Of a stretch of 64,000 nucleotides of DNA, positions 1 to 64,000 are shown piece after piece. The notes below the pieces were generated by a model, which was given only the letters and a program-made list of their open reading frames with translations, was not told where the DNA came from and did not search any database. Numbering within the stretch: position 1 is the first letter of the stretch; every line of letters begins with the position of its first letter. Where the stretch lies: positions 1 to 64,000 of the forward strand of contig CACJQE010000006.1 in NCBI GenBank assembly GCA_902595465.1. The letters run 5' to 3'. Position numbers and translations under genes: made by a program. The stretch comes from an uncultured Pelagibacteraceae bacterium (lineage in GTDB: Bacteria > Pseudomonadota > Alphaproteobacteria > Pelagibacterales > Pelagibacteraceae).

Positions 1-1
1 A

Positions 2-1072
2 TGCAGAGGTCACTTAGGAAAAGAATTAATTAAGAAGTTTGAGTTGGATAAAGGTAAAAATCCTCAACAATATGGAATTGGTTTTAAAGAAATTTGGGAG
101 ATAGATGAAAAAAATCATACGGAAGGTTTAGTAATGCATACTGCTGGATGGCCTTTAGACAATAACACCTACGGTGGAAGTTTTATGTATCATGCAGAAA
201 ATAAACAAGTTTTTCTTGGTTACGTAATTGGATTAGATTACCAAAATCCTCATCTTTCACCTTTCGATGAATTCCAAAGATTTAAAACTCATCCAGATAT
301 AAAAAAAATAATTGAAGGTGGAAAAAGAATTTCTTATGGCGCAAGAGCTTTAATTGAGGGAGGTATACAGAGTTTACCTCAGATGTTTATGCCAGGTGCT
401 TTGTTAGTTGGATGTGATGCGGGAACATTAAATATGCCTAAAATAAAAGGGTCTCATACTGCAATGAAGAGTGGAATGATCGCTGCTGAAACAATTTATG
501 AGCATCTTACAAAAAATATAAATTTATCTACATATGAACAAAAATTTAAAGAAAGTTGGGTTTACAAAGAATTATATGAGGCAAGAAATGTAAAACCAAG
601 TTTCTCTTGGGGTTTAATTCTAGGTATATTATTTACTGGAATTGACCAGATTTTATTTAGAGGAAAGCTTCCTTTCACATTAAAGCATAAACACGCTGAT
701 CATGAAGCTTTAAAACCAGCAGATAAAATGCCAAAAATTGATTATCCTAAGCCTGATAACGTTATTACTTTTGATAAAACTAGTTCGGTTTATTTAACAG
801 GTACAATTCATGATGATAATCAGCCAGTGCATTTAAAGCTTAAAGATCCAGATTTGCCAATAAAATATACTTTAGAGAAATTTGATGAGCCTGCACAAAG
901 ATATTGTCCAGCAGGAGTTTATGAAGTTCAAGAAGTAAATTCTGTTCAAAAATTTGTAATCAATGCTCAAAATTGCATACATTGTAAAACGTGTGATATT
1001 AAAGAGCCATCTCAAAATATTACTTGGGTAACCCCAGAAGGTGGAGGCGGACCTAAATATGGGAATATGTAA
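2..1072 (+). CDS. Electron transfer flavoprotein-ubiquinone oxidoreductase, 3' part (5' end outside window)
   Basis: ETF-QO passes electrons from reduced electron transfer flavoprotein (fed by acyl-CoA and dimethylglycine/sarcosine-type dehydrogenases) to ubiquinone at the inner membrane. The frame is open from the left edge: it reads CRGHLGKELIKKF before the first possible start at 44, and this matches the interior of the family, so the true start lies upstream and about 356 codons are visible. The C-terminal 4Fe-4S domain is complete, with one Cys in RYCPAGVYE and three in NCIHCKTCDIK, followed by the family's Gly-rich end (PEGGGGPKYGNM). It converges on the DUF2237 gene with no spacer between stop codons. 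An ETF-linked dimethylglycine dehydrogenase-like gene lies about 8 kb downstream and could be one electron source (inference). Confidence 0.93.
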   Translation, partial: CRGHLGKELIKKFELDKGKNPQQYGIGFKEIWEIDEKNHTEGLVMHTAGWPLDNNTYGGSFMYHAENKQVFLGYVIGLDYQNPHLSPFDEFQRFKTHPDIKKIIEGGKRISYGARALIEGGIQSLPQMFMPGALLVGCDAGTLNMPKIKGSHTAMKSGMIAAETIYEHLTKNINLSTYEQKFKESWVYKELYEARNVKPSFSWGLILGILFTGIDQILFRGKLPFTLKHKHADHEALKPADKMPKIDYPKPDNVITFDKTSSVYLTGTIHDDNQPVHLKLKDPDLPIKYTLEKFDEPAQRYCPAGVYEVQEVNSVQKFVINAQNCIHCKTCDIKEPSQNITWVTPEGGGGPKYGNM

Positions 1073-1447
1073 TTAAGATAAATCGATTGCAAACTTTTTT
1101 AAAGTTTCAATTGGAATAAGTTTTAAAGTGTTTTTGTGAGTTTTTTTTAAATAAATAGGACATCCTTTTCCCGCTTCTAAAGCTTTGGCATACCAGCCTG
1201 CGCATACACACCAACTATCACCGTCTTTTAAACCTGGAAAACCAAATTCTGGATGAGGTGTAATTAAATCATTCCCTGCTTTTTTGCACCATTCTAAAAA
1301 TTCAGTATTTACTTTTGCACAAACAGTATGAACACCATGATCATTTTCATCTGTGTTACAACATCCGTCTCTATACCATCCTGTTAAAGGATCATTAGAA
1401 CATAACTCCAAGTCTTCGTCTAAAACATTTTTTTGTTTATCAGCCAT
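1073..1447 (-). CDS. DUF2237 family protein
   Basis: A 124-residue soluble protein of the conserved DUF2237 family, whose biochemical function I do not know. The family signature is clear: LTGWYRDGCCNT near residues 21-32, HTVCA, ITPHPEFGFPGLKDGD and WCVCAGW. Several conserved cysteines (the CC pair, HTVCA and CVC) hint at metal or thiol chemistry, but this is inference. It is the last gene of a leftward set after hisI and a 2OG-Fe(II) oxygenase-like gene; its ATG overlaps the end of the latter by 8 bases, so translational coupling is likely. Length is normal for the family. Confidence 0.85.
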   Translation of the reverse strand: MADKQKNVLDEDLELCSNDPLTGWYRDGCCNTDENDHGVHTVCAKVNTEFLEWCKKAGNDLITPHPEFGFPGLKDGDSWCVCAGWYAKALEAGKGCPIYLKKTHKNTLKLIPIETLKKFAIDLS

Positions 1448-2048
1448 TAAACAATCTTGTTAATTTTTTATCAATATCTATGTTAAAAGAAAATGATCTT
1501 CTTTCACCATCAGATTTAAATGGATATGCGGTATGCATTAAATTATTTGGGAACAAAATCAGATCACCAACTTTTGGTTTATGATTAAATATAGAATTAT
1601 TCAAAAAAGATTTAGAACCATAAATAAAGTCAATAGTTCCGTTAGTTTTAATTTTTTTATGTCCCTTTGTTAAATTGTTTGGAATTTTTAAATAACCAAC
1701 TCCGGAAACATTACCATCATGGAAATGTACAGGATTATAATCATTTCTAAATTGTCTTACGACCCATAAATTCTTAATTTTAATATTTTTTGACTTCTTA
1801 TTAAGATTTTTTTTTAAATATTGATTTACACTTTTTGAAATAAAACTTTTTAAATTTTTTTTTATAAATTTATTTTTTAATTCAATTTCTTGCTCAACCT
1901 GACCTACTAACTTTTTTGAGTAGTCATTTGATTTAGATTTTTTTTTATCTTTAATAATACTTTCAACTTCGTCATTTATTTTTTTTACCAAGTTTAATGG
2001 AATTTTAATAACAGCAATTTTTGGTCCAAATGGACTTAAAACTTTCAT
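1440..2048 (-). CDS. 2OG-Fe(II) oxygenase-like protein
   Basis: Probable Fe(II)/2-oxoglutarate-dependent oxygenase of the small bacterial type with a jelly-roll fold; the substrate is unknown. The metal triad can be read as His and Asp in PVHFHDGNVSG and the distal His in FPNNLMHTAYPF, with a downstream Arg in GERRSFSFN suited to binding 2-oxoglutarate. I chose the ATG at 2048 (202 residues, starting MKVLSPFGPK). A longer in-frame start at 2126 would add a Lys-rich 26-residue tail and run 71 bases into hisI, which is unlikely. The gene starts 7 bases after the hisI stop and overlaps DUF2237 by 8 bases, so the three genes are probably co-transcribed. The N-terminal half is very rich in Lys and Asn, as expected from the base composition. 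Confidence 0.75.
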   Translation of the reverse strand: MKVLSPFGPKIAVIKIPLNLVKKINDEVESIIKDKKKSKSNDYSKKLVGQVEQEIELKNKFIKKNLKSFISKSVNQYLKKNLNKKSKNIKIKNLWVVRQFRNDYNPVHFHDGNVSGVGYLKIPNNLTKGHKKIKTNGTIDFIYGSKSFLNNSIFNHKPKVGDLILFPNNLMHTAYPFKSDGERRSFSFNIDIDKKLTRLFNG

Positions 2049-2055
2049 TAATTTT

Positions 2056-2544
2056 TTATATTTTTGTTGGATTAGGTTGTCCTTTATAAACAACTTCTGG
2101 ATCAAATTTTTTTTCTTCTTCTTCAAATTTCATTTCAATTTGTCTTGAATTATCAATTTTACCCAAAGGAACAGATCTATAAAAACAGGATCTGTAGCCA
2201 ACGTGACAACTTGAACCTTCACCAATATCTACAGTCATCCATACTGCATCTTGATCATCATCAATTCGAATCTCTTTTACTTTTTGAACAAACCCACTTG
2301 TTTTTCCTTTATGCCAAATTGATTGTCTTGATCTGCTCCAGTAATGAGCTTCTTTGGTTTCAATAGTTAACTTGAAGGCTTCGACATTCATATACCCATG
2401 CATTAATATTTCTTTTGTTTTTGAGCATGTTGTAATGACTGGAATCAATCCATCATTGTCGAATTTAGGAGATAAAAGCTTGCCTTCTTCTATTTCTGCT
2501 ACATTTTCTCTTTTTTTAAACATATATGTGGAATTATCTAACAT
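2056..2544 (-). CDS. hisI: Phosphoribosyl-AMP cyclohydrolase
   Basis: HisI opens the purine ring of phosphoribosyl-AMP, the third step of histidine biosynthesis, in the cytoplasm. The sequence has the family motifs in order: MHGYMNVEAFKLTIET, AHYWSRSRQSIWHKG, IRIDDDQDAVWM (metal-binding Asp cluster) and the Cys-containing CHVGYRSCFYR. At 162 residues it is a stand-alone HisI without a fused HisE domain. A second in-frame ATG seven codons in (at 2523) is also plausible as the start. No other his gene is nearby; instead hisI heads a leftward trio and diverges from folE across 57 bases. Confidence 0.93.
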   Translation of the reverse strand: MLDNSTYMFKKRENVAEIEEGKLLSPKFDNDGLIPVITTCSKTKEILMHGYMNVEAFKLTIETKEAHYWSRSRQSIWHKGKTSGFVQKVKEIRIDDDQDAVWMTVDIGEGSSCHVGYRSCFYRSVPLGKIDNSRQIEMKFEEEEKKFDPEVVYKGQPNPTKI

Positions 2545-2601
2545 AATAATAAATATAATAAATATTTTAAAATTAAGGTTTTATATATATAAAAGCACGT
2601 C

Positions 2602-3207
2602 ATGAAATTAGTAAAAAACGAAAACGAGAAAAATATTAATAATGAGGTTACCGATAAAGAAGCGGAAGAAGCTTTTGTCAAAATACTTAAATGGTTAGGT
2701 GAGGATCCTACAAGAGAAGGTTTATTGGAAACTCCAAAAAGAGTTACAAAGGCATTTAAGGAATACTTCGCAGGATACAAAGAAGATCCTAAAGCAATTT
2801 TAGATAAAACATTTGGCGATGTTGAAGGCTATAGCGATATGGTTGTTCAAAAAAATATTTCAGTCCAAAGTCATTGCGAACATCACATGGCACCAATTAT
2901 AGGAATTGCTCATGTAGCATATATTCCAAATGAAAGGGTAGTTGGACTAAGTAAAATAGCAAGAGTAGTAGAAGTATTTTCAAAAAGATTACAAACACAA
3001 GAAAGATTAACTGTTCAGATCGCTAATACTTTAATGGAGTCGTTGGATGCAAAAGGAGTTGCTGTAACAATAGATTCAACTCATCAGTGTATGACTATGA
3101 GAGGTATAAAAAAAGAGCAAGCTACCACAGTTACAAATTTTTATCTTGGACAGTTTAAAGACGATTTAAGTTATCAAAATAGATATTTGCGATTTATTGC
3201 AAAATAA
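2602..3207 (+). CDS. folE: GTP cyclohydrolase I
   Basis: FolE converts GTP to 7,8-dihydroneopterin triphosphate, the entry step to folate. The 201-residue length is typical. The zinc site is visible as Cys and His in SHCEHHMAPIIG and the second Cys in HQCMTMRG; the GLSKIARVVEVFSKRLQTQE segment is the family core. This makes it the zinc-dependent type IA enzyme and not FolE2. It diverges from hisI and is followed after 15 bases by the acuI-like gene, possibly in one transcript. Confidence 0.95.
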   Translation: MKLVKNENEKNINNEVTDKEAEEAFVKILKWLGEDPTREGLLETPKRVTKAFKEYFAGYKEDPKAILDKTFGDVEGYSDMVVQKNISVQSHCEHHMAPIIGIAHVAYIPNERVVGLSKIARVVEVFSKRLQTQERLTVQIANTLMESLDAKGVAVTIDSTHQCMTMRGIKKEQATTVTNFYLGQFKDDLSYQNRYLRFIAK

Positions 3208-3222
3208 TATTTATTGATAAAA

Positions 3223-4224
3223 ATGGCGGACACATTTAAAGCAGTTGTAATAAACAATCAGAACGAAAATTTTACAAGAGAAGTCAAAGAATTAAGTTTA
3301 GACCATTTTAAAGATGGGGAGGTGCTTGTTAAGATAGATTATTCTGATCTTAATTGGAAAGATGCAATGATACTAAAAGATGGTGGTAAATTAGTAAAAG
3401 AGTATCCAAGAATACCTGGAATTGATTTTTCTGGAATTGTTGCACAAGGCGATGGTGAAGAATTTAAAGAAGGAGACAGAGTTATATTAACAGGTTGTAG
3501 AGCAGGTGAACTTTTTGATGGTGGATATTCTCAATACGCAAAAGTTAAAAAGGATCATATTACAAAAACACCTGAGGGAATGACAAATAAACAAGCTATG
3601 ATACTGGGAACTGCTGGTCTTACAGGTTTGTTATGTGCCTTTGCAGTTAAAGCAAGAGAGGAACTATTGATGCAATCAAAAGTAAACGATGTATTGGTAA
3701 CAGGTTCTACGGGTGGTGTTGGTATGGTAGCAGTAATGGTTCTTGCTAAGATGGGAATTAATGTAACAGCTATAACCGGTAAACCAGATAAAGCAGATTA
3801 CTTAAAAGAACTCGGTGCAAAAAACGTTATAGATCGTAAAGAATTTGAGGGCGAAGCAAGATTAATAGATAAAGGAACATGGGATGGAGTTGTAGATACC
3901 GTGGGTGGTAACATTTTATCTAATGCAATATCTCAAACTAAACCAAAAGGAATTGTTGCCATATGTGGAAATGCTAGTGGCAATAAATTAAATACATCAG
4001 TAATTCCATTTATATTAAGAGCAGTTAAATTATGGGGAGTAGACTCGGTTAATATCAGTAAAAAAAGAAAAGAGTTTGTATGGGGAGAATTTCCTGCTTT
4101 GTTAGATTTTAATATTTTAGAAAAATCAGTTAATACAATTGGATTAGATGAATTATTAAATGTCTATCCCGATATATTAAAAGGAAATTTAAAAAATAAA
4201 ATAGTAGTAGATGTAAATAAATAA
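3223..4224 (+). CDS. acuI: YhdH/AcuI-type NADPH-dependent acryloyl-CoA reductase / quinone oxidoreductase
   Basis: A zinc-free medium-chain dehydrogenase/reductase of the YhdH/AcuI group. Characterised AcuI proteins reduce toxic acryloyl-CoA to propionyl-CoA with NADPH, a detoxification step after DMSP cleavage. Motifs seen are RIPGIDFSGIV, the catalytic-core SDLNWKDAM near the N-terminus, and the nucleotide-binding VTGSTGGVGMVAV with downstream ITGK. I prefer the ATG at 3223 (MADTFKAVV) over the TTG at 3214. The stop overlaps the ATG of the LysR gene by one base, so the two are coupled and the regulator may respond to the reductase's substrate. Acryloyl-CoA specificity is inferred from the family; a general quinone reductase role is the alternative. 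Confidence 0.8.
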   Translation: MADTFKAVVINNQNENFTREVKELSLDHFKDGEVLVKIDYSDLNWKDAMILKDGGKLVKEYPRIPGIDFSGIVAQGDGEEFKEGDRVILTGCRAGELFDGGYSQYAKVKKDHITKTPEGMTNKQAMILGTAGLTGLLCAFAVKAREELLMQSKVNDVLVTGSTGGVGMVAVMVLAKMGINVTAITGKPDKADYLKELGAKNVIDRKEFEGEARLIDKGTWDGVVDTVGGNILSNAISQTKPKGIVAICGNASGNKLNTSVIPFILRAVKLWGVDSVNISKKRKEFVWGEFPALLDFNILEKSVNTIGLDELLNVYPDILKGNLKNKIVVDVNK

Positions 4225-5114
4225 TGGATTGGGATAAATTAAAGATATTTCATGCAGTTGCTGAAGCAGGAAGTTTTACAAGTGCTACTGTCATTCTAAA
4301 TCTTAGCCAATCTGCAATTAGTAGACAAATTCAATCCTTAGAAGAGGATTTAAAAGTTAAATTATTCGAACGTCATGCAAGGGGTCTAACATTAACCGAA
4401 AATGGTGAATATGTATTTAAAACAGCCCATGAAGTAATATCAAAATTAAAAGAGGTAGAAACTACATTAGGTGATAAAAAGAATAAACCATCTGGTAAGC
4501 TTACAGTGACTACTGTAGTCAGCTTTGGAACAACGTGGTTAACGCCAAGAATACAAGAATTTATGCAGCTAAATCCAGAAATTGAAGTTGAGCTTATATT
4601 TGATGATAAAGAGTTAGATTTAAGTACTAGACAAGCAGATATTGGAATATTTATGAGAAGACCAAAACAGCTTAATTATATTCAAAAGAAGTTAATTGAT
4701 ATCAATTATCATATTTATGGATCTCCAAAATACCTAGAAAAACATGGTTATCCTAAAACCGTAAATGACTTAAATAAGCACGACTTTATTTCTTTTGGTA
4801 GAGGAGCACCTTCTCCAGTTTATAATCCTGATTGGGCTTTAAAGCTTGGGATGAAAGATAATAAAAAAAGGAAAACTGCAATGAGAGTAAATAGTGTTTA
4901 TGGTTTACTTTTAGCTGTACAGAGTGGTGTAGGTTTAGCCGCAATACCTGATTATTTGACTGTGAAACAACCAAATATTGTTAAAGTTTTACCTAACGTT
5001 CAAGGTCCAACTACAGAGGCACACTTTGTATACCCTCAATCACTAAAAAATGTTGCTAGAGTTCAAGCTTTTAGGAACTTCCTTTACAGTAAAATTTCTG
5101 AGTGGGAATTTTAA
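4224..5114 (+). CDS. LysR-family transcriptional regulator
   Basis: A 296-residue LysR-type regulator: N-terminal winged helix-turn-helix (DWDKLKIFHAVAEAGSFT..., SQSAISRQIQSLEEDL, residues about 1-60) and a C-terminal two-lobed effector domain beginning around KLTVTTVVSFGTTWL. The ATG shares its A with the stop codon of the acuI-like gene, an arrangement that implies co-translation. LysR regulators normally diverge from their target, so the same-strand position suggests autoregulation of the pair or action elsewhere. The effector is unknown. Confidence 0.92.
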   Translation: MDWDKLKIFHAVAEAGSFTSATVILNLSQSAISRQIQSLEEDLKVKLFERHARGLTLTENGEYVFKTAHEVISKLKEVETTLGDKKNKPSGKLTVTTVVSFGTTWLTPRIQEFMQLNPEIEVELIFDDKELDLSTRQADIGIFMRRPKQLNYIQKKLIDINYHIYGSPKYLEKHGYPKTVNDLNKHDFISFGRGAPSPVYNPDWALKLGMKDNKKRKTAMRVNSVYGLLLAVQSGVGLAAIPDYLTVKQPNIVKVLPNVQGPTTEAHFVYPQSLKNVARVQAFRNFLYSKISEWEF

Positions 5115-5141
5115 ATAAATCATCAAAAAAACGTTTCTAAT

Positions 5142-5206
5142 TGCGATTGATTATCAGTTGCGACAATATTGCAATTGATAATCATTTTCATTGAGAATAG
5201 TTATCA
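5142..5206 (+). promoter_or_regulatory. Tandem Fur-box array upstream of the Fe(III) transporter
   Basis: Measured against the 7-1-7 Fur consensus TGATAATnATTATCA, the site at 5176-5190 (TGATAATCATTTTCA) has one mismatch and the site at 5192-5206 (TGAGAATAGTTATCA) has two. A weaker upstream copy at 5142-5156 (TGCGATTGATTATCA) has three. The two downstream sites start 16 bases apart. The 16-mers at 5141-5156 and 5169-5184 also form an imperfect direct repeat with two differences. The array ends about 54 bases before the binding-protein ATG, where a Fur-type repressor would block transcription. Whether the regulator is Fur or another alphaproteobacterial iron regulator cannot be told from sequence. 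Confidence 0.75.
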
Positions 5207-5259
5207 TCCGCATTGCAGGACAAAATACTTTTAATATAAATAAAAAATTAAGGAGTAGA

Positions 5260-6282
5260 ATGAGAAAATTAACAATAATTTCATTGTTTTTTGCTTTAAT
5301 TTCAAGTTTTACGATTGCTGCTGAAGTCAATATTTTTAGTGCAAGACACTATGATTCTGACATTCAATTATATGAAAAGTTCACAGCAGCAACAGGAATT
5401 AAAGTAAACGTAGTATCAGGTAAAGATAAAGCCCTGCAGAAAAGAATTACTGAAGAGGGAGCAGACTGTGTTGGAGATTTATACATCACAGCTGATGCTG
5501 GAAGACTAGGTGCATTTGCTGCAAAAGGAATGATGCAAAATGCAGGTTGGTCAAAAGCTATTAAGGATGCCGTACCTGCACAATTTAGATCTGCAAAATG
5601 GACTGGAATAGCTAAGAGAGCAAGAATAATTTATTATTCACCTGAAAGAGTAAATGCAAACGAACTTAATGGCATGACTTATGAAGGTCTAGCTGATCCA
5701 AAATGGAAAGGTAGATTAGTAATAAGAAAGTCTAACAACATCTATAACCAATCTTTAGTTGCTTCACTAGTTAAAAATCTTGGTAAAGCAAAAACTGCAG
5801 AATGGTCAAAAGCTGTTGTAGCAAACATGGCTAGAACTCCAAAAGGTAATGACCGTGCTCAAATCATGGCTGTAGCTGCAGGAGAAGCTGATATTGCCGT
5901 TGCAAACACATACTATCATGCATTGATGTTATCTGGAAAAAAAGGTGCTGAACAACAAGAAGCAGCAAAAAAAGTAATGCCTTTTTTCCCTAATCAACAA
6001 GATAGAGGAACGCACATTAATATTAGTGGAGCTGGTATGCTTAAATATGCACCGAACAAAGCTAATGCTGTAAAATTAGTTGAGTTTTTATTATCAACAG
6101 AGGCTCAAAATCACATTGTAAATAACACTTTTGAGTATCCAATGATCGGTGGTGTAACACCTAATGATTTAGTTCCTGGCAAAGAGATGAACTTTGTAAT
6201 GGATACTAAAACAAGTGTTAAGTCATATGGTGCAAAACAAGCAGATGCATTAGAAGTAATGTTAGCTGCAGGTTGGAAGTAA
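5260..6282 (+). CDS. Fe(III) ABC transporter periplasmic binding protein (FbpA/FutA type; SfuC in Pelagibacter)
   Basis: Captures ferric iron in the periplasm and delivers it to the permease encoded downstream. I chose the ATG at 5260 because it follows AGGAG by a few bases and gives a clean signal peptide (MRKLTIISLFFALISSFTIAA), while the longer frame from 5191 would start inside the Fur boxes. Mature residues typical of iron ligands are seen: His-Tyr in FSARHYDSD and the Tyr pair in VANTYYHALML. It is followed without a gap by a 57-residue Cys-motif ORF and then by a strong hairpin before the permease. Regulation by iron is supported by the Fur array. I am confident of the iron role because of both family and operator. 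Confidence 0.93.
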   Translation: MRKLTIISLFFALISSFTIAAEVNIFSARHYDSDIQLYEKFTAATGIKVNVVSGKDKALQKRITEEGADCVGDLYITADAGRLGAFAAKGMMQNAGWSKAIKDAVPAQFRSAKWTGIAKRARIIYYSPERVNANELNGMTYEGLADPKWKGRLVIRKSNNIYNQSLVASLVKNLGKAKTAEWSKAVVANMARTPKGNDRAQIMAVAAGEADIAVANTYYHALMLSGKKGAEQQEAAKKVMPFFPNQQDRGTHINISGAGMLKYAPNKANAVKLVEFLLSTEAQNHIVNNTFEYPMIGGVTPNDLVPGKEMNFVMDTKTSVKSYGAKQADALEVMLAAGWK

Positions 6283-6456
6283 ATGACAGCTAATAAAAAA
6301 AAATTTACTACGGAATTTGATTATAATAAATCTTCCAAAGCCTGTCCTGCATGTGCTACGGAGTGTGAAAAAATCAATAAACGTGTAAATAATAGAAAAT
6401 TGTCTGAAATTAAAACTAAGGAGGTTCCGCATATCCTAAAAGTATTTAATTTTTGA
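6283..6456 (+). CDS. 57-residue protein with CPACATEC (CxxCxxxC) motif, in iron operon
   Basis: A small ORF that directly abuts the iron-binding-protein stop (TAA followed at once by ATG), so translation could couple. Its 57 residues have no signal peptide or membrane segment, are Lys-rich, and contain three cysteines close together at residues 21, 24 and 28 (CPACATEC), followed by KINKRVNNRKLSEIKTKEV. I do not recognise the family. The Cys spacing and the place between ferric-binding protein and permease suggest a metal- or redox-related role, but this is inference. It sits upstream of the hairpin, so it should be expressed at the level of the binding protein. A chance ORF is possible, although the compact and precise junction argues against it. 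Confidence 0.55.
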   Translation: MTANKKKFTTEFDYNKSSKACPACATECEKINKRVNNRKLSEIKTKEVPHILKVFNF

Positions 6457-6469
6457 TTTTCTAAAGTTT

Positions 6470-6503
6470 GTGCCCATGGTTTAGTCTCCTAAACCATGAG
6501 CAC
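6470..6503 (+). terminator. Strong hairpin between Fe-binding protein and permease
   Basis: Inverted repeat 6470-6484 with 6489-6503: a 15-base-pair stem (GTGCCCATGGTTTAG against CTAAACCATGAGCAC) with one mismatch and a TCTC loop, followed by only four Ts. It could terminate part of the transcripts or protect the upstream mRNA from 3' decay, giving more binding protein than permease. The stem is the most stable-looking in the window. Confidence 0.75.
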
Positions 6504-6539
6504 TTTTGATTTTCATGATTATAAGGCGGATTATAATAT

Positions 6540-8150
6540 ATGAAATTTAATTCCTGGTACCTTTCTTCATTTTTGGTTTCATTTATTGTTGCAATTCCAA
6601 TTTTAACAGTGTTTGCAAGTTTCTTCCAAGAAACAACTAATTACTTTGATATTTTAAAAAATACATTTTTAATTGAATATATTTATAATTCCTTAATATT
6701 ACTTCTAGGAGTTTTAGTTCTTACATTATTCTTAGGTGTTGGCTGTGCATATGTAGTTTCATTTTATGAATTTCCAGGTGTTAAATTTTTTAAATGGGCC
6801 TTAATATTATCTTTTGCAGTACCAGCTTACATTTATGCTTATTCATTAACTGCTTTTTTTGAAAACTTTGGAACACTATACTCAATATTTAAATCTTTAT
6901 TTGGACCCGGTGAATATAATCAATCCATTCCAAAATTTGATGGTATGCTTGGTGCTATTTTATCTATTTCTTTTTCACTATTTGGATATGTTTACGTTTT
7001 AACTAGAGCATCTTTTCATTATCAGTCTCAAAATTTAATAGAATTAGGACAAAATCTAGGTTTTTCAAAATATAAATCTTTCTTTAAAATCATTTTACCA
7101 TCTGCAAGACCAGCTATAGTTGCGGGTTTAGCATTAGTTGCTATGGAAACATTATCAGATTTTGGAGCAGTATCATTTTTTGGAATAGCAACTCTTACTA
7201 CTGGAATATATGATTCATGGATATCTTTTGATGATTTAGCTTTTGCAAATCAACTCTCATTTTTTTTACTATTATTTATTCTAGGACTTTTTTTTATTGA
7301 GAATATCTCAAGAAAAAAAGCTCAATATCATTCTCCAGTTAAGGGAGGAATCAAAGAAAAGAAGAAAATTAAATTAAACTTTTCAAAAGGTTTTTTAGCA
7401 TTCGGATTTTGTTTTTTAGTTTTTTTAGTCAGTTTTTTATTCCCTGTTTTACAAATGTTGTATTGGACAATAATTTTTCCAAAAAATTTATTTGATTTAA
7501 ATACTTTTCAATTATTTATAAACACAATTTACCTGGTATTTTTATCAAGTGTTGTTCTAGTAATTTTTTCTTTTATTTCAAATTATGGAAACAGAGTAAC
7601 TAAAAGTAAATTCTTAAATTATCTTACAACATTTTCTATTACTGGTTATGCAATCCCTGGTGTAATTTTAGCTGTAGCATTCATCACTTTTATTGCTTGG
7701 TTTGATAATGCTTTTATAAAAGCCTTTGAATTTAATTCTATAAAGAGAGTATTTATAGGATCTATTTTTGGTTTAGTAATAGTTTATTTTATCAGATTTT
7801 ATTCATTAGCTTATAACGGTTTGAAAACTGGTTATGAAAGAATAAATAGGTCAATTGATGAAAGTTCTTATCTTCTTGGTTACTCGAAAATAAAAACCTT
7901 TTTAGGAATTCATGTTCCTTATTTAAAAAATTCTGTTTTTCTTATAGGGATATTGATTACTATAGAAGTAATAAAAGAATTACCTATAACTTTGATATTG
8001 AGACCATTTAACTTTGAAACATTCGCTACAACAGCATATATTTTTGCATCTCAAGATCTCTTAGAGGCTGCAGCAGTTCCATCATTATTCTTGATATTAA
8101 TTGCAAGTACATTTATTTTGATTACGTCTAAATTTATTTTGAAAGACTAA
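6540..8150 (+). CDS. Fe(III) ABC transporter permease (FbpB/SfuB type)
   Basis: A 536-residue inner-membrane protein made of two fused permease halves, each with about six membrane segments, as usual for ferric-iron permeases of this family. EAA-type loops that contact the ATPase can be seen near LIELGQNLGFSKYKSFFKIILPSARP (first half) and SIDESSYLLGYSKIKTFLGIHVPYL (second half). Its stop overlaps the ATPase start by one base. It lies after the hairpin that follows the binding protein and small Cys protein. The start at 6540 gives an immediate membrane segment. Confidence 0.92.
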   Translation: MKFNSWYLSSFLVSFIVAIPILTVFASFFQETTNYFDILKNTFLIEYIYNSLILLLGVLVLTLFLGVGCAYVVSFYEFPGVKFFKWALILSFAVPAYIYAYSLTAFFENFGTLYSIFKSLFGPGEYNQSIPKFDGMLGAILSISFSLFGYVYVLTRASFHYQSQNLIELGQNLGFSKYKSFFKIILPSARPAIVAGLALVAMETLSDFGAVSFFGIATLTTGIYDSWISFDDLAFANQLSFFLLLFILGLFFIENISRKKAQYHSPVKGGIKEKKKIKLNFSKGFLAFGFCFLVFLVSFLFPVLQMLYWTIIFPKNLFDLNTFQLFINTIYLVFLSSVVLVIFSFISNYGNRVTKSKFLNYLTTFSITGYAIPGVILAVAFITFIAWFDNAFIKAFEFNSIKRVFIGSIFGLVIVYFIRFYSLAYNGLKTGYERINRSIDESSYLLGYSKIKTFLGIHVPYLKNSVFLIGILITIEVIKELPITLILRPFNFETFATTAYIFASQDLLEAAAVPSLFLILIASTFILITSKFILKD

Positions 8151-9205
8151 TGGCTAATAATTTTTTTGAAATCGAAAATGTATCTTTTGTTGCTGGTGGG
8201 AAAAATAAAGTTAATAATGTTTCTTTAAAAATTGAAAATGAAGGTGAAATTGTATGTTTACTTGGTCCCTCTGGCATAGGTAAAACCACAATATTAAGAA
8301 CTATTGCAGGTTTAGAAAAAATTAATAAAGGTAAAATTAATTTAAAAGGCAGAACAATTTCTTCTGAAAATATTCATATCGAACCAGAAAATCGTAATAT
8401 TGCTCTATCATTTCAAGAGAACAGCTTATTTCCTCATTACAATATAGAAAAAAATATTAATCTTGGTTCAGATAGAGTGAAAGATGATAAAAAAATACAA
8501 ACTAAAGAAGTAATTAATTTTTTAAACTTAAACAAAATATTAAATAAATTTCCACATGAGATTAGTGCCGGTGAAGCCCAAAGAGCTTCTTTAGCAAGGT
8601 CATTGGTCTCTCAACCAGATTTACTAATGCTTGATGAGCCATTATCTAATGTAGATCAAAGTTTTAAGGAGGAAATTCAAGTTGAATTAAAGCAAATTTT
8701 AACAAATTCTAAAATAACAACAATAATTGTAACACACGATTCTTATGAAGCTTTTTATCTGGGAAGTAAATGTGGAATAATATTAGATGGTGAATTAAAG
8801 CAATATGATGATCCATATAATGTTTATCATTTACCAAATTCAGTAGAAGTAGTTAATTTTTTAAATAGAGGTACATTAATACCAGCAGAAGTTACCAGTC
8901 CGAAAAGTCTTGAAAATGAGGATTTAGGTACAATAACTGGAAATTTCGTTAGACCGTTCCCAATAGGATCTAAAGTAAAACTTTTAATACAGCCAGAAGA
9001 CTTACAACATGATGATGCGAGCAATCTCAAACTTGAAGTAGTAGATAGAAAATTCAGAGGGTCAAATTTTATTTATACATTAAAAACATTAAATAATAAA
9101 TTAATACCAGTTTTTGTGCATTCTCATCATATTCATCAACATGAAGTCGATGAAAAATTTGGTATAAAAAGACCTATCCATATCGATCATATTGTTTGCT
9201 TTTAA
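8150..9205 (+). CDS. Fe(III) ABC transporter ATP-binding protein (FbpC type)
   Basis: The ATPase that drives the iron importer from the cytoplasmic side. Walker A is GPSGIGKTT (about residue 38), the signature is ISAGEAQRASLARSL, Walker B is LLMLDEPLSN, and the H-loop is IVTHDSYEA. The C-terminal third forms a TOBE-like regulatory extension (LIQPEDLQHDDASNL onward). The total of 351 residues is normal. Its ATG uses the last A of the permease stop. Confidence 0.94.
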   Translation: MANNFFEIENVSFVAGGKNKVNNVSLKIENEGEIVCLLGPSGIGKTTILRTIAGLEKINKGKINLKGRTISSENIHIEPENRNIALSFQENSLFPHYNIEKNINLGSDRVKDDKKIQTKEVINFLNLNKILNKFPHEISAGEAQRASLARSLVSQPDLLMLDEPLSNVDQSFKEEIQVELKQILTNSKITTIIVTHDSYEAFYLGSKCGIILDGELKQYDDPYNVYHLPNSVEVVNFLNRGTLIPAEVTSPKSLENEDLGTITGNFVRPFPIGSKVKLLIQPEDLQHDDASNLKLEVVDRKFRGSNFIYTLKTLNNKLIPVFVHSHHIHQHEVDEKFGIKRPIHIDHIVCF

Positions 9206-9231
9206 ATTTAATTATATAAATCCAAATATGT

Positions 9232-11670
9232 ATGAAAGAGTTACCTAAAAGTACTAAAGTAGTTGTTATAGGGGGTGGTGTTGCTGGAACATCATGTGCT
9301 TATCATCTGGCAAAATTTGGATGGAAAGATGTTGTTTTACTTGAAAGAGATTTACTTACTTCAGGAACTACTTGGCATGCAGCAGGTCTTCTAGGTCATT
9401 TAGGTGCATCATCAACAATTACAAAAATAAGAAAATATTCTTTAGATCTATATAAAGATTTAGAAAAAACTACAGGTCTATCAACTGGAATGAAGCAAAA
9501 TGGTGCAATCACAGTTGCATCTACCAAAGAAAGAATGCAAGAACTGCTAAGACAAGCAACAACTGCTCAATTATCAGATGTTGAAGTAGAAGTTCTTAAT
9601 AAAAAACGTTTAAAGGAATTGTATCCCGTATTACATAGTGAAGATATTCTAGGTGGTGTTTACATGCCGAAAGATGGTCAAGCGGATCCAGTTGGAGTAA
9701 CTAATGTGCTTGCAAAAGCTGCAAGAATGGAGGGCGCAAAGATTTTTGAAAAAACACCTGTAAAAAAAATTTTAATTAAAAATTCTAGAATTAGTGGAGT
9801 AGAAACCGATAAAGGTGTCATAGATTGTGAATACGTTGTTATGGCAACAGGAATGTGGTCAAGACAATTAGGCGAAGAAATAAATGTAAGTGTACCACTA
9901 TATCCAAACGAGCATTTTTATATCATTACAGAACCAATAAAAGATTTACCTCAAAATCTTCCAGTGCTGAGAGATTATAATGCTTGTTTATATTTAAAAG
10001 AAGATGCAGGAAAAATGCTCGTAGGTATTTTTGAACCAAAAGCAAAACCAGCATTTAAAGACACAGGAAGAGTACCAGACAATTTTTCATTTGGTGAACT
10101 GCCAGATGATTTTGATCATTTTGAACCTTACTTAGAAAAATCATTTCATAGATTGCCAATGTTGGAAAGTGCAGGAATAAGAAAATTCTTCTCTGGTCCA
10201 GAGTCTTTTACTCCAGATACTCAATATTTATTAGGCGAAACTCCTGAAGTTAAAAATCTATATACATGTTGCGGTTTTAATAGCATTGGTATTGCTAGCT
10301 CAGGAGGAGCGGGTAGAGTTACTGCTGAGTGGATGATCAATGGACATATTAATGAAGATTTATTTTCAGTGGATATTAAAAGGTTTCAAAAATTCCACTC
10401 TTCCAAAAACTTCATTATGGAAAGGGTAACAGAAACTCTTGGAGATCTGTATGGAATGCATTGGCCATTTAAACAGCACAATACATCAAGAAATCAAAAG
10501 CTTTTACCTTATCACGAAGAATTAAAAAATGCTGGAGCTTGTTTTGGAGTCGCAGGAGGTTTTGAAAGACCAATGTGGTATTCATTAAATGGTAAAGAAC
10601 CTAAGTATGAATATAGTTTTAATTATCAAAATTGGTACCCTTCAGCAAAACACGAAACTTTAAATGCAAGAAATAATGTTGGTCTATTTGATTTCTCAAC
10701 ATTTTCAAAATTTGATTTGAAAGGTGAAAAAACTCACCAAGAACTACAAAAGTTGTGTACCGCTAATATTAAAAATGAGATTGGAAAAACAACTTACACT
10801 CATATGTTAAATGAAGATGGCGGTATAGAAACAGATTTAACTGTTGTATGTGTGGATAAAAACTTTTTTAGAGTTGTAAGCTCTGCAGCTACGAGAGAAC
10901 ACGATAAATATCATATCTTAAAATATTTAGATGAAGACGTATCTTTTAAAGATGTAACAGAAGATATTTGTTGTCTAGGATTGTTTGGTCCGAAGAGCAG
11001 AGAGATGATATCGAAAATAAGTAATGATGATTTTAGTAATGATGAATTTAAGTTTGGAACTGGGAAGTTCATCATAATAAATGGTGTTAAAGTTTGGGCT
11101 CAACGACTTTCTTATGTTGGTGAATTAGGATTTGAACTTTATGTTGACTCAAGTTTAGCTAAGGATTTATATGAAATTCTAATTGAAGAGGGGAAAAATT
11201 TCGAACTATCTCATTGTGGAATGCATGCAATGGATATTATGAGAATGGAAAGTGGATTTGTTCACTGGGGACATGATATTTCACCAGAGGAAAATCAGTA
11301 TCAAGCAGGTTTAAAATTTGCAATTAGTTATAAGAAAAATGTAAACTTTATTGGAAAAGATGCTCTATTAAAAATTAAAGACCAAAAATTAGATAAAAGG
11401 ATGATGATGTTTACTCTTAAAGACAGTAAACCTGGGGAGCCACTTTTATTACATGAAGAACCTATTTATATGGATGATAAAATTATTGGGAGAACAACTT
11501 CAGGAAATTATTCTTTTTGTTATGATAAAAATCTTTCATTTGGATATGTCAATTCTGGTAATACAGTTGAAACATTAAAAGACAAAAATATATATATTGA
11601 AATTGAAAAACAAAAATATCCGGTTGAGGTATTAGAAAAACCTTTAAACAATAAGGATTTTAAGAACTAA
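9232..11670 (+). CDS. FAD-dependent dimethylglycine/sarcosine dehydrogenase family protein with GcvT domain
   Basis: A 812-residue flavoprotein with the DMGDH layout: N-terminal FAD domain (VVVIGGGVAGTSCAYHL at residues 10-26), a central FAO_M-type region, and a C-terminal folate-binding GcvT-like domain (from about residue 430). The motif TTWHAAG carries the His (residue 49) that binds FAD covalently in characterised dimethylglycine and sarcosine dehydrogenases. The reaction is oxidative demethylation with transfer of a one-carbon unit to tetrahydrofolate and electrons to ETF. In SAR11 such enzymes serve glycine-betaine use. It starts 26 bases after the iron-transport ATPase. Substrate choice between dimethylglycine and sarcosine is not decided by sequence reading. 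Confidence 0.85.
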   Translation: MKELPKSTKVVVIGGGVAGTSCAYHLAKFGWKDVVLLERDLLTSGTTWHAAGLLGHLGASSTITKIRKYSLDLYKDLEKTTGLSTGMKQNGAITVASTKERMQELLRQATTAQLSDVEVEVLNKKRLKELYPVLHSEDILGGVYMPKDGQADPVGVTNVLAKAARMEGAKIFEKTPVKKILIKNSRISGVETDKGVIDCEYVVMATGMWSRQLGEEINVSVPLYPNEHFYIITEPIKDLPQNLPVLRDYNACLYLKEDAGKMLVGIFEPKAKPAFKDTGRVPDNFSFGELPDDFDHFEPYLEKSFHRLPMLESAGIRKFFSGPESFTPDTQYLLGETPEVKNLYTCCGFNSIGIASSGGAGRVTAEWMINGHINEDLFSVDIKRFQKFHSSKNFIMERVTETLGDLYGMHWPFKQHNTSRNQKLLPYHEELKNAGACFGVAGGFERPMWYSLNGKEPKYEYSFNYQNWYPSAKHETLNARNNVGLFDFSTFSKFDLKGEKTHQELQKLCTANIKNEIGKTTYTHMLNEDGGIETDLTVVCVDKNFFRVVSSAATREHDKYHILKYLDEDVSFKDVTEDICCLGLFGPKSREMISKISNDDFSNDEFKFGTGKFIIINGVKVWAQRLSYVGELGFELYVDSSLAKDLYEILIEEGKNFELSHCGMHAMDIMRMESGFVHWGHDISPEENQYQAGLKFAISYKKNVNFIGKDALLKIKDQKLDKRMMMFTLKDSKPGEPLLLHEEPIYMDDKIIGRTTSGNYSFCYDKNLSFGYVNSGNTVETLKDKNIYIEIEKQKYPVEVLEKPLNNKDFKN

Positions 11671-12541
11671 GTTTTTTTTTTCTACTCTCGGCCTGAACAA
11701 ATAAAACTCCAAAAACTATTATTCCAATAACTCCAAAAGTTTTATTAAAATCAAAAGGTACTCCGAATATATAAAAATTGATTAATGTTGACCAAATTAA
11801 TTGTGAATATTGAAAATTAGTTACAAAAGATAAATTTGATAGTTGAATTGCAAATATAATTAAAAGGTGGCTGGTAAAACCTAATACACCAAGAAATATC
11901 AACCAAACCCACAAGCTATTATTCTCAATGGGAGTCCAGTCTAACATTACATAAATAGAGAAAACAATGGCCCCAACAACAGCAGCATAAAATAACGCCA
12001 CTAAAGGATCATTATTACCAGAAATAAATTTTGTAAAAAATTGATATAAAGCCCAACATACTGGTGGTACCAAAGGAAAAATTAAGTCTAAACTTAATAC
12101 TTTCATACTAGGACTCATTGAATAAATTATACACCCGAAGCTTAATAACATTAAAATTATACCTTTAGATGAAAGAATATCTTTTAAAAACAATGCCGTT
12201 AAAATTGATACTATTAATGGAGCTGAGAAGAAAACTACATAGATATCGACAAGGTCAAATTTTTGTAAAGAATGAATGAAAAAAAAAGTAGCAAAAACCA
12301 TTAATATAGATCTAATAATATTAATTTTAAAATTGCTTTTTAATTTTAACTTAGGTTTTAATATTGCGAATAAAATTAAAATAATCACAAAGTGAAAAAA
12401 AAATCTGCCCCAAATTACTTGATTTAATGGCATTAATGTTCCCAGATATTTTGCAGTAGAATCTTGGCAAACTAAAATAAAAAATCCAGATATAGATAAA
12501 ATTATAACTTTGGTAATAGATTTATTTTTAAGAAAATTCAT
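11660..12541 (-). CDS. EamA/DMT-superfamily transporter
   Basis: A 293-residue inner-membrane protein with about ten membrane segments in two EamA repeats, typical of the drug/metabolite transporter superfamily. The N-terminal repeat includes the sequence VIWGRFFFHFVIILIL; the second begins around VPPVCWALYQFFTKFISG. The substrate is unknown. It converges on the dimethylglycine dehydrogenase-like gene with an 11-base overlap and follows the D-malate dehydrogenase-like gene by 15 bases on the same strand, so it could move a substrate or product of that enzyme (inference). Confidence 0.85.
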   Translation of the reverse strand: MNFLKNKSITKVIILSISGFFILVCQDSTAKYLGTLMPLNQVIWGRFFFHFVIILILFAILKPKLKLKSNFKINIIRSILMVFATFFFIHSLQKFDLVDIYVVFFSAPLIVSILTALFLKDILSSKGIILMLLSFGCIIYSMSPSMKVLSLDLIFPLVPPVCWALYQFFTKFISGNNDPLVALFYAAVVGAIVFSIYVMLDWTPIENNSLWVWLIFLGVLGFTSHLLIIFAIQLSNLSFVTNFQYSQLIWSTLINFYIFGVPFDFNKTFGVIGIIVFGVLFVQAESRKKKLSS

Positions 12542-12556
12542 AATTTTTATTAAATT

Positions 12557-13630
12557 TTAGACTGAACTAAGATTATCTAAAATTTTTTTTGAGCACTGTT
12601 CTGTATTACTAGAGCCTAGAAGATCTTTTGTTCGACTGTCTTTATCTTTAAGAGTTAATTCGATTGATTTTACTATTCTGTCAGAAGCTTCTTTTTCACC
12701 CAAGTAATTTAGCATCATTGCAGCTGACCAAATCTGTCCCACTGGATTGGCTATCCCTTGGCCCGCAATATCTGGTGCAGATCCATGTACAGGTTCAAAT
12801 AATGATGGGTATTTATTTGTTGGATTAATATTTCCAGATGGTGCAATTCCAATAGTTCCAGTACAAGCTGGTCCTAGATCAGATAGAATATCCCCAAAAA
12901 GGTTCGATGCGACTATTACATCAAAGCGTTCAGGACTTAAAACAAATCTAGCAGCTAATATATCGATATGGTATTGATCAGTTTCAACTTCAGGATAATT
13001 TTTTTTATTTTCATTAAATCTTTCATCCCAATAAGGCATTGTAATAGATATTCCATTTGATTTTGTAGCACTTGTTAGTTTTTTTCTTTTCCTTTTCTTA
13101 GCTAATTCAAAAGCAAATTGTTGAACTCTATCTATTCCATATTTTGACATTACTGTTTCTTGAATAACAACCTCTCTATCAGTTCCCTGATACATTCTTC
13201 CACCGACTGATGAGTATTCTCCTTCAGTATTTTCTCTAACAATTATCATGTCAATATCACCGGGTTTTTTTTTAGCTAATGGTGCATTAACACCTTCAAA
13301 AAGCTTTACAGGTCTTAAGTTAATAAATTGATCAAACTCTCTTCTAAATTTTAACAATGATCCCCAAAGTGTTATGTGGTCAGGGTATTTATCTGGCATA
13401 CCAACTGCACCAAAGAAAATTGCATCATGTTTAGTTAATTTATCTTTCCAGTCATCTGGCATCATTTTTCCATGCTTTTCGTAATAGTCACATGATGCGA
13501 AATCATAATCATCTATATTTAATTTGAATTGATGTTGTTGAGAAATTTCTTTTAATATTTTTTGCGCTTCAGGTACAACTTCTTTTCCAATGCCGTCACC
13601 CGCAATAGAAGCTATTGAATATTCTTTCAT
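12557..13630 (-). CDS. D-malate/tartrate dehydrogenase-like NAD-dependent oxidative decarboxylase
   Basis: A 357-residue member of the isopropylmalate/isocitrate dehydrogenase family, closest by eye to DmlA/TtuC (D-malate and tartrate dehydrogenase) and not LeuB. Diagnostic stretches are IAGDGIGKEVVPEA, DHITLWGSLLKFRREFDQ, NLRPVKLFEGV, VVRENTEGEYSSVGG, and the metal/NAD region ASNLFGDILSDLGPACTGT with FEPVHGSAPDIAGQG. It would oxidise and decarboxylate D-malate or a related 2-hydroxydiacid to the 2-oxoacid. It abuts guaC upstream (zero bases) and precedes an EamA transporter. Confidence 0.85.
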   Translation of the reverse strand: MKEYSIASIAGDGIGKEVVPEAQKILKEISQQHQFKLNIDDYDFASCDYYEKHGKMMPDDWKDKLTKHDAIFFGAVGMPDKYPDHITLWGSLLKFRREFDQFINLRPVKLFEGVNAPLAKKKPGDIDMIIVRENTEGEYSSVGGRMYQGTDREVVIQETVMSKYGIDRVQQFAFELAKKRKRKKLTSATKSNGISITMPYWDERFNENKKNYPEVETDQYHIDILAARFVLSPERFDVIVASNLFGDILSDLGPACTGTIGIAPSGNINPTNKYPSLFEPVHGSAPDIAGQGIANPVGQIWSAAMMLNYLGEKEASDRIVKSIELTLKDKDSRTKDLLGSSNTEQCSKKILDNLSSV

Positions 13631-14665
13631 TTATTTAGTGAATGTATCGTTAAATTGCTTAGTAACTCTGACAAAAGTTGTGCACTTACTTAATTGTTTT
13701 AAAGAGGGTGCACCAACATATGTACAACTACTTCTTACACCACCTAAAATATTTAAAATGGTATCATTAATTTTACCACGGTATTTCACTCTGACTGTTC
13801 TTCCTTCGCTACTTCTGTAATCTGATAGTCCACCATAATGTTTGTTATTTGCAGTTTCAGAACTTGATCCGTAAAATTCAACATACTTTGAGCCATTAGA
13901 TTTTACTAATTTTCCTTTACCTTCATCATGACCTGCAAACATTCCTCCAAGCATAACAAAATCAGCTCCTCCACCAAATGCTTTAGCAACATCACCTGGA
14001 CATGTACATCCACCATCTGCAATGATATGTGCACCTAATCCATGCGCTGCATCAGCACATTCTATTACCGCACTTAACTGAGGATAGCCAACCCCAGTTT
14101 GTATTCTTGTTGTACACACACTCCCTGGTCCAATTCCAACTTTCACAATATCTGCTCCTGATAAAATTAATTCTTGAGTCATATCTGCAGTAACAACATT
14201 ACCTGCAATAATTGTTTTTGTTGGGTATTTATCTCTAACAGATTTTAAAAATTTACTAAAATGTTCAGAGTAACCATTTGCAACATCTATACAGATGAAT
14301 TTTATGAAACTAAATTCTTTTAAAACTTTATCTAAATTTTGAAAATCTTCTTTTTTTGTTCCAATACTTAAAGCTACATTTGGATATATTGATTTAATTT
14401 TTTTAAATTGTTTAATTTTTTTTACATCATGTTGTTTTGTTAAGCATGTAATCATTCCGTATTCAGATAATTTTTCGGCTACACCAAGTACACCTACACC
14501 ATCCATATTAGCTGCCATTATAGGAATTCCAGACCATTCGTTTTTACTGTATTTAAAACGATAAGTTCTTTTTAAATTAACATCTTTTCTACTTTTAAGA
14601 GTGCTTCTTTTAGGTCTAAAAAGTACGTCGGAATAATCTAGTTTTAGCTCTTCTTCAATTCTCAC
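13631..14665 (-). CDS. guaC: GMP reductase
   Basis: Deaminates GMP to IMP with NADPH, returning guanine nucleotides to the purine pool. The fold is the IMPDH/GMPR barrel without CBS domains. Seen are the start region [34 protein letters not shown], the catalytic-Cys loop [11 protein letters not shown], and the glycine-rich [19 protein letters not shown] place the start at the GTG at 14665 because family members begin MRIEEDLKL; an ATG six codons upstream (14683) is the alternative and adds MYTFIF. No clear ribosome binding site favours either. The next gene downstream starts directly after its stop. Confidence 0.92.
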
Positions 14666-14785
14666 AAAAATGAAGGTATACATCCAATGAATGATAATTC
14701 AATTTAATAATTAAGCTTATTAACCTTGTATTTGAACAATTTTAAAATTACTGATTGAATTATAAAAATATATTAAAGTAAATAA

Positions 14786-15661
14786 ATGTTTGAAGGATTT
14801 AAGAGCAAATACGTCAAAGTTAAAAAAGGAAAAGTCTTTTGTAAAATTAAAGGAGATGGACCACCTTTATTATTACTTCATGGATATCCTCAAACTCATT
14901 TAATGTGGCATAAAACAGCTTCAGGGTTATCAAAAAGCTTTACTGTAGTTGCAGCAGACTTAAGAGGTTATGGAAACAGTTTAGCTCCACCATCTGATAA
15001 TAAACATTTTAATTACTCAAAAAGAGAAATGGCAAACGACATGAAACAAATGATGGTAAAATTAGGGTATAGTAAATTTTATGTTGCAGGCCATGATAGA
15101 GGTGGAAGAGTTGCTCATAGATTGGCAAGAGATCACAGAAAAAACGTGCTTGCTCTTAGCGTTTTAGATATTTGTCCAACTTTAGATATGTATGAATTAA
15201 CAACAAGAGATTTTGCAAAAGCTTACTTTCATTGGTTTTTCTTAATTCAACCAAAGTGGCTACCAGAAAGAATGATAATGAGTGATCCAAGAAAATGGAT
15301 GAAGAATTGCTTAGATAAATGGTCCGGTAATCATAAATTTGGAAAAGTAGAAGAGGGATATCTAAAGTGCTTTAAGCAACCAAAAAGAATACATGGATCG
15401 TGTGAGGATTATAGAGCATCTGCTACTATTGATCTTGATCATGACAGATACGATCGAAAGAAAAAATTAAATATTCCTGTTCAAGTTTTATGGGGAAAAA
15501 ATGGAGTTATAGGTAAACAATTTAAACCAATTAAAATTTGGCAAAAATATTCAAATAAAAAAGTTGTTGGAGTTGCTGTTAAATCAGGACATTTTATACC
15601 AGAGCAAAATCCCAAAGAAACAATTAAACAATTAAAAAGTTTCTTTTTAAAAAATGCTTAA
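14786..15661 (+). CDS. Alpha/beta hydrolase, fluoroacetate/haloacetate dehalogenase-like
   Basis: A 291-residue alpha/beta hydrolase with all residues that define bacterial fluoroacetate dehalogenases: nucleophile Asp104 and Arg105/Arg108 in GHDRGGR, acid Asp128 in VLDICPT, halide-binding His149-Trp150 in AYFHWFF and Tyr209 in CEDYRAS, and base His269 in SGHFIPEQ. The oxyanion HGYPQTHLMW segment is also present. Characterised relatives hydrolyse haloacetates to glycolate. The gene overlaps the TfdA/TauD dioxygenase by 8 bases and is followed by an AEC carrier, suggesting a catabolic cassette. The real substrate could be a natural small halo-acid or an ester; the fold alone does not decide. 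Confidence 0.83.
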   Translation: MFEGFKSKYVKVKKGKVFCKIKGDGPPLLLLHGYPQTHLMWHKTASGLSKSFTVVAADLRGYGNSLAPPSDNKHFNYSKREMANDMKQMMVKLGYSKFYVAGHDRGGRVAHRLARDHRKNVLALSVLDICPTLDMYELTTRDFAKAYFHWFFLIQPKWLPERMIMSDPRKWMKNCLDKWSGNHKFGKVEEGYLKCFKQPKRIHGSCEDYRASATIDLDHDRYDRKKKLNIPVQVLWGKNGVIGKQFKPIKIWQKYSNKKVVGVAVKSGHFIPEQNPKETIKQLKSFFLKNA

Positions 15662-16442
15662 AATTATTCCTAATAAAAAAAATATAGGTGCAGAATTAGT
15701 GTGTGATTTAAATAAAATTAATAATTCTACATTAAAAAAAATAAAATCTGCCTTATTAAAATATGGAATGATTTATTTTAGAAACCAAAAATTAAATTCT
15801 GACCATTATATAAAATTTGCAAAAAAGTTTGGCAAACTCGCAAACTATCCAAGACTTGAAGGTTTAAATAAAAAATATCCTCAAATAACAGTTGTTCAAA
15901 GAAAATCTACTGATAAAGGCCCTAGTTTTGGTGAGCAATTTCATACAGACTCAATTTATACTAAAAAGCCCCCTAGATTTACAATGCTACTATCTAAGTT
16001 AGTTCCAAAAAAAGGTCAGGCAAACACAGATTTCTGTTCTCAATATTTAGCATATGAGTACTTACCAGCTAATTTTAAAAGACAGTTTAAAAATGAAAAA
16101 TGTATATTCTCATCAGAGGGACCTATTTCAGTAACAAGATTGGAAAGAGAAAGAGAAAAGGGAAAAAAAGCAAAAGAACTTATTTCAAAGCATAAATTGA
16201 TAAGAAAAATAAACAGTAAATACACTTTATATTGTAGTCCAGGACACTTTATTCGTTTTAATAACAATAAAATTGATAAAAAATTTAAAAATTATTTATT
16301 TAAACACCAATTGAAAAAAAGTTTTCAATACTCTTTAGAGTGGGAAAAGAACCAACTAGCCATTTGGGATAATAGATCTATGCTTCATCAAGCAACAGCT
16401 TTTAAAGGTAATAGAATTATGCATAGAATTACTGTCCAATAA
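15654..16442 (+). CDS. TauD/TfdA-family 2-oxoglutarate dioxygenase
   Basis: A 262-residue Fe(II)/2-oxoglutarate dioxygenase. The iron ligands are His97 and Asp99 in FHTDSIY and His245 in MLHQAT; Arg258 in MHRIT is placed to bind 2-oxoglutarate, and WDNRSMLHQ is the usual distal box. Family members oxidise taurine, aryloxyacetates and similar acids, releasing sulfite or a phenol. It overlaps the upstream dehalogenase-like gene and shares one base with the downstream transporter, so the three are translated as a unit. The substrate is unknown; the neighbouring TauE-type exporter about 37 kb away is not evidence for a sulfonate. Confidence 0.85.
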   Translation: MLKIIPNKKNIGAELVCDLNKINNSTLKKIKSALLKYGMIYFRNQKLNSDHYIKFAKKFGKLANYPRLEGLNKKYPQITVVQRKSTDKGPSFGEQFHTDSIYTKKPPRFTMLLSKLVPKKGQANTDFCSQYLAYEYLPANFKRQFKNEKCIFSSEGPISVTRLEREREKGKKAKELISKHKLIRKINSKYTLYCSPGHFIRFNNNKIDKKFKNYLFKHQLKKSFQYSLEWEKNQLAIWDNRSMLHQATAFKGNRIMHRITVQ

Positions 16443-17365
16443 TGTTGCAGGTATTTCTAGGCCTAACTCCATTTATAGGTATTACTCTTATTGGTTATAT
16501 CTTAGGATATATTAGAGTATTTGATTTACAAAAGGCTAGAATATTTAATTTATTTTCATTTTATATAGCGGTACCAGCTTTAATCATAAAACTAGTTGCT
16601 CAAAGTGATGTTGGTGAAATAGATGTATCTCAAATTTTGTCATATTTTTTAATGCAGTTGACAAGTGGAATATTTGCTTTTTTATTAACTAAAAATACTT
16701 TTAAAAGATCGATACAAGAATCAATTATTTGGGCTCTAACAGTTGCTTTATCAAACCATGTGATATTAGTTTTACCTATAGCTGAAATTTTCTTTGCTGG
16801 AAGTACGATAATTCAAATATCAGGTATTATTTTAATGGATAGTGTAGTTTTATTATCCATAGTTAGCTTCTTTTTAGAGTTTACTGTAAAAAAAAGAATT
16901 AAATTATTTCAGTTTTTAAGAAATTTAATATTAAATCCGATGATATTGGCAATATTAATTGGATTGATAATAAGAATTTCAAAGATCAATATAGACGAAA
17001 CCCCATTTGAGTATATTCTTCAAAGATTGGCAGCATGTGTAATGCCAGTTGGTTTATTTGCGATTGGTATTATTCTTTCTTTTTACTCAAAAAAAGTTTT
17101 CAATAAATTAACAATAACTATTTCAATACTTAAGCTTATTATATCACCAATGATTTTGCTAATTTTAGGTTACACATTCTTTAGCTTATCAAATCCAATT
17201 AATTTTGCTGGAGCTTTATTAGTTAGTGTCGGACCCTGTGGAGCTACCTCAATTGTAATGTGCTCTGCATATAATGTAAGCCCAGAGAATATAATTAAAG
17301 CAATTTTTATTTCAACATTTGCGTCAATATTCACTTTTTTATTTACTATAAATTTATTAAATTAA
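16442..17365 (+). CDS. AEC-family transporter
   Basis: A 307-residue membrane protein with about ten segments in two inverted halves, of the auxin-efflux-carrier family (bacterial members carry malonate, malate or other organic acids). Family marks are FYIAVPALIIKLVA in the first half and PVGLFAIGIIL plus GPCGATSIVMCSAY in the second. The ATG uses the last A of the dioxygenase stop codon. Its place suggests transport of the substrate or product of the two enzymes upstream. Confidence 0.86.
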   Translation: MLQVFLGLTPFIGITLIGYILGYIRVFDLQKARIFNLFSFYIAVPALIIKLVAQSDVGEIDVSQILSYFLMQLTSGIFAFLLTKNTFKRSIQESIIWALTVALSNHVILVLPIAEIFFAGSTIIQISGIILMDSVVLLSIVSFFLEFTVKKRIKLFQFLRNLILNPMILAILIGLIIRISKINIDETPFEYILQRLAACVMPVGLFAIGIILSFYSKKVFNKLTITISILKLIISPMILLILGYTFFSLSNPINFAGALLVSVGPCGATSIVMCSAYNVSPENIIKAIFISTFASIFTFLFTINLLN

Positions 17366-17369
17366 AATT

Positions 17370-17819
17370 ATGTTTAAACAAATATTTAGCATTCTTTTCA
17401 TATCTCTTTTTTTATCATCGATCTCGATAGCAAAAGATAAAATAGATGAAACCATCGATAAAACTACTGACTTTTTGAAATCTATATCAAAGAAAAGTTT
17501 GAATAAATCTCAAACAGCAGAATTTTTAAATAATTATGCAATAACATTGGAAGATGAAAGAAATCAAGGTGTTGTCACTTATATATTTGATGAAAAAAAT
17601 TACAAAAGATACCAAGATGGAAAAATTATTTCAGAAGATGGATGGAGATTTACAAATTTAGGTAAGTTAAGAGTATTTTCAGGTGATATTAAATTAACAT
17701 GGAAGTTTAAACTTGATAAGCAAAACGTAATAGTAATAAAGACTAAATTCCAACCACTTGGAAAAGAATACCCTTTTACATATCAATTAAAGGATAAATT
17801 TTTTGAAAAAATAAATTAA
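17370..17819 (+). CDS. Secreted protein of unknown function
   Basis: I do not recognise this 149-residue protein. It has a clear signal peptide (FKQIFSILFISLFLSSISIA, cut near residue 21) and then a Lys-rich mature part with alternating strand-like segments (GVVTYIFDEKNYKRYQ, DIKLTWKFKL, QNVIVIKTKF), so it probably folds as a small beta protein in the periplasm. No lipobox or Cys pair is present. It follows the AEC transporter by four bases and precedes a 36-residue basic ORF with no gap, so it may be the tail of that transcript. Confidence 0.7.
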   Translation: MFKQIFSILFISLFLSSISIAKDKIDETIDKTTDFLKSISKKSLNKSQTAEFLNNYAITLEDERNQGVVTYIFDEKNYKRYQDGKIISEDGWRFTNLGKLRVFSGDIKLTWKFKLDKQNVIVIKTKFQPLGKEYPFTYQLKDKFFEKIN

Positions 17820-17930
17820 ATGTCAAAAAGATATAGCGGAAAATCATTTAAAGATTCCAGTGTAATGAAAAAAGCTAAACTTTCATTAAAGCAAAAGAGA
17901 AAAGTTAAAAGAGAAAAAAGAAAAAAATAA
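17820..17930 (+). CDS. 36-residue very basic peptide
   Basis: ATG directly follows the TAA of the secreted-protein gene. The product is 36 residues (begins MSKRYSGKSFKDSSVMKKAK) and nearly half Lys/Arg, ending in a run of KRKVKREKRKK. This resembles small ribosome- or nucleic-acid-associated peptides in composition, but I recognise no family. In so AT-rich a genome a short Lys-rich frame can be chance; the exact abutment and a stop six bases before the convergent glycosyltransferase support a gene. Confidence 0.4.
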   Translation: MSKRYSGKSFKDSSVMKKAKLSLKQKRKVKREKRKK

Positions 17931-17936
17931 AAAAAC

Positions 17937-18698
17937 CTAGAAATCAACTTTTATATGTCTAATTTCAAATGTAGCACCATTTCTAAAATTTTTATAAATT
18001 TCTTCGTTTGATTTTATTTGAAATTTGAAATTATTTATTCCATCTTTTAAATAATTTTTATTATCATCCCAATTTTTGTTAAAAGTTTTTTGGTTATCAA
18101 CATGATATTTGGTTGGAATTACTTTTTTTTCTTCATTAATTTCATAACCCAAATTGTCGTGAATAAGAGGTTGGTAAAAACCATCTCTATAATTAATTTT
18201 TATATTATTTGTTTCTAATCTTCTTCTCATATCAGTGTCTTCAAATCCCCAACCCCAATAAGAATTTGAGTAACCATTTACTTTTTTAAATATATCTTTT
18301 GGTATCAACACGGATCCCAAAAAAACATTTTCTCTTCTAGGACTTTTCACAATTAATTTGGGATCTTTTGAAGGTACTATTGGAAGATTGTTATATCCAT
18401 GTTTAATAAGTAACATAGGCTCTTTAGAATAACTGTAGTCAGCTATCATTGGTAAAAAATCAATATTATTGATTACTATATAATCTAGATATTTTTCGTT
18501 AATTAAAAACCCTGCGTTATTGAGAGATCCTAAATTAAACGGTTTTTCGTTTGATTGTTCTAAAAAACATAATTTTAAATTTAGATATTTATCTAATTTA
18601 TCTTCATTAAAATATATTTTAGAGTGAAACAAAAAAATTTCATATTGTCTCTGCCTGTTTCTGTAAGGAACTACAATAACTAATTTTTTATTCTGCAT
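17937..18698 (-). CDS. GT7-type (beta-1,4-galactosyltransferase-like) glycosyltransferase
   Basis: A 253-residue glycosyltransferase with the family 7 layout: VVPYRNRQRQYEIFL at the N-terminus, FNLGSLNNAGF, the metal-binding NIDFLP in place of the DVD motif, and the acceptor-side signature GYSNSYWGWGFEDTDMRRRL. It would add a hexose from a nucleotide sugar to a surface glycan. There is no signal peptide or membrane anchor. It is leftward at the edge of an envelope locus, 113 bases from the divergent OpgB-like gene. GT7 proteins are best known from animals, though bacterial capsule enzymes use this domain. Confidence 0.8.
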   Translation of the reverse strand: MQNKKLVIVVPYRNRQRQYEIFLFHSKIYFNEDKLDKYLNLKLCFLEQSNEKPFNLGSLNNAGFLINEKYLDYIVINNIDFLPMIADYSYSKEPMLLIKHGYNNLPIVPSKDPKLIVKSPRRENVFLGSVLIPKDIFKKVNGYSNSYWGWGFEDTDMRRRLETNNIKINYRDGFYQPLIHDNLGYEINEEKKVIPTKYHVDNQKTFNKNWDDNKNYLKDGINNFKFQIKSNEEIYKNFRNGATFEIRHIKVDF

Positions 18699-18811
18699 TT
18701 ACTTAATTTAAAATATAGTAGTTCTTATACAAACAATTGATGATATGTATATATTCTTTTTTTTAAAATAAGATAAAAGTAAGTGAAATAATAAACTATT
18801 TAAAGTTTTAA

Positions 18812-20350
18812 ATGTCATTAATTAAACAAAAAAAAAAATTTTTTATTTATTTAATTATCTACTTTTTTCTTTTTTTATTTTTAATTTTGCCGTTATGGCT
18901 TAACAAGAAATTTGGTTCTCTTTATCTAGAGCAATTTATATTTAATTTAAAATTAATTTATTATGGTTATTTAGATGGTGATAGTAACTTAGTAAATAGT
19001 GCTATTAAATGGTTAGCAATTATTCCATTAATTTTTTCAATAATTTTAATTTTGTTAATTAATTTTATTAATTTTATCATAGAAAATGAAGATAACTCTA
19101 TCGAAATATTAATTGAAAAACTAAAAAAAATTAAAAAAAATTTTCGTAATTATAATCTTTTTTTAGTATTCAGATTTGTTGGAACATATTTCATTAAATA
19201 CTTAATATTTATTTTCATAGTTTTGATTATTATCTTTTTTTATTTATTTACAAATTTTTTTAAAGAGCCAGATACAGTCAAAAATTTAGACTTTTTTGAT
19301 CAAAATTATGAATATCCAGTTGTGTCTCAAAATGAAGATAAATATAATTTAGTTGTTGTTTATGTTGAATCTTTAGAAGATACATTCTCAAATACAAAAA
19401 TTTTTGGTGAAAATTTACTAAAAGATATATCAAATAAAAATAATAGTAAAAAAGTTAAATATTTTTATCAAATACCTGGAACTGGTTATACATTGTCTTC
19501 TTTGGTTTCATCTCAATGTGGAATACCTTTACTACAATATAAGGACTCTTTTTCAGATATAATACATTTAAGAGGTCTAAACAAATTATTACCAAATTTA
19601 ACCTGCTTGTCTGATTTATTGTATCAGAATTCATATGAGAATATTTTTATATCATCTGATAATTTGAGCAATTCTCTAACAGATAAATTTTTACTTTCTC
19701 ATCATTATACAAAATTATTAGGTTTAAATGAATTAAAGGAATTGGGATATCAAACTTCAAAAAAAGCGTATCATTATAAAAAAAATTGGACCGGAGGCAT
19801 TCATGATAATATATTATTTGAAGCATCTTTAGACATTCTGAAAGAACAGAAAATAAAAAAAAATAATTTCTTTCTTACTATTATGACTTTGGACACGCAT
19901 GCACCAGCTGGATATCCAAATGTTGAATGCTTAAAAAAAACAATTAAAGACAGAAACTTAAACAACTTTACGATTTCTGATTCTGTAAAATGCACCTCAA
20001 AATACTTAAATGAATTTATAAATAATTTAAATAAATTAGATTTAGAAAATACCTTTTTAGTAATTGTAGGAGATCATTTGCTAATGCAAGATTTAAATTC
20101 TAATGATAGGTATATTTACAACAATTTTTTTGTAAAAGATGAATTAAAAATAATGAGAGATTACATGAATCATTATGATTTGTTTCCTAGTTTGTTGGAA
20201 GCTATGAATTTTAGAATCCATAACAACCATGGAAAAGCAGGTTTGGGATATAGTATTTTTGTAGATAATCCTGATTATAAAAAAATAAGTTTTTTAATGA
20301 AAGGGTCTTCAAAACTTTATGATAAATTTTGGGGATTGAATGAAGATTAA
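18812..20350 (+). CDS. OpgB-like phosphoglycerol/phosphoethanolamine transferase (alkaline phosphatase superfamily)
   Basis: A 512-residue membrane protein: three to four N-terminal membrane segments (to about residue 150) and a periplasmic sulfatase-fold domain. The core motifs resemble phosphoglycerol transferase I (OpgB/MdoB): VVVYVESLEDTF (metal-binding Glu), GTGYTLSSLVSSQCGIPL (nucleophile Thr region), LPNLTCLSDLL and IVGDHLL. Such enzymes move phosphoglycerol from phosphatidylglycerol to a periplasmic glucan or other glycan. It overlaps the GDPD-like gene by 11 bases, and that product may process the glycerophosphoryl groups. The exact acceptor is unknown. Confidence 0.83.
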   Translation: MSLIKQKKKFFIYLIIYFFLFLFLILPLWLNKKFGSLYLEQFIFNLKLIYYGYLDGDSNLVNSAIKWLAIIPLIFSIILILLINFINFIIENEDNSIEILIEKLKKIKKNFRNYNLFLVFRFVGTYFIKYLIFIFIVLIIIFFYLFTNFFKEPDTVKNLDFFDQNYEYPVVSQNEDKYNLVVVYVESLEDTFSNTKIFGENLLKDISNKNNSKKVKYFYQIPGTGYTLSSLVSSQCGIPLLQYKDSFSDIIHLRGLNKLLPNLTCLSDLLYQNSYENIFISSDNLSNSLTDKFLLSHHYTKLLGLNELKELGYQTSKKAYHYKKNWTGGIHDNILFEASLDILKEQKIKKNNFFLTIMTLDTHAPAGYPNVECLKKTIKDRNLNNFTISDSVKCTSKYLNEFINNLNKLDLENTFLVIVGDHLLMQDLNSNDRYIYNNFFVKDELKIMRDYMNHYDLFPSLLEAMNFRIHNNHGKAGLGYSIFVDNPDYKKISFLMKGSSKLYDKFWGLNED

Positions 20351-21209
20351 GATTATCAATTTAATTATACTATTTATTTTCTTTCTTTATATTTTTGTAA
20401 TTAATATTAATAACGGGAATAAAATTAGCAAATTATTTCACAATAATTTAATTAAAAATGATTTATCCACATCATTCATCGCGCATGCTGGAGGAGGAAT
20501 TGATGGAAAGGCCTATACCAACTCCTTAGAAGCAGTTTTAAGTAGTATTAAAAATTCATATAAATTAATTGAGTTAGACCTTTTGGTTACTGATGATGAT
20601 AAAATTATTGCCCAACATGATTTCAAAATATTAGAAGGAATTTGTAAAAAAAGTTTTTTTAAAGACAAGGATAAAAAAATAAGAAAAAAAGTTTTAAGTA
20701 ATGATCTTTCTGATTGTGTTAAGATTTTTGATAATCAGTATACACTATTAAAAGAAGATGAAATAATAGATATATTTGAAAATAATGATAATTTAATTTT
20801 GGTAACAGATAAAATTTCAAATTATAAACTTATAAAAAAAAAATTTAAATTTCAAGATAGACTTATAGTAGAAGTCTTTAACATCTATGATTATTTTAAA
20901 GCTAAATTCTATGGAATTAAAAATCCAATGTTTTTATTCACTGATGGAAGAAGAAATTTGATTTATTCAATTATTTTTAATATTAAATTAATTTCAATAA
21001 GCACTTCAAATACAATTAAATATAAATCTTTTTTAAATTATCTATATAAGAATAGGGTTTCTATTTTCTCTTTTTCTTCAAATGATGAAAAATTTAACTT
21101 AGAAAACATAGGTAAAAATATTACAGGTGTTTATACAGATTTTTGGGACATAGACTCTCTATCTTGTTCAGAAATAAGAACAAACCCTAACTTATGCAAA
21201 GTTTATTAA
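20340..21209 (+). CDS. Glycerophosphodiester phosphodiesterase-like protein (PLC-like barrel)
   Basis: A 289-residue protein with an N-terminal membrane anchor or signal (LIILFIFFLYIFVINI) and a PLC-like phosphodiesterase domain: IAHAGGG (first catalytic His), YTNSLEAV, IELDLLVTDDDK (metal Glu/Asp) and IIAQHDF (second His). It starts inside the end of the OpgB-like gene (11-base overlap). The pairing suggests removal or remodelling of glycerophosphoryl substituents in the periplasm. The C-terminal half is poorly conserved compared with GlpQ, so the substrate is open. Confidence 0.8.
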   Translation: MKIKIINLIILFIFFLYIFVININNGNKISKLFHNNLIKNDLSTSFIAHAGGGIDGKAYTNSLEAVLSSIKNSYKLIELDLLVTDDDKIIAQHDFKILEGICKKSFFKDKDKKIRKKVLSNDLSDCVKIFDNQYTLLKEDEIIDIFENNDNLILVTDKISNYKLIKKKFKFQDRLIVEVFNIYDYFKAKFYGIKNPMFLFTDGRRNLIYSIIFNIKLISISTSNTIKYKSFLNYLYKNRVSIFSFSSNDEKFNLENIGKNITGVYTDFWDIDSLSCSEIRTNPNLCKVY

Positions 21210-21261
21210 TTATTAATAAATATAATATTGTTTAATTTTAAAATTTGAATAATAAACAAAC

Positions 21262-21289
21262 TTGTTTGCAACAAAAATAAAAGTATTAT
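21262..21289 (+). promoter_or_regulatory. Possible promoter of tRNA-Met
   Basis: TTGTTT at 21262-21267 and TATTAT at 21284-21289 are separated by 16 bases and end 18 bases before the tRNA. The match to a sigma-70 promoter is only fair and AT-rich DNA gives many such pairs. Confidence 0.3.
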
Positions 21290-21307
21290 AAACCAACAAT
21301 TATTTAT

Positions 21308-21384
21308 GGCGGGGTAGCTCAGTTGGTTAGAGCGCGGGACTCATAAGCCCGAGGTCAGTGGTTCGATCCCACTTCCCGCTACCA
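21308..21384 (+). tRNA. tRNA-Met (anticodon CAT)
   Basis: The full cloverleaf can be folded: acceptor GGCGGGG with TCCCGCT (G-U at both ends), D stem GCTC/GAGC, anticodon loop CTCATAA, T stem AGTGG/CCACT with loop TTCGATC, and an encoded CCA. The anticodon stem is CGGGA against GCCCG, leaving an A-G mismatch next to the loop. The acceptor pairing and GG start fit an elongator rather than an initiator tRNA. Lysidine-modified tRNA-Ile2 also carries CAT and cannot be fully excluded. It sits between two envelope genes on the same strand. Confidence 0.93.
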
Positions 21385-21398
21385 TTAATTTTTTAATT

Positions 21399-22235
21399 AT
21401 GAATGATTTAACAGCAATAATTATTTCATTTCACAGTGACGAAAAAATTTTTGATTGCATAAACTCTATTGGAAAAAATATAAAAATAATAGTTATTGAA
21501 AATTCTAATGATTTAGTCCTAAAAGATAAGCTAGAATTGAATTATCAGAATGTTAAATGTATTTTATCAAAAAAAAATCTTGGATATGCAGCAGGAAACA
21601 ATTTAGCTTTATCTCATGTTGATACAAAATATGCTTTAATAATCAATCCTGATGTGACATTAAAAAATGATACTATAGATAAATTTATTCTTATTTCAAA
21701 AGACCATCCTGAATTTGGAATAATTGCACCAATCTCAAAAAATGAAAAGTATGATAATTTAGACATCTTAAATGATAAAAAAATAAAAGAAGTTAGTAAT
21801 GTTAAGGGATTTGCAATGTTTGTTAATATGAAAGAAATTAAGAAAATCAATTATTTTGATGAAAATTTTTTTTTATATTTTGAAGAGATTGATTTATGTA
21901 AAAGGTTTAATTCAGCTAAAATTAAAATATTTATAGATCCATCACTAGAAGTTCATCATGTCGGAGGATCATCACATAATACCTCTTTAAACTATCAAAT
22001 GGAAATTTCAAGAAATTGGCATTGGATGTGGTCAACATTTTATTATCATAAAAAACATTATGGATATTTTTTTGCTTTAATTAAAATTTTCCCCAAGTTT
22101 CTGGGCGCTTTATTGAAAATGATTATTAACTCTATATTATTTAAAAAAAACAAAAGTCTAATTTATAAACATAGAGTGCTAGGTATAATTAATTCTGTTT
22201 TATTAAATAAATCATGGTATAGACCAAAATTTTGA
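21399..22235 (+). CDS. Family 2 glycosyltransferase (WbbL/rhamnosyltransferase-like)
   Basis: A 278-residue GT-A glycosyltransferase: DLTAIIISFHSDEKI at the start, NKNLGYAAGNNLAL-type segment, the DxD equivalent in LIINPDVTLKND, and FLYFEEIDLCKRF with the catalytic-base Glu. It probably adds a deoxyhexose or similar sugar to a lipopolysaccharide or capsule chain. No membrane segments are evident apart from a hydrophobic patch near FFALIKIFPKFLGALLKMI. It starts 14 bases after the tRNA and is followed by a sugar epimerase gene after 22 bases. Confidence 0.88.
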   Translation: MNDLTAIIISFHSDEKIFDCINSIGKNIKIIVIENSNDLVLKDKLELNYQNVKCILSKKNLGYAAGNNLALSHVDTKYALIINPDVTLKNDTIDKFILISKDHPEFGIIAPISKNEKYDNLDILNDKKIKEVSNVKGFAMFVNMKEIKKINYFDENFFLYFEEIDLCKRFNSAKIKIFIDPSLEVHHVGGSSHNTSLNYQMEISRNWHWMWSTFYYHKKHYGYFFALIKIFPKFLGALLKMIINSILFKKNKSLIYKHRVLGIINSVLLNKSWYRPKF

Positions 22236-22257
22236 ATATTTAGGAGCAATTAAATTA

Positions 22258-23274
22258 ATGAAAAGCGCAAATTATAAAGTCTTGGTAACAGGAGTTGCTG
22301 GTTTTTTAGGCTCTCATTTATCTGAAAAACTTGCAAATGAAGGACATCAAGTCGTTGGCATAGACAACATGGCCGGTGGATATATGGATAATATCCCAAA
22401 AAAAATTGATTTCCATAATATTGATTGTTGTGATTTTGAAAAAATCAAAAAAATTATGAAAAATATAGATGTTGTTTATCATTGTGCAGCAACTGCGCAT
22501 GAAGGTCTTTCTGTGTTTTCACCATTTGAAATTACAAAAAATAATTATCTGGCCTCTGTATCTATTTTTTCTGCAGCAATTAATGAAAGAGTAAAAAGAA
22601 TAGTCTTTTGTTCTTCTATGGCTAGATATGGTTTTCAAGATCCACCATTTACAGAGGAAATGAAAACTAAACCTATAGATCCTTATGGAATATCAAAAGT
22701 TGCTGCTGAAGATGTTTTAATAAATTTATGTGAATTAAATGAAATAGAATGGGTTATTGCAGTGCCACATAATATCATTGGTCCAAGGCAGATATATGAT
22801 GATCCATATAGAAATGTAATTTCAATATTTCTTAATAGAATGATGCAAGGGAAGGCACCTATAATTTATGGTGATGGCGAGCAAAAAAGATGTTTTTCTT
22901 ATATTGATGATTGCTTAAATTGCTTACTTCCAATGCTAGATCAAAAAAATCTTAATAAACAAGTTATAAATATTGGTCCTGATGAAGAATTTGTTTCAAT
23001 AAATGATGTAGTTAAAATTTGTTCAAATGTAAGTGGATCTAACTTAGAGCCTATATATAAAAAGGATAGGCCAAGAGAGGTCAAGCACGCAACATGTTCC
23101 TCTGATAAGGCGAGAAAGTTACTAAATTATAAAACTGAGATAGATTTAATAACAGGTATAAAAAACACATACAATTACATTAAAGAAAGAGGAACAAAAG
23201 ATTTTAATTACCGCTATTCTATTGAAATTGATAATAATTTAACACCAGACACTTGGAAAAAAAAAGAAATTTAA
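22258..23274 (+). CDS. NAD-dependent nucleotide-sugar epimerase/dehydratase
   Basis: A 338-residue extended short-chain dehydrogenase with the Rossmann motif GVAGFLGSHLSE, the Ser region FCSSMARYG, and the catalytic Tyr-Lys pair in PYGISKVAAED. The tail has the substrate-binding GDGEQKRCFSYIDD and RPREVKHA stretches seen in UDP-glucose 4-epimerases and relatives. It most likely supplies an activated sugar to the nearby glycosyltransferases. AGGAG-like sequence (TTAGGAGCAAT) precedes the ATG. The exact sugar is not decidable. Confidence 0.88.
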   Translation: MKSANYKVLVTGVAGFLGSHLSEKLANEGHQVVGIDNMAGGYMDNIPKKIDFHNIDCCDFEKIKKIMKNIDVVYHCAATAHEGLSVFSPFEITKNNYLASVSIFSAAINERVKRIVFCSSMARYGFQDPPFTEEMKTKPIDPYGISKVAAEDVLINLCELNEIEWVIAVPHNIIGPRQIYDDPYRNVISIFLNRMMQGKAPIIYGDGEQKRCFSYIDDCLNCLLPMLDQKNLNKQVINIGPDEEFVSINDVVKICSNVSGSNLEPIYKKDRPREVKHATCSSDKARKLLNYKTEIDLITGIKNTYNYIKERGTKDFNYRYSIEIDNNLTPDTWKKKEI

Positions 23275-23282
23275 GTCATTGA

Positions 23283-23960
23283 TCAGAAAATCTTTTTTAG
23301 TTCTTCTAAGCTTATGACCCTTAAATACTCTTTGTAATTTTCATAATAATCTTTAAATTTTAATTCATTAATAGGTTTTGTAAATTTTAAAATAGATGTA
23401 TTTTTTTTATTTTGAATTATTCCAATTCCTTGATCCATTTCACAAGTAAATATTTCTAAATTTTCATTTTGTCTTAAATCCACAATCGCCTTCCAAACAT
23501 CACCATTCCACTGCATTTTATATCTTGGCACAGCTTGCTTTCCTAAATTATCAGGCATACAATCATGAACTAAAATTAGACCATTATCATTCAAAAATTT
23601 AATAGAATTTAAAATATCTTTTTTGACTTGATTATAAATGTGAAGTCCATCAATAAAAATTAAGTCAAATTTTTCATTATTATCTTTAAAAAAAACATCA
23701 CTAGTTTTTCTAATATTTCCACCACTTACTGGATCAACACCAATCTTATGCATTATATTTATTTTAGAAAATAATTGATTTTTATCACATCCAATTTCTA
23801 AATAGCTTTGATAATTGTATTTTTTAATCAAATATTCAATTAAATCCCATCTAAAGTAATTATTGGGAAATTTATATGTTAATTTTCCACTAAAATTTTC
23901 TATAAAAATTTTGTAATAAAATTTATTATATATTTTTTCAATTCTACCTAATTTTTCCAT
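23283..23960 (-). CDS. Class I SAM-dependent methyltransferase
   Basis: A 225-residue protein with the Methyltransf_24-type Rossmann core: SYLEIGCDKNQLF (SAM loop), KIGVDPVSGG, FDLIFIDGLHIYNQ and LILVHDCMPDN. Enzymes of this type in envelope loci O-methylate sugars. It faces the epimerase gene tail to tail (8 bases apart) and lies 9 bases after the apt stop on the same strand, so it is probably co-transcribed with apt although its role fits the envelope locus better. Confidence 0.82.
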   Translation of the reverse strand: MEKLGRIEKIYNKFYYKIFIENFSGKLTYKFPNNYFRWDLIEYLIKKYNYQSYLEIGCDKNQLFSKINIMHKIGVDPVSGGNIRKTSDVFFKDNNEKFDLIFIDGLHIYNQVKKDILNSIKFLNDNGLILVHDCMPDNLGKQAVPRYKMQWNGDVWKAIVDLRQNENLEIFTCEMDQGIGIIQNKKNTSILKFTKPINELKFKDYYENYKEYLRVISLEELKKIF

Positions 23961-23969
23961 TCAAATAAA

Positions 23970-24497
23970 TTAATGTCCTGGGAAATCTAAAAGATTTTCC
24001 ACCTTATATCCTTTTTTTAAAAGATTATCTGTACCACCTAAATCAAAAAGATTTATTACAAATATAAACCCAGCAACTTTACTTTTTGATATTTCTATTA
24101 ATTTGGCTGCAGCTTCTGCTGTGCCTCCAGTAGCAATTAAATCATCAATTATTAAAACTTTATCGCCTTCATCGAATGAGTCTTTATGGACTTCTATTGT
24201 AGCTGTTCCATACTCAAGTTTAAAGTCTACTGAATGAACGTCAGCAGGTAATTTATTTTTTTTTCTCAACATTATAAATGGTTTATCAAGTATATAAGAA
24301 ATAGCTGATGCAAAAACAAACCCTCTAGACTCTACAGCTCCAATTTTATTAAAATGGAATTTTTTTGATCTTTCAACAATTTGGTTAATACATTCTTTGA
24401 ATGCTTTTTCATTTTTTATAAGGGTTGTTATATCTCTAAATAGAATTCCTTTTTTTGGATAATCTTGAATTGATCTAATATGTTCTTTTAAATCCAT
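23970..24497 (-). CDS. apt: Adenine phosphoribosyltransferase
   Basis: Converts adenine and PRPP to AMP. The 175-residue length and motifs are standard: YPKKGILFRDITTLI, AVESRGFVFA, the PRPP loop VLIIDDLIATGGTAEAA, and the start DLKEHIRSIQDYP. It diverges from mtnP across 28 bases. MtnP releases free adenine from methylthioadenosine, so Apt would salvage the product of its neighbour; the head-to-head arrangement supports joint use. Confidence 0.95.
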   Translation of the reverse strand: MDLKEHIRSIQDYPKKGILFRDITTLIKNEKAFKECINQIVERSKKFHFNKIGAVESRGFVFASAISYILDKPFIMLRKKNKLPADVHSVDFKLEYGTATIEVHKDSFDEGDKVLIIDDLIATGGTAEAAAKLIEISKSKVAGFIFVINLFDLGGTDNLLKKGYKVENLLDFPGH

Positions 24498-24525
24498 AAA
24501 ACTTAAATATAATCTAAATAAATAT

Positions 24526-25398
24526 ATGGCAAATAATAAATTAGCAATTATTGGTGGAAGTGGACTATATGATATTGAAGAATTTAAAGATAGAGAAACA
24601 TTAAATTTAAATACTCCATGGGGAAAACCCTCAGATTTAATATTAAAGGCAAAATATAATAATAAAGAAATTTATTTTCTTCCAAGGCATGGAAAAGGTC
24701 ATTTTATATCTCCATCTAAAATAAATTTTAGAGCAAATATTGATGCCCTTAAACAACTAGGTATTACAGACATTGTTTCAGTTTCTGCTGTAGGATCTTT
24801 AAAGGAGGAACTACCCCCAGGAAAATTTGTTATTATCGATCAGTTCATTGATAGAACTTTTGCAAGAAATAAAACTTTTTTTGATGATGAAATTGTTGCT
24901 CATGTATCAATGGCAAATCCAACTTCAAAAGGTTTAATGAATGCTTGTGAAGATGCTATAAAAAAAGAAAATATACCTTTTCAAAGAGGTGGAACCTACG
25001 TTGTAATGGAAGGTCCACAATTTTCTACATTAGCAGAGTCAAATTTATATAGATCATGGAAAGCAGATGTTATTGGAATGACAAATATGCCAGAGGCTAA
25101 ACTAGCTAGAGAAGCAGAAATTAGATATGCTTCAGTTTCAATGGTAACAGATTATGATTGCTGGCATCCAGATCATGAAAATGTTGATGTTCAACAAGTT
25201 ATAAAAGTGCTCTTAGATAATGCCGCGAAAGCAAAAAATATGATTAAAAACTTGATAGAGAACTTTGAAAATCACATTGATCCTATTGATCCAACTAATA
25301 ATTGTTTAGATGTAGCAATAATTACTGCTCCAGAAAAAAGAACCCAAAAAACTAAAGATAAATTAAATACAATTGCAGGAAGAGTTCTTAATAAATGA
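24526..25398 (+). CDS. mtnP: S-methyl-5'-thioadenosine phosphorylase
   Basis: Phosphorolyses methylthioadenosine (and possibly 5'-deoxyadenosine) to adenine and the 5-modified ribose 1-phosphate. Signature regions: LAIIGGSGLYDIEEF, FLPRHGKGH, VSVSAVGSLKEEL, QFIDRT, VVMEGPQFSTLAES and IGMTNMPEAKLAREAEI. At 290 residues it is of normal length. It overlaps mtnA by four bases (ATGA) and opens a four-gene run to speDE. The three enzymes after it use its sugar product or make its substrate. Confidence 0.95.
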   Translation: MANNKLAIIGGSGLYDIEEFKDRETLNLNTPWGKPSDLILKAKYNNKEIYFLPRHGKGHFISPSKINFRANIDALKQLGITDIVSVSAVGSLKEELPPGKFVIIDQFIDRTFARNKTFFDDEIVAHVSMANPTSKGLMNACEDAIKKENIPFQRGGTYVVMEGPQFSTLAESNLYRSWKADVIGMTNMPEAKLAREAEIRYASVSMVTDYDCWHPDHENVDVQQVIKVLLDNAAKAKNMIKNLIENFENHIDPIDPTNNCLDVAIITAPEKRTQKTKDKLNTIAGRVLNK

Positions 25399-26474
25399 AA
25401 ATTAATGGTGTTGAATATAAAACAATTTGGTTTGATAAAGAAAAACAAGTCGTAAAAATTATAGATCAGACAAAGCTGCCACATAAATTTATTATAAAAG
25501 AATTAAGCTCAGTTAAAGATGCTATAAATGCTATAAAAACTATGGAAGTGAGAGGCGCTCCATTAATAGGAGGTACAGCTGCATTTGGATTGGTTTTAGC
25601 TATAAAAGAAAATAAAAGTTTAGATTTTATAAAAAAAAGTTCTGGAGAATTAGTTGCATCGAGGCCGACAGCTATAAATCTTCAATGGGCAGTGCATAGA
25701 ATGAATAACAAATTGTCATTTGTTGAACCTAAAGACTTATTTAAAGTCGCACTAAATGAAGCTAAAAAAATTTGTAAAGAAGATGAGGGATTTTGTGAAA
25801 ATATTGGTAAAAATGGATTAAATATTATTGAAGAAATATACAATAAAAAGAAAGATACAGTAAATATTCTCACACATTGTAATGCAGGTTGGTTAGCTAC
25901 TATAGATTGGGGAACAGCAACTTCGCCTATTTATCATGCGCATAAAAAAGGAATACCAATACATGTTTGGGTAGATGAGACTAGACCAAGAAATCAAGGG
26001 GCAAACCTTACATCATATGAACTTAATGAAGAAAAAATTCCAAACACAATTATAGCAGATAACACAGGTGGAATATTAATGCAAAGAGGACAGGTCGATA
26101 TGTGTATTGTTGGGACAGATAGAACTTTATCTAACGGAGATGTATGCAATAAAATTGGCACATATTTAAAAGCTCTTGCAGCTCACGATAATAAGGTTCC
26201 TTTTTATGTTGCTTTACCAAGTTCAACGATAGATTGGAATTTAAATAACTCTAAAGATATTCCAATAGAAGAAAGAGATCCAAAAGAACTTTCTCATGTA
26301 GATGGAATTAACAAAGATAATAAAGTTGATAAAGTTTTAATTTATCCAGAGAAAAGTAAATCATTAAATTTGGCTTTTGATGTAACTCCAGCTAAGTATG
26401 TTACAGCATTAATAACAGAAAAAGGAATATGCGAAGCCTCTACTGAAGGTTTAAATGGTCTCTTCAAAAACTAA
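25395..26474 (+). CDS. mtnA: S-methyl-5-thioribose-1-phosphate isomerase
   Basis: Isomerises methylthioribose 1-phosphate to the ribulose 1-phosphate form. The catalytic Cys is in NILTHCNAGWLAT and the Asp in CIVGTDRTLSNGD; the RGAPLIGGTAAFG segment is also family-specific. The 359-residue length is normal. The start overlaps mtnP by four bases and the end overlaps the aldolase start by 20 bases. No mtnB/mtnC/mtnD genes of the classical methionine salvage pathway follow, which favours an aldolase-based route. Confidence 0.95.
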   Translation: MKINGVEYKTIWFDKEKQVVKIIDQTKLPHKFIIKELSSVKDAINAIKTMEVRGAPLIGGTAAFGLVLAIKENKSLDFIKKSSGELVASRPTAINLQWAVHRMNNKLSFVEPKDLFKVALNEAKKICKEDEGFCENIGKNGLNIIEEIYNKKKDTVNILTHCNAGWLATIDWGTATSPIYHAHKKGIPIHVWVDETRPRNQGANLTSYELNEEKIPNTIIADNTGGILMQRGQVDMCIVGTDRTLSNGDVCNKIGTYLKALAAHDNKVPFYVALPSSTIDWNLNNSKDIPIEERDPKELSHVDGINKDNKVDKVLIYPEKSKSLNLAFDVTPAKYVTALITEKGICEASTEGLNGLFKN

Positions 26475-27099
26475 TAAAAAGAAAAATGATGTTATTAAGT
26501 TTTCCAAAATGCTTAATGACAAAAAATTATCAGCTTTAAGATCTGGCAATATATCAGTCAGACATAACAATGGTTTTCTTATTACACCGTCAGGAAAAAA
26601 ATACTCATCACTAAAAGTAAAAGATATAGTGTTTGTAAGTCTAGATGGAAAATATGAAAAAAAATATAAACCTTCGTCAGAATGGAGATTTCATCAAGAT
26701 ATTTATATCAAAAAGAAAGATGCTCAAGCAATAGTTCATACACATTCAACTAATGCAACAGCTCTATCTGTTCACAAAAAACCTATTCCAGCCTTTCATT
26801 ACATGGTAGCGCTCGCGGGAGGTAATGATATTAAATGTTCAAAATATGCAACTTATGGAACAAGAGAGCTTTCAAAAAACATATTAAAAGCTTTGAATAA
26901 TAGAAAAGCCTGTTTAATTGCAAATCACGGTCAGATTGCATTTGATAAAAATTTACCTGATGCTTTTGAATTAGCACAAGAAGTTGAAAATTTGAGTTTA
27001 CAATATATAACCGCACTTAAGCTTGGTAAGCCAAAAATTCTTTCTATAAATGAAATGAATAAAGTTTTAAAAAAAGCTAAAAATTATAAAAGAGGTTAA
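26455..27099 (+). CDS. Class II aldolase/adducin-family aldolase (DHAP-shunt Ald2 candidate)
   Basis: A 214-residue zinc aldolase of the fuculose-phosphate aldolase family. The active-site Glu sits in SSEWRFHQDIY and zinc ligands in VHTHSTNATALS and IANHGQIAFD; SGNISVRHNNGFLITPSG is the phosphate-binding region. The start at 26455 lies inside mtnA (20-base overlap), so a slightly later start is possible. Placed after mtnP and mtnA, it is a strong candidate for the aldolase that splits 5-methylthioribulose 1-phosphate (or 5-deoxyribulose 1-phosphate) to DHAP and an aldehyde. MtnB, a dehydratase of the same fold, is the alternative, but partner mtn genes are absent here. Confidence 0.8.
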   Translation: MVSSKTNKKKNDVIKFSKMLNDKKLSALRSGNISVRHNNGFLITPSGKKYSSLKVKDIVFVSLDGKYEKKYKPSSEWRFHQDIYIKKKDAQAIVHTHSTNATALSVHKKPIPAFHYMVALAGGNDIKCSKYATYGTRELSKNILKALNNRKACLIANHGQIAFDKNLPDAFELAQEVENLSLQYITALKLGKPKILSINEMNKVLKKAKNYKRG

Positions 27100-27102
27100 T
27101 AG

Positions 27103-28143
27103 GTGACAAAAGTAGGTGAACATATAACTCTAGATATCATTGGAACCAAAAAAGAATATGATCCCTCATTTTACGAAAAGTTAGTTTATAAAATTGCAAA
27201 ACTAGCAAAAGTAACAGTTTTAAAGATTTCAAAATATAAATTTGAGCCCCAAGGTTTTACATTGGTAGCTCTGTTAGCAGAAAGCCATATGAGCTTTCAC
27301 ACTTTCCCAGAAAATGAAATTATTAGCTTTGATTTTTTTACATGCGGAAAAGTTTCACCATCAGTTGCTCTTAAGGTAATTAAAGAAGAAATAGAACACA
27401 AACAAATAATTATTAAGGAATTTAACAGAGATACGATTGATCTTTACCATGACAACTATAGTTCACCAGGATTAAAAAAATCTTATGTTGTAAATAAAGT
27501 ATTAGAAAATTTTAAATCCAAAGCAGGACAATATATTGAAATATTAGATTTAGAACAATTTGGAAAAGCTTTATTTATTGATAATGAAATACAAGTCGCT
27601 GAAAGTGATGAACATTTATATAGTTCAACTTTTGTTAATTCTGGTCTTAATTTAAATTCAAATAAAGAGAAAGTTGCAATTATTGGTGGAGGTGACGGGG
27701 GAGTAGCAAGAGAATGTATTTCACAAAATTTTGGATTTATAGATTGGTATGAATTAGATCCTGAAGTTGTTGATGTATGCGATAAACATTTAAGCAAAAT
27801 AGGAGAAAAAGCTACAGAAAAAAATTCAGTTAAATGTGTTTGGGGTGATGCATTTGAGAGCATTAAATCAGTCAAAGATAATACCTATGATCAAATATTT
27901 GTAGATCTGAATGATGATCAATTTTGCATAGATTTGGCTGCGAAAAATATGTCATCCCTAGAAAGAATATTAAAACCTAAAGGTGTAATTACTGCTCAAG
28001 TTGGAAGCCAAGACAAAAAACCAAAACAAGTTGAAAATTGGTTAAATGTTTTTAACAAAAATTTCGGAAATACAAAACTTTCAAGAGTTTATATACCAAG
28101 CTTCGATTGTTCTTGGAATTTTTCCTCGTCAATAAATCATTAA
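27103..28143 (+). CDS. Bifunctional S-adenosylmethionine decarboxylase (SpeD) - spermidine synthase (SpeE) fusion
   Basis: A 346-residue fusion. Residues 1 to about 120 are SpeD of the small bacterial type: the self-cleaving Glu60-Ser61 in LLAESHMSFHTFPE (Ser becomes the pyruvoyl cofactor), His66, and Cys81 in FDFFTCG. The rest is an aminopropyltransferase with GKALFIDNEIQVAESDEHLY, the SAM-binding AIIGGGDGGVARE and acidic YELDPEVVD, and catalytic-loop IFVDLNDDQ. It would decarboxylate SAM and use it to make spermidine, releasing methylthioadenosine for MtnP upstream. The start is GTG at 27103 with AGAGG eight bases ahead. The acidic loop is shorter than the usual DxTDPxGPA, so activity should not be assumed. 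Confidence 0.88.
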   Translation: MTKVGEHITLDIIGTKKEYDPSFYEKLVYKIAKLAKVTVLKISKYKFEPQGFTLVALLAESHMSFHTFPENEIISFDFFTCGKVSPSVALKVIKEEIEHKQIIIKEFNRDTIDLYHDNYSSPGLKKSYVVNKVLENFKSKAGQYIEILDLEQFGKALFIDNEIQVAESDEHLYSSTFVNSGLNLNSNKEKVAIIGGGDGGVARECISQNFGFIDWYELDPEVVDVCDKHLSKIGEKATEKNSVKCVWGDAFESIKSVKDNTYDQIFVDLNDDQFCIDLAAKNMSSLERILKPKGVITAQVGSQDKKPKQVENWLNVFNKNFGNTKLSRVYIPSFDCSWNFSSSINH

Positions 28144-28203
28144 TTTTCCTTTTTAAAACAATAATTTTATGAAATAATCTTCAAAAATTTTTGGAGGAAA
28201 AAA

Positions 28204-29031
28204 ATGAAAAAATTAAAAGTATTAGGACTTGGTATTTTAATATCATCATTTCTAACAATTTCTTCTATTGCAGATCAAATTAAAATAGGAACCGAAGGTG
28301 CATATCCACCTTGGAATTCTAAAGACTCAGCAGGAAATTTGATTGGCTTTGAAGTCGAATTAGCAAATGAATTATGTAAAATTATGAATCATGATTGTAC
28401 AATTGTGGAGCAAGACTGGGATGGAATGATTCCAGCTTTAGTCTCAAGAAAATTTGATGCTATCATGGCTGGAATGTCAATAACTGGTGAGAGAATGAAA
28501 ACAATAAACTTTTCTCAAGGTTATGCTGATGAAGTTGCATCTTTAGCAGTTATGAAAGGATCGAAAAACGAAGGTCTTAAAACAATGTCAGCTATAAATT
28601 TATCTAATGTGAGTGCAGATGAACAAGCAACACTAGATGTTTTAACAAAAGCATTTAAAGGTAAAACTATTGGTGTACAAACAGCAACAATTCACCAGAA
28701 CTTCTTAGAATCTGGTTTAATGGGTAATGTAAAAATTAGAACTTACAAAACTCAAGACGAAGTAAACTTAGACTTATCTGCTGGTAGAATAGATGCAGCA
28801 CTAGCTGCAGCTGTCGCTTTTACAGATTATGCAGAAAAATCTGGTAAAGCAGTTGTATTAACTGGACCAACATTTGCAGGTGGAGATTTTGGAAATGGTG
28901 TTGGTGTAGGTATTAGAAAAGGTGACTCTAAACTTTTAAATGATTTTAATGCAGCAATTGATAAAGCTAGAGATGATGGCATTATTAGTAAGCTTGCTAT
29001 AAAACATTTTGGTTTTGACGCTTCTATGTAA
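28204..29031 (+). CDS. Basic amino-acid ABC transporter periplasmic binding protein (LAO/octopine type)
   Basis: A 275-residue family 3 solute-binding protein with signal peptide (KVLGLGILISSFLTISSIA). The ligand site region shows IGTEGAYPPWNSKDSAGNLIGFEVELANEL, followed by DWDGMIPALVSRKFDAIMAGMSITGERMKTINFS, typical of lysine/arginine/ornithine or octopine binders. A GGAGG ribosome binding site precedes the ATG. It is separated from the permease by an eight-base-pair hairpin. Location after speDE suggests ornithine or arginine as ligand (polyamine precursors), but this is inference. Confidence 0.9.
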   Translation: MKKLKVLGLGILISSFLTISSIADQIKIGTEGAYPPWNSKDSAGNLIGFEVELANELCKIMNHDCTIVEQDWDGMIPALVSRKFDAIMAGMSITGERMKTINFSQGYADEVASLAVMKGSKNEGLKTMSAINLSNVSADEQATLDVLTKAFKGKTIGVQTATIHQNFLESGLMGNVKIRTYKTQDEVNLDLSAGRIDAALAAAVAFTDYAEKSGKAVVLTGPTFAGGDFGNGVGVGIRKGDSKLLNDFNAAIDKARDDGIISKLAIKHFGFDASM

Positions 29032-29044
29032 TAAATTATTTATG

Positions 29045-29064
29045 GGTGGCTATATTTAGCCACC
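29045..29064 (+). terminator. Hairpin between amino-acid binding protein and permease
   Basis: Perfect inverted repeat GGTGGCTA (29045-29052) and TAGCCACC (29057-29064) with a four-base loop and no T-run; the next ATG begins seven bases later. Most likely an mRNA-stabilising or partial-termination element between the abundant binding protein and the membrane subunits. Confidence 0.65.
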
Positions 29065-29070
29065 TATATT

Positions 29071-29763
29071 ATGGAACTTCTATATTTTGGTGATAAAGGT
29101 TGGGGAGACGAGCTATTCTTTGCAACATTAATGACAATTGCAGTTTCCATAACTGCAATGATAATAGGCTTTATATTTGCAACTTTATTTACTCCATTAA
29201 AATTATCTCATAACAAAATTCTTAACTCTATTGGTAATGCATACACAACAGTTATTAGAGGTGTACCGGAGCTTCTTGTAATTTATTTATTTTTCTTCGG
29301 TGGAAGTGGAGCAATTATGTTTGTTGCCTCTATATTTGGATATAATGATTATATTGAAATTAATGCTTTTTTAACTGGTTCATTTTCAATAGGGATAATA
29401 TCGGGAGCATATTCAACCGAGGTATTTAGAGGAGCCCTACAATCAATTGATAAAGGTCAGTTTGAAGCTGCAAAAGTTTTAGGTTTTAATAAATATATTT
29501 ACTTCTTTAAAATTATTTTGCCTCAAATGCTTAGACTAGCAATTCCAAACTTGAGTAATGTTTGGCAAATTACTTTAAAAGATACTTCTCTTATTTCTGT
29601 AACAGGTTTGGTTGAAATAATGAGACAATCTTATATCGCTGCTGGCTCAACTAGAGATCCGTTATTTTTTTACTCATTTGCAGCAGTTCTATACTTAATG
29701 CTTACATTTTTAAGTATGCAATTATTAAATAAATTAGAAACAAAATATAGCAAAGGTTATTAA
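29071..29763 (+). CDS. Amino-acid ABC transporter permease (HisQ/OccQ type)
   Basis: A 230-residue inner-membrane subunit with about five membrane segments. Seen are the TVIRGVPELLVIYLFFFGGS region after the first segments and the EAA-type loop QSIDKGQFEAAKVLGFNKYI that docks the ATPase. It pairs with the next gene to form the heterodimeric pore; the two overlap by one base. No ATPase gene follows in this cluster. Confidence 0.92.
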   Translation: MELLYFGDKGWGDELFFATLMTIAVSITAMIIGFIFATLFTPLKLSHNKILNSIGNAYTTVIRGVPELLVIYLFFFGGSGAIMFVASIFGYNDYIEINAFLTGSFSIGIISGAYSTEVFRGALQSIDKGQFEAAKVLGFNKYIYFFKIILPQMLRLAIPNLSNVWQITLKDTSLISVTGLVEIMRQSYIAAGSTRDPLFFYSFAAVLYLMLTFLSMQLLNKLETKYSKGY

Positions 29764-30440
29764 TGGATATTGAATTAATGATTAATAGTTTTCCTAAGTT
29801 GCTGAATGCAACTTTGATTACTCTTAAACTACTATCTGTTTCTCTAATTCTTGGTATTTTTATTGGATTAGGTTTTGCAATCTTGAGAATAAATAATAAT
29901 AAGTTGATTAATAAATTTGCTTATGGGTATTCATATATTTTTAGAGGAACACCTTTATTGGTTCAAATCTTCATAATATATTTTGGATTAGGTCAAATTG
30001 AATATTTAAGAACAACCTTTTTGTGGATAGTTTTAAAAGAACCATACTGGTGTGCGATAATAGCATTTTCATTAAATACTGGGGCTTATACTTCAGAAAT
30101 ATTGAGATCAGCTTTGCAAACTATAAAACCAGGATATTTAGAAGCTGGAAGAAGCCTAGGCATACCTTCCAAAATTATTTTTACAAAAATACAAATTCCT
30201 ATTGCAATTAAACAATCTTTACCAGCTTATGGTAATGAAATTATTTTAATGCTTAAAGGCACATCTCTAGCAAGCACTGTTACTTTAATGGACTTAACTG
30301 GTGTAGCTAAATATATAATTTCGACTACATTTAAACCTGTTGAAGTATTCATCGTTGCAGGAGGTATTTACTTGTTTATGACTTTTATAATTCATAATGT
30401 AATTAAATATTTAGAAAAAAAATATGGGTTTCAAACATGA
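29763..30440 (+). CDS. Amino-acid ABC transporter permease (HisM/OccM type)
   Basis: A 225-residue inner-membrane subunit, partner of the preceding permease. It contains YSYIFRGTPLLVQIFIIYFG and the EAA-type loop QTIKPGYLEAGRSLGIPSKI. The ATG shares a base with the upstream stop, and its end overlaps the nitrilase start by four bases (ATGA). The required ATPase must be encoded elsewhere or shared with another importer. Confidence 0.92.
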   Translation: MDIELMINSFPKLLNATLITLKLLSVSLILGIFIGLGFAILRINNNKLINKFAYGYSYIFRGTPLLVQIFIIYFGLGQIEYLRTTFLWIVLKEPYWCAIIAFSLNTGAYTSEILRSALQTIKPGYLEAGRSLGIPSKIIFTKIQIPIAIKQSLPAYGNEIILMLKGTSLASTVTLMDLTGVAKYIISTTFKPVEVFIVAGGIYLFMTFIIHNVIKYLEKKYGFQT

Positions 30441-31222
30441 AAATAGCATGCATACAATTATCTAGTGGAGAAAATTATGAAAATAATTTTAAAGATATTA
30501 TTAAATATGTAAATCAAGCTATAAAAAATAAATCTGATTTAATTATTACACCTGAAACTTCTTCTTTGATGTCTAGTAGTAGAGAAACACTTTTTAAATA
30601 TTCATTTGAAATGAATAAAGATCCAATTTTGAAGAAAATTAGAGAAGTTTCAAAAAAATATAAGAAATGGATTTTACTCGGATCAATTTGTGTTAAGGTT
30701 AAAAACAAACTCAGAAATAGATCTATACTGGTTGGACCAAATGGAAAAATTGTCAAATATTATGACAAAATTAATATGTTTGACGTTAAAATTCCGAATA
30801 AAGAGCAGCATAAAGAAAGCAAAACTTTTAAAGCAGGAAATAAATTAGTAACTGCCAGTTTACCTTGGGGCAAAATAGGTTTTACAATATGTTTTGATCT
30901 GAGATTTCCAGAACTTTACAGAAATTTATCAAAAAAAAATTTGAGTTTTATTGCTGTTCCATCAGCTTTCACAAAGTTTACTGGACAAAAACATTGGTTA
31001 ACACTTTTAAGAGCAAGAGCGATTGAAAATTTTTGTTATATTTTTGCACCTGCTCAAACTGGAAAAAATACCCCTAAAAGAGAAACATTTGGTCATACGG
31101 CTATTATTTCACCAGATGGGAAAATTTTGGCATTAAAAAAATTAGGAAAGGGTGTAATTTATTCAAAAATTAATCCTAAGCTCTCTATGGATTTAAGAAA
31201 AATAATACCAACTTTAATTTAA
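30437..31222 (+). CDS. Carbon-nitrogen hydrolase (nitrilase superfamily, Nit/omega-amidase-like)
   Basis: A 261-residue amidase with the Glu-Lys-Cys triad: Glu in IITPETSSL, Lys in YYDKINMFDV, and Cys in TICFDLRFPELYR. The closest groups by eye are Nit1 (deaminated glutathione amidase) and omega-amidases that hydrolyse alpha-keto-acid amides. It is coupled to the ABC permease by a four-base overlap, so it may process an imported amide. It converges with the ATP-grasp gene, sharing TTAA at the stops. Confidence 0.87.
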   Translation: MKIACIQLSSGENYENNFKDIIKYVNQAIKNKSDLIITPETSSLMSSSRETLFKYSFEMNKDPILKKIREVSKKYKKWILLGSICVKVKNKLRNRSILVGPNGKIVKYYDKINMFDVKIPNKEQHKESKTFKAGNKLVTASLPWGKIGFTICFDLRFPELYRNLSKKNLSFIAVPSAFTKFTGQKHWLTLLRARAIENFCYIFAPAQTGKNTPKRETFGHTAIISPDGKILALKKLGKGVIYSKINPKLSMDLRKIIPTLI

Positions 31223-32667
31223 TTCCTGCTATCCACAATCAATGTATCTTTTGATCCACCACCTTGAGAACTATTAACTATCGTACTGCCTTTTTTTAGA
31301 GCAACTCTAGTTAATCCACCTGTTGTAACATACGTTGATTTACCTGTTAAAATAAAAGGTCTTAAATCTAAATGTCTTGGTTCAATGTTATCAGGTGTGA
31401 TTGTAGGTACCGTCGATAGAATTTCTAATGGTTGTGCAATATAATTCCTTGGATCTCTCTTAATTTTTTTTATCATTTCATCTTTTTCTTTTTTAGATGC
31501 TTTAGGGCCAATCATGATACCATATCCACCAGATGCATTAGCCGGTTTTATAACTAATTTGGATATATTTGAAATAACATGATTTCTATGTGTTTTTATA
31601 TTACATAAAAAAGTTTCAACCTGATCAATTTTTGGTTGTTCGCCTAAATAATATACAATCATCTTTTCTACATACGAATAGACTGCTTTATCATCTGCGA
31701 CACCAGTTCCTAATGCGTTTATGATACCCACATTACCTTTTCTCCAGCATTTAAATAGACCAGGAACTCCTAAAAGAGACCCTTTAAAGAATACTTTTGG
31801 ATCAATAAAATTATCATCTAATCTTCTATATATACAGTCTACCTTTAGAGGCCCTTTGACAGTTTTCATATAGACATTGTCATTTTCAACAAATAGGTCT
31901 TTGCCCTCAACTAAAGCAATACCCATTTGTTCTGCTAAAAATTCGTGTTCAAAATAAGCTGAATTATAAACTCCTGGAGTTAATAAAACCATATGTGGAT
32001 TATTAGTTTTTTTAGGAATGCATTCAGTCATGCAATTATATAATTTATTCGCATACTGATGAACTGAAGATACCTTATATCTTGTAAATAATTCAGGGAA
32101 AATATCTCTCATTACCATTCGATTTTCCAACATATATGAAACACCAGATGGAACCCTAAGATTATCCTCAAGCACTAAAAAATTACCATTTATATTTTTA
32201 ATTAAATCTGTTCCAGAAATATTAGCCCAAGCCTTATGTTTTGGTGAAAAACCATCGCATTCTTTCAAATATTGTGGAGAATTAAAAACTAATTCTTTTG
32301 GAATTATTTTGTCCTTAAATATTTTTTTTTGATTATAGACATCATCTATAAATAAATTTAACGCTTTAATTCTTTGGGATAATCCTATAGATACTGTTTT
32401 CCATTGCGATTTCGTTATAATTCTTGGTATAATATCTAAAGGCCATTTTTTTTCTTCCGCTCTATTACTTGCAGAGTAAACTCTAAAATTTATTCCTCTA
32501 GCATTTATTGTACTTTGGCAATTTAACTCAATTTCTTGAAGTCTCTTTTTTCCATATTTTTCGAGAATACTTGAAATAATTTTAGCATGACTTCTTAACT
32601 TTTTATCTTTGCTAATGTATCCGTCAAAAGTTGATTTTGAATCATAATTTTTCCAAAAATCTGACAT
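31219..32667 (-). CDS. Circularly permuted type 2 ATP-grasp protein (Anbu-associated)
   Basis: A 482-residue member of the DUF404/DUF407 circularly permuted ATP-grasp family, predicted peptide ligases often encoded with alpha-E, transglutaminase and Anbu proteins. Distinct parts are INARGINFRVYSA, FLVLEDNLRVPSGVSYMLENR, YFEHEFLAEQMGIALVEG, KPANASGGYGIMIGPKAS (ATP-grasp loop) and the C-terminal HLDLRPFILTG and SSQGGGSKDTLIVD. It is head-to-head with Anbu, 114 bases apart. The usual alpha-E and transglutaminase genes are missing on both sides. The substrate peptide is unknown. Confidence 0.88.
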   Translation of the reverse strand: MSDFWKNYDSKSTFDGYISKDKKLRSHAKIISSILEKYGKKRLQEIELNCQSTINARGINFRVYSASNRAEEKKWPLDIIPRIITKSQWKTVSIGLSQRIKALNLFIDDVYNQKKIFKDKIIPKELVFNSPQYLKECDGFSPKHKAWANISGTDLIKNINGNFLVLEDNLRVPSGVSYMLENRMVMRDIFPELFTRYKVSSVHQYANKLYNCMTECIPKKTNNPHMVLLTPGVYNSAYFEHEFLAEQMGIALVEGKDLFVENDNVYMKTVKGPLKVDCIYRRLDDNFIDPKVFFKGSLLGVPGLFKCWRKGNVGIINALGTGVADDKAVYSYVEKMIVYYLGEQPKIDQVETFLCNIKTHRNHVISNISKLVIKPANASGGYGIMIGPKASKKEKDEMIKKIKRDPRNYIAQPLEILSTVPTITPDNIEPRHLDLRPFILTGKSTYVTTGGLTRVALKKGSTIVNSSQGGGSKDTLIVDSRN

Positions 32668-32781
32668 ATTTACTTAATTTTTTTACATAAGAGGCAAATA
32701 AGCAAATGATTAAATTAGATACCTGATATGAAATAAATGGGTTTTATTGTGATAACATATAATTTAAACAGTTAATTGATC

Positions 32782-33504
32782 ATGACATATTGTATTGGTA
32801 TTAAAACAGAGACCGGATTAGTATTTGCATCAGACTCTAGAACAAACGCTGGACTTGATAATGTAAATATATACTCCAAAATGCTAACACATGATGTTGG
32901 GGATAGATCAATTGTAATTGTCACTTCAGGAAATCTTGGAACTTCCCAGGCAGTTTATAATTCAATAAAAAAAGATTTAAAAAGTGAAACAGGTATTATG
33001 AATTTAAATACATGCAGTGATTTTGAGCAAATTGCTTCGTATATAGGCTCCTTAAATATTGAGCATTCTTCACCTCAAGGCATTAATACTGATAGTGTTT
33101 TACTAGGCTCAACCTTTATTGTTGGTGGTCAAATAAAAGATCAACCACCACAATTATATTTAGTTTACCCGCAAGGTAATTATATTCGTCCAGCAGATAG
33201 CAAACCATATTTAGTTATAGGAGAAGTGAAATATGGGAAACCTATTTTAGATAGAGTAATCACACCAAAAGTCTCAATTGGCGATGCATCGAGATGCGCC
33301 CTGATATCAATGGACTCAACATTAAAAAGTGATTTAACAGTTGGCCCACCTATAGATTTTGCTGTGATCAAAAAAGATGAAATTAAAATAGCATCACTTA
33401 AATGTTTAAATATGAATGACCCTGAATTTTTTAAAGTTTGTAATCAATGGTCACAAGGTATTTTTAAGATATTTGACTCTTTTCAAAGGTTTGACTGGGA
33501 ATAA
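32782..33504 (+). CDS. Anbu proteasome-like peptidase
   Basis: A 240-residue Ntn-hydrolase of the Anbu (ancestral beta-subunit) family, related to HslV and proteasome beta subunits. I chose the ATG at 32782 because it gives MTYCIGIK, placing Thr2 as the N-terminal nucleophile once Met is removed; the TTG at 32776 would bury it. Further marks are GLVFASDSRTNAGLDNV and IVIVTSGNLGTSQAV. There is no signal peptide. It diverges from the ATP-grasp gene. Peptidase activity of Anbu proteins is debated and the native substrate is unknown. Confidence 0.9.
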   Translation: MTYCIGIKTETGLVFASDSRTNAGLDNVNIYSKMLTHDVGDRSIVIVTSGNLGTSQAVYNSIKKDLKSETGIMNLNTCSDFEQIASYIGSLNIEHSSPQGINTDSVLLGSTFIVGGQIKDQPPQLYLVYPQGNYIRPADSKPYLVIGEVKYGKPILDRVITPKVSIGDASRCALISMDSTLKSDLTVGPPIDFAVIKKDEIKIASLKCLNMNDPEFFKVCNQWSQGIFKIFDSFQRFDWE

Positions 33505-33506
33505 AA

Positions 33507-33896
33507 CTAATATTTGGTGTATTCTTTAATTTCTTTAATTTTAGAACCAGTTTTATTATTTATTTCTAATTTTAATTTTGCCCTTTCATCATTAAGGAAG
33601 TGAACATCTCTTGATAATTTAATAAATTTTTCACCAAAATCAGAATCTTTTTCGCAAAGCCTTTTGTCATCCTCTATTACCCAAAGCTTTGAATTAATTT
33701 CTTTTAGTGAATTATATAAACTTTTAATTTCACTGTAATTTTTAATATTTATATTTAATTGATCTTTTAAAATTTTATATTCATCATTTATAAAGTTTAG
33801 TTTCTCAGGATCTTTAATTTTTTGAGATTTAATTTCTAAAATTGAAATTTTATCCAGCAATTCTCCAACTGATACTTCTACTAAAATTTTATTCAT
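33507..33896 (-). CDS. DUF6165-like conserved protein
   Basis: A 129-residue mostly helical protein beginning MNKILVEVSVGELLDKISIL, with a long charged, probably coiled-coil body (SQKIKDPEKLNFINDEYKI, VHFLNDERAKLKLEINNKTG). The N-terminal pattern matches a small family of unknown function often near glycosyltransferases; here a family 9 glycosyltransferase diverges from it 32 bases away. The tail is two bases from the Anbu stop. No catalytic motif is visible. Confidence 0.65.
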   Translation of the reverse strand: MNKILVEVSVGELLDKISILEIKSQKIKDPEKLNFINDEYKILKDQLNINIKNYSEIKSLYNSLKEINSKLWVIEDDKRLCEKDSDFGEKFIKLSRDVHFLNDERAKLKLEINNKTGSKIKEIKEYTKY

Positions 33897-33928
33897 ATAA
33901 ATTGATATTATGTTAAGTTGTTAAAAAT

Positions 33929-34870
33929 ATGTCTAATATACTTATTATAAAACATGGATCTTTAGGTGATATAGCGCAAGCAAGTGGGGCAATAGAAGAT
34001 ATTTATGAAAATCATAAAAATGACGATTTATATATATTAACTACTAAATCATATTATGAATTATTAAAAAAAAATCCATTTATAAAAGGTATAATAATAG
34101 ACAAACGTTTGTCTAGATTTAATTTGATATATTTGTATCTCTTAATGAGAACAATAAAAAAATATAATTTTTCAAAAGTTTATGATTTACAAAACTCTAG
34201 CAGATCAAGATTTTATAAAAAAATTTTACATCCAAAATCAAGTTTTGAAATTTGGTCATCTTCTGCAACTACACTGCCATTAGATAAAACTAAAGAAGAA
34301 TTTGATCAAGATCCTGTTTTACAAAGATTTAAACATCAACTATCTAAATCAGGTCTTGTTACAAAAAATGTTTTAAAACCAAATTTTGAATGGAGTTGTG
34401 AAGATATCTCGAATATAAAATCATTTTATAAGCTTGAAAATTATATTATTTTATTTCCTTTTTCTTCAGCACATTTAACAATTAAAAGATGGCCTTTTTA
34501 CAATGAGTTAATTGCAAAAATTAACGAAAAATTTAAAGATAAATATCAAGTTATTATTGCTCCAGGTCCAAATGAGATTAAAATTGCAAATGAAATAGAT
34601 GCTAAAACAATACTACATAATGAGAAAGCTTTAAATATTTCTCAACTTTCAACATTAATTAAAGACAGTACATTTGTAATTGCAAACGATACTGGGCCAG
34701 CACATATGGCTGCTCATTTAAATACAAAAGGATTAGTTTTATTTGGATCACACACTACTGCTAAAAAAGTTAGTATTGAAAGAGAGCATTTTAAAGCAAT
34801 ACAAGTTTCAGATTTGACTAAACTTTCAGCTGATAAAGTTTTTCAAAGGATGCAAGAAGCCATTAATTAG
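33929..34870 (+). CDS. Family 9 glycosyltransferase (heptosyltransferase-like)
   Basis: A 313-residue GT-B enzyme similar to ADP-heptose:LPS heptosyltransferases. It has the N-terminal IIKHGSLGDIAQASGAIEDI (the GDI loop with catalytic acid), IILFPFSSAHLTIKRWP and the nucleotide-site FVIANDTGPAHMAAHL. It would add heptose or a related sugar to the LPS core. It is convergent with the AbrB-type gene (8-base overlap). Confidence 0.88.
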   Translation: MSNILIIKHGSLGDIAQASGAIEDIYENHKNDDLYILTTKSYYELLKKNPFIKGIIIDKRLSRFNLIYLYLLMRTIKKYNFSKVYDLQNSSRSRFYKKILHPKSSFEIWSSSATTLPLDKTKEEFDQDPVLQRFKHQLSKSGLVTKNVLKPNFEWSCEDISNIKSFYKLENYIILFPFSSAHLTIKRWPFYNELIAKINEKFKDKYQVIIAPGPNEIKIANEIDAKTILHNEKALNISQLSTLIKDSTFVIANDTGPAHMAAHLNTKGLVLFGSHTTAKKVSIEREHFKAIQVSDLTKLSADKVFQRMQEAIN

Positions 34871-35942
34871 TTTTTTTAAATTTTGATAATAAAAAAGGCA
34901 AAAATAAAACTATTATGAAAATTCTTAAAAAATGATGGTAACTCACAAATATTGGATCAATGTTATAAGCAACACTAATTACAACCATTTCATGAATTCC
35001 CCCAGGAGCAAAACTTAAAAAAGTTGGTATAAATTCAAATCCTATATAAGTGAGCAAATAAGCAGTTATCATTGCAACAATTACCAAAATTGAACTAACT
35101 ATTATTCCATGAAATATAAAAAATAATAATTCTTTAATTTTTAATCCGTTTAATCTGGTACCTAAAGCGGTGCCTAGAAATATAAATGCAATATTTATAA
35201 ATGCATCTGGAAATCTGGCATTAATTATTTCAAAAGTATAAAAAGCACCAGATAAAGCCATTGCACCAACTAAAGTAGGTGATGGAATTTTATAATTTTT
35301 TAAGATGTTTGCAAAAATGAAACAAATTATTAACAGAAATAATATTTCTAAAAAATATCTTTCGTTATAAATATTTTCATAGTTATAACCTGTCATTTCC
35401 GAGAAGCCTAAATTATTAATAAAAAAAATAGGCACAAAACTTACAATAAATATCACTCTTGTAGCCTGAGGGATCAAAACCCCTTTATCGTTTTTTGATT
35501 TACCAAATTCTAATAATGCTGCAGATATTGGAACAAATGCGCCCGGAAGAGCTGCTAAAACTGAAATGAATTTACTAAATTTACAAACTTTAAAAAAATA
35601 ATAACCAGCAAGAATAGTACTGACTATTGTACAGATTAACATCGCTAATGACGAAAAAATCCATAGATGAATTTTATATAATAATGTTACATTTAAAGTT
35701 CCACCAAGAATTATACCAACAATTAAAAATATAGGATTTAATAATTTAGTTGGAAAAACTATTTTAAAATTTGTAAATGCGAAACATAAATTTAAGCCTA
35801 GAGATCCTAATAACCAGGGCAAAGGTAGATTAATTAAAGTACCTAAGTATCCACCAACAAGTCCTATAAATAGAGCTTTATAACTACCTACTAAAGCTAA
35901 AATATATTCCTTTATGTTTTTGGAAAAATTATATTTGAGCAT
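34863..35942 (-). CDS. AbrB-type membrane protein (ammonia monooxygenase-like family)
   Basis: A 359-residue polytopic membrane protein with two repeats of about five segments, as in the AbrB/PF05145 family (annotation as ammonia monooxygenase or regulator is historical). Repeat cores are GYLGTLINLPLPWLLGSLGL with ALPGAFVPISAALLEFG, and IPSPTLVGAMALSG with LSFAPGGIHEMVVISVAYN. Function unproven; often near TctABC-type transporters, and here it diverges from a tctC gene 61 bases away, so a link to that carboxylate uptake system is possible. Confidence 0.83.
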   Translation of the reverse strand: MLKYNFSKNIKEYILALVGSYKALFIGLVGGYLGTLINLPLPWLLGSLGLNLCFAFTNFKIVFPTKLLNPIFLIVGIILGGTLNVTLLYKIHLWIFSSLAMLICTIVSTILAGYYFFKVCKFSKFISVLAALPGAFVPISAALLEFGKSKNDKGVLIPQATRVIFIVSFVPIFFINNLGFSEMTGYNYENIYNERYFLEILFLLIICFIFANILKNYKIPSPTLVGAMALSGAFYTFEIINARFPDAFINIAFIFLGTALGTRLNGLKIKELLFFIFHGIIVSSILVIVAMITAYLLTYIGFEFIPTFLSFAPGGIHEMVVISVAYNIDPIFVSYHHFLRIFIIVLFLPFLLSKFKKTN

Positions 35943-36003
35943 TGACTAAAATTTATAACTTATGTTTAATGATGGTTTCATAAATATAATAAGAGAGGAA
36001 ATA

Positions 36004-36978
36004 ATGAAACTAATTAAAACTTTTATTTCAGTTTTATTCTCTGCTTTCCTTCTATTTTCATCAACAAGTTCATTTGCAGTTGAAAAATTACATTTTTTAA
36101 TTGGCGGTGGTGCTGGTGGTGGTTGGGATGGAACTGCTAGAGGTACTGGAGAAGCATTAACAAAAGCTGGTTTTTTGAAAAGTGCATCATTTGAAAACAT
36201 GTCAGGTGGTGGAGGTGGTAAGGCTTTGGCTTACCTAATCAATAACGCTCCGAAAGATACAGTTTTAGTTCAGTCAACACCATTGGTGTTAAGATCTATT
36301 ACAAGACACAAAGGTTATGTAAAAGGTACTGGCACTTTATCTTATAAAGATGTTAAACCAATTGCAGGTGTAATTGGAGATTATGGTGCAATAGTTGTTG
36401 CAAAAAATTCACCTATCAAAAATTTCAAAGATGCAGTTGATCAATATCAAAAAGATCCAAAGTCAATTAAAATGGCTGGAGGATCTGTAAGAGGAAGCAT
36501 GGACCACTTAATTGGTGCGTTAGCTTTCCAAGCAGCTGGAGCAAATCCGAACGATGTGATCTATGTTCCATATGATGCTGGTGGAAAAGCGCTTGCTGGA
36601 CTTTTATCTGGAGAAACTCAAATACTTTCAACAGGCTTAGGTGAAGTAATGGGTGCTAGAGATCAAGTAAGAATAATTGGTATCACAGCTCCTGAAAGAG
36701 TAGGTGATGCACCAGAAGCTCCAACATTAAAAGAGCAAGGATATGATGTTCAGTTTGTTAACTGGAGAGGTTTCTTTGCACCAAAAAGTATGAGTATGAG
36801 TGATTATAACAAAATCTCTAAAATGCTTGGCGATGTTCAAAAAACACCAGAGTGGGAAGCTGTTAGAAAAAGAAATGCATGGGTAAATATTTATAACCCA
36901 GGTTCTAAATTTGATGCATTCTTAGAAAAACAAACAGTTGAAATGACAGCTCTGATGAAAAAACTTGGAGTAATATAA
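36004..36978 (+). CDS. tctC: Tripartite tricarboxylate transporter binding protein
   Basis: Periplasmic receptor of a TTT importer for carboxylates. The ATG at 36004 follows AGAGAGGAAATA and starts a signal peptide (LIKTFISVLFSAFLLFSSTSSFA); the frame extends upstream to 35962 without such signals. Mature 324-residue precursor shows the Gly-rich IGGGAGGGWDGTARGTGEAL ligand loop and the central GAIVVAKNSPIKNFKDAV and AGGSVRGSMDHLIGALAF. The full tctCBA set follows on the same strand. The RBS segment TAAGAGAGGAAATAATGAAA is identical to that of the second tctC at 62390. The carboxylate is not known. Confidence 0.92.
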   Translation: MKLIKTFISVLFSAFLLFSSTSSFAVEKLHFLIGGGAGGGWDGTARGTGEALTKAGFLKSASFENMSGGGGGKALAYLINNAPKDTVLVQSTPLVLRSITRHKGYVKGTGTLSYKDVKPIAGVIGDYGAIVVAKNSPIKNFKDAVDQYQKDPKSIKMAGGSVRGSMDHLIGALAFQAAGANPNDVIYVPYDAGGKALAGLLSGETQILSTGLGEVMGARDQVRIIGITAPERVGDAPEAPTLKEQGYDVQFVNWRGFFAPKSMSMSDYNKISKMLGDVQKTPEWEAVRKRNAWVNIYNPGSKFDAFLEKQTVEMTALMKKLGVI

Positions 36979-36993
36979 TCTTTATAGATTATA
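36974..36993 (+). terminator. Hairpin at end of tctC
   Basis: Perfect eight-base-pair stem TATAATCT (36974-36981) with AGATTATA (36986-36993), loop TTAT, containing the tctC stop codon and followed by an A-run on this strand. It sits between the binding protein and TctB, in the same relative place as the other intercistronic hairpins of this window. Confidence 0.55.
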
Positions 36994-37008
36994 AAAAAAT
37001 GTAAAGCA

Positions 37009-37479
37009 GTGAGAATAAGTCCTACAAAATTTATCTCACTGCTTTTTCTAGTTTTATCAGTATTTTATCTATACACAGCTAACAACATTCAAGTATTTGC
37101 ATTTGATGAGAACTCACCATTCAATGCAAGGACTTTTCCAATATATTTAGGTTGGGCAGGAATAATTTTATCAAGTTTAAAAATAATTTTACCTGAGAAA
37201 ATTACTACAGAGGTAAATCATAAACATCTAGATTATAAAAGTATAATTTATCTAATAATTATCTCACTAATATATGCAGCTGTAATTTTAAAAATTGGAT
37301 ATTTTATATCAACTTCTTTATTTCTTTTTGCATCTTACTATTTCTTAGGTGAAAGAAGATGGGGTTTGATGTTTATTTTATCTTTCCCATTTGTTGCTGC
37401 GTTTATGTATTTGTTACATGGATTATTAAATATTTATCTTCGCGATCCTTTTTTAAAATACATTGGAGTTATGGGATGA
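37009..37479 (+). CDS. tctB: Tripartite tricarboxylate transporter small membrane subunit
   Basis: A 156-residue protein with four membrane segments, as expected for TctB (KFISLLFLVLSVFYLYTA, TFPIYLGWAGIILSSLKII, IIYLIIISLIYAAVILK, LMFILSFPFVAAFMYLL). The start is GTG at 37009. It overlaps tctA by four bases (ATGA). It works with TctA as the membrane unit of the carboxylate importer. Confidence 0.88.
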   Translation: MRISPTKFISLLFLVLSVFYLYTANNIQVFAFDENSPFNARTFPIYLGWAGIILSSLKIILPEKITTEVNHKHLDYKSIIYLIIISLIYAAVILKIGYFISTSLFLFASYYFLGERRWGLMFILSFPFVAAFMYLLHGLLNIYLRDPFLKYIGVMG

Positions 37480-38975
37480 TCGAAGGAATATTAATTGGAT
37501 TATCAACCGCTTTATCACTAACAAATATTTTAATGGTGATGGTTGGTTGTTTTGCTGGAACTATAATTGGAATGTTACCTGGACTTGGTCCTATGACTGC
37601 AATTGCATTAATGATACCAATTACTTACGGTTTTGATCCATCAACGGGTTTAATCTTAATGGCTGGTGTTTACTACGGTGCAGTATTTGGAGGATCTACA
37701 TCATCAATTTTGTTAAATGCACCTGGCATACCAGGAACTGTTGCTACTGCATTTGATGGCTATCCAATGGCACAACAAGGTAAAGCTGGAAAAGCTTTAG
37801 CAATTGCTGCTTATAGTTCATTTGCAGGAGGAACAATTTCTGCAATATTTTTATTAGTTGCAGCTCCTAGTTTATCCAAAGTAAGTTTAGCTTTTAGATC
37901 ACCAGACTATTTTGCACTAATGATTTTGGGTTTAACAGCAATTTCTGCATTTTCGTCTAAAGGACAGTTCTTAAAGGCAATGATGATGGTTGTTTTAGGA
38001 TTAATGTTAGCAACCGTTGGTCAAGATTCATTATCAGATATCACAAGGTTTACATTTAATAATATGAATCTAACTGATGGAATAAGTTTTGTATTAATTG
38101 TCATGGCTACATTTGCAATGAGTGAAGCTCTTACAATTATATTTAGAGGAAAGGACCCCAACAGAGCTGCAAAACAAATATCATTAACAGAATTAGGCTC
38201 AATTAAAGTAAATAAAGAAGAAACAATTAAAATGGCTAAGACAATACCTAGATCCTCAATACTTGGTTTCTTAATTGGTGTTTTACCTGGTGCAGGTGCA
38301 ACAATTGCATCCTTCTTAGCTTATGGAATGGAAAGAAATTATGTGAATGAAGAAGAAAAACAAAAATTTGGAAAAGGTAGTGTTCATGGTTTATCCGCAC
38401 CAGAAACTGCTAACAATGCAGCTTGCTCTGGATCATTTGTTCCATTACTAACATTAGGAATTCCTGGAAGTGGTACAACAGCTGTAATGCTTGGAGCTCT
38501 TTTAGGATTTGGTATTCAGCCAGGACCAAGACTTTATCAGACAAACCCTGAAATTTTTTGGTCGGTTATCATGTCAATGTATATTGGTATGGTTGTACTT
38601 TTAATTTTAAATTTGCCATTAATTCCCTATATCGCTAGAATTTTAGCGGTACCTAGAAATTACTTAATACCTTTAATTTTATTTTTCTCAGTTACAGGGA
38701 TATATTTGATGTCATTTAACAATTTCGATATTTTTTTAATGATAGGTATTGCAGTGGTTGCAACTTTTTTAAGGCTATATGATTTTCCCATGCCACCTTT
38801 AATATTGGCTTTTGTACTCGGGGGATTAATGGAGGAAACATTGAGAAGATCACTTTTAATAAGTGATGGTTCGCCTAATTTCTTATGGGACAGACCTATA
38901 ACATTGATTATCTTAATTATAACTATTGTGATTGTCTTTTGGCAGATATTTTCGACATTTAGAAAAAAAACTTAA
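37476..38975 (+). CDS. tctA: Tripartite tricarboxylate transporter large membrane subunit
   Basis: A 499-residue membrane protein with about twelve segments, which carries the substrate. The ATG at 37476 (MIEGILIGLSTALS) lies in the ATGA overlap with tctB; the open frame extends upstream to 37359 but there overlaps tctB in another frame. Conserved loops are GMLPGLGPMTAIALMIPITYG, GGSTSSILLNAPGIPGTVAT in the first half and LPGAGATIASFLAYGMER and PLLTLGIPGSGTTAVMLGAL in the second. It converges on the next gene sharing TTAA at the stops. Confidence 0.94.
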   Translation: MIEGILIGLSTALSLTNILMVMVGCFAGTIIGMLPGLGPMTAIALMIPITYGFDPSTGLILMAGVYYGAVFGGSTSSILLNAPGIPGTVATAFDGYPMAQQGKAGKALAIAAYSSFAGGTISAIFLLVAAPSLSKVSLAFRSPDYFALMILGLTAISAFSSKGQFLKAMMMVVLGLMLATVGQDSLSDITRFTFNNMNLTDGISFVLIVMATFAMSEALTIIFRGKDPNRAAKQISLTELGSIKVNKEETIKMAKTIPRSSILGFLIGVLPGAGATIASFLAYGMERNYVNEEEKQKFGKGSVHGLSAPETANNAACSGSFVPLLTLGIPGSGTTAVMLGALLGFGIQPGPRLYQTNPEIFWSVIMSMYIGMVVLLILNLPLIPYIARILAVPRNYLIPLILFFSVTGIYLMSFNNFDIFLMIGIAVVATFLRLYDFPMPPLILAFVLGGLMEETLRRSLLISDGSPNFLWDRPITLIILIITIVIVFWQIFSTFRKKT

Positions 38976-39391
38976 CTAATATAAATTTTGTCTGAAAGAC
39001 CATAAATTAGAACAGCACTTAAAATTGTTAGAGCTGCAGAAGCTACTACACCTTCGCTATTTGTTTTCTCATTATGACCTAATTTATTAATATATATAGT
39101 GTAAACACCAACGACAAAATACATTAGGTTTTGAACAAATATCAAATTAAAGAAACCCCAAGTTCCATTTACCCCACCATCTCTAACAAACATTATGTAT
39201 ATGGCCATTAATATAGAGCCTATAAATGCTGCTCCAAAAAATCTTACCATTACCGCAGCACTATGATCTATTTTATATTGATCCATAAATGCTTTTGTCC
39301 CAACGACGGTTCTAAAAGCATAAACTGCATAAACCAAAAAATGAACAATAAAAATAATTAAATAAATTATTCCATTAAATTTTTCAATCAT
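38972..39391 (-). CDS. Four-segment membrane protein of unknown function
   Basis: I do not recognise this 139-residue protein. It shows four hydrophobic segments (GIIYLIIFIVHFLVYAVYAF, MVRFFGAAFIGSILMAIYIMF, FFNLIFVQNLMYFVVGVYT, VVASAALTILSAVLIYG), with short polar loops and no signal for catalysis. It is nine bases upstream of no gene on its strand beyond the GT4 gene that ends before it at 39401, so it may be the end of that leftward transcript. Confidence 0.65.
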   Translation of the reverse strand: MIEKFNGIIYLIIFIVHFLVYAVYAFRTVVGTKAFMDQYKIDHSAAVMVRFFGAAFIGSILMAIYIMFVRDGGVNGTWGFFNLIFVQNLMYFVVGVYTIYINKLGHNEKTNSEGVVASAALTILSAVLIYGLSDKIYIS

Positions 39392-39400
39392 GTGATAATT

Positions 39401-40483
39401 TTATAAGATTCGTTTATAGTTTTCAATTATCTTATCCCAAAGAAATTTTTTTGAATGAGTTTTGCACTCCTTTCCAAACTCTATATATTTATTACCTACA
39501 AATAAATTATCTATACTTGAATAAATTTCATCTAAACTATTACCATCGCAAATTAATCCGGTTTTATTATGAACAATTGCGTCAGAAGCACCGCCATCTT
39601 TACCACCTATAGATGGAATCCCAAATTGTGCAGCCTCAATAAAAGAAATCCCAAAGCCCTCAACTGAAGTTTTGTGAATTATTGATGGCATTATAAAAAT
39701 ATTAGATTTTGCAATTAATGCATTTTTTAATTCATTAGAAATATCGCTTAAAAAAACTACATATTTATGCAGCTTTAGCTCAATCACTAATTTTTTTAAA
39801 TTTTCTTCTTCATCTCCATATCCTATACAAGTGTAAGTAATATCAGGATATTTCTCTTTTAAATTCCGAATGGCCATTATAACTTTTTCGTGATTTTTTC
39901 TTTTATCAAATCTAGAAACGGTAATTAGCCTTTGTTTCTTTCCTTTTAGCATTTCTTCTGCTTGTTTAAGGTCGTCTTTTGGAATTTCTTCAATGGGATC
40001 TACACCTGGATTTATGACTATTAATCTTTTTTCTTCAACTCCAAGACTAATCGCTAAATTTTTCGTAAAGTTTGAGTTTGCCACCACATGGTCAACATTA
40101 TTTAAAACTTCTAAAACTTTTTTGTTTAATCTAGATCCTTTAGGGTGATTAATTTCTTTAGAATGAATTAGACATATTTTCTTTTTTGGGGATTTTATAA
40201 GTTCTAAACTTTTCCAGTGATCTGCAATGATACAATTTACATTTTTATTTTCATTTAAATATTCATTTATTAGTAGAGATTTTCTATATTTTCTTAATAA
40301 TTTAACTCCACTAACTCTTTCAATTGTAAATGAAACTTTATCATCAAACTTTTTATGATCTTCGTGATAATCAGCAAAAACTTTAACCATATCAATTTTT
40401 GATAAGGATCTAGCCAATCCCCACATTAGATTTTGCATACCACCAACATCAGGAGGAAATGTAGTTGTTATTATTAAATACAT
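39401..40483 (-). CDS. Family 4 glycosyltransferase
   Basis: A 360-residue GT-B glycosyltransferase: TTTFPPDVGGMQNLMWGLARSL at the N-terminus (Gly-rich acceptor loop), VANSNFTKNLAISLGV, the donor-binding LITVSRFDKRKNHEKVI and the EGFGISFIEAAQFGIP motif with Glu pair. Retaining transfer of a sugar onto a surface glycan is the likely role. Its ATG abuts the stop of the thioredoxin-fold gene on the same strand (one base shared). Confidence 0.9.
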   Translation of the reverse strand: MYLIITTTFPPDVGGMQNLMWGLARSLSKIDMVKVFADYHEDHKKFDDKVSFTIERVSGVKLLRKYRKSLLINEYLNENKNVNCIIADHWKSLELIKSPKKKICLIHSKEINHPKGSRLNKKVLEVLNNVDHVVANSNFTKNLAISLGVEEKRLIVINPGVDPIEEIPKDDLKQAEEMLKGKKQRLITVSRFDKRKNHEKVIMAIRNLKEKYPDITYTCIGYGDEEENLKKLVIELKLHKYVVFLSDISNELKNALIAKSNIFIMPSIIHKTSVEGFGISFIEAAQFGIPSIGGKDGGASDAIVHNKTGLICDGNSLDEIYSSIDNLFVGNKYIEFGKECKTHSKKFLWDKIIENYKRIL

Positions 40484-41037
40484 TAATTAGATGACCACTT
40501 AATACCACAACCCATACTTGGGAATTGTTCTTCAGGACCTTTGCCTGTTTCTGAAACTTGTTTCATAGCTAAAAATAAATCACTATCTCCTGATCTTACA
40601 GGCTTTAATTCCCTTAACTCTCTAATTCTCCCCCTATATTGAAGACCAAAATCTTTATCATAACCAAAAAAATCTGGGGTACATACAGCATCATATTTTC
40701 TTGCAATTTCTTGGGTTTCATCAATCAGATAAGGAAAATTATATTTATGTTTAATTGCAAATTCAATCATTTTTTCAAATGAGTCTTCTGGATAATTGAT
40801 TGGATCATTAGAGCATATTGCAACTGAATTTATTCCTAAATCACTAAGCTTAGTACAGTCCTCCACCACATCTCTAATAATTGCTTTTACATATGGACAA
40901 TGATTACAAATAAACATTACCAAAGTTCCATTTTCACCTTTGATATCATTTAAAGATATTAATTTGTTCTCTGTAGATTTTAATTCAAAGTTTTCTGCTT
41001 TTTTTCCAAAATCACATACTGGTGTTTTAATAGGCAT
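40483..41037 (-). CDS. Thioredoxin-fold AhpC/TSA-type protein
   Basis: A 184-residue cytoplasmic thioredoxin-fold protein of the peroxiredoxin-like group with the redox motif CNHCPYVK in the first third, KGENGTLVMFICNHCP, and later NFPYLIDETQEIARKYDAVCTPDFFGYD containing the cis-Pro. Such proteins are annotated as thioredoxin family or alkyl hydroperoxide reductase-like; the partner is unknown. There is no signal peptide. It diverges from the gamma-carbonic anhydrase gene across just 20 bases, so the promoters overlap. Confidence 0.85.
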   Translation of the reverse strand: MPIKTPVCDFGKKAENFELKSTENKLISLNDIKGENGTLVMFICNHCPYVKAIIRDVVEDCTKLSDLGINSVAICSNDPINYPEDSFEKMIEFAIKHKYNFPYLIDETQEIARKYDAVCTPDFFGYDKDFGLQYRGRIRELRELKPVRSGDSDLFLAMKQVSETGKGPEEQFPSMGCGIKWSSN

Positions 41038-41057
41038 AATGTAATAATATATAAATT

Positions 41058-41570
41058 ATGTTTTACGATTTGGAAGATAAAAAACCAAAAAACTCTGGCG
41101 AAAATTGGGTAGCGCCAAATGCAACTATTATTGGAGATGTCACATTAGAAAAAAACTCCAGTGTTTGGTTTAATGCTGTAATTAGAGGGGATAATGAAAA
41201 CATTCATGTTGGAGAAGGTTCAAATGTTCAAGATGGGAGCGTTCTACATACTGACCCAGGCTGCCCTTTAAGAATTGGTAAAGACGTAACTATCGGTCAT
41301 ATCGTTATGCTTCATGGATGTACAATTGGAGACAATAGTTTAATAGGTATTGGAGCTGTCATTTTAAATAATGCAAAAATAGGTAAAAACTGCATCATTG
41401 GTGCAAAAGCATTAATAACTGAAAATAAAGAAATTCCAGATAACTCGTTAGTAGTTGGTGCACCTGGAAGAGTAGTTAGAAAACTTACTGAGGAAGAAAT
41501 ATGTAAAATAATTGAGAACGCAAAACATTATCAAGATAATTGGAAAAGATACGTAAAAACTGTTTTTTAA
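41058..41570 (+). CDS. Gamma-carbonic anhydrase family protein (YrdA/PaaY-like)
   Basis: A 170-residue left-handed beta-helix trimer protein with hexapeptide repeats ([39 protein letters not shown]). The zinc-binding His are the one in SVLHTD and the two in GHIVMLHGC. Activity as carbonic anhydrase is variable in this family; alternative roles include CoA thioester hydrolysis (PaaY). One base separates it from the DUF1330 gene, so they are probably one transcript. Confidence 0.9.
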
Positions 41571-41571
41571 T

Positions 41572-41862
41572 ATGCCAGCAGGGTATGTAATTGCACAATT
41601 AAGAGTAACTAATCCAGAAAATTATAAGGAGTACATTGAAAAAGTTAATCCAATTGTAAAAAAATTTGATGGAGAATTTTTAGTTAGAAATGGTGAATAT
41701 CAAATATTTGATGGTGAAACTAAATTTCCAAGAATCATTGTTCTCAAATTCCCTAGTTATGAAAAAGCACTAGAGTGGTATAATTCTGAAGAGTACAAAC
41801 CAATAAAGCAAATAAGACTAGATAATGCTGAGGGAACAAATATAATAATTAAAGGTATTTAA
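41572..41862 (+). CDS. DUF1330 family protein
   Basis: A 96-residue small alpha-beta barrel-like protein of the DUF1330 family: AGYVIAQLRVTNPENYKEYIEKV, FDGEFLVRNG and the tail FPSYEKALEWYNSEEYKPI. Function unknown; the fold resembles dimeric alpha-beta barrels that bind small aromatics or heme. It follows the gamma-carbonic anhydrase gene by one base. Confidence 0.85.
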   Translation: MPAGYVIAQLRVTNPENYKEYIEKVNPIVKKFDGEFLVRNGEYQIFDGETKFPRIIVLKFPSYEKALEWYNSEEYKPIKQIRLDNAEGTNIIIKGI

Positions 41863-41866
41863 CAAT

Positions 41867-43177
41867 ATGAAAAAAGTATTTTTAATTTTTACATTCTTAA
41901 TTCTTAATGTGTTGTTCAGTGGTTATGCTTATGCAGGTGTTAATGAGCCTGGAGTAACTTCTATTAAAGGAGAGTGTGCTGGAGCATTTAAATATAATTA
42001 CAAAAAACATATAGAAAAATCACTTAAAAAAATTAAAGAAAAAAAAACAAACTTTGTTTTCTATGCTAGTTGTGATTCTGGTAGCTATTCATATGCTTAT
42101 AATAAAGGTAAAGATTTAGAGAATCTTCATAAAAAAACATACAAAAAATGCATGAAATATTCTAAGAAATATACTGGTGGTAAAGAATGTTATTTGTATG
42201 CAGTAAATGAAGAAATTGTTTGGAAATATGACCAGGCTAAAGCATCGGCCGCATTAGAAACAAAAATAGCAGAAACAAAAATGCTAAAAGAAAAAAATGC
42301 AAAGATGGATAAAAAACCAGGAAGATTTTTTGAGGATCAACCTGATGTAAATGATGATTATCAAATTCATTTCATATACATGCTGACAGCCAGTGATAAA
42401 GATCGTGAGCTAGATATAAATGGTAAAATTGAAGAATACGCTAACAAAATGAACGCTCTTGTTGAAAAGTTTAGTAAAAAAACAAAAGGATCTTCAGGTG
42501 TAAAAAAATATAAATACGATTATCGAAAAGATGGAAAATTAGATGTTACCTTTATAAGGTTAGATAAAAAAAGAAAAGAACTTCATAAACATATAAATAA
42601 CAATTATCGTGGTTACCTTTGGTTAAATGGATTTAATAATCCAAAAAAAGTTTATTTTACCTTTGCTGATGTAACGAGTGTTGATGGTGGAGAAGGTGGT
42701 GTTGGAATGGCATCAATGTTTCTTAAAAATAAACATAATAAAAATATAAATAATATGGTTAAAACAGCTCTTCATGAAGTGCATCATGCGATGGGGGGAG
42801 GTTTTGCTTGTGTCCCAGGTATGAATAAAAAAGCTCATTTTTCAAGCGGCCAAGATACTGATGCAAAACATATGTTTTTTGGAAAAGCTTATGTTCATGA
42901 TGTTGAAGGTTGTCCAAAAGGAGAGGATACTGTTTATTTAACTCCAACATCAAAAGATCCTTATGATCCGTTTAAACTTATATGTTTAAATGAGTGGGGA
43001 AAATATAATCATAAAAAACTTGTTGAACTTAGAGAAAAACAGATAAGCGATCTTAAAAAAGGTAAGTGGAATTATAGAAGTGGTGGATCTGGGTGTAAGT
43101 TTAATTATTGGGACAGAGCTGGTACTGGAGTTATGAAATTATTTAATAACGAACAGGCTAATAGAGCGTATAATTGA
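41867..43177 (+). CDS. Secreted protein with HExxH motif, unknown family (1)
   Basis: A 436-residue exported protein: signal peptide (VFLIFTFLILNVLFSGYAYA, about 1-23), an N-terminal Cys-containing domain (GECAGAFKYNYKK, YASCDSGSYSY, KECYLYAVN), an Ala/Lys-rich helix (about 125-145), and a C-terminal domain with VKTALHEVHHAMGGGF. HEVHH fits the HExxH zinc-peptidase motif, but no clear third ligand follows. I recognise no family. It is followed 24 bases later by another secreted HExxH protein, so the two look like a functional pair. Peptidase activity is inference. Confidence 0.65.
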   Translation: MKKVFLIFTFLILNVLFSGYAYAGVNEPGVTSIKGECAGAFKYNYKKHIEKSLKKIKEKKTNFVFYASCDSGSYSYAYNKGKDLENLHKKTYKKCMKYSKKYTGGKECYLYAVNEEIVWKYDQAKASAALETKIAETKMLKEKNAKMDKKPGRFFEDQPDVNDDYQIHFIYMLTASDKDRELDINGKIEEYANKMNALVEKFSKKTKGSSGVKKYKYDYRKDGKLDVTFIRLDKKRKELHKHINNNYRGYLWLNGFNNPKKVYFTFADVTSVDGGEGGVGMASMFLKNKHNKNINNMVKTALHEVHHAMGGGFACVPGMNKKAHFSSGQDTDAKHMFFGKAYVHDVEGCPKGEDTVYLTPTSKDPYDPFKLICLNEWGKYNHKKLVELREKQISDLKKGKWNYRSGGSGCKFNYWDRAGTGVMKLFNNEQANRAYN

Positions 43178-43201
43178 AATCCATAGATCATTAAATATTA
43201 A

Positions 43202-44131
43202 ATGAAAACAATATTTATAATTTTTATCTCTTTATTTTTTTATTCTAATTCAGTTGTCGCTGTTGAAAAATTTAAGTTCAAATATAACTTGCATGAAAAT
43301 TTACCAGAGAAATGGATTACTGAATTCAAAAATATAATGAATATTGTGCAAGAAGTTATGCCTATAAATGAGAATACTAACAATTGGGTAAAGAATAATA
43401 TGAAATTAACAAACATGAAACAGGGCTATAATATGGATATCTATGCATGGCAAAGCACAAAAAATCCTTTTCCGGAAAAGCGTGCTAATATGAAGTACTC
43501 AGGTATTGAAGGATGTAATTCACCTGAACCATGGATGCAACTAGACATATTTCCAAAAGATTTTACAAGTTCAATTAATAAAATTCGCACTTACACTGTT
43601 ATTGTTCATGAGTATTTTCATGTTTATCAAAACGCACTTTCTCACAGAGATAGGTGTCTGTCTGAAAACAGTGCAAAGTGGTTGGTCGAGGGAGGTGCTA
43701 AAGTTTTAGAAGAGATCTATTCAAGGCAATATTATAAAAAAGATCTTTTAAAGAGCGACATTAAAGAGAGTAAAAGATGGAGCATTAAAAAGGTTAATAA
43801 AGAACCTCATTTATACGAAAAACATAAGACATCACCACAAAAAAATGGATTTGATAGCAATTATGCTGGCTCTGCATTCATAGTACTGGCATTAGTTAAC
43901 GAATTAAAAAAAAATAATATTTCTGAAGAAAAAGCATTTGAATTAGTTTTTAGAGAATTTTGGATACAAAGGGCTAAACAACCTTCAGGCTGGAATTGGC
44001 AAACTACTTTTAAAAATACTTTTGGTATGACTTTGGATGAATTTTATAAAAGGTTAAGTAAATACAAAAGAAAAGATCTTAAAAAAATACTTCCAAGCAA
44101 GACATTGAAAATACAGGATATCTTTAGTTAA
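43202..44131 (+). CDS. Secreted HExxH protein, gluzincin-like (2)
   Basis: A 309-residue exported protein: signal peptide (TIFIIFISLFFYSNSVVA), then a domain with TYTVIVHEYFHVYQNAL. HEYFH supplies the zinc His pair and the catalytic Glu; about 30 residues on, WLVEGGAKVLEE offers the Glu third ligand typical of gluzincins (HExxH followed by a WxxEG helix). I recognise no named family. It follows the other HExxH protein and may be its partner or paralogue in architecture. It converges with the PNPOx-like gene, sharing TTAA. Confidence 0.7.
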   Translation: MKTIFIIFISLFFYSNSVVAVEKFKFKYNLHENLPEKWITEFKNIMNIVQEVMPINENTNNWVKNNMKLTNMKQGYNMDIYAWQSTKNPFPEKRANMKYSGIEGCNSPEPWMQLDIFPKDFTSSINKIRTYTVIVHEYFHVYQNALSHRDRCLSENSAKWLVEGGAKVLEEIYSRQYYKKDLLKSDIKESKRWSIKKVNKEPHLYEKHKTSPQKNGFDSNYAGSAFIVLALVNELKKNNISEEKAFELVFREFWIQRAKQPSGWNWQTTFKNTFGMTLDEFYKRLSKYKRKDLKKILPSKTLKIQDIFS

Positions 44132-44733
44132 GGAACTAGCCAAGTATCTTTATTATTATCAACATCAAATCTAGCTCTACGATGACCTTTTGCAGCTAAA
44201 TATAACCATTCTATAGATTTAATTTTACACTGTATAACAGTAAAGTTTTTATATCCATCTTCGCTTTGTTCTTTTGTGTAATCAAAATTATCTAATTCAG
44301 GTTTTAAGCCAGATGTTGGAATATCAGACTCTGTACCTGGTCCATTATCTACTAAGTAACATTTACGACTTATATGTTGAGTTTTTTCCCAAGATTGTTT
44401 TGTTATATCATTATTGTGATTAATAATTGCTTCAACTTTTAATCTAACCTGAATTTTTTCATCTTTATCATAAAATAACATCGATGAATTTGGGTTTTTT
44501 TCCAATATTTTAATTTTATCAGATCTAATGTCACTGTGAAATTGAACTAAATTATTTTGCTCATCTGATTTTCTAAGAACAACAATTCTACTCTCGATTT
44601 CATTCTCACTCCCACATGAAAAAACAGGTATTCTAAAAGGTGAGGATCTATTAGTAACTGCATCATTTAACATTAACCAAATTTTCTTTTTTATTTCGGA
44701 AAAATCCTCGTAGTAGGGAACAGTGGTAGACAC
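44128..44733 (-). CDS. Pyridoxamine 5'-phosphate oxidase-like FMN-binding protein
   Basis: A 201-residue split-barrel flavoprotein of the Pyridox_oxase_2 kind: SSPFRIPVFSCG, ESRIVVLRKSD, VQFHSDIRSDKIKILEKNPNS and SIEWLYLAAKGHRRARFD at the end, where Arg and His normally bind substrate phosphate. It is not canonical PdxH (the RxVLLK-type and C-terminal RL motifs differ), so its substrate is uncertain. It lies two bases after the stop of the beta-hydroxyacid dehydrogenase on the same strand. Confidence 0.83.
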   Translation of the reverse strand: MSTTVPYYEDFSEIKKKIWLMLNDAVTNRSSPFRIPVFSCGSENEIESRIVVLRKSDEQNNLVQFHSDIRSDKIKILEKNPNSSMLFYDKDEKIQVRLKVEAIINHNNDITKQSWEKTQHISRKCYLVDNGPGTESDIPTSGLKPELDNFDYTKEQSEDGYKNFTVIQCKIKSIEWLYLAAKGHRRARFDVDNNKDTWLVP

Positions 44734-44735
44734 AA

Positions 44736-45611
44736 TTACTTTTTCTTTTTTAATCTAGCAATCAAGCTAGAGCTATCCCAACGGTTTCCACCCATTTTTT
44801 GAACTTCTGCATAATAACCATCAACAATTTCAGTTACTGGTACAGGTGAACCATTTCTTTTTGCTTCTTCAATACAAATTTTTAAATCTTTTCTCATCCA
44901 ATCTACAGCAAATCCGTAATCAAATTTATCTGCTACCATAGTTTTATATCTATTTTCCATTTGCCAAGATTGAGCTGCACCTTTAGAGATAGTTTCCATA
45001 ACTTTGTCCATATCTAAACCTGCATTAATTCCAAAATTTACTGCTTCTGATAATCCTTGAACTAAACCACCAATACACATTTGATTAACCATCTTAGTTA
45101 GTTGTCCACTGCCTGATGGTCCGATTAAAGTTACTTTTTTACTATAACAATCAATTATTGGCTCTGCTTTTTTAAAATCATTTTCATCTCCACCAACCAT
45201 GACAGTTAATATTCCACCTTCAGCACCTGATTGTCCTCCAGATATAGGAGCATCTAAAAAACCAAATCCTTTATCTTTTGCAGCTTTATAAAGTTCTCTA
45301 GAAATTTCAGCAGACACTGTTGAATTATCTATATATACACATCCTTCTTTAGCATTATGAAATAATCCATGTTCTCCTAATGAAACTTGTCTTAAATCAT
45401 CGTCATTCCCAACACAGGTAAAAATAAAATCAGCATCTTTCGCAGCTTCAGATGGTGTATCAGCCATATTACCTTTGTATTCACCAATCCATTTTTCTGC
45501 TTTTGATTTTGTTCTGTTAAAAACAGTTACATTATGTCCTGCTTTTGATATATATCCTGCCATTGGATAACCCATTACACCAAGACCTATGAAAGCAACT
45601 TTAGAAGTCAT
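44736..45611 (-). CDS. Beta-hydroxyacid dehydrogenase (3-hydroxyisobutyrate/tartronate semialdehyde reductase family)
   Basis: A 291-residue NAD(P)-binding protein: FIGLGVMGYPMAGYISKAGH (Rossmann), the substrate loop DAPISGGQSGAEGGILTVMVGG, and catalytic Lys in GQLTKMVNQMC. Family members act on 3-hydroxyisobutyrate, tartronate semialdehyde, succinic semialdehyde and similar. No sequence feature in view picks one. It diverges from the MFS gene with only eight bases between start codons, an exceptionally tight arrangement. Confidence 0.87.
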   Translation of the reverse strand: MTSKVAFIGLGVMGYPMAGYISKAGHNVTVFNRTKSKAEKWIGEYKGNMADTPSEAAKDADFIFTCVGNDDDLRQVSLGEHGLFHNAKEGCVYIDNSTVSAEISRELYKAAKDKGFGFLDAPISGGQSGAEGGILTVMVGGDENDFKKAEPIIDCYSKKVTLIGPSGSGQLTKMVNQMCIGGLVQGLSEAVNFGINAGLDMDKVMETISKGAAQSWQMENRYKTMVADKFDYGFAVDWMRKDLKICIEEAKRNGSPVPVTEIVDGYYAEVQKMGGNRWDSSSLIARLKKKK

Positions 45612-45619
45612 ATTTTTTT

Positions 45620-46828
45620 ATGTTTAAAAATTTAAGTTTAAAAGTAATTGTATTTGGATTTATATTTACATTTTTTTCAAGCTTTGGACAGAGTTTTTTT
45701 CTTGGAATATTCAATACAAGTATAAGAGAGACACTATCGATAACTCATGGACAATTTGGCTCAATATATGCATCTGCAACATTGTGCAGTAGTTTATTAC
45801 TTATTTGGGTTGGAAAGAAAATTGATGATATAAATATTTTTCGATTTGCAATCTATGTAACATTACTTTTATCTTTTTCTTGTTTTTTCTTTTCAAAAAT
45901 TTCATCAATAGTTTTTTTATTCATTGCAATTTTTTTAATGAGATTTTCAGGTCAAGGAATGATGTCTCATACTGCAACAACAACAGTTTCAAGATATTTT
46001 ACAAAATCTAGGGGTAGGGCATTAAGTATTTGCTGGTTTGGTTTATCTAGTGCTGAATTTATCTTACCTGTTTTAATGGTATTTTTGTTGTCATTAACAA
46101 CTTGGCAAAATATTTGGACAGTAATTGCTTTATTAATTCTGATATTTTTACCGATTGCATCATTCTTTTTAGTTCGAACAGTTGAACTTGATACGAGAGA
46201 AAGCACTGAAGGTGAAGAATTTAAAGAGGAAAATATTAAGCAATGGAAAAGAATTGAAGTAATAAAAGACTATAAATTTTATATTGTAAGTATGAATATG
46301 CTGGCCATGCCCTGGATTGCAACTGGTGTATTTGTTTACCAATCATTTATTACCGAATCAAAAAACTGGGGACCATTTGTAATTGCTCAGTCTTTTATGT
46401 CATATTCAGTATTTTCAGTAATTACACTTTTAATATCTGGTTTCTTAATTGATAAATTTACAAGTCGAAAACTTTTAATTTTTATGAATATTCCTTTATT
46501 TCTGTCAACTTTTGTAATTATTTATTTTGATGCACAATTTACTGCATTTATATTTCTAGGTTTAATTGGAATATCAAATGGTTTGGCAAACGTTTTGGGA
46601 TCTTCTACTTGGGCTGAAGTTTATGGTGTAAAGCATATTGGATCTATTAAAGCTTTAACTACTGCTTTAATGGTTTTTTCAACTGCTTTTGGAACTGCTC
46701 TTTTTGGAATTTTAATTGATATTGGATTTTCAATTGAGAAAATTGCTATAATATCTGCACTTTATATACTTATTTCTTTTATTCTTCTTTTTTTAGTAAG
46801 AAAAAAATTAAATCCAATTTTAGTGTAA
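45620..46828 (+). CDS. Major facilitator superfamily transporter
   Basis: A 402-residue membrane protein with about twelve segments. The MFS loop between segments 2 and 3 is present (VGKKIDDINIFRFAIYV), followed by LMRFSGQGMMSHTATTTVSRYFTKSRGRALSI. A cytoplasmic loop (RTVELDTRESTEGEEFKEENIKQWK) splits the halves. The substrate is unknown. Its start lies eight bases from the divergent dehydrogenase start, suggesting shared control and a possible link to that enzyme's substrate. Confidence 0.88.
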   Translation: MFKNLSLKVIVFGFIFTFFSSFGQSFFLGIFNTSIRETLSITHGQFGSIYASATLCSSLLLIWVGKKIDDINIFRFAIYVTLLLSFSCFFFSKISSIVFLFIAIFLMRFSGQGMMSHTATTTVSRYFTKSRGRALSICWFGLSSAEFILPVLMVFLLSLTTWQNIWTVIALLILIFLPIASFFLVRTVELDTRESTEGEEFKEENIKQWKRIEVIKDYKFYIVSMNMLAMPWIATGVFVYQSFITESKNWGPFVIAQSFMSYSVFSVITLLISGFLIDKFTSRKLLIFMNIPLFLSTFVIIYFDAQFTAFIFLGLIGISNGLANVLGSSTWAEVYGVKHIGSIKALTTALMVFSTAFGTALFGILIDIGFSIEKIAIISALYILISFILLFLVRKKLNPILV

Positions 46829-46834
46829 AAATAC

Positions 46835-46861
46835 TTGATTTTGTTGATCTTGGAGTATATT
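46835..46861 (+). promoter_or_regulatory. Candidate rpoZ promoter
   Basis: TTGATT at 46835-46840 and TATATT at 46856-46861, 15 bases apart. Transcription would begin within a few bases of the rpoZ ATG (46871), and no ribosome binding site precedes that ATG, so the mRNA may be leaderless. AT-rich sequence makes chance matches common. Confidence 0.4.
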
Positions 46862-46870
46862 TAATCGCCC

Positions 46871-47398
46871 ATGGCAAGAGTTACCGTTGAAGACTGTATA
46901 GACAAAGTAGATAGCCCTTATGAATTAGTTTTGGTTGCTAAAGAAAGAGCTACCCAACTTAATTCAGGAATTGAACCTACATTAGATAGAGATAACGACA
47001 AACACACAGTTATTGCTTTAAGAGAAATAGCTGAAGAAACAATTAAAGTTCCAGATTTAACCGAAGCTGCAGTTTACAAACTAAGAAAACATGTAGAACA
47101 AATTGATGATACTGCTGAAGAAGATGAAGATATTGGTGATGATTTTGAGAATTTGTACAAAGGTGAAATCTCAAAAAGTGGTGTGCCAATTCTTCCTTCT
47201 AAAAGAGCTAGAAAAATCCCTGAAAAAATTCAGGTTTCAAAAGAAGATCTTGCTGAATTATCACCATCAGCTCAACCTAATGGTAATCTAGAAGCTCCAA
47301 GCGAGGCTGAAGAAAGTGATGACGTTTCTTTAGATCAAGTTTCAGAAGCAGAAGAGCAAGTTTCAGATAACGTAAGCGACGAAGAAAACAATTCTTAA
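46871..47398 (+). CDS. rpoZ: RNA polymerase omega subunit with long acidic tail
   Basis: RpoZ stabilises the beta-prime subunit of RNA polymerase. The conserved core is residues 1 to about 70 ([47 protein letters not shown]). It is 175 residues long, longer than typical omega, because of a C-terminal tail very rich in Glu, Asp and Ser (for example [13 protein letters not shown] and the last 50 residues). Its stop abuts the CoA-transferase stop on the other strand with no gap. Confidence 0.94.
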
Positions 47399-48541
47399 TT
47401 AAGAAAACTCTTTTAATATTTGTTCCCTGTGTTCATCAAGATCAGGAATATCCCCTCTAGTACTTTTATCTTCGTATGAAGACATTTTTATAGGATTGCC
47501 TGCTAATCTAAAATCACCAACCACTTTATGATAGGCTTTAACAATCATGTTTCTTGCTTCGATTTGAGGATTTTCTACAGCTTCTTTAATATTAAATATT
47601 GGTCCGCAAGGTATCTTTAATTTTTCCATTTCACTTACCCATTCAGAAGTATTTTTTGAAGAAAGCTTATCTTCAAAAATTGATTTTAGTTCATTCATAT
47701 TTTCACATCTGAGTGAATTAGTGTTAAATCTTTTGTCACTGACCATTTCAGGTATTCCTAATACTTCACAAAGTTTTTCATATAATTTATCGTTACCTGC
47801 GGCAATGATTATATAACTATCTTTTGTTTTAAATGCCTCAAACGGAGCAATCGAAGGATGTCTAGATCCCATCGGTTTAGGAATTTCATTTTTAGATAAA
47901 TATCTTGCAATTGCATTTTCTAAAATCGCAATTTGGCAGTCTAACATTGAAACATCTATAAACATTCCCTTACCTGTTTTTTGTCTATCATACAAAGCTG
48001 CATTAATTCCAATTGCAGTAAAAAGGCCTGCTGTAATATCACCAATTGATGTTCCAACTCTTGTTGGTTCACTATTTGGATGACCTGTAACACTCATCAG
48101 TCCACCCATTCCTTGAACGACCATGTCATAAGCGGGTAATTCTTTTAAAGGGCCAGTCTGACCGAAACCAGATGCAGATGCGTATATTAATTTTGGATAT
48201 TTTTTACTTACATCTTTCCAACCATATCCCCATTTTTCCAAAGTACCTGGTTTAAAATTTTCTACTAAAATATCTGCTTTTGCTAAAATTTTATCAAAGA
48301 TTTTTTTATCATCTTCATTTTTTAAATTAAGAGCAATACTTTCTTTTCCTCTATTTAGCGACATAAAATATGCTGAATAATCTTTAACAAAAGGTCCAAA
48401 TTTTCTTGAATCGTCACCAATTTCTGGTGCTTCTACTTTAATTACACGTGCACCGAGATCAGATAAAATCATTGTACAATATGGACCTACTAAAACCCTA
48501 GTAAGATCAACAACTAATAAATTTTTTAAAGGACCATCCAT
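47399..48541 (-). CDS. Class III CoA-transferase (CaiB/BaiF family)
   Basis: A 380-residue CoA-transferase that moves CoA from one acyl-CoA to another acid. Seen are LLVVDLTRVLVGPYCTMILSDLGA, RGKESIALNLK, NFKPGTLEKWGYGW and the catalytic Asp in LPAYDMVVQGMGG (Asp about 139). It diverges from the TRAP binding-protein gene across 82 bases, and malonyl-CoA decarboxylase lies at the end of that rightward set. An acid taken up by the TRAP system may therefore be activated by this enzyme (inference). Acceptor and donor are unknown. Confidence 0.9.
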   Translation of the reverse strand: MDGPLKNLLVVDLTRVLVGPYCTMILSDLGARVIKVEAPEIGDDSRKFGPFVKDYSAYFMSLNRGKESIALNLKNEDDKKIFDKILAKADILVENFKPGTLEKWGYGWKDVSKKYPKLIYASASGFGQTGPLKELPAYDMVVQGMGGLMSVTGHPNSEPTRVGTSIGDITAGLFTAIGINAALYDRQKTGKGMFIDVSMLDCQIAILENAIARYLSKNEIPKPMGSRHPSIAPFEAFKTKDSYIIIAAGNDKLYEKLCEVLGIPEMVSDKRFNTNSLRCENMNELKSIFEDKLSSKNTSEWVSEMEKLKIPCGPIFNIKEAVENPQIEARNMIVKAYHKVVGDFRLAGNPIKMSSYEDKSTRGDIPDLDEHREQILKEFS

Positions 48542-48623
48542 AATAAGTACGTCATTTCCTTATATTGACTCTTCTGCTCAAGTTCAATTTAATATCAACA
48601 TTATAAATAAAAAGGGGAAAACT

Positions 48624-49634
48624 ATGTTAAGAAAAATAACATTATATTTGTCTTCAATAATTATAGCTTTTTCAATAGTAGGATCTGCATACGCAGTTAC
48701 ATTAAAAGCAAGTCACCAATGGCCAGGCACACCAAGAGCTGATGGCTCTTTTGACCCTCGTCATGAAATGGTGCAAATTATTGCTGATGAAGTAAAAAAA
48801 GCAAACGTTGATTTAGAAATTAGAATTTATCCAGCTAAGTCACTTTATAAGCCAAAAGAACAGTGGAAGCCTATGACCACAGGTCAATTAGATATTTCTG
48901 CTTTCCCATTAGCTTATGCATCAAAATTCCATCCAGAGTTTGATGCTACATTAATGCCAGGAACTGTAAAAAATCATGAGCATGCATTGAGATTTAACAA
49001 AGGTCCAATGATGACTGAGATTAAAAAAATAATCAGTGATGCTGGTGTTGTAGTACTATCTGATGCATGGTTAGGTGGTGGTTTTGCATCAAAAACTAAA
49101 TGTATCAAGAATCCAAGTGATGCTAAAGGACAAGTGATGAGAGCCGCAGGAAAAGCTTTCAACCAAATGTTAGAAGCTGCTGGTGCAGGTATTCAAAGTA
49201 TGCCATCATCTGAAATCTATACTGGATTACAAACTGGTGTATTAACAGGTGCAAATACTAGTTCAGGAAGTTTTGTAAGTTACAAAATTTACGAACAAGT
49301 AAAATGTGCAACGCCTCCAGGGAAATTTGGTTTATGGTTTATGTATGAGCCAATTTTAATGTCTAAGAAAAGCTACAATGCTTTAAATTCTAGCCAACAA
49401 GTGGCTTTAATGAAAGCAGGTAAAGTTGCTGAGAAATATATGACAGCTCAAGTAGAAAACTTAGATAAAAAGTTTGAGGAAGCATACAAAGCTGCAGGTG
49501 TTAAATTAGTGTATATGGATGCTGATGATCATGCTGCATGGGTTGATATTGCAATAAAATCATCTCACAAAGCTTTTGCTGAAAAAGTTCCAGGTGGCGA
49601 TAAGCTAATGGAAATGGCTTTAGCAGTTAAATAA
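48624..49634 (+). CDS. dctP: TRAP transporter periplasmic binding protein
   Basis: A 336-residue DctP-family receptor: signal peptide (LYLSSIIIAFSIVGSAYA) after an AGGGG ribosome site, then VTLKASHQWPGTP and RIYPAKSLYKPKEQWKPMTTGQLD. The carboxylate-clamping Arg is expected in KGQVMRAAGKAFNQM, followed by QSMPSSEIYTGLQTGVLTGAN. It captures an organic acid for the DctQ-DctM membrane pair and is followed by a terminator-like hairpin. Malonate is a candidate ligand because a malonyl-CoA decarboxylase gene ends the operon, but direct evidence is absent. Confidence 0.92.
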   Translation: MLRKITLYLSSIIIAFSIVGSAYAVTLKASHQWPGTPRADGSFDPRHEMVQIIADEVKKANVDLEIRIYPAKSLYKPKEQWKPMTTGQLDISAFPLAYASKFHPEFDATLMPGTVKNHEHALRFNKGPMMTEIKKIISDAGVVVLSDAWLGGGFASKTKCIKNPSDAKGQVMRAAGKAFNQMLEAAGAGIQSMPSSEIYTGLQTGVLTGANTSSGSFVSYKIYEQVKCATPPGKFGLWFMYEPILMSKKSYNALNSSQQVALMKAGKVAEKYMTAQVENLDKKFEEAYKAAGVKLVYMDADDHAAWVDIAIKSSHKAFAEKVPGGDKLMEMALAVK

Positions 49635-49648
49635 AATAATATATAAAG

Positions 49649-49685
49649 AACCCCTATTTATTCTCTGTAAGTAGGGGTTTTTTTT
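49649..49685 (+). terminator. Terminator-like hairpin between dctP and dctQ
   Basis: AACCCCTA at 49649-49656 pairs with TAGGGGTT at 49672-49679 (15-base loop), followed by a T-run to 49685; the dctQ ATG begins at 49686. This is the only intercistronic hairpin here with a proper U-tract, so partial termination after dctP is likely, giving more binding protein than membrane subunits. Confidence 0.8.
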
Positions 49686-50180
49686 ATGAAAGAAAAATAC
49701 TTAAAATTCTGTGATTATGTTGCAAGAGCTTGTGGAGCTTTTGCAGTTCTAGCTTTACTGTTATCAATTCTTGTAATTGTAGAATTAGTTTTTGAAAGAT
49801 ACTTTTTTCAAAGAGCAATAACATGGCAAACTGAGCTAGTTACAATGCTTCTAGTTGCTTCAACATTTATTGGAAGTGCATATGTTTTAAGTGAGAAAGC
49901 TCATGTGAGTATGGAGTGGATCTATGATTTCTTATCAAAAAAAAATATATTAAGACTTAAAATTTTCACTTCATTAGTCAGTTTATTATTCTTTTTAATT
50001 TTATTTTATTTTGGTTTTTTAATGGTTGAGGAAGCGTTTACTAAAAATTACTCAACAGGAACGGTTTGGGATCCTCCATTGTGGGTACCATATTCGTCAA
50101 TGATGATAGGTGCTGCATTAATGATTTTACAATATATAGCAGAAATTATTAAGCTTACAGACCAAAAGGATACTAACTAA
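49686..50180 (+). CDS. dctQ: TRAP transporter small membrane subunit
   Basis: A 164-residue protein with four membrane segments (CGAFAVLALLLSILVIVELVF, TELVTMLLVASTFIGSAYVL, IFTSLVSLLFFLILFYFGFLM, SMMIGAALMILQYIAEII). TFIGSAYVLSEKAHVSMEW is a typical DctQ loop. It shares one base with dctM. The start at 49686 lies within the tail of the terminator hairpin region, so its ribosome binding site is poor or hidden. Confidence 0.9.
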   Translation: MKEKYLKFCDYVARACGAFAVLALLLSILVIVELVFERYFFQRAITWQTELVTMLLVASTFIGSAYVLSEKAHVSMEWIYDFLSKKNILRLKIFTSLVSLLFFLILFYFGFLMVEEAFTKNYSTGTVWDPPLWVPYSSMMIGAALMILQYIAEIIKLTDQKDTN

Positions 50181-51511
50181 TGGATCCATTAATAATTGCA
50201 ATAATTGTTGCTGTTTTTACTTTGATAGTATTATTTTCCGGAATACCAATTGCTTTTGGTTTAAGCTTTGTATCAATAGCTCTTTTAGTTGCTTTCGAAG
50301 GTTTTCAAATGTTAGATGTTTTTGCTGAAACTTTCTATGCGGGATTAAATTCGTTTGTTCTGCTTTCAATACCAATGTTTATATTAATGGGGATGGCAGT
50401 TGCTAATTCCCCAGCAGGAAAAGATTTATATACAGGATTGGACAGATGGTTATGGAGAGTACCTGGAGGACTAGTTATTTCTAATATAGGAGCTTGTTCA
50501 ATTTTTGCTGCACTAAGTGGATCAAGTCCCGCAACCTGTGCTGCAATTGGTACCATGGGAATTCCTGAAATGAGAAAAAGAGGATATTCAGATCAAATTG
50601 CAACAGGAACTATAGCAGCTGGTGGAACTTTAGGAGTTTTAATACCTCCAAGCATTGTTTTAATTGTTTATGGAATTGCAACTGGAACATCAATTGGAAG
50701 ATTATTTTTAAGCGGATTGATACCTGGATTTATGCTTGCAGGCATGTTTGCTATTTGGGCACTTATACACAGTTATTTTATAGATAAAGACTCAGCTAAA
50801 GCTTTAAAGAATAGAACTCCACCAACCTTTAAAGAAAAAATTGAAGTTCTGCCAAGAATACTTCCTTTCTTAGCAATCATTGCTGGTGTTTTATATGTTT
50901 TATATGGTGGTGTTGCTACTCCTTCTGAGGCTTCAGGGGTTGGAGCCTTTTTAGTTTTTGTTTTGATTGCAGTCGTCTACAAGATTTATCAACCAAAAAA
51001 AATATGGAATATTGTTAAAGTTTCAATGAAAGAAAGCGTAATGATAATGTTTATAATCGCAGCTTCTTATCTTTTTGCATTTACATTATCACAACTTTAC
51101 GTAACTCAATCATTAGCTCAAAGTATGGTAGAGATGAGCTCTAATAAATGGGTAGTATTTATTTTAATAAATATATTTCTTTTGATTGCAGGTTTCTTTT
51201 TACCCCCTGTTGCCGTAATTGTTATGACTTCAGCAATATTATTGCCAGTTATAACTCAACTGGGATTTGATCCGTACTGGTTTGCAATTGTATTTACAAT
51301 TAATATGGAAATTGGTCTTATAACTCCACCCGTTGGATTAAACCTTTATATAATAAAGGGTATAACACCTGATGTTAGTTTGTCAGAAATTTTAAAGGGA
51401 TCTATACCATTTATGATAATTATGGCTTTAGCTATACTTATTTTGTGTATTTTTCCTGAGATTGTGACCTGGTTACCTGACAAAATAATGGGTAAAAGTT
51501 TAGGTTTTTAA
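50180..51511 (+). CDS. dctM: TRAP transporter large membrane subunit
   Basis: A 443-residue membrane protein with about twelve segments, the sodium-driven carrier of the TRAP system. Signature segments: LNSFVLLSIPMFILMGMAVA, GGLVISNIGACSIFAALSGS, SPATCAAIGTMGIPEM, GTIAAGGTLGVLIPPSI and MEIGLITPPVGLNLY. It follows dctQ with one base shared and is separated by 15 bases from malonyl-CoA decarboxylase. Confidence 0.94.
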   Translation: MDPLIIAIIVAVFTLIVLFSGIPIAFGLSFVSIALLVAFEGFQMLDVFAETFYAGLNSFVLLSIPMFILMGMAVANSPAGKDLYTGLDRWLWRVPGGLVISNIGACSIFAALSGSSPATCAAIGTMGIPEMRKRGYSDQIATGTIAAGGTLGVLIPPSIVLIVYGIATGTSIGRLFLSGLIPGFMLAGMFAIWALIHSYFIDKDSAKALKNRTPPTFKEKIEVLPRILPFLAIIAGVLYVLYGGVATPSEASGVGAFLVFVLIAVVYKIYQPKKIWNIVKVSMKESVMIMFIIAASYLFAFTLSQLYVTQSLAQSMVEMSSNKWVVFILINIFLLIAGFFLPPVAVIVMTSAILLPVITQLGFDPYWFAIVFTINMEIGLITPPVGLNLYIIKGITPDVSLSEILKGSIPFMIIMALAILILCIFPEIVTWLPDKIMGKSLGF

Positions 51512-51526
51512 TATATAAAAAACACA

Positions 51527-52834
51527 ATGCTAAATATAAAAAGAATATTCGAGACAATTGCTGATGCTGGTCAAAAAATTTTAGAGAAAAAATCATTAAA
51601 AAAATTCTCTAAAAAAAGAGATTTGATTGAGCTATGTGATGACCTGTTATCATCAAAAGGAGCAGCTTTTGGAATTACATTAGCAAGAGATGTTTTGTTT
51701 AGGTATCATAACTTGTCTTACGATGAAAAATTAAAATTCTTATTACAAGTTAATGAAAAATATAAACCAAATTCAGATATCATAGATGAGGCAATAAAAG
51801 ATTATAATCAAAACAAAAATAGTAGGTCAATTTTAAATTTATCAAGAATATCATCAGGTAAACGAAAAGAATTATTTAAAAGATTAAATATGGCACCAAA
51901 TGGTACACCAGAAATAGTTTCTTTAAGAGAGGATTTACAAACTTTTCTAATTAAAAATCCAGAATTAAAAGATTTAGACTATGATCTCATAGATATCTTT
52001 AAAAATTGGTTTAATCCTGGATTTTTAAAATTAAGAAAAATTACATGGGATACTAAAGCAGCAATATTAGAAAAATTACTAAAATATGAGAAAGTTCATT
52101 CAATGAAAGATATGAATGAATTAAAAATTAGACTTGGAGAAAATAGAAGATTTTTTGCTTATTTTCACCCTGCTTTAGATGAAGAACCAATTATTTTTGT
52201 TGAGATTGCATTAACCAAAGGTTTGGCTAAGTCCATTCAAGAGTTGACACGACCTAATAATGAGAAAAAAGAAAATTATGACACCGCAACATTTTATTCA
52301 ATTAGCAACTGTCAAGAGGGACTATCTAGGGTTACTTTAGGAAATTTTTTAATCAAAAGAGTAGTCTATGAGTTGCAAGAAGAATTAACTGATGTAAAGA
52401 ATTTTGGAACACTCTCTCCAATGATAGGTTTTGCCGATTGGGTTAAGTCTTTAGATAATGAAAAAATAGGAGAAATAGTTAAAAAAGAAAACTTTCCTAA
52501 AGTTGAATTTCTAAAATCATTAGGATTAAAAATTGGAGATAGAAAATTTATAGACAATAAAGATTTACTTACAAAAATTGCTCTAAATTATTTAGCTATT
52601 CAAAAAAATGATCTAGGTTTTCCAATTAATGATGTTTGTAGATTTCATCTAAACAACGGTGCAGAAATTGACGATATTGTAATAAATGCAAATGTGTCCG
52701 ATGTAGGTTTTAAAAGATCATTTGGAATAATGGTTAATTACAAATATGAACTTGGAAAAATTGAGCAAAATCATCAAGAGTATGTAAACGAAAAAAAAAT
52801 TAATTTATCAAGTAAACTTAAAAAATATGTCTAG
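51527..52834 (+). CDS. Malonyl-CoA decarboxylase
   Basis: Releases CO2 from malonyl-CoA to give acetyl-CoA. The 435-residue protein has the helical N-terminal domain (about 1-160) and the catalytic domain with FFAYFHPALDEEPIIFVEIALTKG, the Ser-containing FYSISNCQEGLSRVTLG (about 256-272) and the His in CRFHLNNGA (His375). It follows dctM at 15 bases and overlaps dusA by eight. Placement suggests catabolism of imported malonate or a precursor, though a malonyl-CoA synthetase gene is not in view. Confidence 0.92.
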   Translation: MLNIKRIFETIADAGQKILEKKSLKKFSKKRDLIELCDDLLSSKGAAFGITLARDVLFRYHNLSYDEKLKFLLQVNEKYKPNSDIIDEAIKDYNQNKNSRSILNLSRISSGKRKELFKRLNMAPNGTPEIVSLREDLQTFLIKNPELKDLDYDLIDIFKNWFNPGFLKLRKITWDTKAAILEKLLKYEKVHSMKDMNELKIRLGENRRFFAYFHPALDEEPIIFVEIALTKGLAKSIQELTRPNNEKKENYDTATFYSISNCQEGLSRVTLGNFLIKRVVYELQEELTDVKNFGTLSPMIGFADWVKSLDNEKIGEIVKKENFPKVEFLKSLGLKIGDRKFIDNKDLLTKIALNYLAIQKNDLGFPINDVCRFHLNNGAEIDDIVINANVSDVGFKRSFGIMVNYKYELGKIEQNHQEYVNEKKINLSSKLKKYV

Positions 52835-53828
52835 ATTAAATAGAACTGTTTCTGTTGCTCCAATGATGGATTGCACAGACAAACATGAAAGATTTTTCTT
52901 AAGATTAATCAGTAAAAATGTTCTTCTCTATACTGAAATGATTGTCTCAGAAGCTATTGATAGAGGAGATAAAAAGAAACTATTAGAATTTGATATGAGG
53001 GAAAAACCTGTTGCTCTGCAACTTGGTGGTTCTTCTCCAAAACTATTAGGAAATGCAGCATATTTAGGTGAAGAATTTGGTTATGATGAAATAAATTTAA
53101 ATTTAGGTTGTCCAAGTAAAAAAGTTCAGAAAAATAGATTTGGGGCTTGTTTAATTCAAGAACCTAATCTTGTTGCTGATTGTCTAAGTGAAATGATTTC
53201 AAAAACATCAATTCCTGTAACAGTTAAAACTAGAATTGGATATGACAATGTTGATCAATACGAAAATTTATATAATTTTGTGAATATTTTAAAAGAAACA
53301 GGTGTTAAAACTTTTATAATTCATGCCAGAAAAGCAATGTTAGGAAAATTTACACCTAAACAAAATTTAAATATTCCACCTTTGAAATATGAATACGTAA
53401 ATAGATTGAAAAAAGATTTTAAAGATTTAGAAATAATAATTAATGGAGGAATAACGTCTACTGATCAAATCAAAGAACATTTAGATAATGTAGATGGTGT
53501 GATGATTGGAAGGTCAATTTATCATTCCCCTTACATGTTAGCAGATATTGAGAACCAAATTTTTAATAATAGTGAAATTTTGACAAGACAAGAAGTTGTT
53601 GAGAAACTAATTAAGTATGTAAAAGAAGAAATTAAAAAAGGTACAAGATTAAATCAAATCATGAGACATACTCTTGGTTTATTCCATGGACAAACAGGTT
53701 CTAGTTTTTGGAAAAGATATTTAAGTGAAAATATGTGTGTAAGAGACGCCGATGTTAAGAAAATTGATCACATAATGGATAAAGTAAAATTTAATCCACA
53801 AAGTATATCGGCAGGGCAAATTGAATAA
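52827..53828 (+). CDS. dusA: tRNA-dihydrouridine synthase A
   Basis: Reduces uridine to dihydrouridine in the tRNA D loop with FMN and NADPH. At 333 residues it has the DusA start VAPMMDCTDKHERFFLR, VALQLGGSSPKLLG, the catalytic Cys in NLNLGCPSKKVQKNRFGA, and IIHARKAMLGKFTPKQN, the last typical of the DusA subgroup. It overlaps malonyl-CoA decarboxylase by 8 bases and the exporter by 8, so it is carried in that transcript without a metabolic link. Confidence 0.94.
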   Translation: MSRLNRTVSVAPMMDCTDKHERFFLRLISKNVLLYTEMIVSEAIDRGDKKKLLEFDMREKPVALQLGGSSPKLLGNAAYLGEEFGYDEINLNLGCPSKKVQKNRFGACLIQEPNLVADCLSEMISKTSIPVTVKTRIGYDNVDQYENLYNFVNILKETGVKTFIIHARKAMLGKFTPKQNLNIPPLKYEYVNRLKKDFKDLEIIINGGITSTDQIKEHLDNVDGVMIGRSIYHSPYMLADIENQIFNNSEILTRQEVVEKLIKYVKEEIKKGTRLNQIMRHTLGLFHGQTGSSFWKRYLSENMCVRDADVKKIDHIMDKVKFNPQSISAGQIE

Positions 53829-54654
53829 TACTCTTTTAGAGATTAATAATATTTATTTTATTTTTTTAATGATGGCAGCCGCTGTTCCGGTTGGTTTTTT
53901 TGCAGGTTTTTTTGGTATCGGAGGAGGATTAATTTCAGTTCCATTTTTATTTTTTGTATTTGAAGCATTTAACGTGGATAAAGATTATTTAATGCATTTA
54001 TCTGTAGGCACAGCTTTCTCAATAACAATTTTAACAGCTACAGCGTCAGTATTAACCCATAGAAAGTATAATGCTGTTGATTTCAATATTATTAAAAATT
54101 ATGGAACATTTGTAATAATTGGAGTTTTCTCTGGAACATTGATGGCAGCATTAATGAATACTAAAACATTGTTGTTCTTTTTTTCTGCTGTTGTATTCTT
54201 TTTTGGAGCTTACTTGTTGTTACAGAATGAAAAGAAAAAAAAAATTAATAAAAAATTTAATATTTTCCCAAGAATAATATTTGGATTTTTGTCAGGATTA
54301 ATATCTGCTCCTATGGGTATAACAGGAGCTATGATGAATGTTCCAATATTAAGATATTTTGGCTATCCAATTAACTTAGCAATAGGAAGTTCTGCAGCGA
54401 TTGGATTTATAATAGCCTTATTTGGATCAATTGGATTTTTTACATCTGGCATGATGTTAAAAGCAGATATCCCACTTAGTATAGGATTTATCAATATACC
54501 TGCTTTTATAATTTTTGTTCCAATAACTACATTCATGGCAAGGATTGGAGCAAAAACAGTTCAAGATCTAGATAGAGTTAAAACTCAAAGATTATTTGGT
54601 GTTTTTCTGTATGTTATTGGCACTTTATTTCTATACAGATTTTTAGTGACTTAG
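53821..54654 (+). CDS. TauE/SafE family sulfite/anion exporter
   Basis: A 277-residue membrane protein with about eight segments and the family repeats: GFFAGFFGIGGGLISVPFLF near the N-terminus and GFLSGLISAPMGITGAMMNVPIL in the middle. The family exports sulfite, sulfoacetate or other organic anions. The frame starts with TTG at 53821 (overlapping dusA by 8 bases); an ATG at 53869 is the alternative, but that would cut the first membrane segment. Confidence 0.86.
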   Translation: MNNTLLEINNIYFIFLMMAAAVPVGFFAGFFGIGGGLISVPFLFFVFEAFNVDKDYLMHLSVGTAFSITILTATASVLTHRKYNAVDFNIIKNYGTFVIIGVFSGTLMAALMNTKTLLFFFSAVVFFFGAYLLLQNEKKKKINKKFNIFPRIIFGFLSGLISAPMGITGAMMNVPILRYFGYPINLAIGSSAAIGFIIALFGSIGFFTSGMMLKADIPLSIGFINIPAFIIFVPITTFMARIGAKTVQDLDRVKTQRLFGVFLYVIGTLFLYRFLVT

Positions 54655-54689
54655 GAGACGAGGTGGTTTCAGTCTCCCTCCGCCACCTC
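54654..54689 (+). repeat. Interleaved inverted repeats after the TauE-type gene
   Basis: GGAGAC (54654-54659) pairs with GTCTCC (54672-54677), and GAGGTGG (54660-54666) pairs with CCACCTC (54683-54689). The two pairs interlock, so they can form either of two exclusive hairpins. It is GC-rich relative to its surroundings. No U-tract of note follows, so termination efficiency is uncertain. Confidence 0.5.
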
Positions 54690-54784
54690 AATTTAAATTT
54701 AATCGATTCTCTTATATTTCTTTAACTCTTTTTAGTTGAATTGGGTTTGATATTAACAAATCTTGATGTTAATCATTTATACAC

Positions 54785-55684
54785 ATGAATTTGTTCAAAT
54801 ACTTAATATTAATATTATATTTCTTAACTTTTGGCAGTATTTTAAAAGCTGAAAATATTAAATCAAAAGTAGAAAATAAAATTTATTCAAAAATTGATGA
54901 TTTTGCACAAAATATAGGAGAAGACTTTGCTAATAGCTTTAGAGATTTTGAAAATTTAAAATATCTTGACTTTTCTTTAAATGTTCAAGAAGGCTTTGAT
55001 CCATCAATACAAATTGAAAGTGTTTCAAAATTAATTGAATTTGATGACGGTGCTTTGTTTAATCAATTAAATTTAATATCCCAAGATAGCAAAACTACAA
55101 TTAATCTAGGAGTTGGAAAAAGAAAGTTGTACGATTCTGATACTTACATGTTGGGAACAAACTTTTTTATTGATTATCAGTTCGATGAGTCTCACCTTAG
55201 AAGTGGATTAGGTTTTGAAGCGATTTCAAATTCTTTAGATTTTATTGCAAACTATTATAATGCGATATCTGGATTTAAAACTACTGGTGATGGAAGAGAG
55301 AAAGCACTAGATGGATATGATTTAAAATTAAATTATCATTTATCAAATCAATCTAACACAGACTTTTTTGTTCAATTATTTGAATGGGAAAATCCAAGTT
55401 CAACTTATGAAGAAAAAGGAGAAAAATTAGGTATAACCTCATCCATAGGTAATTTGGCTTTAGAAATTGGATATTTAAATGACAACAAAGACAATGATGG
55501 ACTATTTGGAAGTTTAAAAGTAGTCATACCACTGGGAGAGCAGAGGGAAATTTTAAATAAAGATGATGAAAATAATAATAAAAGTAATTTAAATGTTCGA
55601 AATAAATTATATATGCCTGTTCAAAGAGAAAATAAAATTAAATTAGTTAAGATATCTTCAGGAGTAAAAGTCAGTGGTTTCTAA
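54785..55684 (+). CDS. Inverse-autotransporter (invasin/intimin-like) beta-barrel protein
   Basis: A 299-residue outer-membrane protein: signal peptide (LILILYFLTFGSILKA) and a beta-barrel domain of the intimin/invasin type. Characteristic order: FNQLNLISQDSKTTINLGVGKR, TYMLGTNFFIDYQFDESHLRSGLGFEA, NSLDFIANYYNAISGFK, GYDLKLNYHL, then repeated strands to the end. No passenger (Ig-like or lectin) domain follows the barrel; the chain ends about 50 residues after it with a Lys/Asn-rich segment. It overlaps by 11 bases the next secreted protein, a possible partner. Adhesion is the known family role; here it is unproven. Confidence 0.83.
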   Translation: MNLFKYLILILYFLTFGSILKAENIKSKVENKIYSKIDDFAQNIGEDFANSFRDFENLKYLDFSLNVQEGFDPSIQIESVSKLIEFDDGALFNQLNLISQDSKTTINLGVGKRKLYDSDTYMLGTNFFIDYQFDESHLRSGLGFEAISNSLDFIANYYNAISGFKTTGDGREKALDGYDLKLNYHLSNQSNTDFFVQLFEWENPSSTYEEKGEKLGITSSIGNLALEIGYLNDNKDNDGLFGSLKVVIPLGEQREILNKDDENNNKSNLNVRNKLYMPVQRENKIKLVKISSGVKVSGF

Positions 55685-56726
55685 AATAATAAAAAATTTT
55701 GTAACAATTATATTTTTTGTAGTTGGATTTATATTAATATCTGAGAGTATGGCAAGTGCTGGAGATAAGTGTCATAGAAATGCTGATAATAAAATAGTTT
55801 TAGATGATACTTCAGGTACACCTGTTTCTCATGATAGCGGTAGCACTTATGATCAAGATTATTGTAATGAAGAACCATTAAATTACAAAATTAAAATCTT
55901 TGAAGCAATGGTTTGTTCTTCTGATCCGTATATTGCTGGAACAGGGGACACTGGTGCTGATCCAAACTTTACATCTTGTACAAATTTTTTTACAAACACT
56001 TCAGGCAAAGATGTAATAATTCAACCAAATGTAAAGGCCGACTTATTTGATGGCTCAAATGTTGCATTACCAATTGGTACATTTCCATACTCTGTTATTA
56101 TTTTAAGTAACGAATTGAATATTAAACACCACGAAACATTTATAGACACCGGCGGAAACGATGCTGATATTAGAGGATATAAAGCTTCAGGATTTTCAAC
56201 TGGTAAAACTTGTTATTCACATGGCAAAACAACCACTTATACCGGATACGCATCAGATACTGTTCATGGAAAAACAATTATATCTACATCAGCAGGCACT
56301 GGTAGTTCACTTGGACTTATATGCACCGATTCATTTGATCCAGATAATCCACCATCTGATTATGACTACACCACTGAAATTATAGACTCTATTGATGATA
56401 CTTGTGATAGCTCAAATGACTGTGATACTACTTTCAGGCCTTATATTGGCTATCAGAATAGTAGCGCTATTAACGGGAGATATGCTGGTGTTTTAGTTCA
56501 AGATGACGGAAGGACTGTTGGTACAAATAGAAATAACTCAACAAGAATAGCTTACATAATGAATTTTAATAACTCAATTGAAATAACAGAGGATATATCA
56601 AGTTTTGAAATGCAGTTTGATACTAATTCCTCTGTAAGCATTGATTGGGACGCCGCAGCAAGTGTAACCAATGCTATCAAATTGGGAGCGGATCCTTTTC
56701 AAGTTAAGTATATTGTGACTAATTAG
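55674..56726 (+). CDS. Secreted protein of unknown function, downstream of the barrel
   Basis: A 350-residue exported protein with signal peptide (FVTIIFFVVGFILISESMASA). The mature part starts GDKCHRNADNK, is rich in Asp, Ser, Thr and Asn, and has several Cys (FEAMVCSSDP, TSCTNFF, TCYSHGK, LICTDSF, DTCDSSNDCDTTF). It looks like a surface or periplasmic beta-rich domain protein. The start is a GTG inside the end of the barrel gene (11-base overlap). I recognise no family. It may be surface cargo for the barrel. Its tail overlaps the phosphomannomutase stop (TTAG). Confidence 0.6.
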   Translation: MVSKIIKNFVTIIFFVVGFILISESMASAGDKCHRNADNKIVLDDTSGTPVSHDSGSTYDQDYCNEEPLNYKIKIFEAMVCSSDPYIAGTGDTGADPNFTSCTNFFTNTSGKDVIIQPNVKADLFDGSNVALPIGTFPYSVIILSNELNIKHHETFIDTGGNDADIRGYKASGFSTGKTCYSHGKTTTYTGYASDTVHGKTIISTSAGTGSSLGLICTDSFDPDNPPSDYDYTTEIIDSIDDTCDSSNDCDTTFRPYIGYQNSSAINGRYAGVLVQDDGRTVGTNRNNSTRIAYIMNFNNSIEITEDISSFEMQFDTNSSVSIDWDAAASVTNAIKLGADPFQVKYIVTN

Positions 56727-58180
56727 CCAATAGTTTGATCGTATTCTCCAACTTTACCTGTTTTTTTTAATAAACTATCAATAAATTCAAAGATCTTCAT
56801 CTTTCTTTTTTCTGACGTTGCGCTTTCAATTACTATTACTAACGAAGGTTTATTAGAAGATGCTCTTATTAAACCCCAAGACTCATCTTCAAAAGAAAAT
56901 CTTACTCCATTTACTGTTACTATTTTTTTAATTTCTTGATCATCTATTTTAGTTTTATCTTCTTTAATTTTCATTATATCTTCAGTTAATTGTTCAACAA
57001 CTTGATATTTTTCATTATCTCTACAAAAAGGTCCCATAGTAGGACTTTGATAAGTTATTGGTAATTCTTTTAGTATTTCGCTAATGCTTTTTTCACTTTT
57101 ATTTAGTAACTTACAAACCTGGATTGCAGAATTTATTCCATCATCATATCCGTAACCTAGAGGTTCGTTAAAAAAGAAATGTCCACTTTTTTCAAATCCA
57201 GCTAACGCTCTTTCAGCATTCACTTTTCTTTTAATATGAGAGTGTCCTGTTTTCCAATAAATTGTTTCACACTCATTTTTTTTTAATATTTTATCATTTG
57301 AATAAAGTCCTGTCGATTTTACATCAACAATAAATTTACTATTTTTATAATCTTTAGAAAGATTTCTAGCTATTAATAGCCCTATTTTATCTGAAAAGAT
57401 TTCATTACCTTTATCATCAATAACCCCAACCCTATCTCCATCTCCATCAAAACCAAATCCAATATCAGCATTATTGTCTTTTACAGATTTCGAAATTGCA
57501 TGTAACATTTCCAAATCTTCAGGATTTGGATTATATTTTGGAAAAGTCCAATCAAGTTCACAATCAAGTTCAATTACTTCGCAACCAATACCCCTTAAAA
57601 TATCTGGTGCAAATATTCCTGCCGTTCCATTGCCACAAGCAACTACTGCTTTAATTTTTTTATTTAATGGGTTTTTTGTTATTAAATCATTTTTATAAAC
57701 ATTTTGAAAATCATCAATTTTTTTTATATTGCCCTCTCCATTAATAAATTTTTGATTTAGAGTAATATCTTTTAGTTCTTTCATTTCTTCAGGTGCATGA
57801 GTTAATCCTTTTTTGATGCCCATTTTTACACCTGTCCAACCATTTTCATTATGACTAGCTGTAACCATTGCAATTGCATCTGAGTTTAAATTAAATTGTG
57901 CGAAGTAAACCATAGGAGATAAAGATAATCCTATATCTTCGATTTTGCATCCAGTTGAAACTAAACCCTCTTTTAATTTTTCTTTGATATGTTCGCTGTA
58001 AGATCTGTAATCTTGACCAACTACAATTCTAGGATTGTTTTTTTTTGTGTGTTTAATTATTTGAGTTCCGAGACCTTTACCGAGTTGAACGATTCCATCA
58101 TCATCTATGTCTTTTTCGTATACCCATCGTGCGTCATATTCCCGAAAGCCGTAGGGATCAATTTTTCCCGAATTATTCAT
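56723..58180 (-). CDS. Phosphomannomutase/phosphoglucomutase (AlgC/ManB type)
   Basis: A 485-residue alpha-D-phosphohexomutase that interconverts hexose 6- and 1-phosphates for nucleotide-sugar synthesis. Domain 1 carries the phosphoserine loop VTASHNENGWTG (Ser109); domain 2 has the metal loop GFGFDGDGDRVGVID; domain 3 the sugar loop FEKSGHFFFNEPLG; and domain 4 ends with a phosphate loop VRFSFEDESWGLIRASSNKPSL. It supports the glycosyltransferases elsewhere in the window. The start at 58180 faces the nrdA promoter region. Confidence 0.93.
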   Translation of the reverse strand: MNNSGKIDPYGFREYDARWVYEKDIDDDGIVQLGKGLGTQIIKHTKKNNPRIVVGQDYRSYSEHIKEKLKEGLVSTGCKIEDIGLSLSPMVYFAQFNLNSDAIAMVTASHNENGWTGVKMGIKKGLTHAPEEMKELKDITLNQKFINGEGNIKKIDDFQNVYKNDLITKNPLNKKIKAVVACGNGTAGIFAPDILRGIGCEVIELDCELDWTFPKYNPNPEDLEMLHAISKSVKDNNADIGFGFDGDGDRVGVIDDKGNEIFSDKIGLLIARNLSKDYKNSKFIVDVKSTGLYSNDKILKKNECETIYWKTGHSHIKRKVNAERALAGFEKSGHFFFNEPLGYGYDDGINSAIQVCKLLNKSEKSISEILKELPITYQSPTMGPFCRDNEKYQVVEQLTEDIMKIKEDKTKIDDQEIKKIVTVNGVRFSFEDESWGLIRASSNKPSLVIVIESATSEKRKMKIFEFIDSLLKKTGKVGEYDQTIG

Positions 58181-58254
58181 GTGGATATATGTACATTTTT
58201 TTAAAATTTTTGTTGATAAATATTTAATAAGTTCTATAAATGTTCTATTGATTT

Positions 58255-58301
58255 ACAATTTATATAGTATATCAAGTAAATCTACACACTATATCTAGTT
58301 A
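58255..58301 (+). promoter_or_regulatory. Pair of NrdR boxes upstream of nrdAB
   Basis: Against the NrdR consensus acaCwAtATaTwgtgt, the sites at 58255-58270 (ACAATTTATATAGTAT) and 58286-58301 (ACACTATATCTAGTTA) each match at 13 of 16 positions. Their starts are 31 bases apart, the three-turn spacing expected for cooperative NrdR binding. The second box ends 40 bases before the nrdA ATG. In AT-rich DNA the separate matches are weak evidence; the spacing and the gene downstream are what persuade. Confidence 0.68.
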
Positions 58302-58341
58302 TTTACTAGATTTTTTAGTATAAAGATAAAAAGGGAGTTTA

Positions 58342-60279
58342 ATGAACAAAATATTGTCTCAGGCAATCAGGAAGGCTGTCTCTGATTATAAACCAGCGGA
58401 AAAAATCAGCAATAATGACAAAAGACCAGACTTATTTTCACTAAATAACAACACTGAGTTGTTTCAAAATTCTAAAGGGATAACTATTAAAATAGATAGA
58501 TCTAGAGATAATAATTTAACAGATTTTGGAAGAGCAACACTAAGCGACAGATACCTTGGAGAAAACGAGTCTTTCCAAGATTTATTTGCAAGAGTTGCGA
58601 GTCATTATGCAGATGACAACTTACACGCGCAAAGACTTTATAACTACATTAGTAATTTATGGTTTATGCCAGCAACACCAGTTTTATCAAATGGTGGAAC
58701 AAAAAGAGGTTTACCAATTTCCTGTTTCTTAAATGAAGCGGGGGATAGCTTAACTGGAATATTAGATCTATGGAGTGAAAATGTTTGGTTGGCTGCTAAA
58801 GGTGGAGGTATTGGAAGTTATTGGGGCAACCTAAGATCCATTGGAGAAAAAATTGGAAGAGTTGGAAAAACTTCAGGCATTATTCCTTTCATCAAAGTTA
58901 TGGACTCTTTGACAATGGCTATCAGTCAAGGTTCTTTAAGAAGAGGATCAGCAGCTTGTTATCTTCCAATTGATCATCCGGAGATTGAAGAATTTATTGA
59001 AATGAGAAGACCAACAGGTGGTGATCCAAATAGAAGGTCATTAAATTTACACCACGGTGTTTTAGTTTCAGATGCATTCATGAGAGCTGTTGAGCTAGAC
59101 GAGCAATGGGCACTTAAAAGTCCAAAAGATCAATCAGTACAAGCTACTGTTTCTGCAAGAAATTTATGGATTAGATTATTAACTGCAAGAATTGAAACTG
59201 GAGAACCTTATATTGTTTTCATTGATACAGTTAATAGAATGATACCTCAACATCATAAACTGGCTGGTTTAACTGTTAAAACATCTAACTTGTGCAGTGA
59301 AATAACTTTACCAACAGGAATTGATAAAGAGGGCAGAGATAGAACGGCAGTATGTTGTTTATCATCTTTAAATTTAGAAACTTATGATGAATGGAAAGAT
59401 GATGAAAATTTTGTTCCAGATGTAATGAGATTTTTAGACAATGTATTAACTGACTTTACTGAAAAAGCCCCCAAGTCATTTAGTGATGCAGTTTATTCAG
59501 CATTAAAAGAGAGAAGTGTTGGTCTAGGTGTTATGGGACTTCATTCATTCTTCCAACAAAAAATGATTCCTTTTGAGTCAGTAATGAGTAAAGTTTGGAA
59601 CAAAAAAATATTTGAAAGCATCCAAAAACAAGTTGACCAAGCTTCAAAAGATTTAGCTGATGAAAGAGGCGCATGTCCAGATGCTGCTGATTATGGTATT
59701 AATGAAAGATTTTCAAATAAAACTGCAATAGCTCCAACTGCTTCAATTTCAATTATTTGTGGTGGAACATCTCCAGGTGTAGAGCCAATTGCAGCAAATA
59801 GTTATACACATAAAACTTTGTCTGGATCATTTAATGTTAGAAATAAATATCTAAGTAAATTATTAGAGAAGCATGGTAAAAATGATGATGAAACATGGTC
59901 AAGTATAACAACTAATCAAGGCTCAATTTCTCATCTTGATTTTTTAACACAACAAGAAAAAGACGTATTTAAAACGGCTTTTGAATTAGACCAGAAATGG
60001 ATTGTGGAATTAGGTGCAGATAGAACACCTCATATTTCACAAGCACAATCAATAAATATATTTATACCTGCAGATATTCATAAAAGGGACTTACACCAAA
60101 TCCATTTCCAAGCTTGGAAAAAAGGATTGAAGAGCCTTTATTACTGCAGATCTAAATCAATACAAAGAGCGGAAAACGTGAACGATGCAGGTTCTACAGA
60201 TGTAACTGCAAACGTTTACAAATCAAAAAAACAAGAAAATCAACAACCAGAATATGAGGAGTGTTTATCATGTCAGTAG
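58342..60279 (+). CDS. nrdA: Ribonucleoside-diphosphate reductase class Ia, alpha subunit
   Basis: Reduces ribonucleoside diphosphates to deoxy forms with NrdB. Catalytic residues are visible: Cys128 in PISCFLNEAG, the Asn316-Cys318-Glu320 trio in SNLCSEITLP, Cys338/339 in AVCCLSS, and the redox pair CLSC at the very C-terminus. At 645 residues it is shorter than E. coli NrdA (761), and no ATP-cone is seen in the first 90 residues, so overall-activity control by dATP may be absent. It overlaps nrdB by 10 bases. GGGAG precedes the ATG; NrdR boxes lie upstream. Confidence 0.95.
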   Translation: MNKILSQAIRKAVSDYKPAEKISNNDKRPDLFSLNNNTELFQNSKGITIKIDRSRDNNLTDFGRATLSDRYLGENESFQDLFARVASHYADDNLHAQRLYNYISNLWFMPATPVLSNGGTKRGLPISCFLNEAGDSLTGILDLWSENVWLAAKGGGIGSYWGNLRSIGEKIGRVGKTSGIIPFIKVMDSLTMAISQGSLRRGSAACYLPIDHPEIEEFIEMRRPTGGDPNRRSLNLHHGVLVSDAFMRAVELDEQWALKSPKDQSVQATVSARNLWIRLLTARIETGEPYIVFIDTVNRMIPQHHKLAGLTVKTSNLCSEITLPTGIDKEGRDRTAVCCLSSLNLETYDEWKDDENFVPDVMRFLDNVLTDFTEKAPKSFSDAVYSALKERSVGLGVMGLHSFFQQKMIPFESVMSKVWNKKIFESIQKQVDQASKDLADERGACPDAADYGINERFSNKTAIAPTASISIICGGTSPGVEPIAANSYTHKTLSGSFNVRNKYLSKLLEKHGKNDDETWSSITTNQGSISHLDFLTQQEKDVFKTAFELDQKWIVELGADRTPHISQAQSINIFIPADIHKRDLHQIHFQAWKKGLKSLYYCRSKSIQRAENVNDAGSTDVTANVYKSKKQENQQPEYEECLSCQ

Positions 60280-61283
60280 AAAGCCTAAAAGATACAAAAC
60301 AAAAAATTATAGAACCGAAAAAAATGGGTCTATTAGTTGAGAACCCAGTTTATAAACCATTCAGATACCCATGGTGTTATGATGCTTGGTTAACTCAACA
60401 GAGAATTCATTGGTTACCAGAGGAAGTTCCACTTGGTGATGACGTCAGAGATTGGCAAAAAAATCTTTCAGAATCAGAAAAAAATTTATTAACTCAGATC
60501 TTTAGATTTTTTACTCAAGCAGATGTTGAAGTTAATAACTGTTATTTAAGACATTACACAACTGTATTTAAACCTACAGAAGTTTTAATGATGATGACTG
60601 CATTTGCGTCTATGGAAACAGTTCATGTAGCAGCTTATTCACATCTATTAGATACAATTGGAATGCCAGAATCTGAATATTCTGCTTTCATGAAATACAA
60701 AGAGATGAAAGATAAATATGATTACATGCAAAACTTTAATGTAAATTCAAAAGAGGATATCGCAAAAACTGTTGCGGTATTTAGTGCCTTTACAGAAGGT
60801 CTTCAGTTATTTGCAAGTTTTGCAATTTTATTAAACTTTCCAAGACACAACAAACTTAAAGGAATGGGTCAGATAGTTACTTGGTCAGTAAGAGATGAAA
60901 CTCTTCATTGTAATTCTATGATTAGAATTTTTAAAGAGTTCATTAAAGAGAACCCTGAAATTTGGACTCCGAAACTTAAAAAAGAACTTTATGAAGCTTG
61001 CAGAACTATAATTGAACATGAGGATGCATTTATTGATCTGGCTTTTGAAATGGGTCCAATGCAAGGTTTAACTGCTCAAGAAGTTAAAGATTATATTAGG
61101 TTCATTGGTAATAGAAGATTAACTCAGTTAGGTCTTGAGCCAATATATGATGTTCAGAAGAATCCATTAACATGGTTAGACACTATGTTAAATGCAGTAG
61201 AGCATATGAACTTCTTTGAAGGTAGAGCCACTGAATATTCAAAAGCATCCACACAAGGTAACTGGATAGACGCTTTCTCCTAG
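60270..61283 (+). CDS. nrdB: Ribonucleoside-diphosphate reductase class Ia, beta subunit
   Basis: Carries the diiron-tyrosyl radical for NrdA. I chose the ATG at 60270 (MSVESLKDTKQK), which overlaps nrdA by 10 bases; GTG at 60261 is the alternative. Metal ligands and radical site are in order: Asp85 in TQADVEV, Glu116, His119 and Tyr123 in SMETVHVAAY, a Glu in AFTEGLQLF, and Glu/His in RDETLHC. The radical Tyr is conserved, so this is a tyrosyl type enzyme. No ATP-cone at the N-terminus. It is followed after six bases by the DUF1289 gene. Confidence 0.95.
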   Translation: MSVESLKDTKQKIIEPKKMGLLVENPVYKPFRYPWCYDAWLTQQRIHWLPEEVPLGDDVRDWQKNLSESEKNLLTQIFRFFTQADVEVNNCYLRHYTTVFKPTEVLMMMTAFASMETVHVAAYSHLLDTIGMPESEYSAFMKYKEMKDKYDYMQNFNVNSKEDIAKTVAVFSAFTEGLQLFASFAILLNFPRHNKLKGMGQIVTWSVRDETLHCNSMIRIFKEFIKENPEIWTPKLKKELYEACRTIIEHEDAFIDLAFEMGPMQGLTAQEVKDYIRFIGNRRLTQLGLEPIYDVQKNPLTWLDTMLNAVEHMNFFEGRATEYSKASTQGNWIDAFS

Positions 61284-61289
61284 GATTAA

Positions 61290-61538
61290 GTGATAGTAAG
61301 TCCCTGTATAAGTATTTGTAAAACTGATCCAGTATCAGGCCTATGCTATGGTTGTGGTAGATCTGATGAAGAAAAGAAAATTTGGAAAGACCCTGAAACA
61401 ACAGATGATTGGAAAAATAACAATCTAAAAGAAATCGAAAACAGACTTTCAGGTTGGCAATTAGAGAGCTTTAAAATGTCTTACAAAAACAAAATTGAAA
61501 AAGGCATTTCTTTGTATAAACAAAAACAATCTAAATAG
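61290..61538 (+). CDS. DUF1289 family protein
   Basis: A 82-residue protein of the DUF1289 family with the four-Cys pattern SPCISICKTDPVSGLCYGCGR (about residues 5-24), probably zinc or iron-sulfur binding. Function unknown. The start is GTG at 61290. It sits six bases after nrdB on the same strand, so it probably shares that transcript and its NrdR control. The C-terminal part is longer than the minimal family domain. Confidence 0.85.
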   Translation: MIVSPCISICKTDPVSGLCYGCGRSDEEKKIWKDPETTDDWKNNNLKEIENRLSGWQLESFKMSYKNKIEKGISLYKQKQSK

Positions 61539-61584
61539 AATATATTTTATAAGTAAAGATGATTAACTAATTAAATTTAAATAA

Positions 61585-62247
61585 TTAAATTTTTTCTTTA
61601 TCTTCATAATTTGCTTCTTCATTAGAAACTTTGTTCTTCTTTGTATTTAAAATGTCAGCAAAACTATGATTCACATCTCTATGCCCAGCTTCATCGTCTC
61701 TTATCACCTTTACTACATCTTTTAGTCTAGAGTTTAACGGGAGGTTCCAGTAATTTATTGCTATCTCAGGAGCCTTAATATTTTCAATTTTACCTTCTTC
61801 TATTTCATTTAAGTACTCAGTGTAACTTATGACAGCTTCTTCTTCAAAATATCCAACAATTCTATGAGCAGTCTTCTGTGATATTAAATATATAAATAGA
61901 TACATCAAAATAAATATAAATTGTGCAATCATTATAATTAATCTTTCTATAAAGGTAGGTTTTGCAATTTTAATAAAAGTCATTAAATGCATTCTTTCAT
62001 TTGCAGCTTCATCAAGTAGAATTTTGATCCAACCTTTGTCATCTTGCATTTTTCTTAAAGATTTTAAATGTAACAACATTCCAGCCACCATACCTGGAAC
62101 AGCAGCCACAGTTTCTAAGACCACAGCTCTATGCCCATACTTTTTTTTGAAAAAAGTATCAGCCAAGAATCTTAAAAATTTTGTAAATGCAAAAGCAATT
62201 TTATCACTTAAATTTTGTGGTTTGTGATGCCTATTTAAATTTTCCAT
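61585..62247 (-). CDS. Alternative oxidase (cyanide-insensitive ubiquinol oxidase)
   Basis: Oxidises ubiquinol with O2 to water without pumping protons. The diiron ligands are Glu45 in AVVLETVAAVPGM, Glu84 and His87 in ANERMHL, the Glu in GYFEEEAV (about 136), and Glu186/His189 in RDDEAGHRDV, all six as in the plant and bacterial AOX family. The hydrophobic hairpin between them (FIFILMYLFIYLI) is the membrane-binding surface. At 220 residues it lacks the N-terminal extension of plant forms. It diverges from the second tctC across 142 bases. Confidence 0.9.
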   Translation of the reverse strand: MENLNRHHKPQNLSDKIAFAFTKFLRFLADTFFKKKYGHRAVVLETVAAVPGMVAGMLLHLKSLRKMQDDKGWIKILLDEAANERMHLMTFIKIAKPTFIERLIIMIAQFIFILMYLFIYLISQKTAHRIVGYFEEEAVISYTEYLNEIEEGKIENIKAPEIAINYWNLPLNSRLKDVVKVIRDDEAGHRDVNHSFADILNTKKNKVSNEEANYEDKEKI

Positions 62248-62280
62248 AAGTTATATATGGCGATTATTTAATATTTTTAA

Positions 62281-62350
62281 ATAGGTAAGTTAGACCTATC
62301 TTCTAAAACTCCAATAGGTGTGGTTAATTGGACCTTGTATTAAGAAGGTC
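62281..62350 (+). other. Structured leader upstream of second tctC
   Basis: Three potential hairpins follow one another before the ribosome site: ATAGGT (62281-62286) with ACCTAT (62294-62299); CCAAT (62311-62315) with ATTGG (62327-62331); and GACCTT (62331-62336) with AAGGTC (62345-62350). A second ATAGGT copy (62314-62319) can also pair with the same ACCTAT, so two folds compete. That is the outline of a regulatory RNA or attenuator, but I recognise no named riboswitch class. Confidence 0.45.
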
Positions 62351-62389
62351 ACTTTGGTTTAATTCTTTATTAACTTAAGAGAGGAAATA

Positions 62390-63361
62390 ATGAAAAAAAT
62401 GTTTAATTTGCTTCTAAGTGCAATATTAGTAGTAACTTCATTTATTGGATTAGGGAATATAGCTGTCGCTGATGGCCATGGCTTTCCTTCAAAACCTATT
62501 GAAGTTGTAACACACGCTGGATTAGGCGGTGGTACAGACACAACTGCAAGAATGTTGCTTATTAGAACAAGAAAAAATTTAAAAAATAATGCTTACATCA
62601 CTCCAAAAAAAGGAGACAGTGGTAACAAAGCTATGGCTTATGTTAAATCAAAGCCAAGAGACGGTCATACTGTTTTAGCAATTACTCCAACTCACTTATT
62701 TAGAATGGCTAGAGGAAATGCTGAATTGAAAATTGATGACTTTGTGGGTGTTGCAAGAACAACAGTTGATCCAATTGTTATATTTGTAAATGCAAAAAGC
62801 CCTTACAAAACCATTGAAGATTTGATTAAAGCAGGTAACAAAAAGCCAATTAAGTATGGTGGAACAAACGTAGGAAGTGTTGATCATATATCAGGTTTAA
62901 TTTTTGCGAGAGAGGCAAAAACAAAAATTGCTTTTGTACCTTTTGAAGGTGGTGGAGCTATAATGACTAGCTTGGTTGGAAATCAAATTGAGGCTGCTGG
63001 ATTAAACCTAGATGAAGGTAAAGATCAATTAGATGCAGGTGAATTAAGAGTATTAGCTGTAATGTCTGATCAAAGAATGTCAGCTTTACCAGATACTCCT
63101 ACTTTAAAGGAGAAGGGGATCAATGCATCATTTGCTACAGTTAGAGGTGTAGTTGTTCTTAAAGGAACACCACAAGAAACTATCAATACTCTTGAAAAAG
63201 GTTTCTTAAAAGCTATGAAGCATCCAGTTTATCAAAACTACCTACAAGGTGCTGGATTAGATTCATCTAGTGTTGCAGGAGCTGCAGCATGGGATGCAGA
63301 AATTAAATCTATTTACAAAGAAGCACGAGCAGCTTTAGTAAGTTTAGGTTTAGCTAAATAA
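62390..63361 (+). CDS. tctC: Tripartite tricarboxylate transporter binding protein (second system)
   Basis: A 323-residue TctC-family receptor: signal peptide (MFNLLLSAILVVTSFIGLGNIAVA), ligand loop THAGLGGGTDTTARMLLIRT, VIFVNAKSPYKTIEDLI, GGTNVGSVDHISGLIFARE and the C-terminal IKSIYKEARAALVSLG. Its ribosome site is AGAGAGGAAATA, the same as the first tctC, indicating a similar origin for the leader. It is followed by a GC-rich hairpin, then tctB and tctA. The carboxylate is unknown. Confidence 0.92.
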   Translation: MKKMFNLLLSAILVVTSFIGLGNIAVADGHGFPSKPIEVVTHAGLGGGTDTTARMLLIRTRKNLKNNAYITPKKGDSGNKAMAYVKSKPRDGHTVLAITPTHLFRMARGNAELKIDDFVGVARTTVDPIVIFVNAKSPYKTIEDLIKAGNKKPIKYGGTNVGSVDHISGLIFAREAKTKIAFVPFEGGGAIMTSLVGNQIEAAGLNLDEGKDQLDAGELRVLAVMSDQRMSALPDTPTLKEKGINASFATVRGVVVLKGTPQETINTLEKGFLKAMKHPVYQNYLQGAGLDSSSVAGAAAWDAEIKSIYKEARAALVSLGLAK

Positions 63362-63376
63362 TATCAAAAATAATAG

Positions 63377-63395
63377 CGGGGGAGCAGATCCCCCG
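63377..63395 (+). terminator. Hairpin between tctC and tctB (second system)
   Basis: CGGGGG (63377-63382) pairs with CCCCCG (63390-63395) across a seven-base loop. It is the most GC-rich stem in the window and lies 15 bases after the tctC stop. No T-run follows, so mRNA stabilisation or partial termination is more likely than full termination. Confidence 0.65.
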
Positions 63396-63407
63396 TTAGT
63401 CACCACA

Positions 63408-63872
63408 ATGATAAAAGATATAAAAATTCTTAGTGTAATAATTATTATTTCTGTTGCATTATTTGGATATACTTTCACATTTGATGAAGTACCAGAAATA
63501 TTGGCACAAGGTATGCAACCCACAATGATGCCTAGATTAATTTTTTCATTAATAATTTTTCTGTCTGTATTTCAATTAGTCCAAAATAAGAAGTTAAAGT
63601 CTGAAACAAAAGAACTAATAAGAAGAAATGCCTTCATTACATTTGGTTATACTCTTTTTATAGTTTTGATAGCAGATAAATTAGGTTTTTTTATCTCTAT
63701 ATTTTTATACACGCTTGTAATGCCAATTTTGTGGCAAAGGAAAGATTATATAAAAATATTTTTTTATTCTCTTGTAATATCAATATTTGTATTTGTTTTT
63801 TTTACATTAGTTCTACAACTAAAATTTCCACAAGGAATTCTTGAGGAATTCATAATAAGGAATTTCTATTAA
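63408..63872 (+). CDS. tctB: Tripartite tricarboxylate transporter small membrane subunit (second system)
   Basis: A 154-residue protein with four membrane segments (ILSVIIIISVALFGYTF, MMPRLIFSLIIFLSVFQLV, AFITFGYTLFIVLIADKLGFF, IFFYSLVISIFVFVFFTLVL). The GMQPTMMPRLI loop after the first segment is typical of TctB. It shares a base with the following tctA ATG. Confidence 0.85.
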   Translation: MIKDIKILSVIIIISVALFGYTFTFDEVPEILAQGMQPTMMPRLIFSLIIFLSVFQLVQNKKLKSETKELIRRNAFITFGYTLFIVLIADKLGFFISIFLYTLVMPILWQRKDYIKIFFYSLVISIFVFVFFTLVLQLKFPQGILEEFIIRNFY

Positions 63873-64000
63873 TGGATTTTATGTCTAATATTTCTTTAAT
63901 CTTAAATTATACAACATTTGGTCTGATTTTAGGTTCTACTATTGTTGGAGTTTTAATAGGTGCACTACCAGGACTTAGCTCAGGTATGGCAATTGCATTA
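63872..64000 (+). CDS. tctA: Tripartite tricarboxylate transporter large membrane subunit, 5' end only
   Basis: The first 43 codons (MDFMSNISLILNYTTFGLIL onward) run off the right edge. They match the TctA N-terminus, including GVLIGALPGLSSGMAIAL, which parallels GMLPGLGPMTAIALM of the complete TctA at 37476. The ATG shares its first base with the tctB stop codon, as expected for a coupled gene. Confidence 0.85.
   Translation, partial: MDFMSNISLILNYTTFGLILGSTIVGVLIGALPGLSSGMAIAL

Follow-up and report, generated by a model that had tools for sequence, protein, structure and literature searches.

Does the short reading frame that lies between the ferric-binding-protein gene and the permease gene of a Pelagibacter iron-import operon encode a protein, and what would such a protein do during iron uptake? 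SAR11 bacteria belong to the most abundant cells of the ocean and frequently face iron shortage. We analyzed a stretch of 64,000 nucleotides (the window) from an assembly of 1.11 Mb (84% complete), the genus of which is labeled g1 and is taken to be Pelagibacter (other genera are labeled g2, g3, g4 etc.); the best 80 of 212 relatives in a species-genome scan were all Pelagibacteraceae. The operon comprises the following features, with the names sfuC, sfuB and sfuA used as in the accessible text of Smith 2010 (PMC2864753):

5130-5206, no strand assigned: two inverted repeats and a sequence resembling a Fur box, ahead of sfuC (sequence match)
5260-6282, plus strand: sfuC (futA/fbpA type), ferric-binding periplasmic protein (PF13343, E 1.4e-16)
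6283-6456, plus strand: gene of the small CxxC protein, 57 aa plus stop (homologs in synteny)
6540-8150, plus strand: sfuB, permease (PF00528, E 2.3e-13)
8150-9205, plus strand: sfuA, ABC ATPase (PF00005, E 6.5e-31)

The small gene starts with an ATG at 6283 and ends with a TGA at 6454-6456, in exact agreement with the position given for it in the earlier note, which had described a frame abutting the stop codon of the ferric-binding protein; indeed, the TAA of sfuC occupies 6280-6282 and the start of the small gene is the very next base. Its 3' end is separated from the ATG of the permease gene (6540) by 83 nt. The short, Lys-rich chain described in the same note was found as well (57 aa, 11 Lys, computed pI 9.6, which is also the median across the distinct small proteins), and neither a signal peptide nor a membrane stretch was seen by eye in the window protein. 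The family to which it belongs is genuine, mostly of 53-70 residues, usually basic and putatively cytoplasmic.

A search with the window protein returned matches (E ≤ 10) in 136 of 201 Pelagibacter genomes, the list running from E 8e-35 down to 3e-5 with no internal stop, followed by apparent chance hits. Across the family, 151 of 297 genomes (5 of 14 genera) matched the single protein and 161 (6 of 14 genera) matched a profile, the sixth genus being represented by G229 alone, a match (E 6.8e-5) regarded as chance because it has an internal stop and no sfuC on its stretch. A member was present in all 165 fetched loci (fetched by similarity), with 103 distinct frames and only 135 distinct neighborhoods, because some genomes came in twice; identity was 93% in the nearest relatives and 19% in the farthest aligned ones. 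Among 253 pairs of 23 sequences chosen from 105 distinct proteins, the differences at codon positions 1, 2 and 3 were 3382:1456:4440, and amino-acid changes averaged 0.72 of those in a neutral simulation (individual sequences recur in several pairs, and the pairs are not independent). For 139 of the 253 pairs, none of 200 simulations was at or below the observed value (101 of 200 in the worst pair). The plain Nei-Gojobori dN/dS (median 0.47, 3575 of 5460 pairs) is weak evidence here, since synonymous sites look saturated in this AT-rich DNA, and we therefore relied on the codon positions and the neutral simulation.

A chance ORF was rejected on account of synteny, the many homologs and the coding substitution pattern, and we are nearly certain that the small frame is a real gene. 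Broken or remnant copies in several genomes might suggest a spurious frame or a decaying, functionless relic; this explanation is refuted by a frame that is open and conserved in well over 100 genomes and by the coding pattern of its substitutions, and it deserves hardly any weight.

The surroundings of the gene are those of an iron importer. It is located between sfuC and sfuB, all three in the same orientation, as an accessory gene of the sfu (FbpABC-type) operon; sfuC was directly upstream in 164 of 165 loci from five Pelagibacteraceae genera (the exception, L130, is cut by a contig end), and in the loci examined in detail the probable start of the small gene was 0-36 nt past the sfuC stop. 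sfuB followed within 400 nt on the same strand in 158 of 165 loci; in the other seven (L018, L021, L104, L111, L121, L125 and L127) it was found about 700-800 nt on, past one extra gene. In two g3 loci (L215 and L219), sfuC and the small gene are separated by an additional 175-221 nt that include a hairpin, and L215 contains a further short frame there. A Fur-box-like site was present upstream of sfuC in all 164 distinct regions, with 1-5 mismatches (4 in the window) to a 19-base Fur box; the best match in shuffled sequences averaged 7.35 mismatches.

According to the accessible text of Smith 2010 (PMC2864753), iron limitation raises sfuC 16-fold in RNA and 27-fold in protein, sfuB 10-fold in RNA and sfuA 5-fold in RNA. 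The small gene should follow the sfuC end of this gradient, because it is located before the hairpin that precedes sfuB (see below).

sfuC was present (threshold E ≤ 1e-60) in 227 of the 297 family genomes and the small gene in 161; both were present in 159 and neither in 68. Likewise 68 of the 227 sfuC genomes were scored negative for the small gene (Fisher p 5e-26, uncorrected for kinship). Of the two carriers without sfuC, one (G054) has its sfuC cut by a contig end and the other is the chance match in G229. The ratio 159/227 is a lower bound, because four further g4 genomes (G227, G273, G323 and G422) carry a divergent variant missed by the profile search. By genus, the numbers of genomes with sfuC and with the small gene were 91 and 83 in g1, 84 and 62 in g4, 14 and 12 in g3, one and one in g13 and in g14, 26 and none in g2, and 10 and none in g5-g9 and g12 together. 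The tie to iron uptake proposed in the earlier note finds support in synteny, in co-occurrence with sfuC and in the Fur-box-like operator.

The small gene is dispensable: several lineages have no copy or a broken one. Most of the examined junctions that lack it have sfuC and sfuB 13-100 nt apart (exceptions: 251 nt in L248 and 550 nt in L252), and remnants or broken copies were found in L165, L206, L211, L219, L221, L230, L236, L241 and L248 (those of L230, L236 and L241 judged by eye). In L248 (1-3001), what seems to be the beginning of the small gene passes into 61 residues that match peroxiredoxin at 69% identity; a deletion may have left this trace. A quick sfuC tree of 101 chosen rows shows 17 changes between presence and absence, with 38 of 98 inner branches open and gain not distinguishable from loss. 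The complete genome G226, in which the small gene is absent (locus L205), appears to be that of HTCC1062: its sfuC match (1,180,955-1,181,971, minus strand) directly adjoins the sfuC/SAR11_1239 spacer at 1,181,972-1,182,071 that the accessible text of Meyer 2009 (PMC2704228) gives for this strain. If so, HTCC1062 raises SfuC 27-fold under iron limitation without the gene, which is therefore not essential.

The cysteines are the most conspicuous part of the protein. The motif CPACATEC covers residues 21-28 of the window protein (6343-6366):

6343-6354, plus strand: codons of the conserved CxxC (Cys21-Pro-Ala-Cys24)
6364-6366, plus strand: codon of the third, variable Cys28

CxxC (C21, C24) was found in 164 of the 164 loci that include this region, an unselected count; the only other locus, L130, is cut before the motif. 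The pattern of three Cys was found in 144 of 165 loci. Among 106 distinct proteins, position 28 was C in 77, A in 21, V in 5, T in 2 and G in 1; this set required CxxC, includes two broken copies and excludes six loci, of which one has an unrelated frame and the others have cut or broken copies. The third Cys was absent from all 15 g3 and g4 loci of one fetch, and many members carry two Cys only. The earlier note had claimed three closely spaced thiols and had proposed to look for the frame and its three Cys in syntenic relatives: the frame and the two Cys of CxxC are conserved there, but the third is replaced in 29 of 106 distinct proteins and was rejected as a defining feature. A Pro occurs within CxxC in 99 of the 106. 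In the alignments A2 and A3, which were selected for CxxC, the invariance of this motif is by construction; in the alignment of 64 diverse members, likewise chosen for CxxC, R38, I51 and K6 reach 90%. The distance from CxxC to the end of the protein is 32-41 residues in 104 of the 106 (the two shorter ones are broken copies). In one g4 clade (L207, L209, L223, L226, L234 and L239), the small gene is divergent and encodes one more Cys ahead of the motif (CxxxCxxC or CCxxC).

AF2 models of the window protein and of a g4 member (pLDDT 78.8 and 76.0, pTM 0.50 and 0.46, i.e., modest confidence) place CxxC at the start of a 14-residue helix 1 followed by a second helix; these are the only helices of four or more residues, and there are no strands. 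Since only two Cys are conserved throughout, a monomer alone would be a poor iron site. A metal-binding structural adaptor, in which two copies share one zinc or iron via CxxC and assist the assembly or gating of SfuB, would agree with CPxC/CxPC at the start of a helix, with the Lys-rich helix, with the place before the permease gene and with the helix residues R38 and I51, kept in at least 90% of the 64 aligned members. However, searches with the AF2 models (Foldseek, VIA) returned no matching solved fold, and the permeases of close relatives do without the small protein, so that we consider such an adaptor unlikely.

The spacer between the small gene and sfuB contains two further elements:

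6470-6503, plus strand: hairpin between the small gene and sfuB (predicted fold)
6519-6536, plus strand: TTATAAGGCGGATTATAA, conserved element that contains the Shine-Dalgarno of sfuB (47 of 85 distinct junctions have it exactly)

The hairpin announced behind the frame was recovered in the dot-bracket fold at 6470-6503. By a threshold, it was scored behind the frame in all 99 distinct Pelagibacter junctions with a frame (two of which are broken copies), and it was also found in the single g13 and the single g14 junction. Its shape is kept while its sequence changes (z below -2 in 41 of 53 spacers); every Rfam match within 5000-6700 was far below the cut-off. Across species, the complementarity between the loop region and the sfuB Shine-Dalgarno takes two whole-motif forms: UCUCCUU pairs with AAGGCGGA, and UUUACCCU pairs with AGGGUAAA. 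In a permutation test on 82 of the 85 distinct spacers, which ignores kinship, loops paired with their own partner at a mean of -6.07 kcal/mol vs -5.32 kcal/mol for permuted partners (0 of 5000 permutations), although on average the own partner was outright better than only 37% of the alternatives, ties included. The loop in the window has only 4 nt, so pairing with the Shine-Dalgarno would compete with the stem. We regard the hairpin region (6470-6539) as a candidate translational lock on sfuB, separate from the function of the small protein.

This hairpin bears on two explanations in which the frame would regulate sfuB. The first is a metal-sensing upstream ORF like CruR, in which iron bound to the nascent CxxC would alter the ribosome and thus, via the hairpin, the expression of sfuB; in favor of this are the constant place of the hairpin behind the Pelagibacter frames and the better pairing of the loop with its own partner, and CruR itself acts through a nascent CXXC with copper, as far as the accessible text of PMC9426467 goes. 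But frames with at most 33 nt behind them, leaving no room for a hairpin, occur in 7 g3 and 5 g4 junctions (two further g4 junctions miss the hairpin threshold), and the hairpin occurs without the frame in ten junctions (3 in g1, 4 in g2, and 1 each in g3, g8 and g4, the last of these a remnant). The C-terminal RAPP arrest motif, which stands at a fixed spacing in CruR, was absent from 204 small-protein sequences, and the distance from CxxC to the end of the chain varies over the 32-41 residues given above. In the six loci of the divergent g4 clade (L207 etc.), moreover, the hairpin lies before the small gene and not after it. We consider a sensing upstream ORF quite improbable, and the sensor role tied to the hairpin is disfavored, because gene and hairpin occur without each other.

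The second is an autoregulatory RNA- or DNA-binding protein, the basic chain of which (median pI 9.6) would bind, with a zinc-type CxxC, the hairpin or TTATAAGGCGGATTATAA and set the translation of sfuB. TTATAAGGCGGATTATAA was aligned in 17 chosen junctions; in favor of such a binder, 47 of 74 distinct Pelagibacter junctions have an exact copy of it, and the sole exact copy in the window's genome is at this site. Against this, no exact TTATAAGGCGGATTATAA was found in the 11 distinct junctions of other genera that have the gene, and the independent occurrence of hairpin and gene speaks against it as well; such a binder seems very improbable. Because each is found without the other, the small gene probably encodes a protein acting in trans and not a leader peptide, and a trans-acting cytoplasmic protein is what we quite confidently expect.

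Genes of redox proteins were found at the same site in some genomes. The extra gene of the seven loci with a distant sfuB encodes a Redoxin-family protein, a peroxiredoxin, with PF08534 matches at E 1.5e-23 for L125 and E 1.3e-24 for L111. Its copies between the small gene and sfuB are, in locus coordinates:

L125:3819-4361, L127:3381-3923, L111:3622-4173, L121:4179-4721: Redoxin-family genes
L018:1821-2315, L021:1765-2310, L104:5310-5801: Redoxin-family genes, degenerate

The three degenerate copies are without the PGAFTPTC-type active-site segment, and the copy of L121 contains a stop; that of L018 has no Pfam match yet aligns to L125 at 31% (E 4e-35), and that of L104 is below the Pfam cut-off. 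A peroxiredoxin-type gene was found directly behind the small gene in 18 of 201 Pelagibacter genomes, positions being compared by hand: the 16 best matches to the L125 protein (63-100% identity) all lie 80-200 nt behind the small gene on the same contig and strand, and two degenerate copies (G003 and G195) lie about 210 nt behind it. The next three matches (51-53%) are on other contigs (G103 and G073) or in a genome without a match to the small gene (G185). As the query came from such a locus, the search favors this peroxiredoxin subfamily; the window's genome had no match to the L125 protein at E ≤ 1e-15. In one g2 locus (L252:1485-1931), a flavodoxin gene (PF00258, E 1.9e-27) lies between sfuC and sfuB; no flavodoxin was found in this slot in the other 30 g2 genomes searched.

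The constant iron-import partner, the occasional peroxiredoxin or flavodoxin and the intact operons where the gene is absent point to an accessory protein that would take over or reduce iron at SfuBA, or else guard the cell against the chemistry of this metal, although the peroxiredoxin and the flavodoxin may be partners of the operon and not of the small protein. A role in handling or sensing metal, as put forward in the earlier note, is plausible for this putative function. On the best reading, a tentative one, the small protein may serve SfuBA as a thiol partner in the cytoplasm, where it would take up, hold or reduce the imported iron. It would be produced along with SfuC from the iron-regulated sfu operon, stay in the cytoplasm and work in trans at the inner face of the SfuBA importer. 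The two Cys at the start of the helix would probably be paired in a homodimer; two thiols with the usual Pro would suit either a metal site to which two copies contribute thiolates or a pair with redox activity. Paired in this way, they could accept, hold or reduce newly imported ferric iron and so provide for a safe entry of the metal, the protein being an accessory that several lineages could do without. We consider rather unlikely the fuller version of this thiol-partner reading, in which a dedicated protein takes Fe(III) from the FbpABC-type permease and hands it on after reducing or caging it, aided in some species by a peroxide-clearing peroxiredoxin; if true, the peroxiredoxin would clear the peroxide that free Fe(II) turns into radicals.

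Many SAR11 iron-import operons encode a tiny protein with two Cys, which suggests a putative cell-side partner for iron uptake. Life at low iron is the premise of Smith 2010 (PMC2864753), the accessible text of which describes a cultured strain without ferritin and siderophore-related proteins. A conserved protein produced along with the chief ferric-binding protein would supply a piece so far missing from the SAR11 uptake route; as HTCC1062 appears to be without the gene, its iron-limitation data could not have revealed the small protein. The gene would also offer a compact test case for the reception of imported ferric iron in the cytoplasm.

The small protein is not described in the literature searched, in which subscription papers are mostly missing, and these searches found no convincing homologs outside Pelagibacteraceae. 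A class-wide profile search of 385 genomes returned two true hits, the window's genome and one congener (best other match E 0.0137); matches in another family of the order (E 1.1e-4 and 0.0065) were taken as chance because they lie inside frames of 233 and 393 aa. Viral contigs gave no convincing match, a sequence search of the PDB gave none, and no Pfam or NCBIfam model recognized the window protein or the 64 members. Scattered weak matches included NqrM (3 of 64 members, best E 0.0021) and an ISL3 transposase (9 of 64, best E 0.0089). DUF326 (PF03860) shares a short Cys-spaced stretch with the window protein (E 0.012), but scores 16.1 bits vs a gathering cut-off of 20.4 and touches only 3 of 64 members. 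The thioredoxin-like MTH895/ArsE model (TIGR00412) shares CxxC and is touched by 5 of 64 members (best E 0.014); these scores are weak and at chance level, and the helical AF2 models, being without strands, argue against a thioredoxin fold.

Among known systems, the nearest mechanism by analogy is that of CruR of Bordetella, in the accessible text of PMC9426467 a nascent CXXC protein sensing copper. As in the CruR/DUF2946 systems described there, a small CxxC frame stands ahead of a transporter gene in a metal-import operon. In contrast to these, the small gene comes second, behind the binding protein, it also occurs without a structured spacer, and its product is without a signal peptide (by eye); DUF2946 was matched neither by the window protein (E ≤ 10) nor by the 64 members (E ≤ 1). 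FeoC, a winged-helix protein with about four Cys encoded beside the iron permease FeoB, and the bacterioferritin-associated ferredoxin (Bfd, Fer2_BFD), with four Cys, resemble the family in genomic role. FeoC, too, is a small Cys protein of the cytoplasm whose gene neighbors that of an iron permease, but the small protein has two constant Cys, belongs with another class of transporter and shows no winged helix in the AF2 models. Neither the window protein nor the 64 members matched the Pfam models of FeoC and Fer2_BFD, many members having only two Cys. Because the small proteins show neither the Pfam match nor the RAPP motif of CruR, and none matched the FeoC and Bfd models, they are best classed as a new family, which these searches found in Pelagibacteraceae alone; its kind is a known one, that of small Cys proteins encoded inside metal-import operons.
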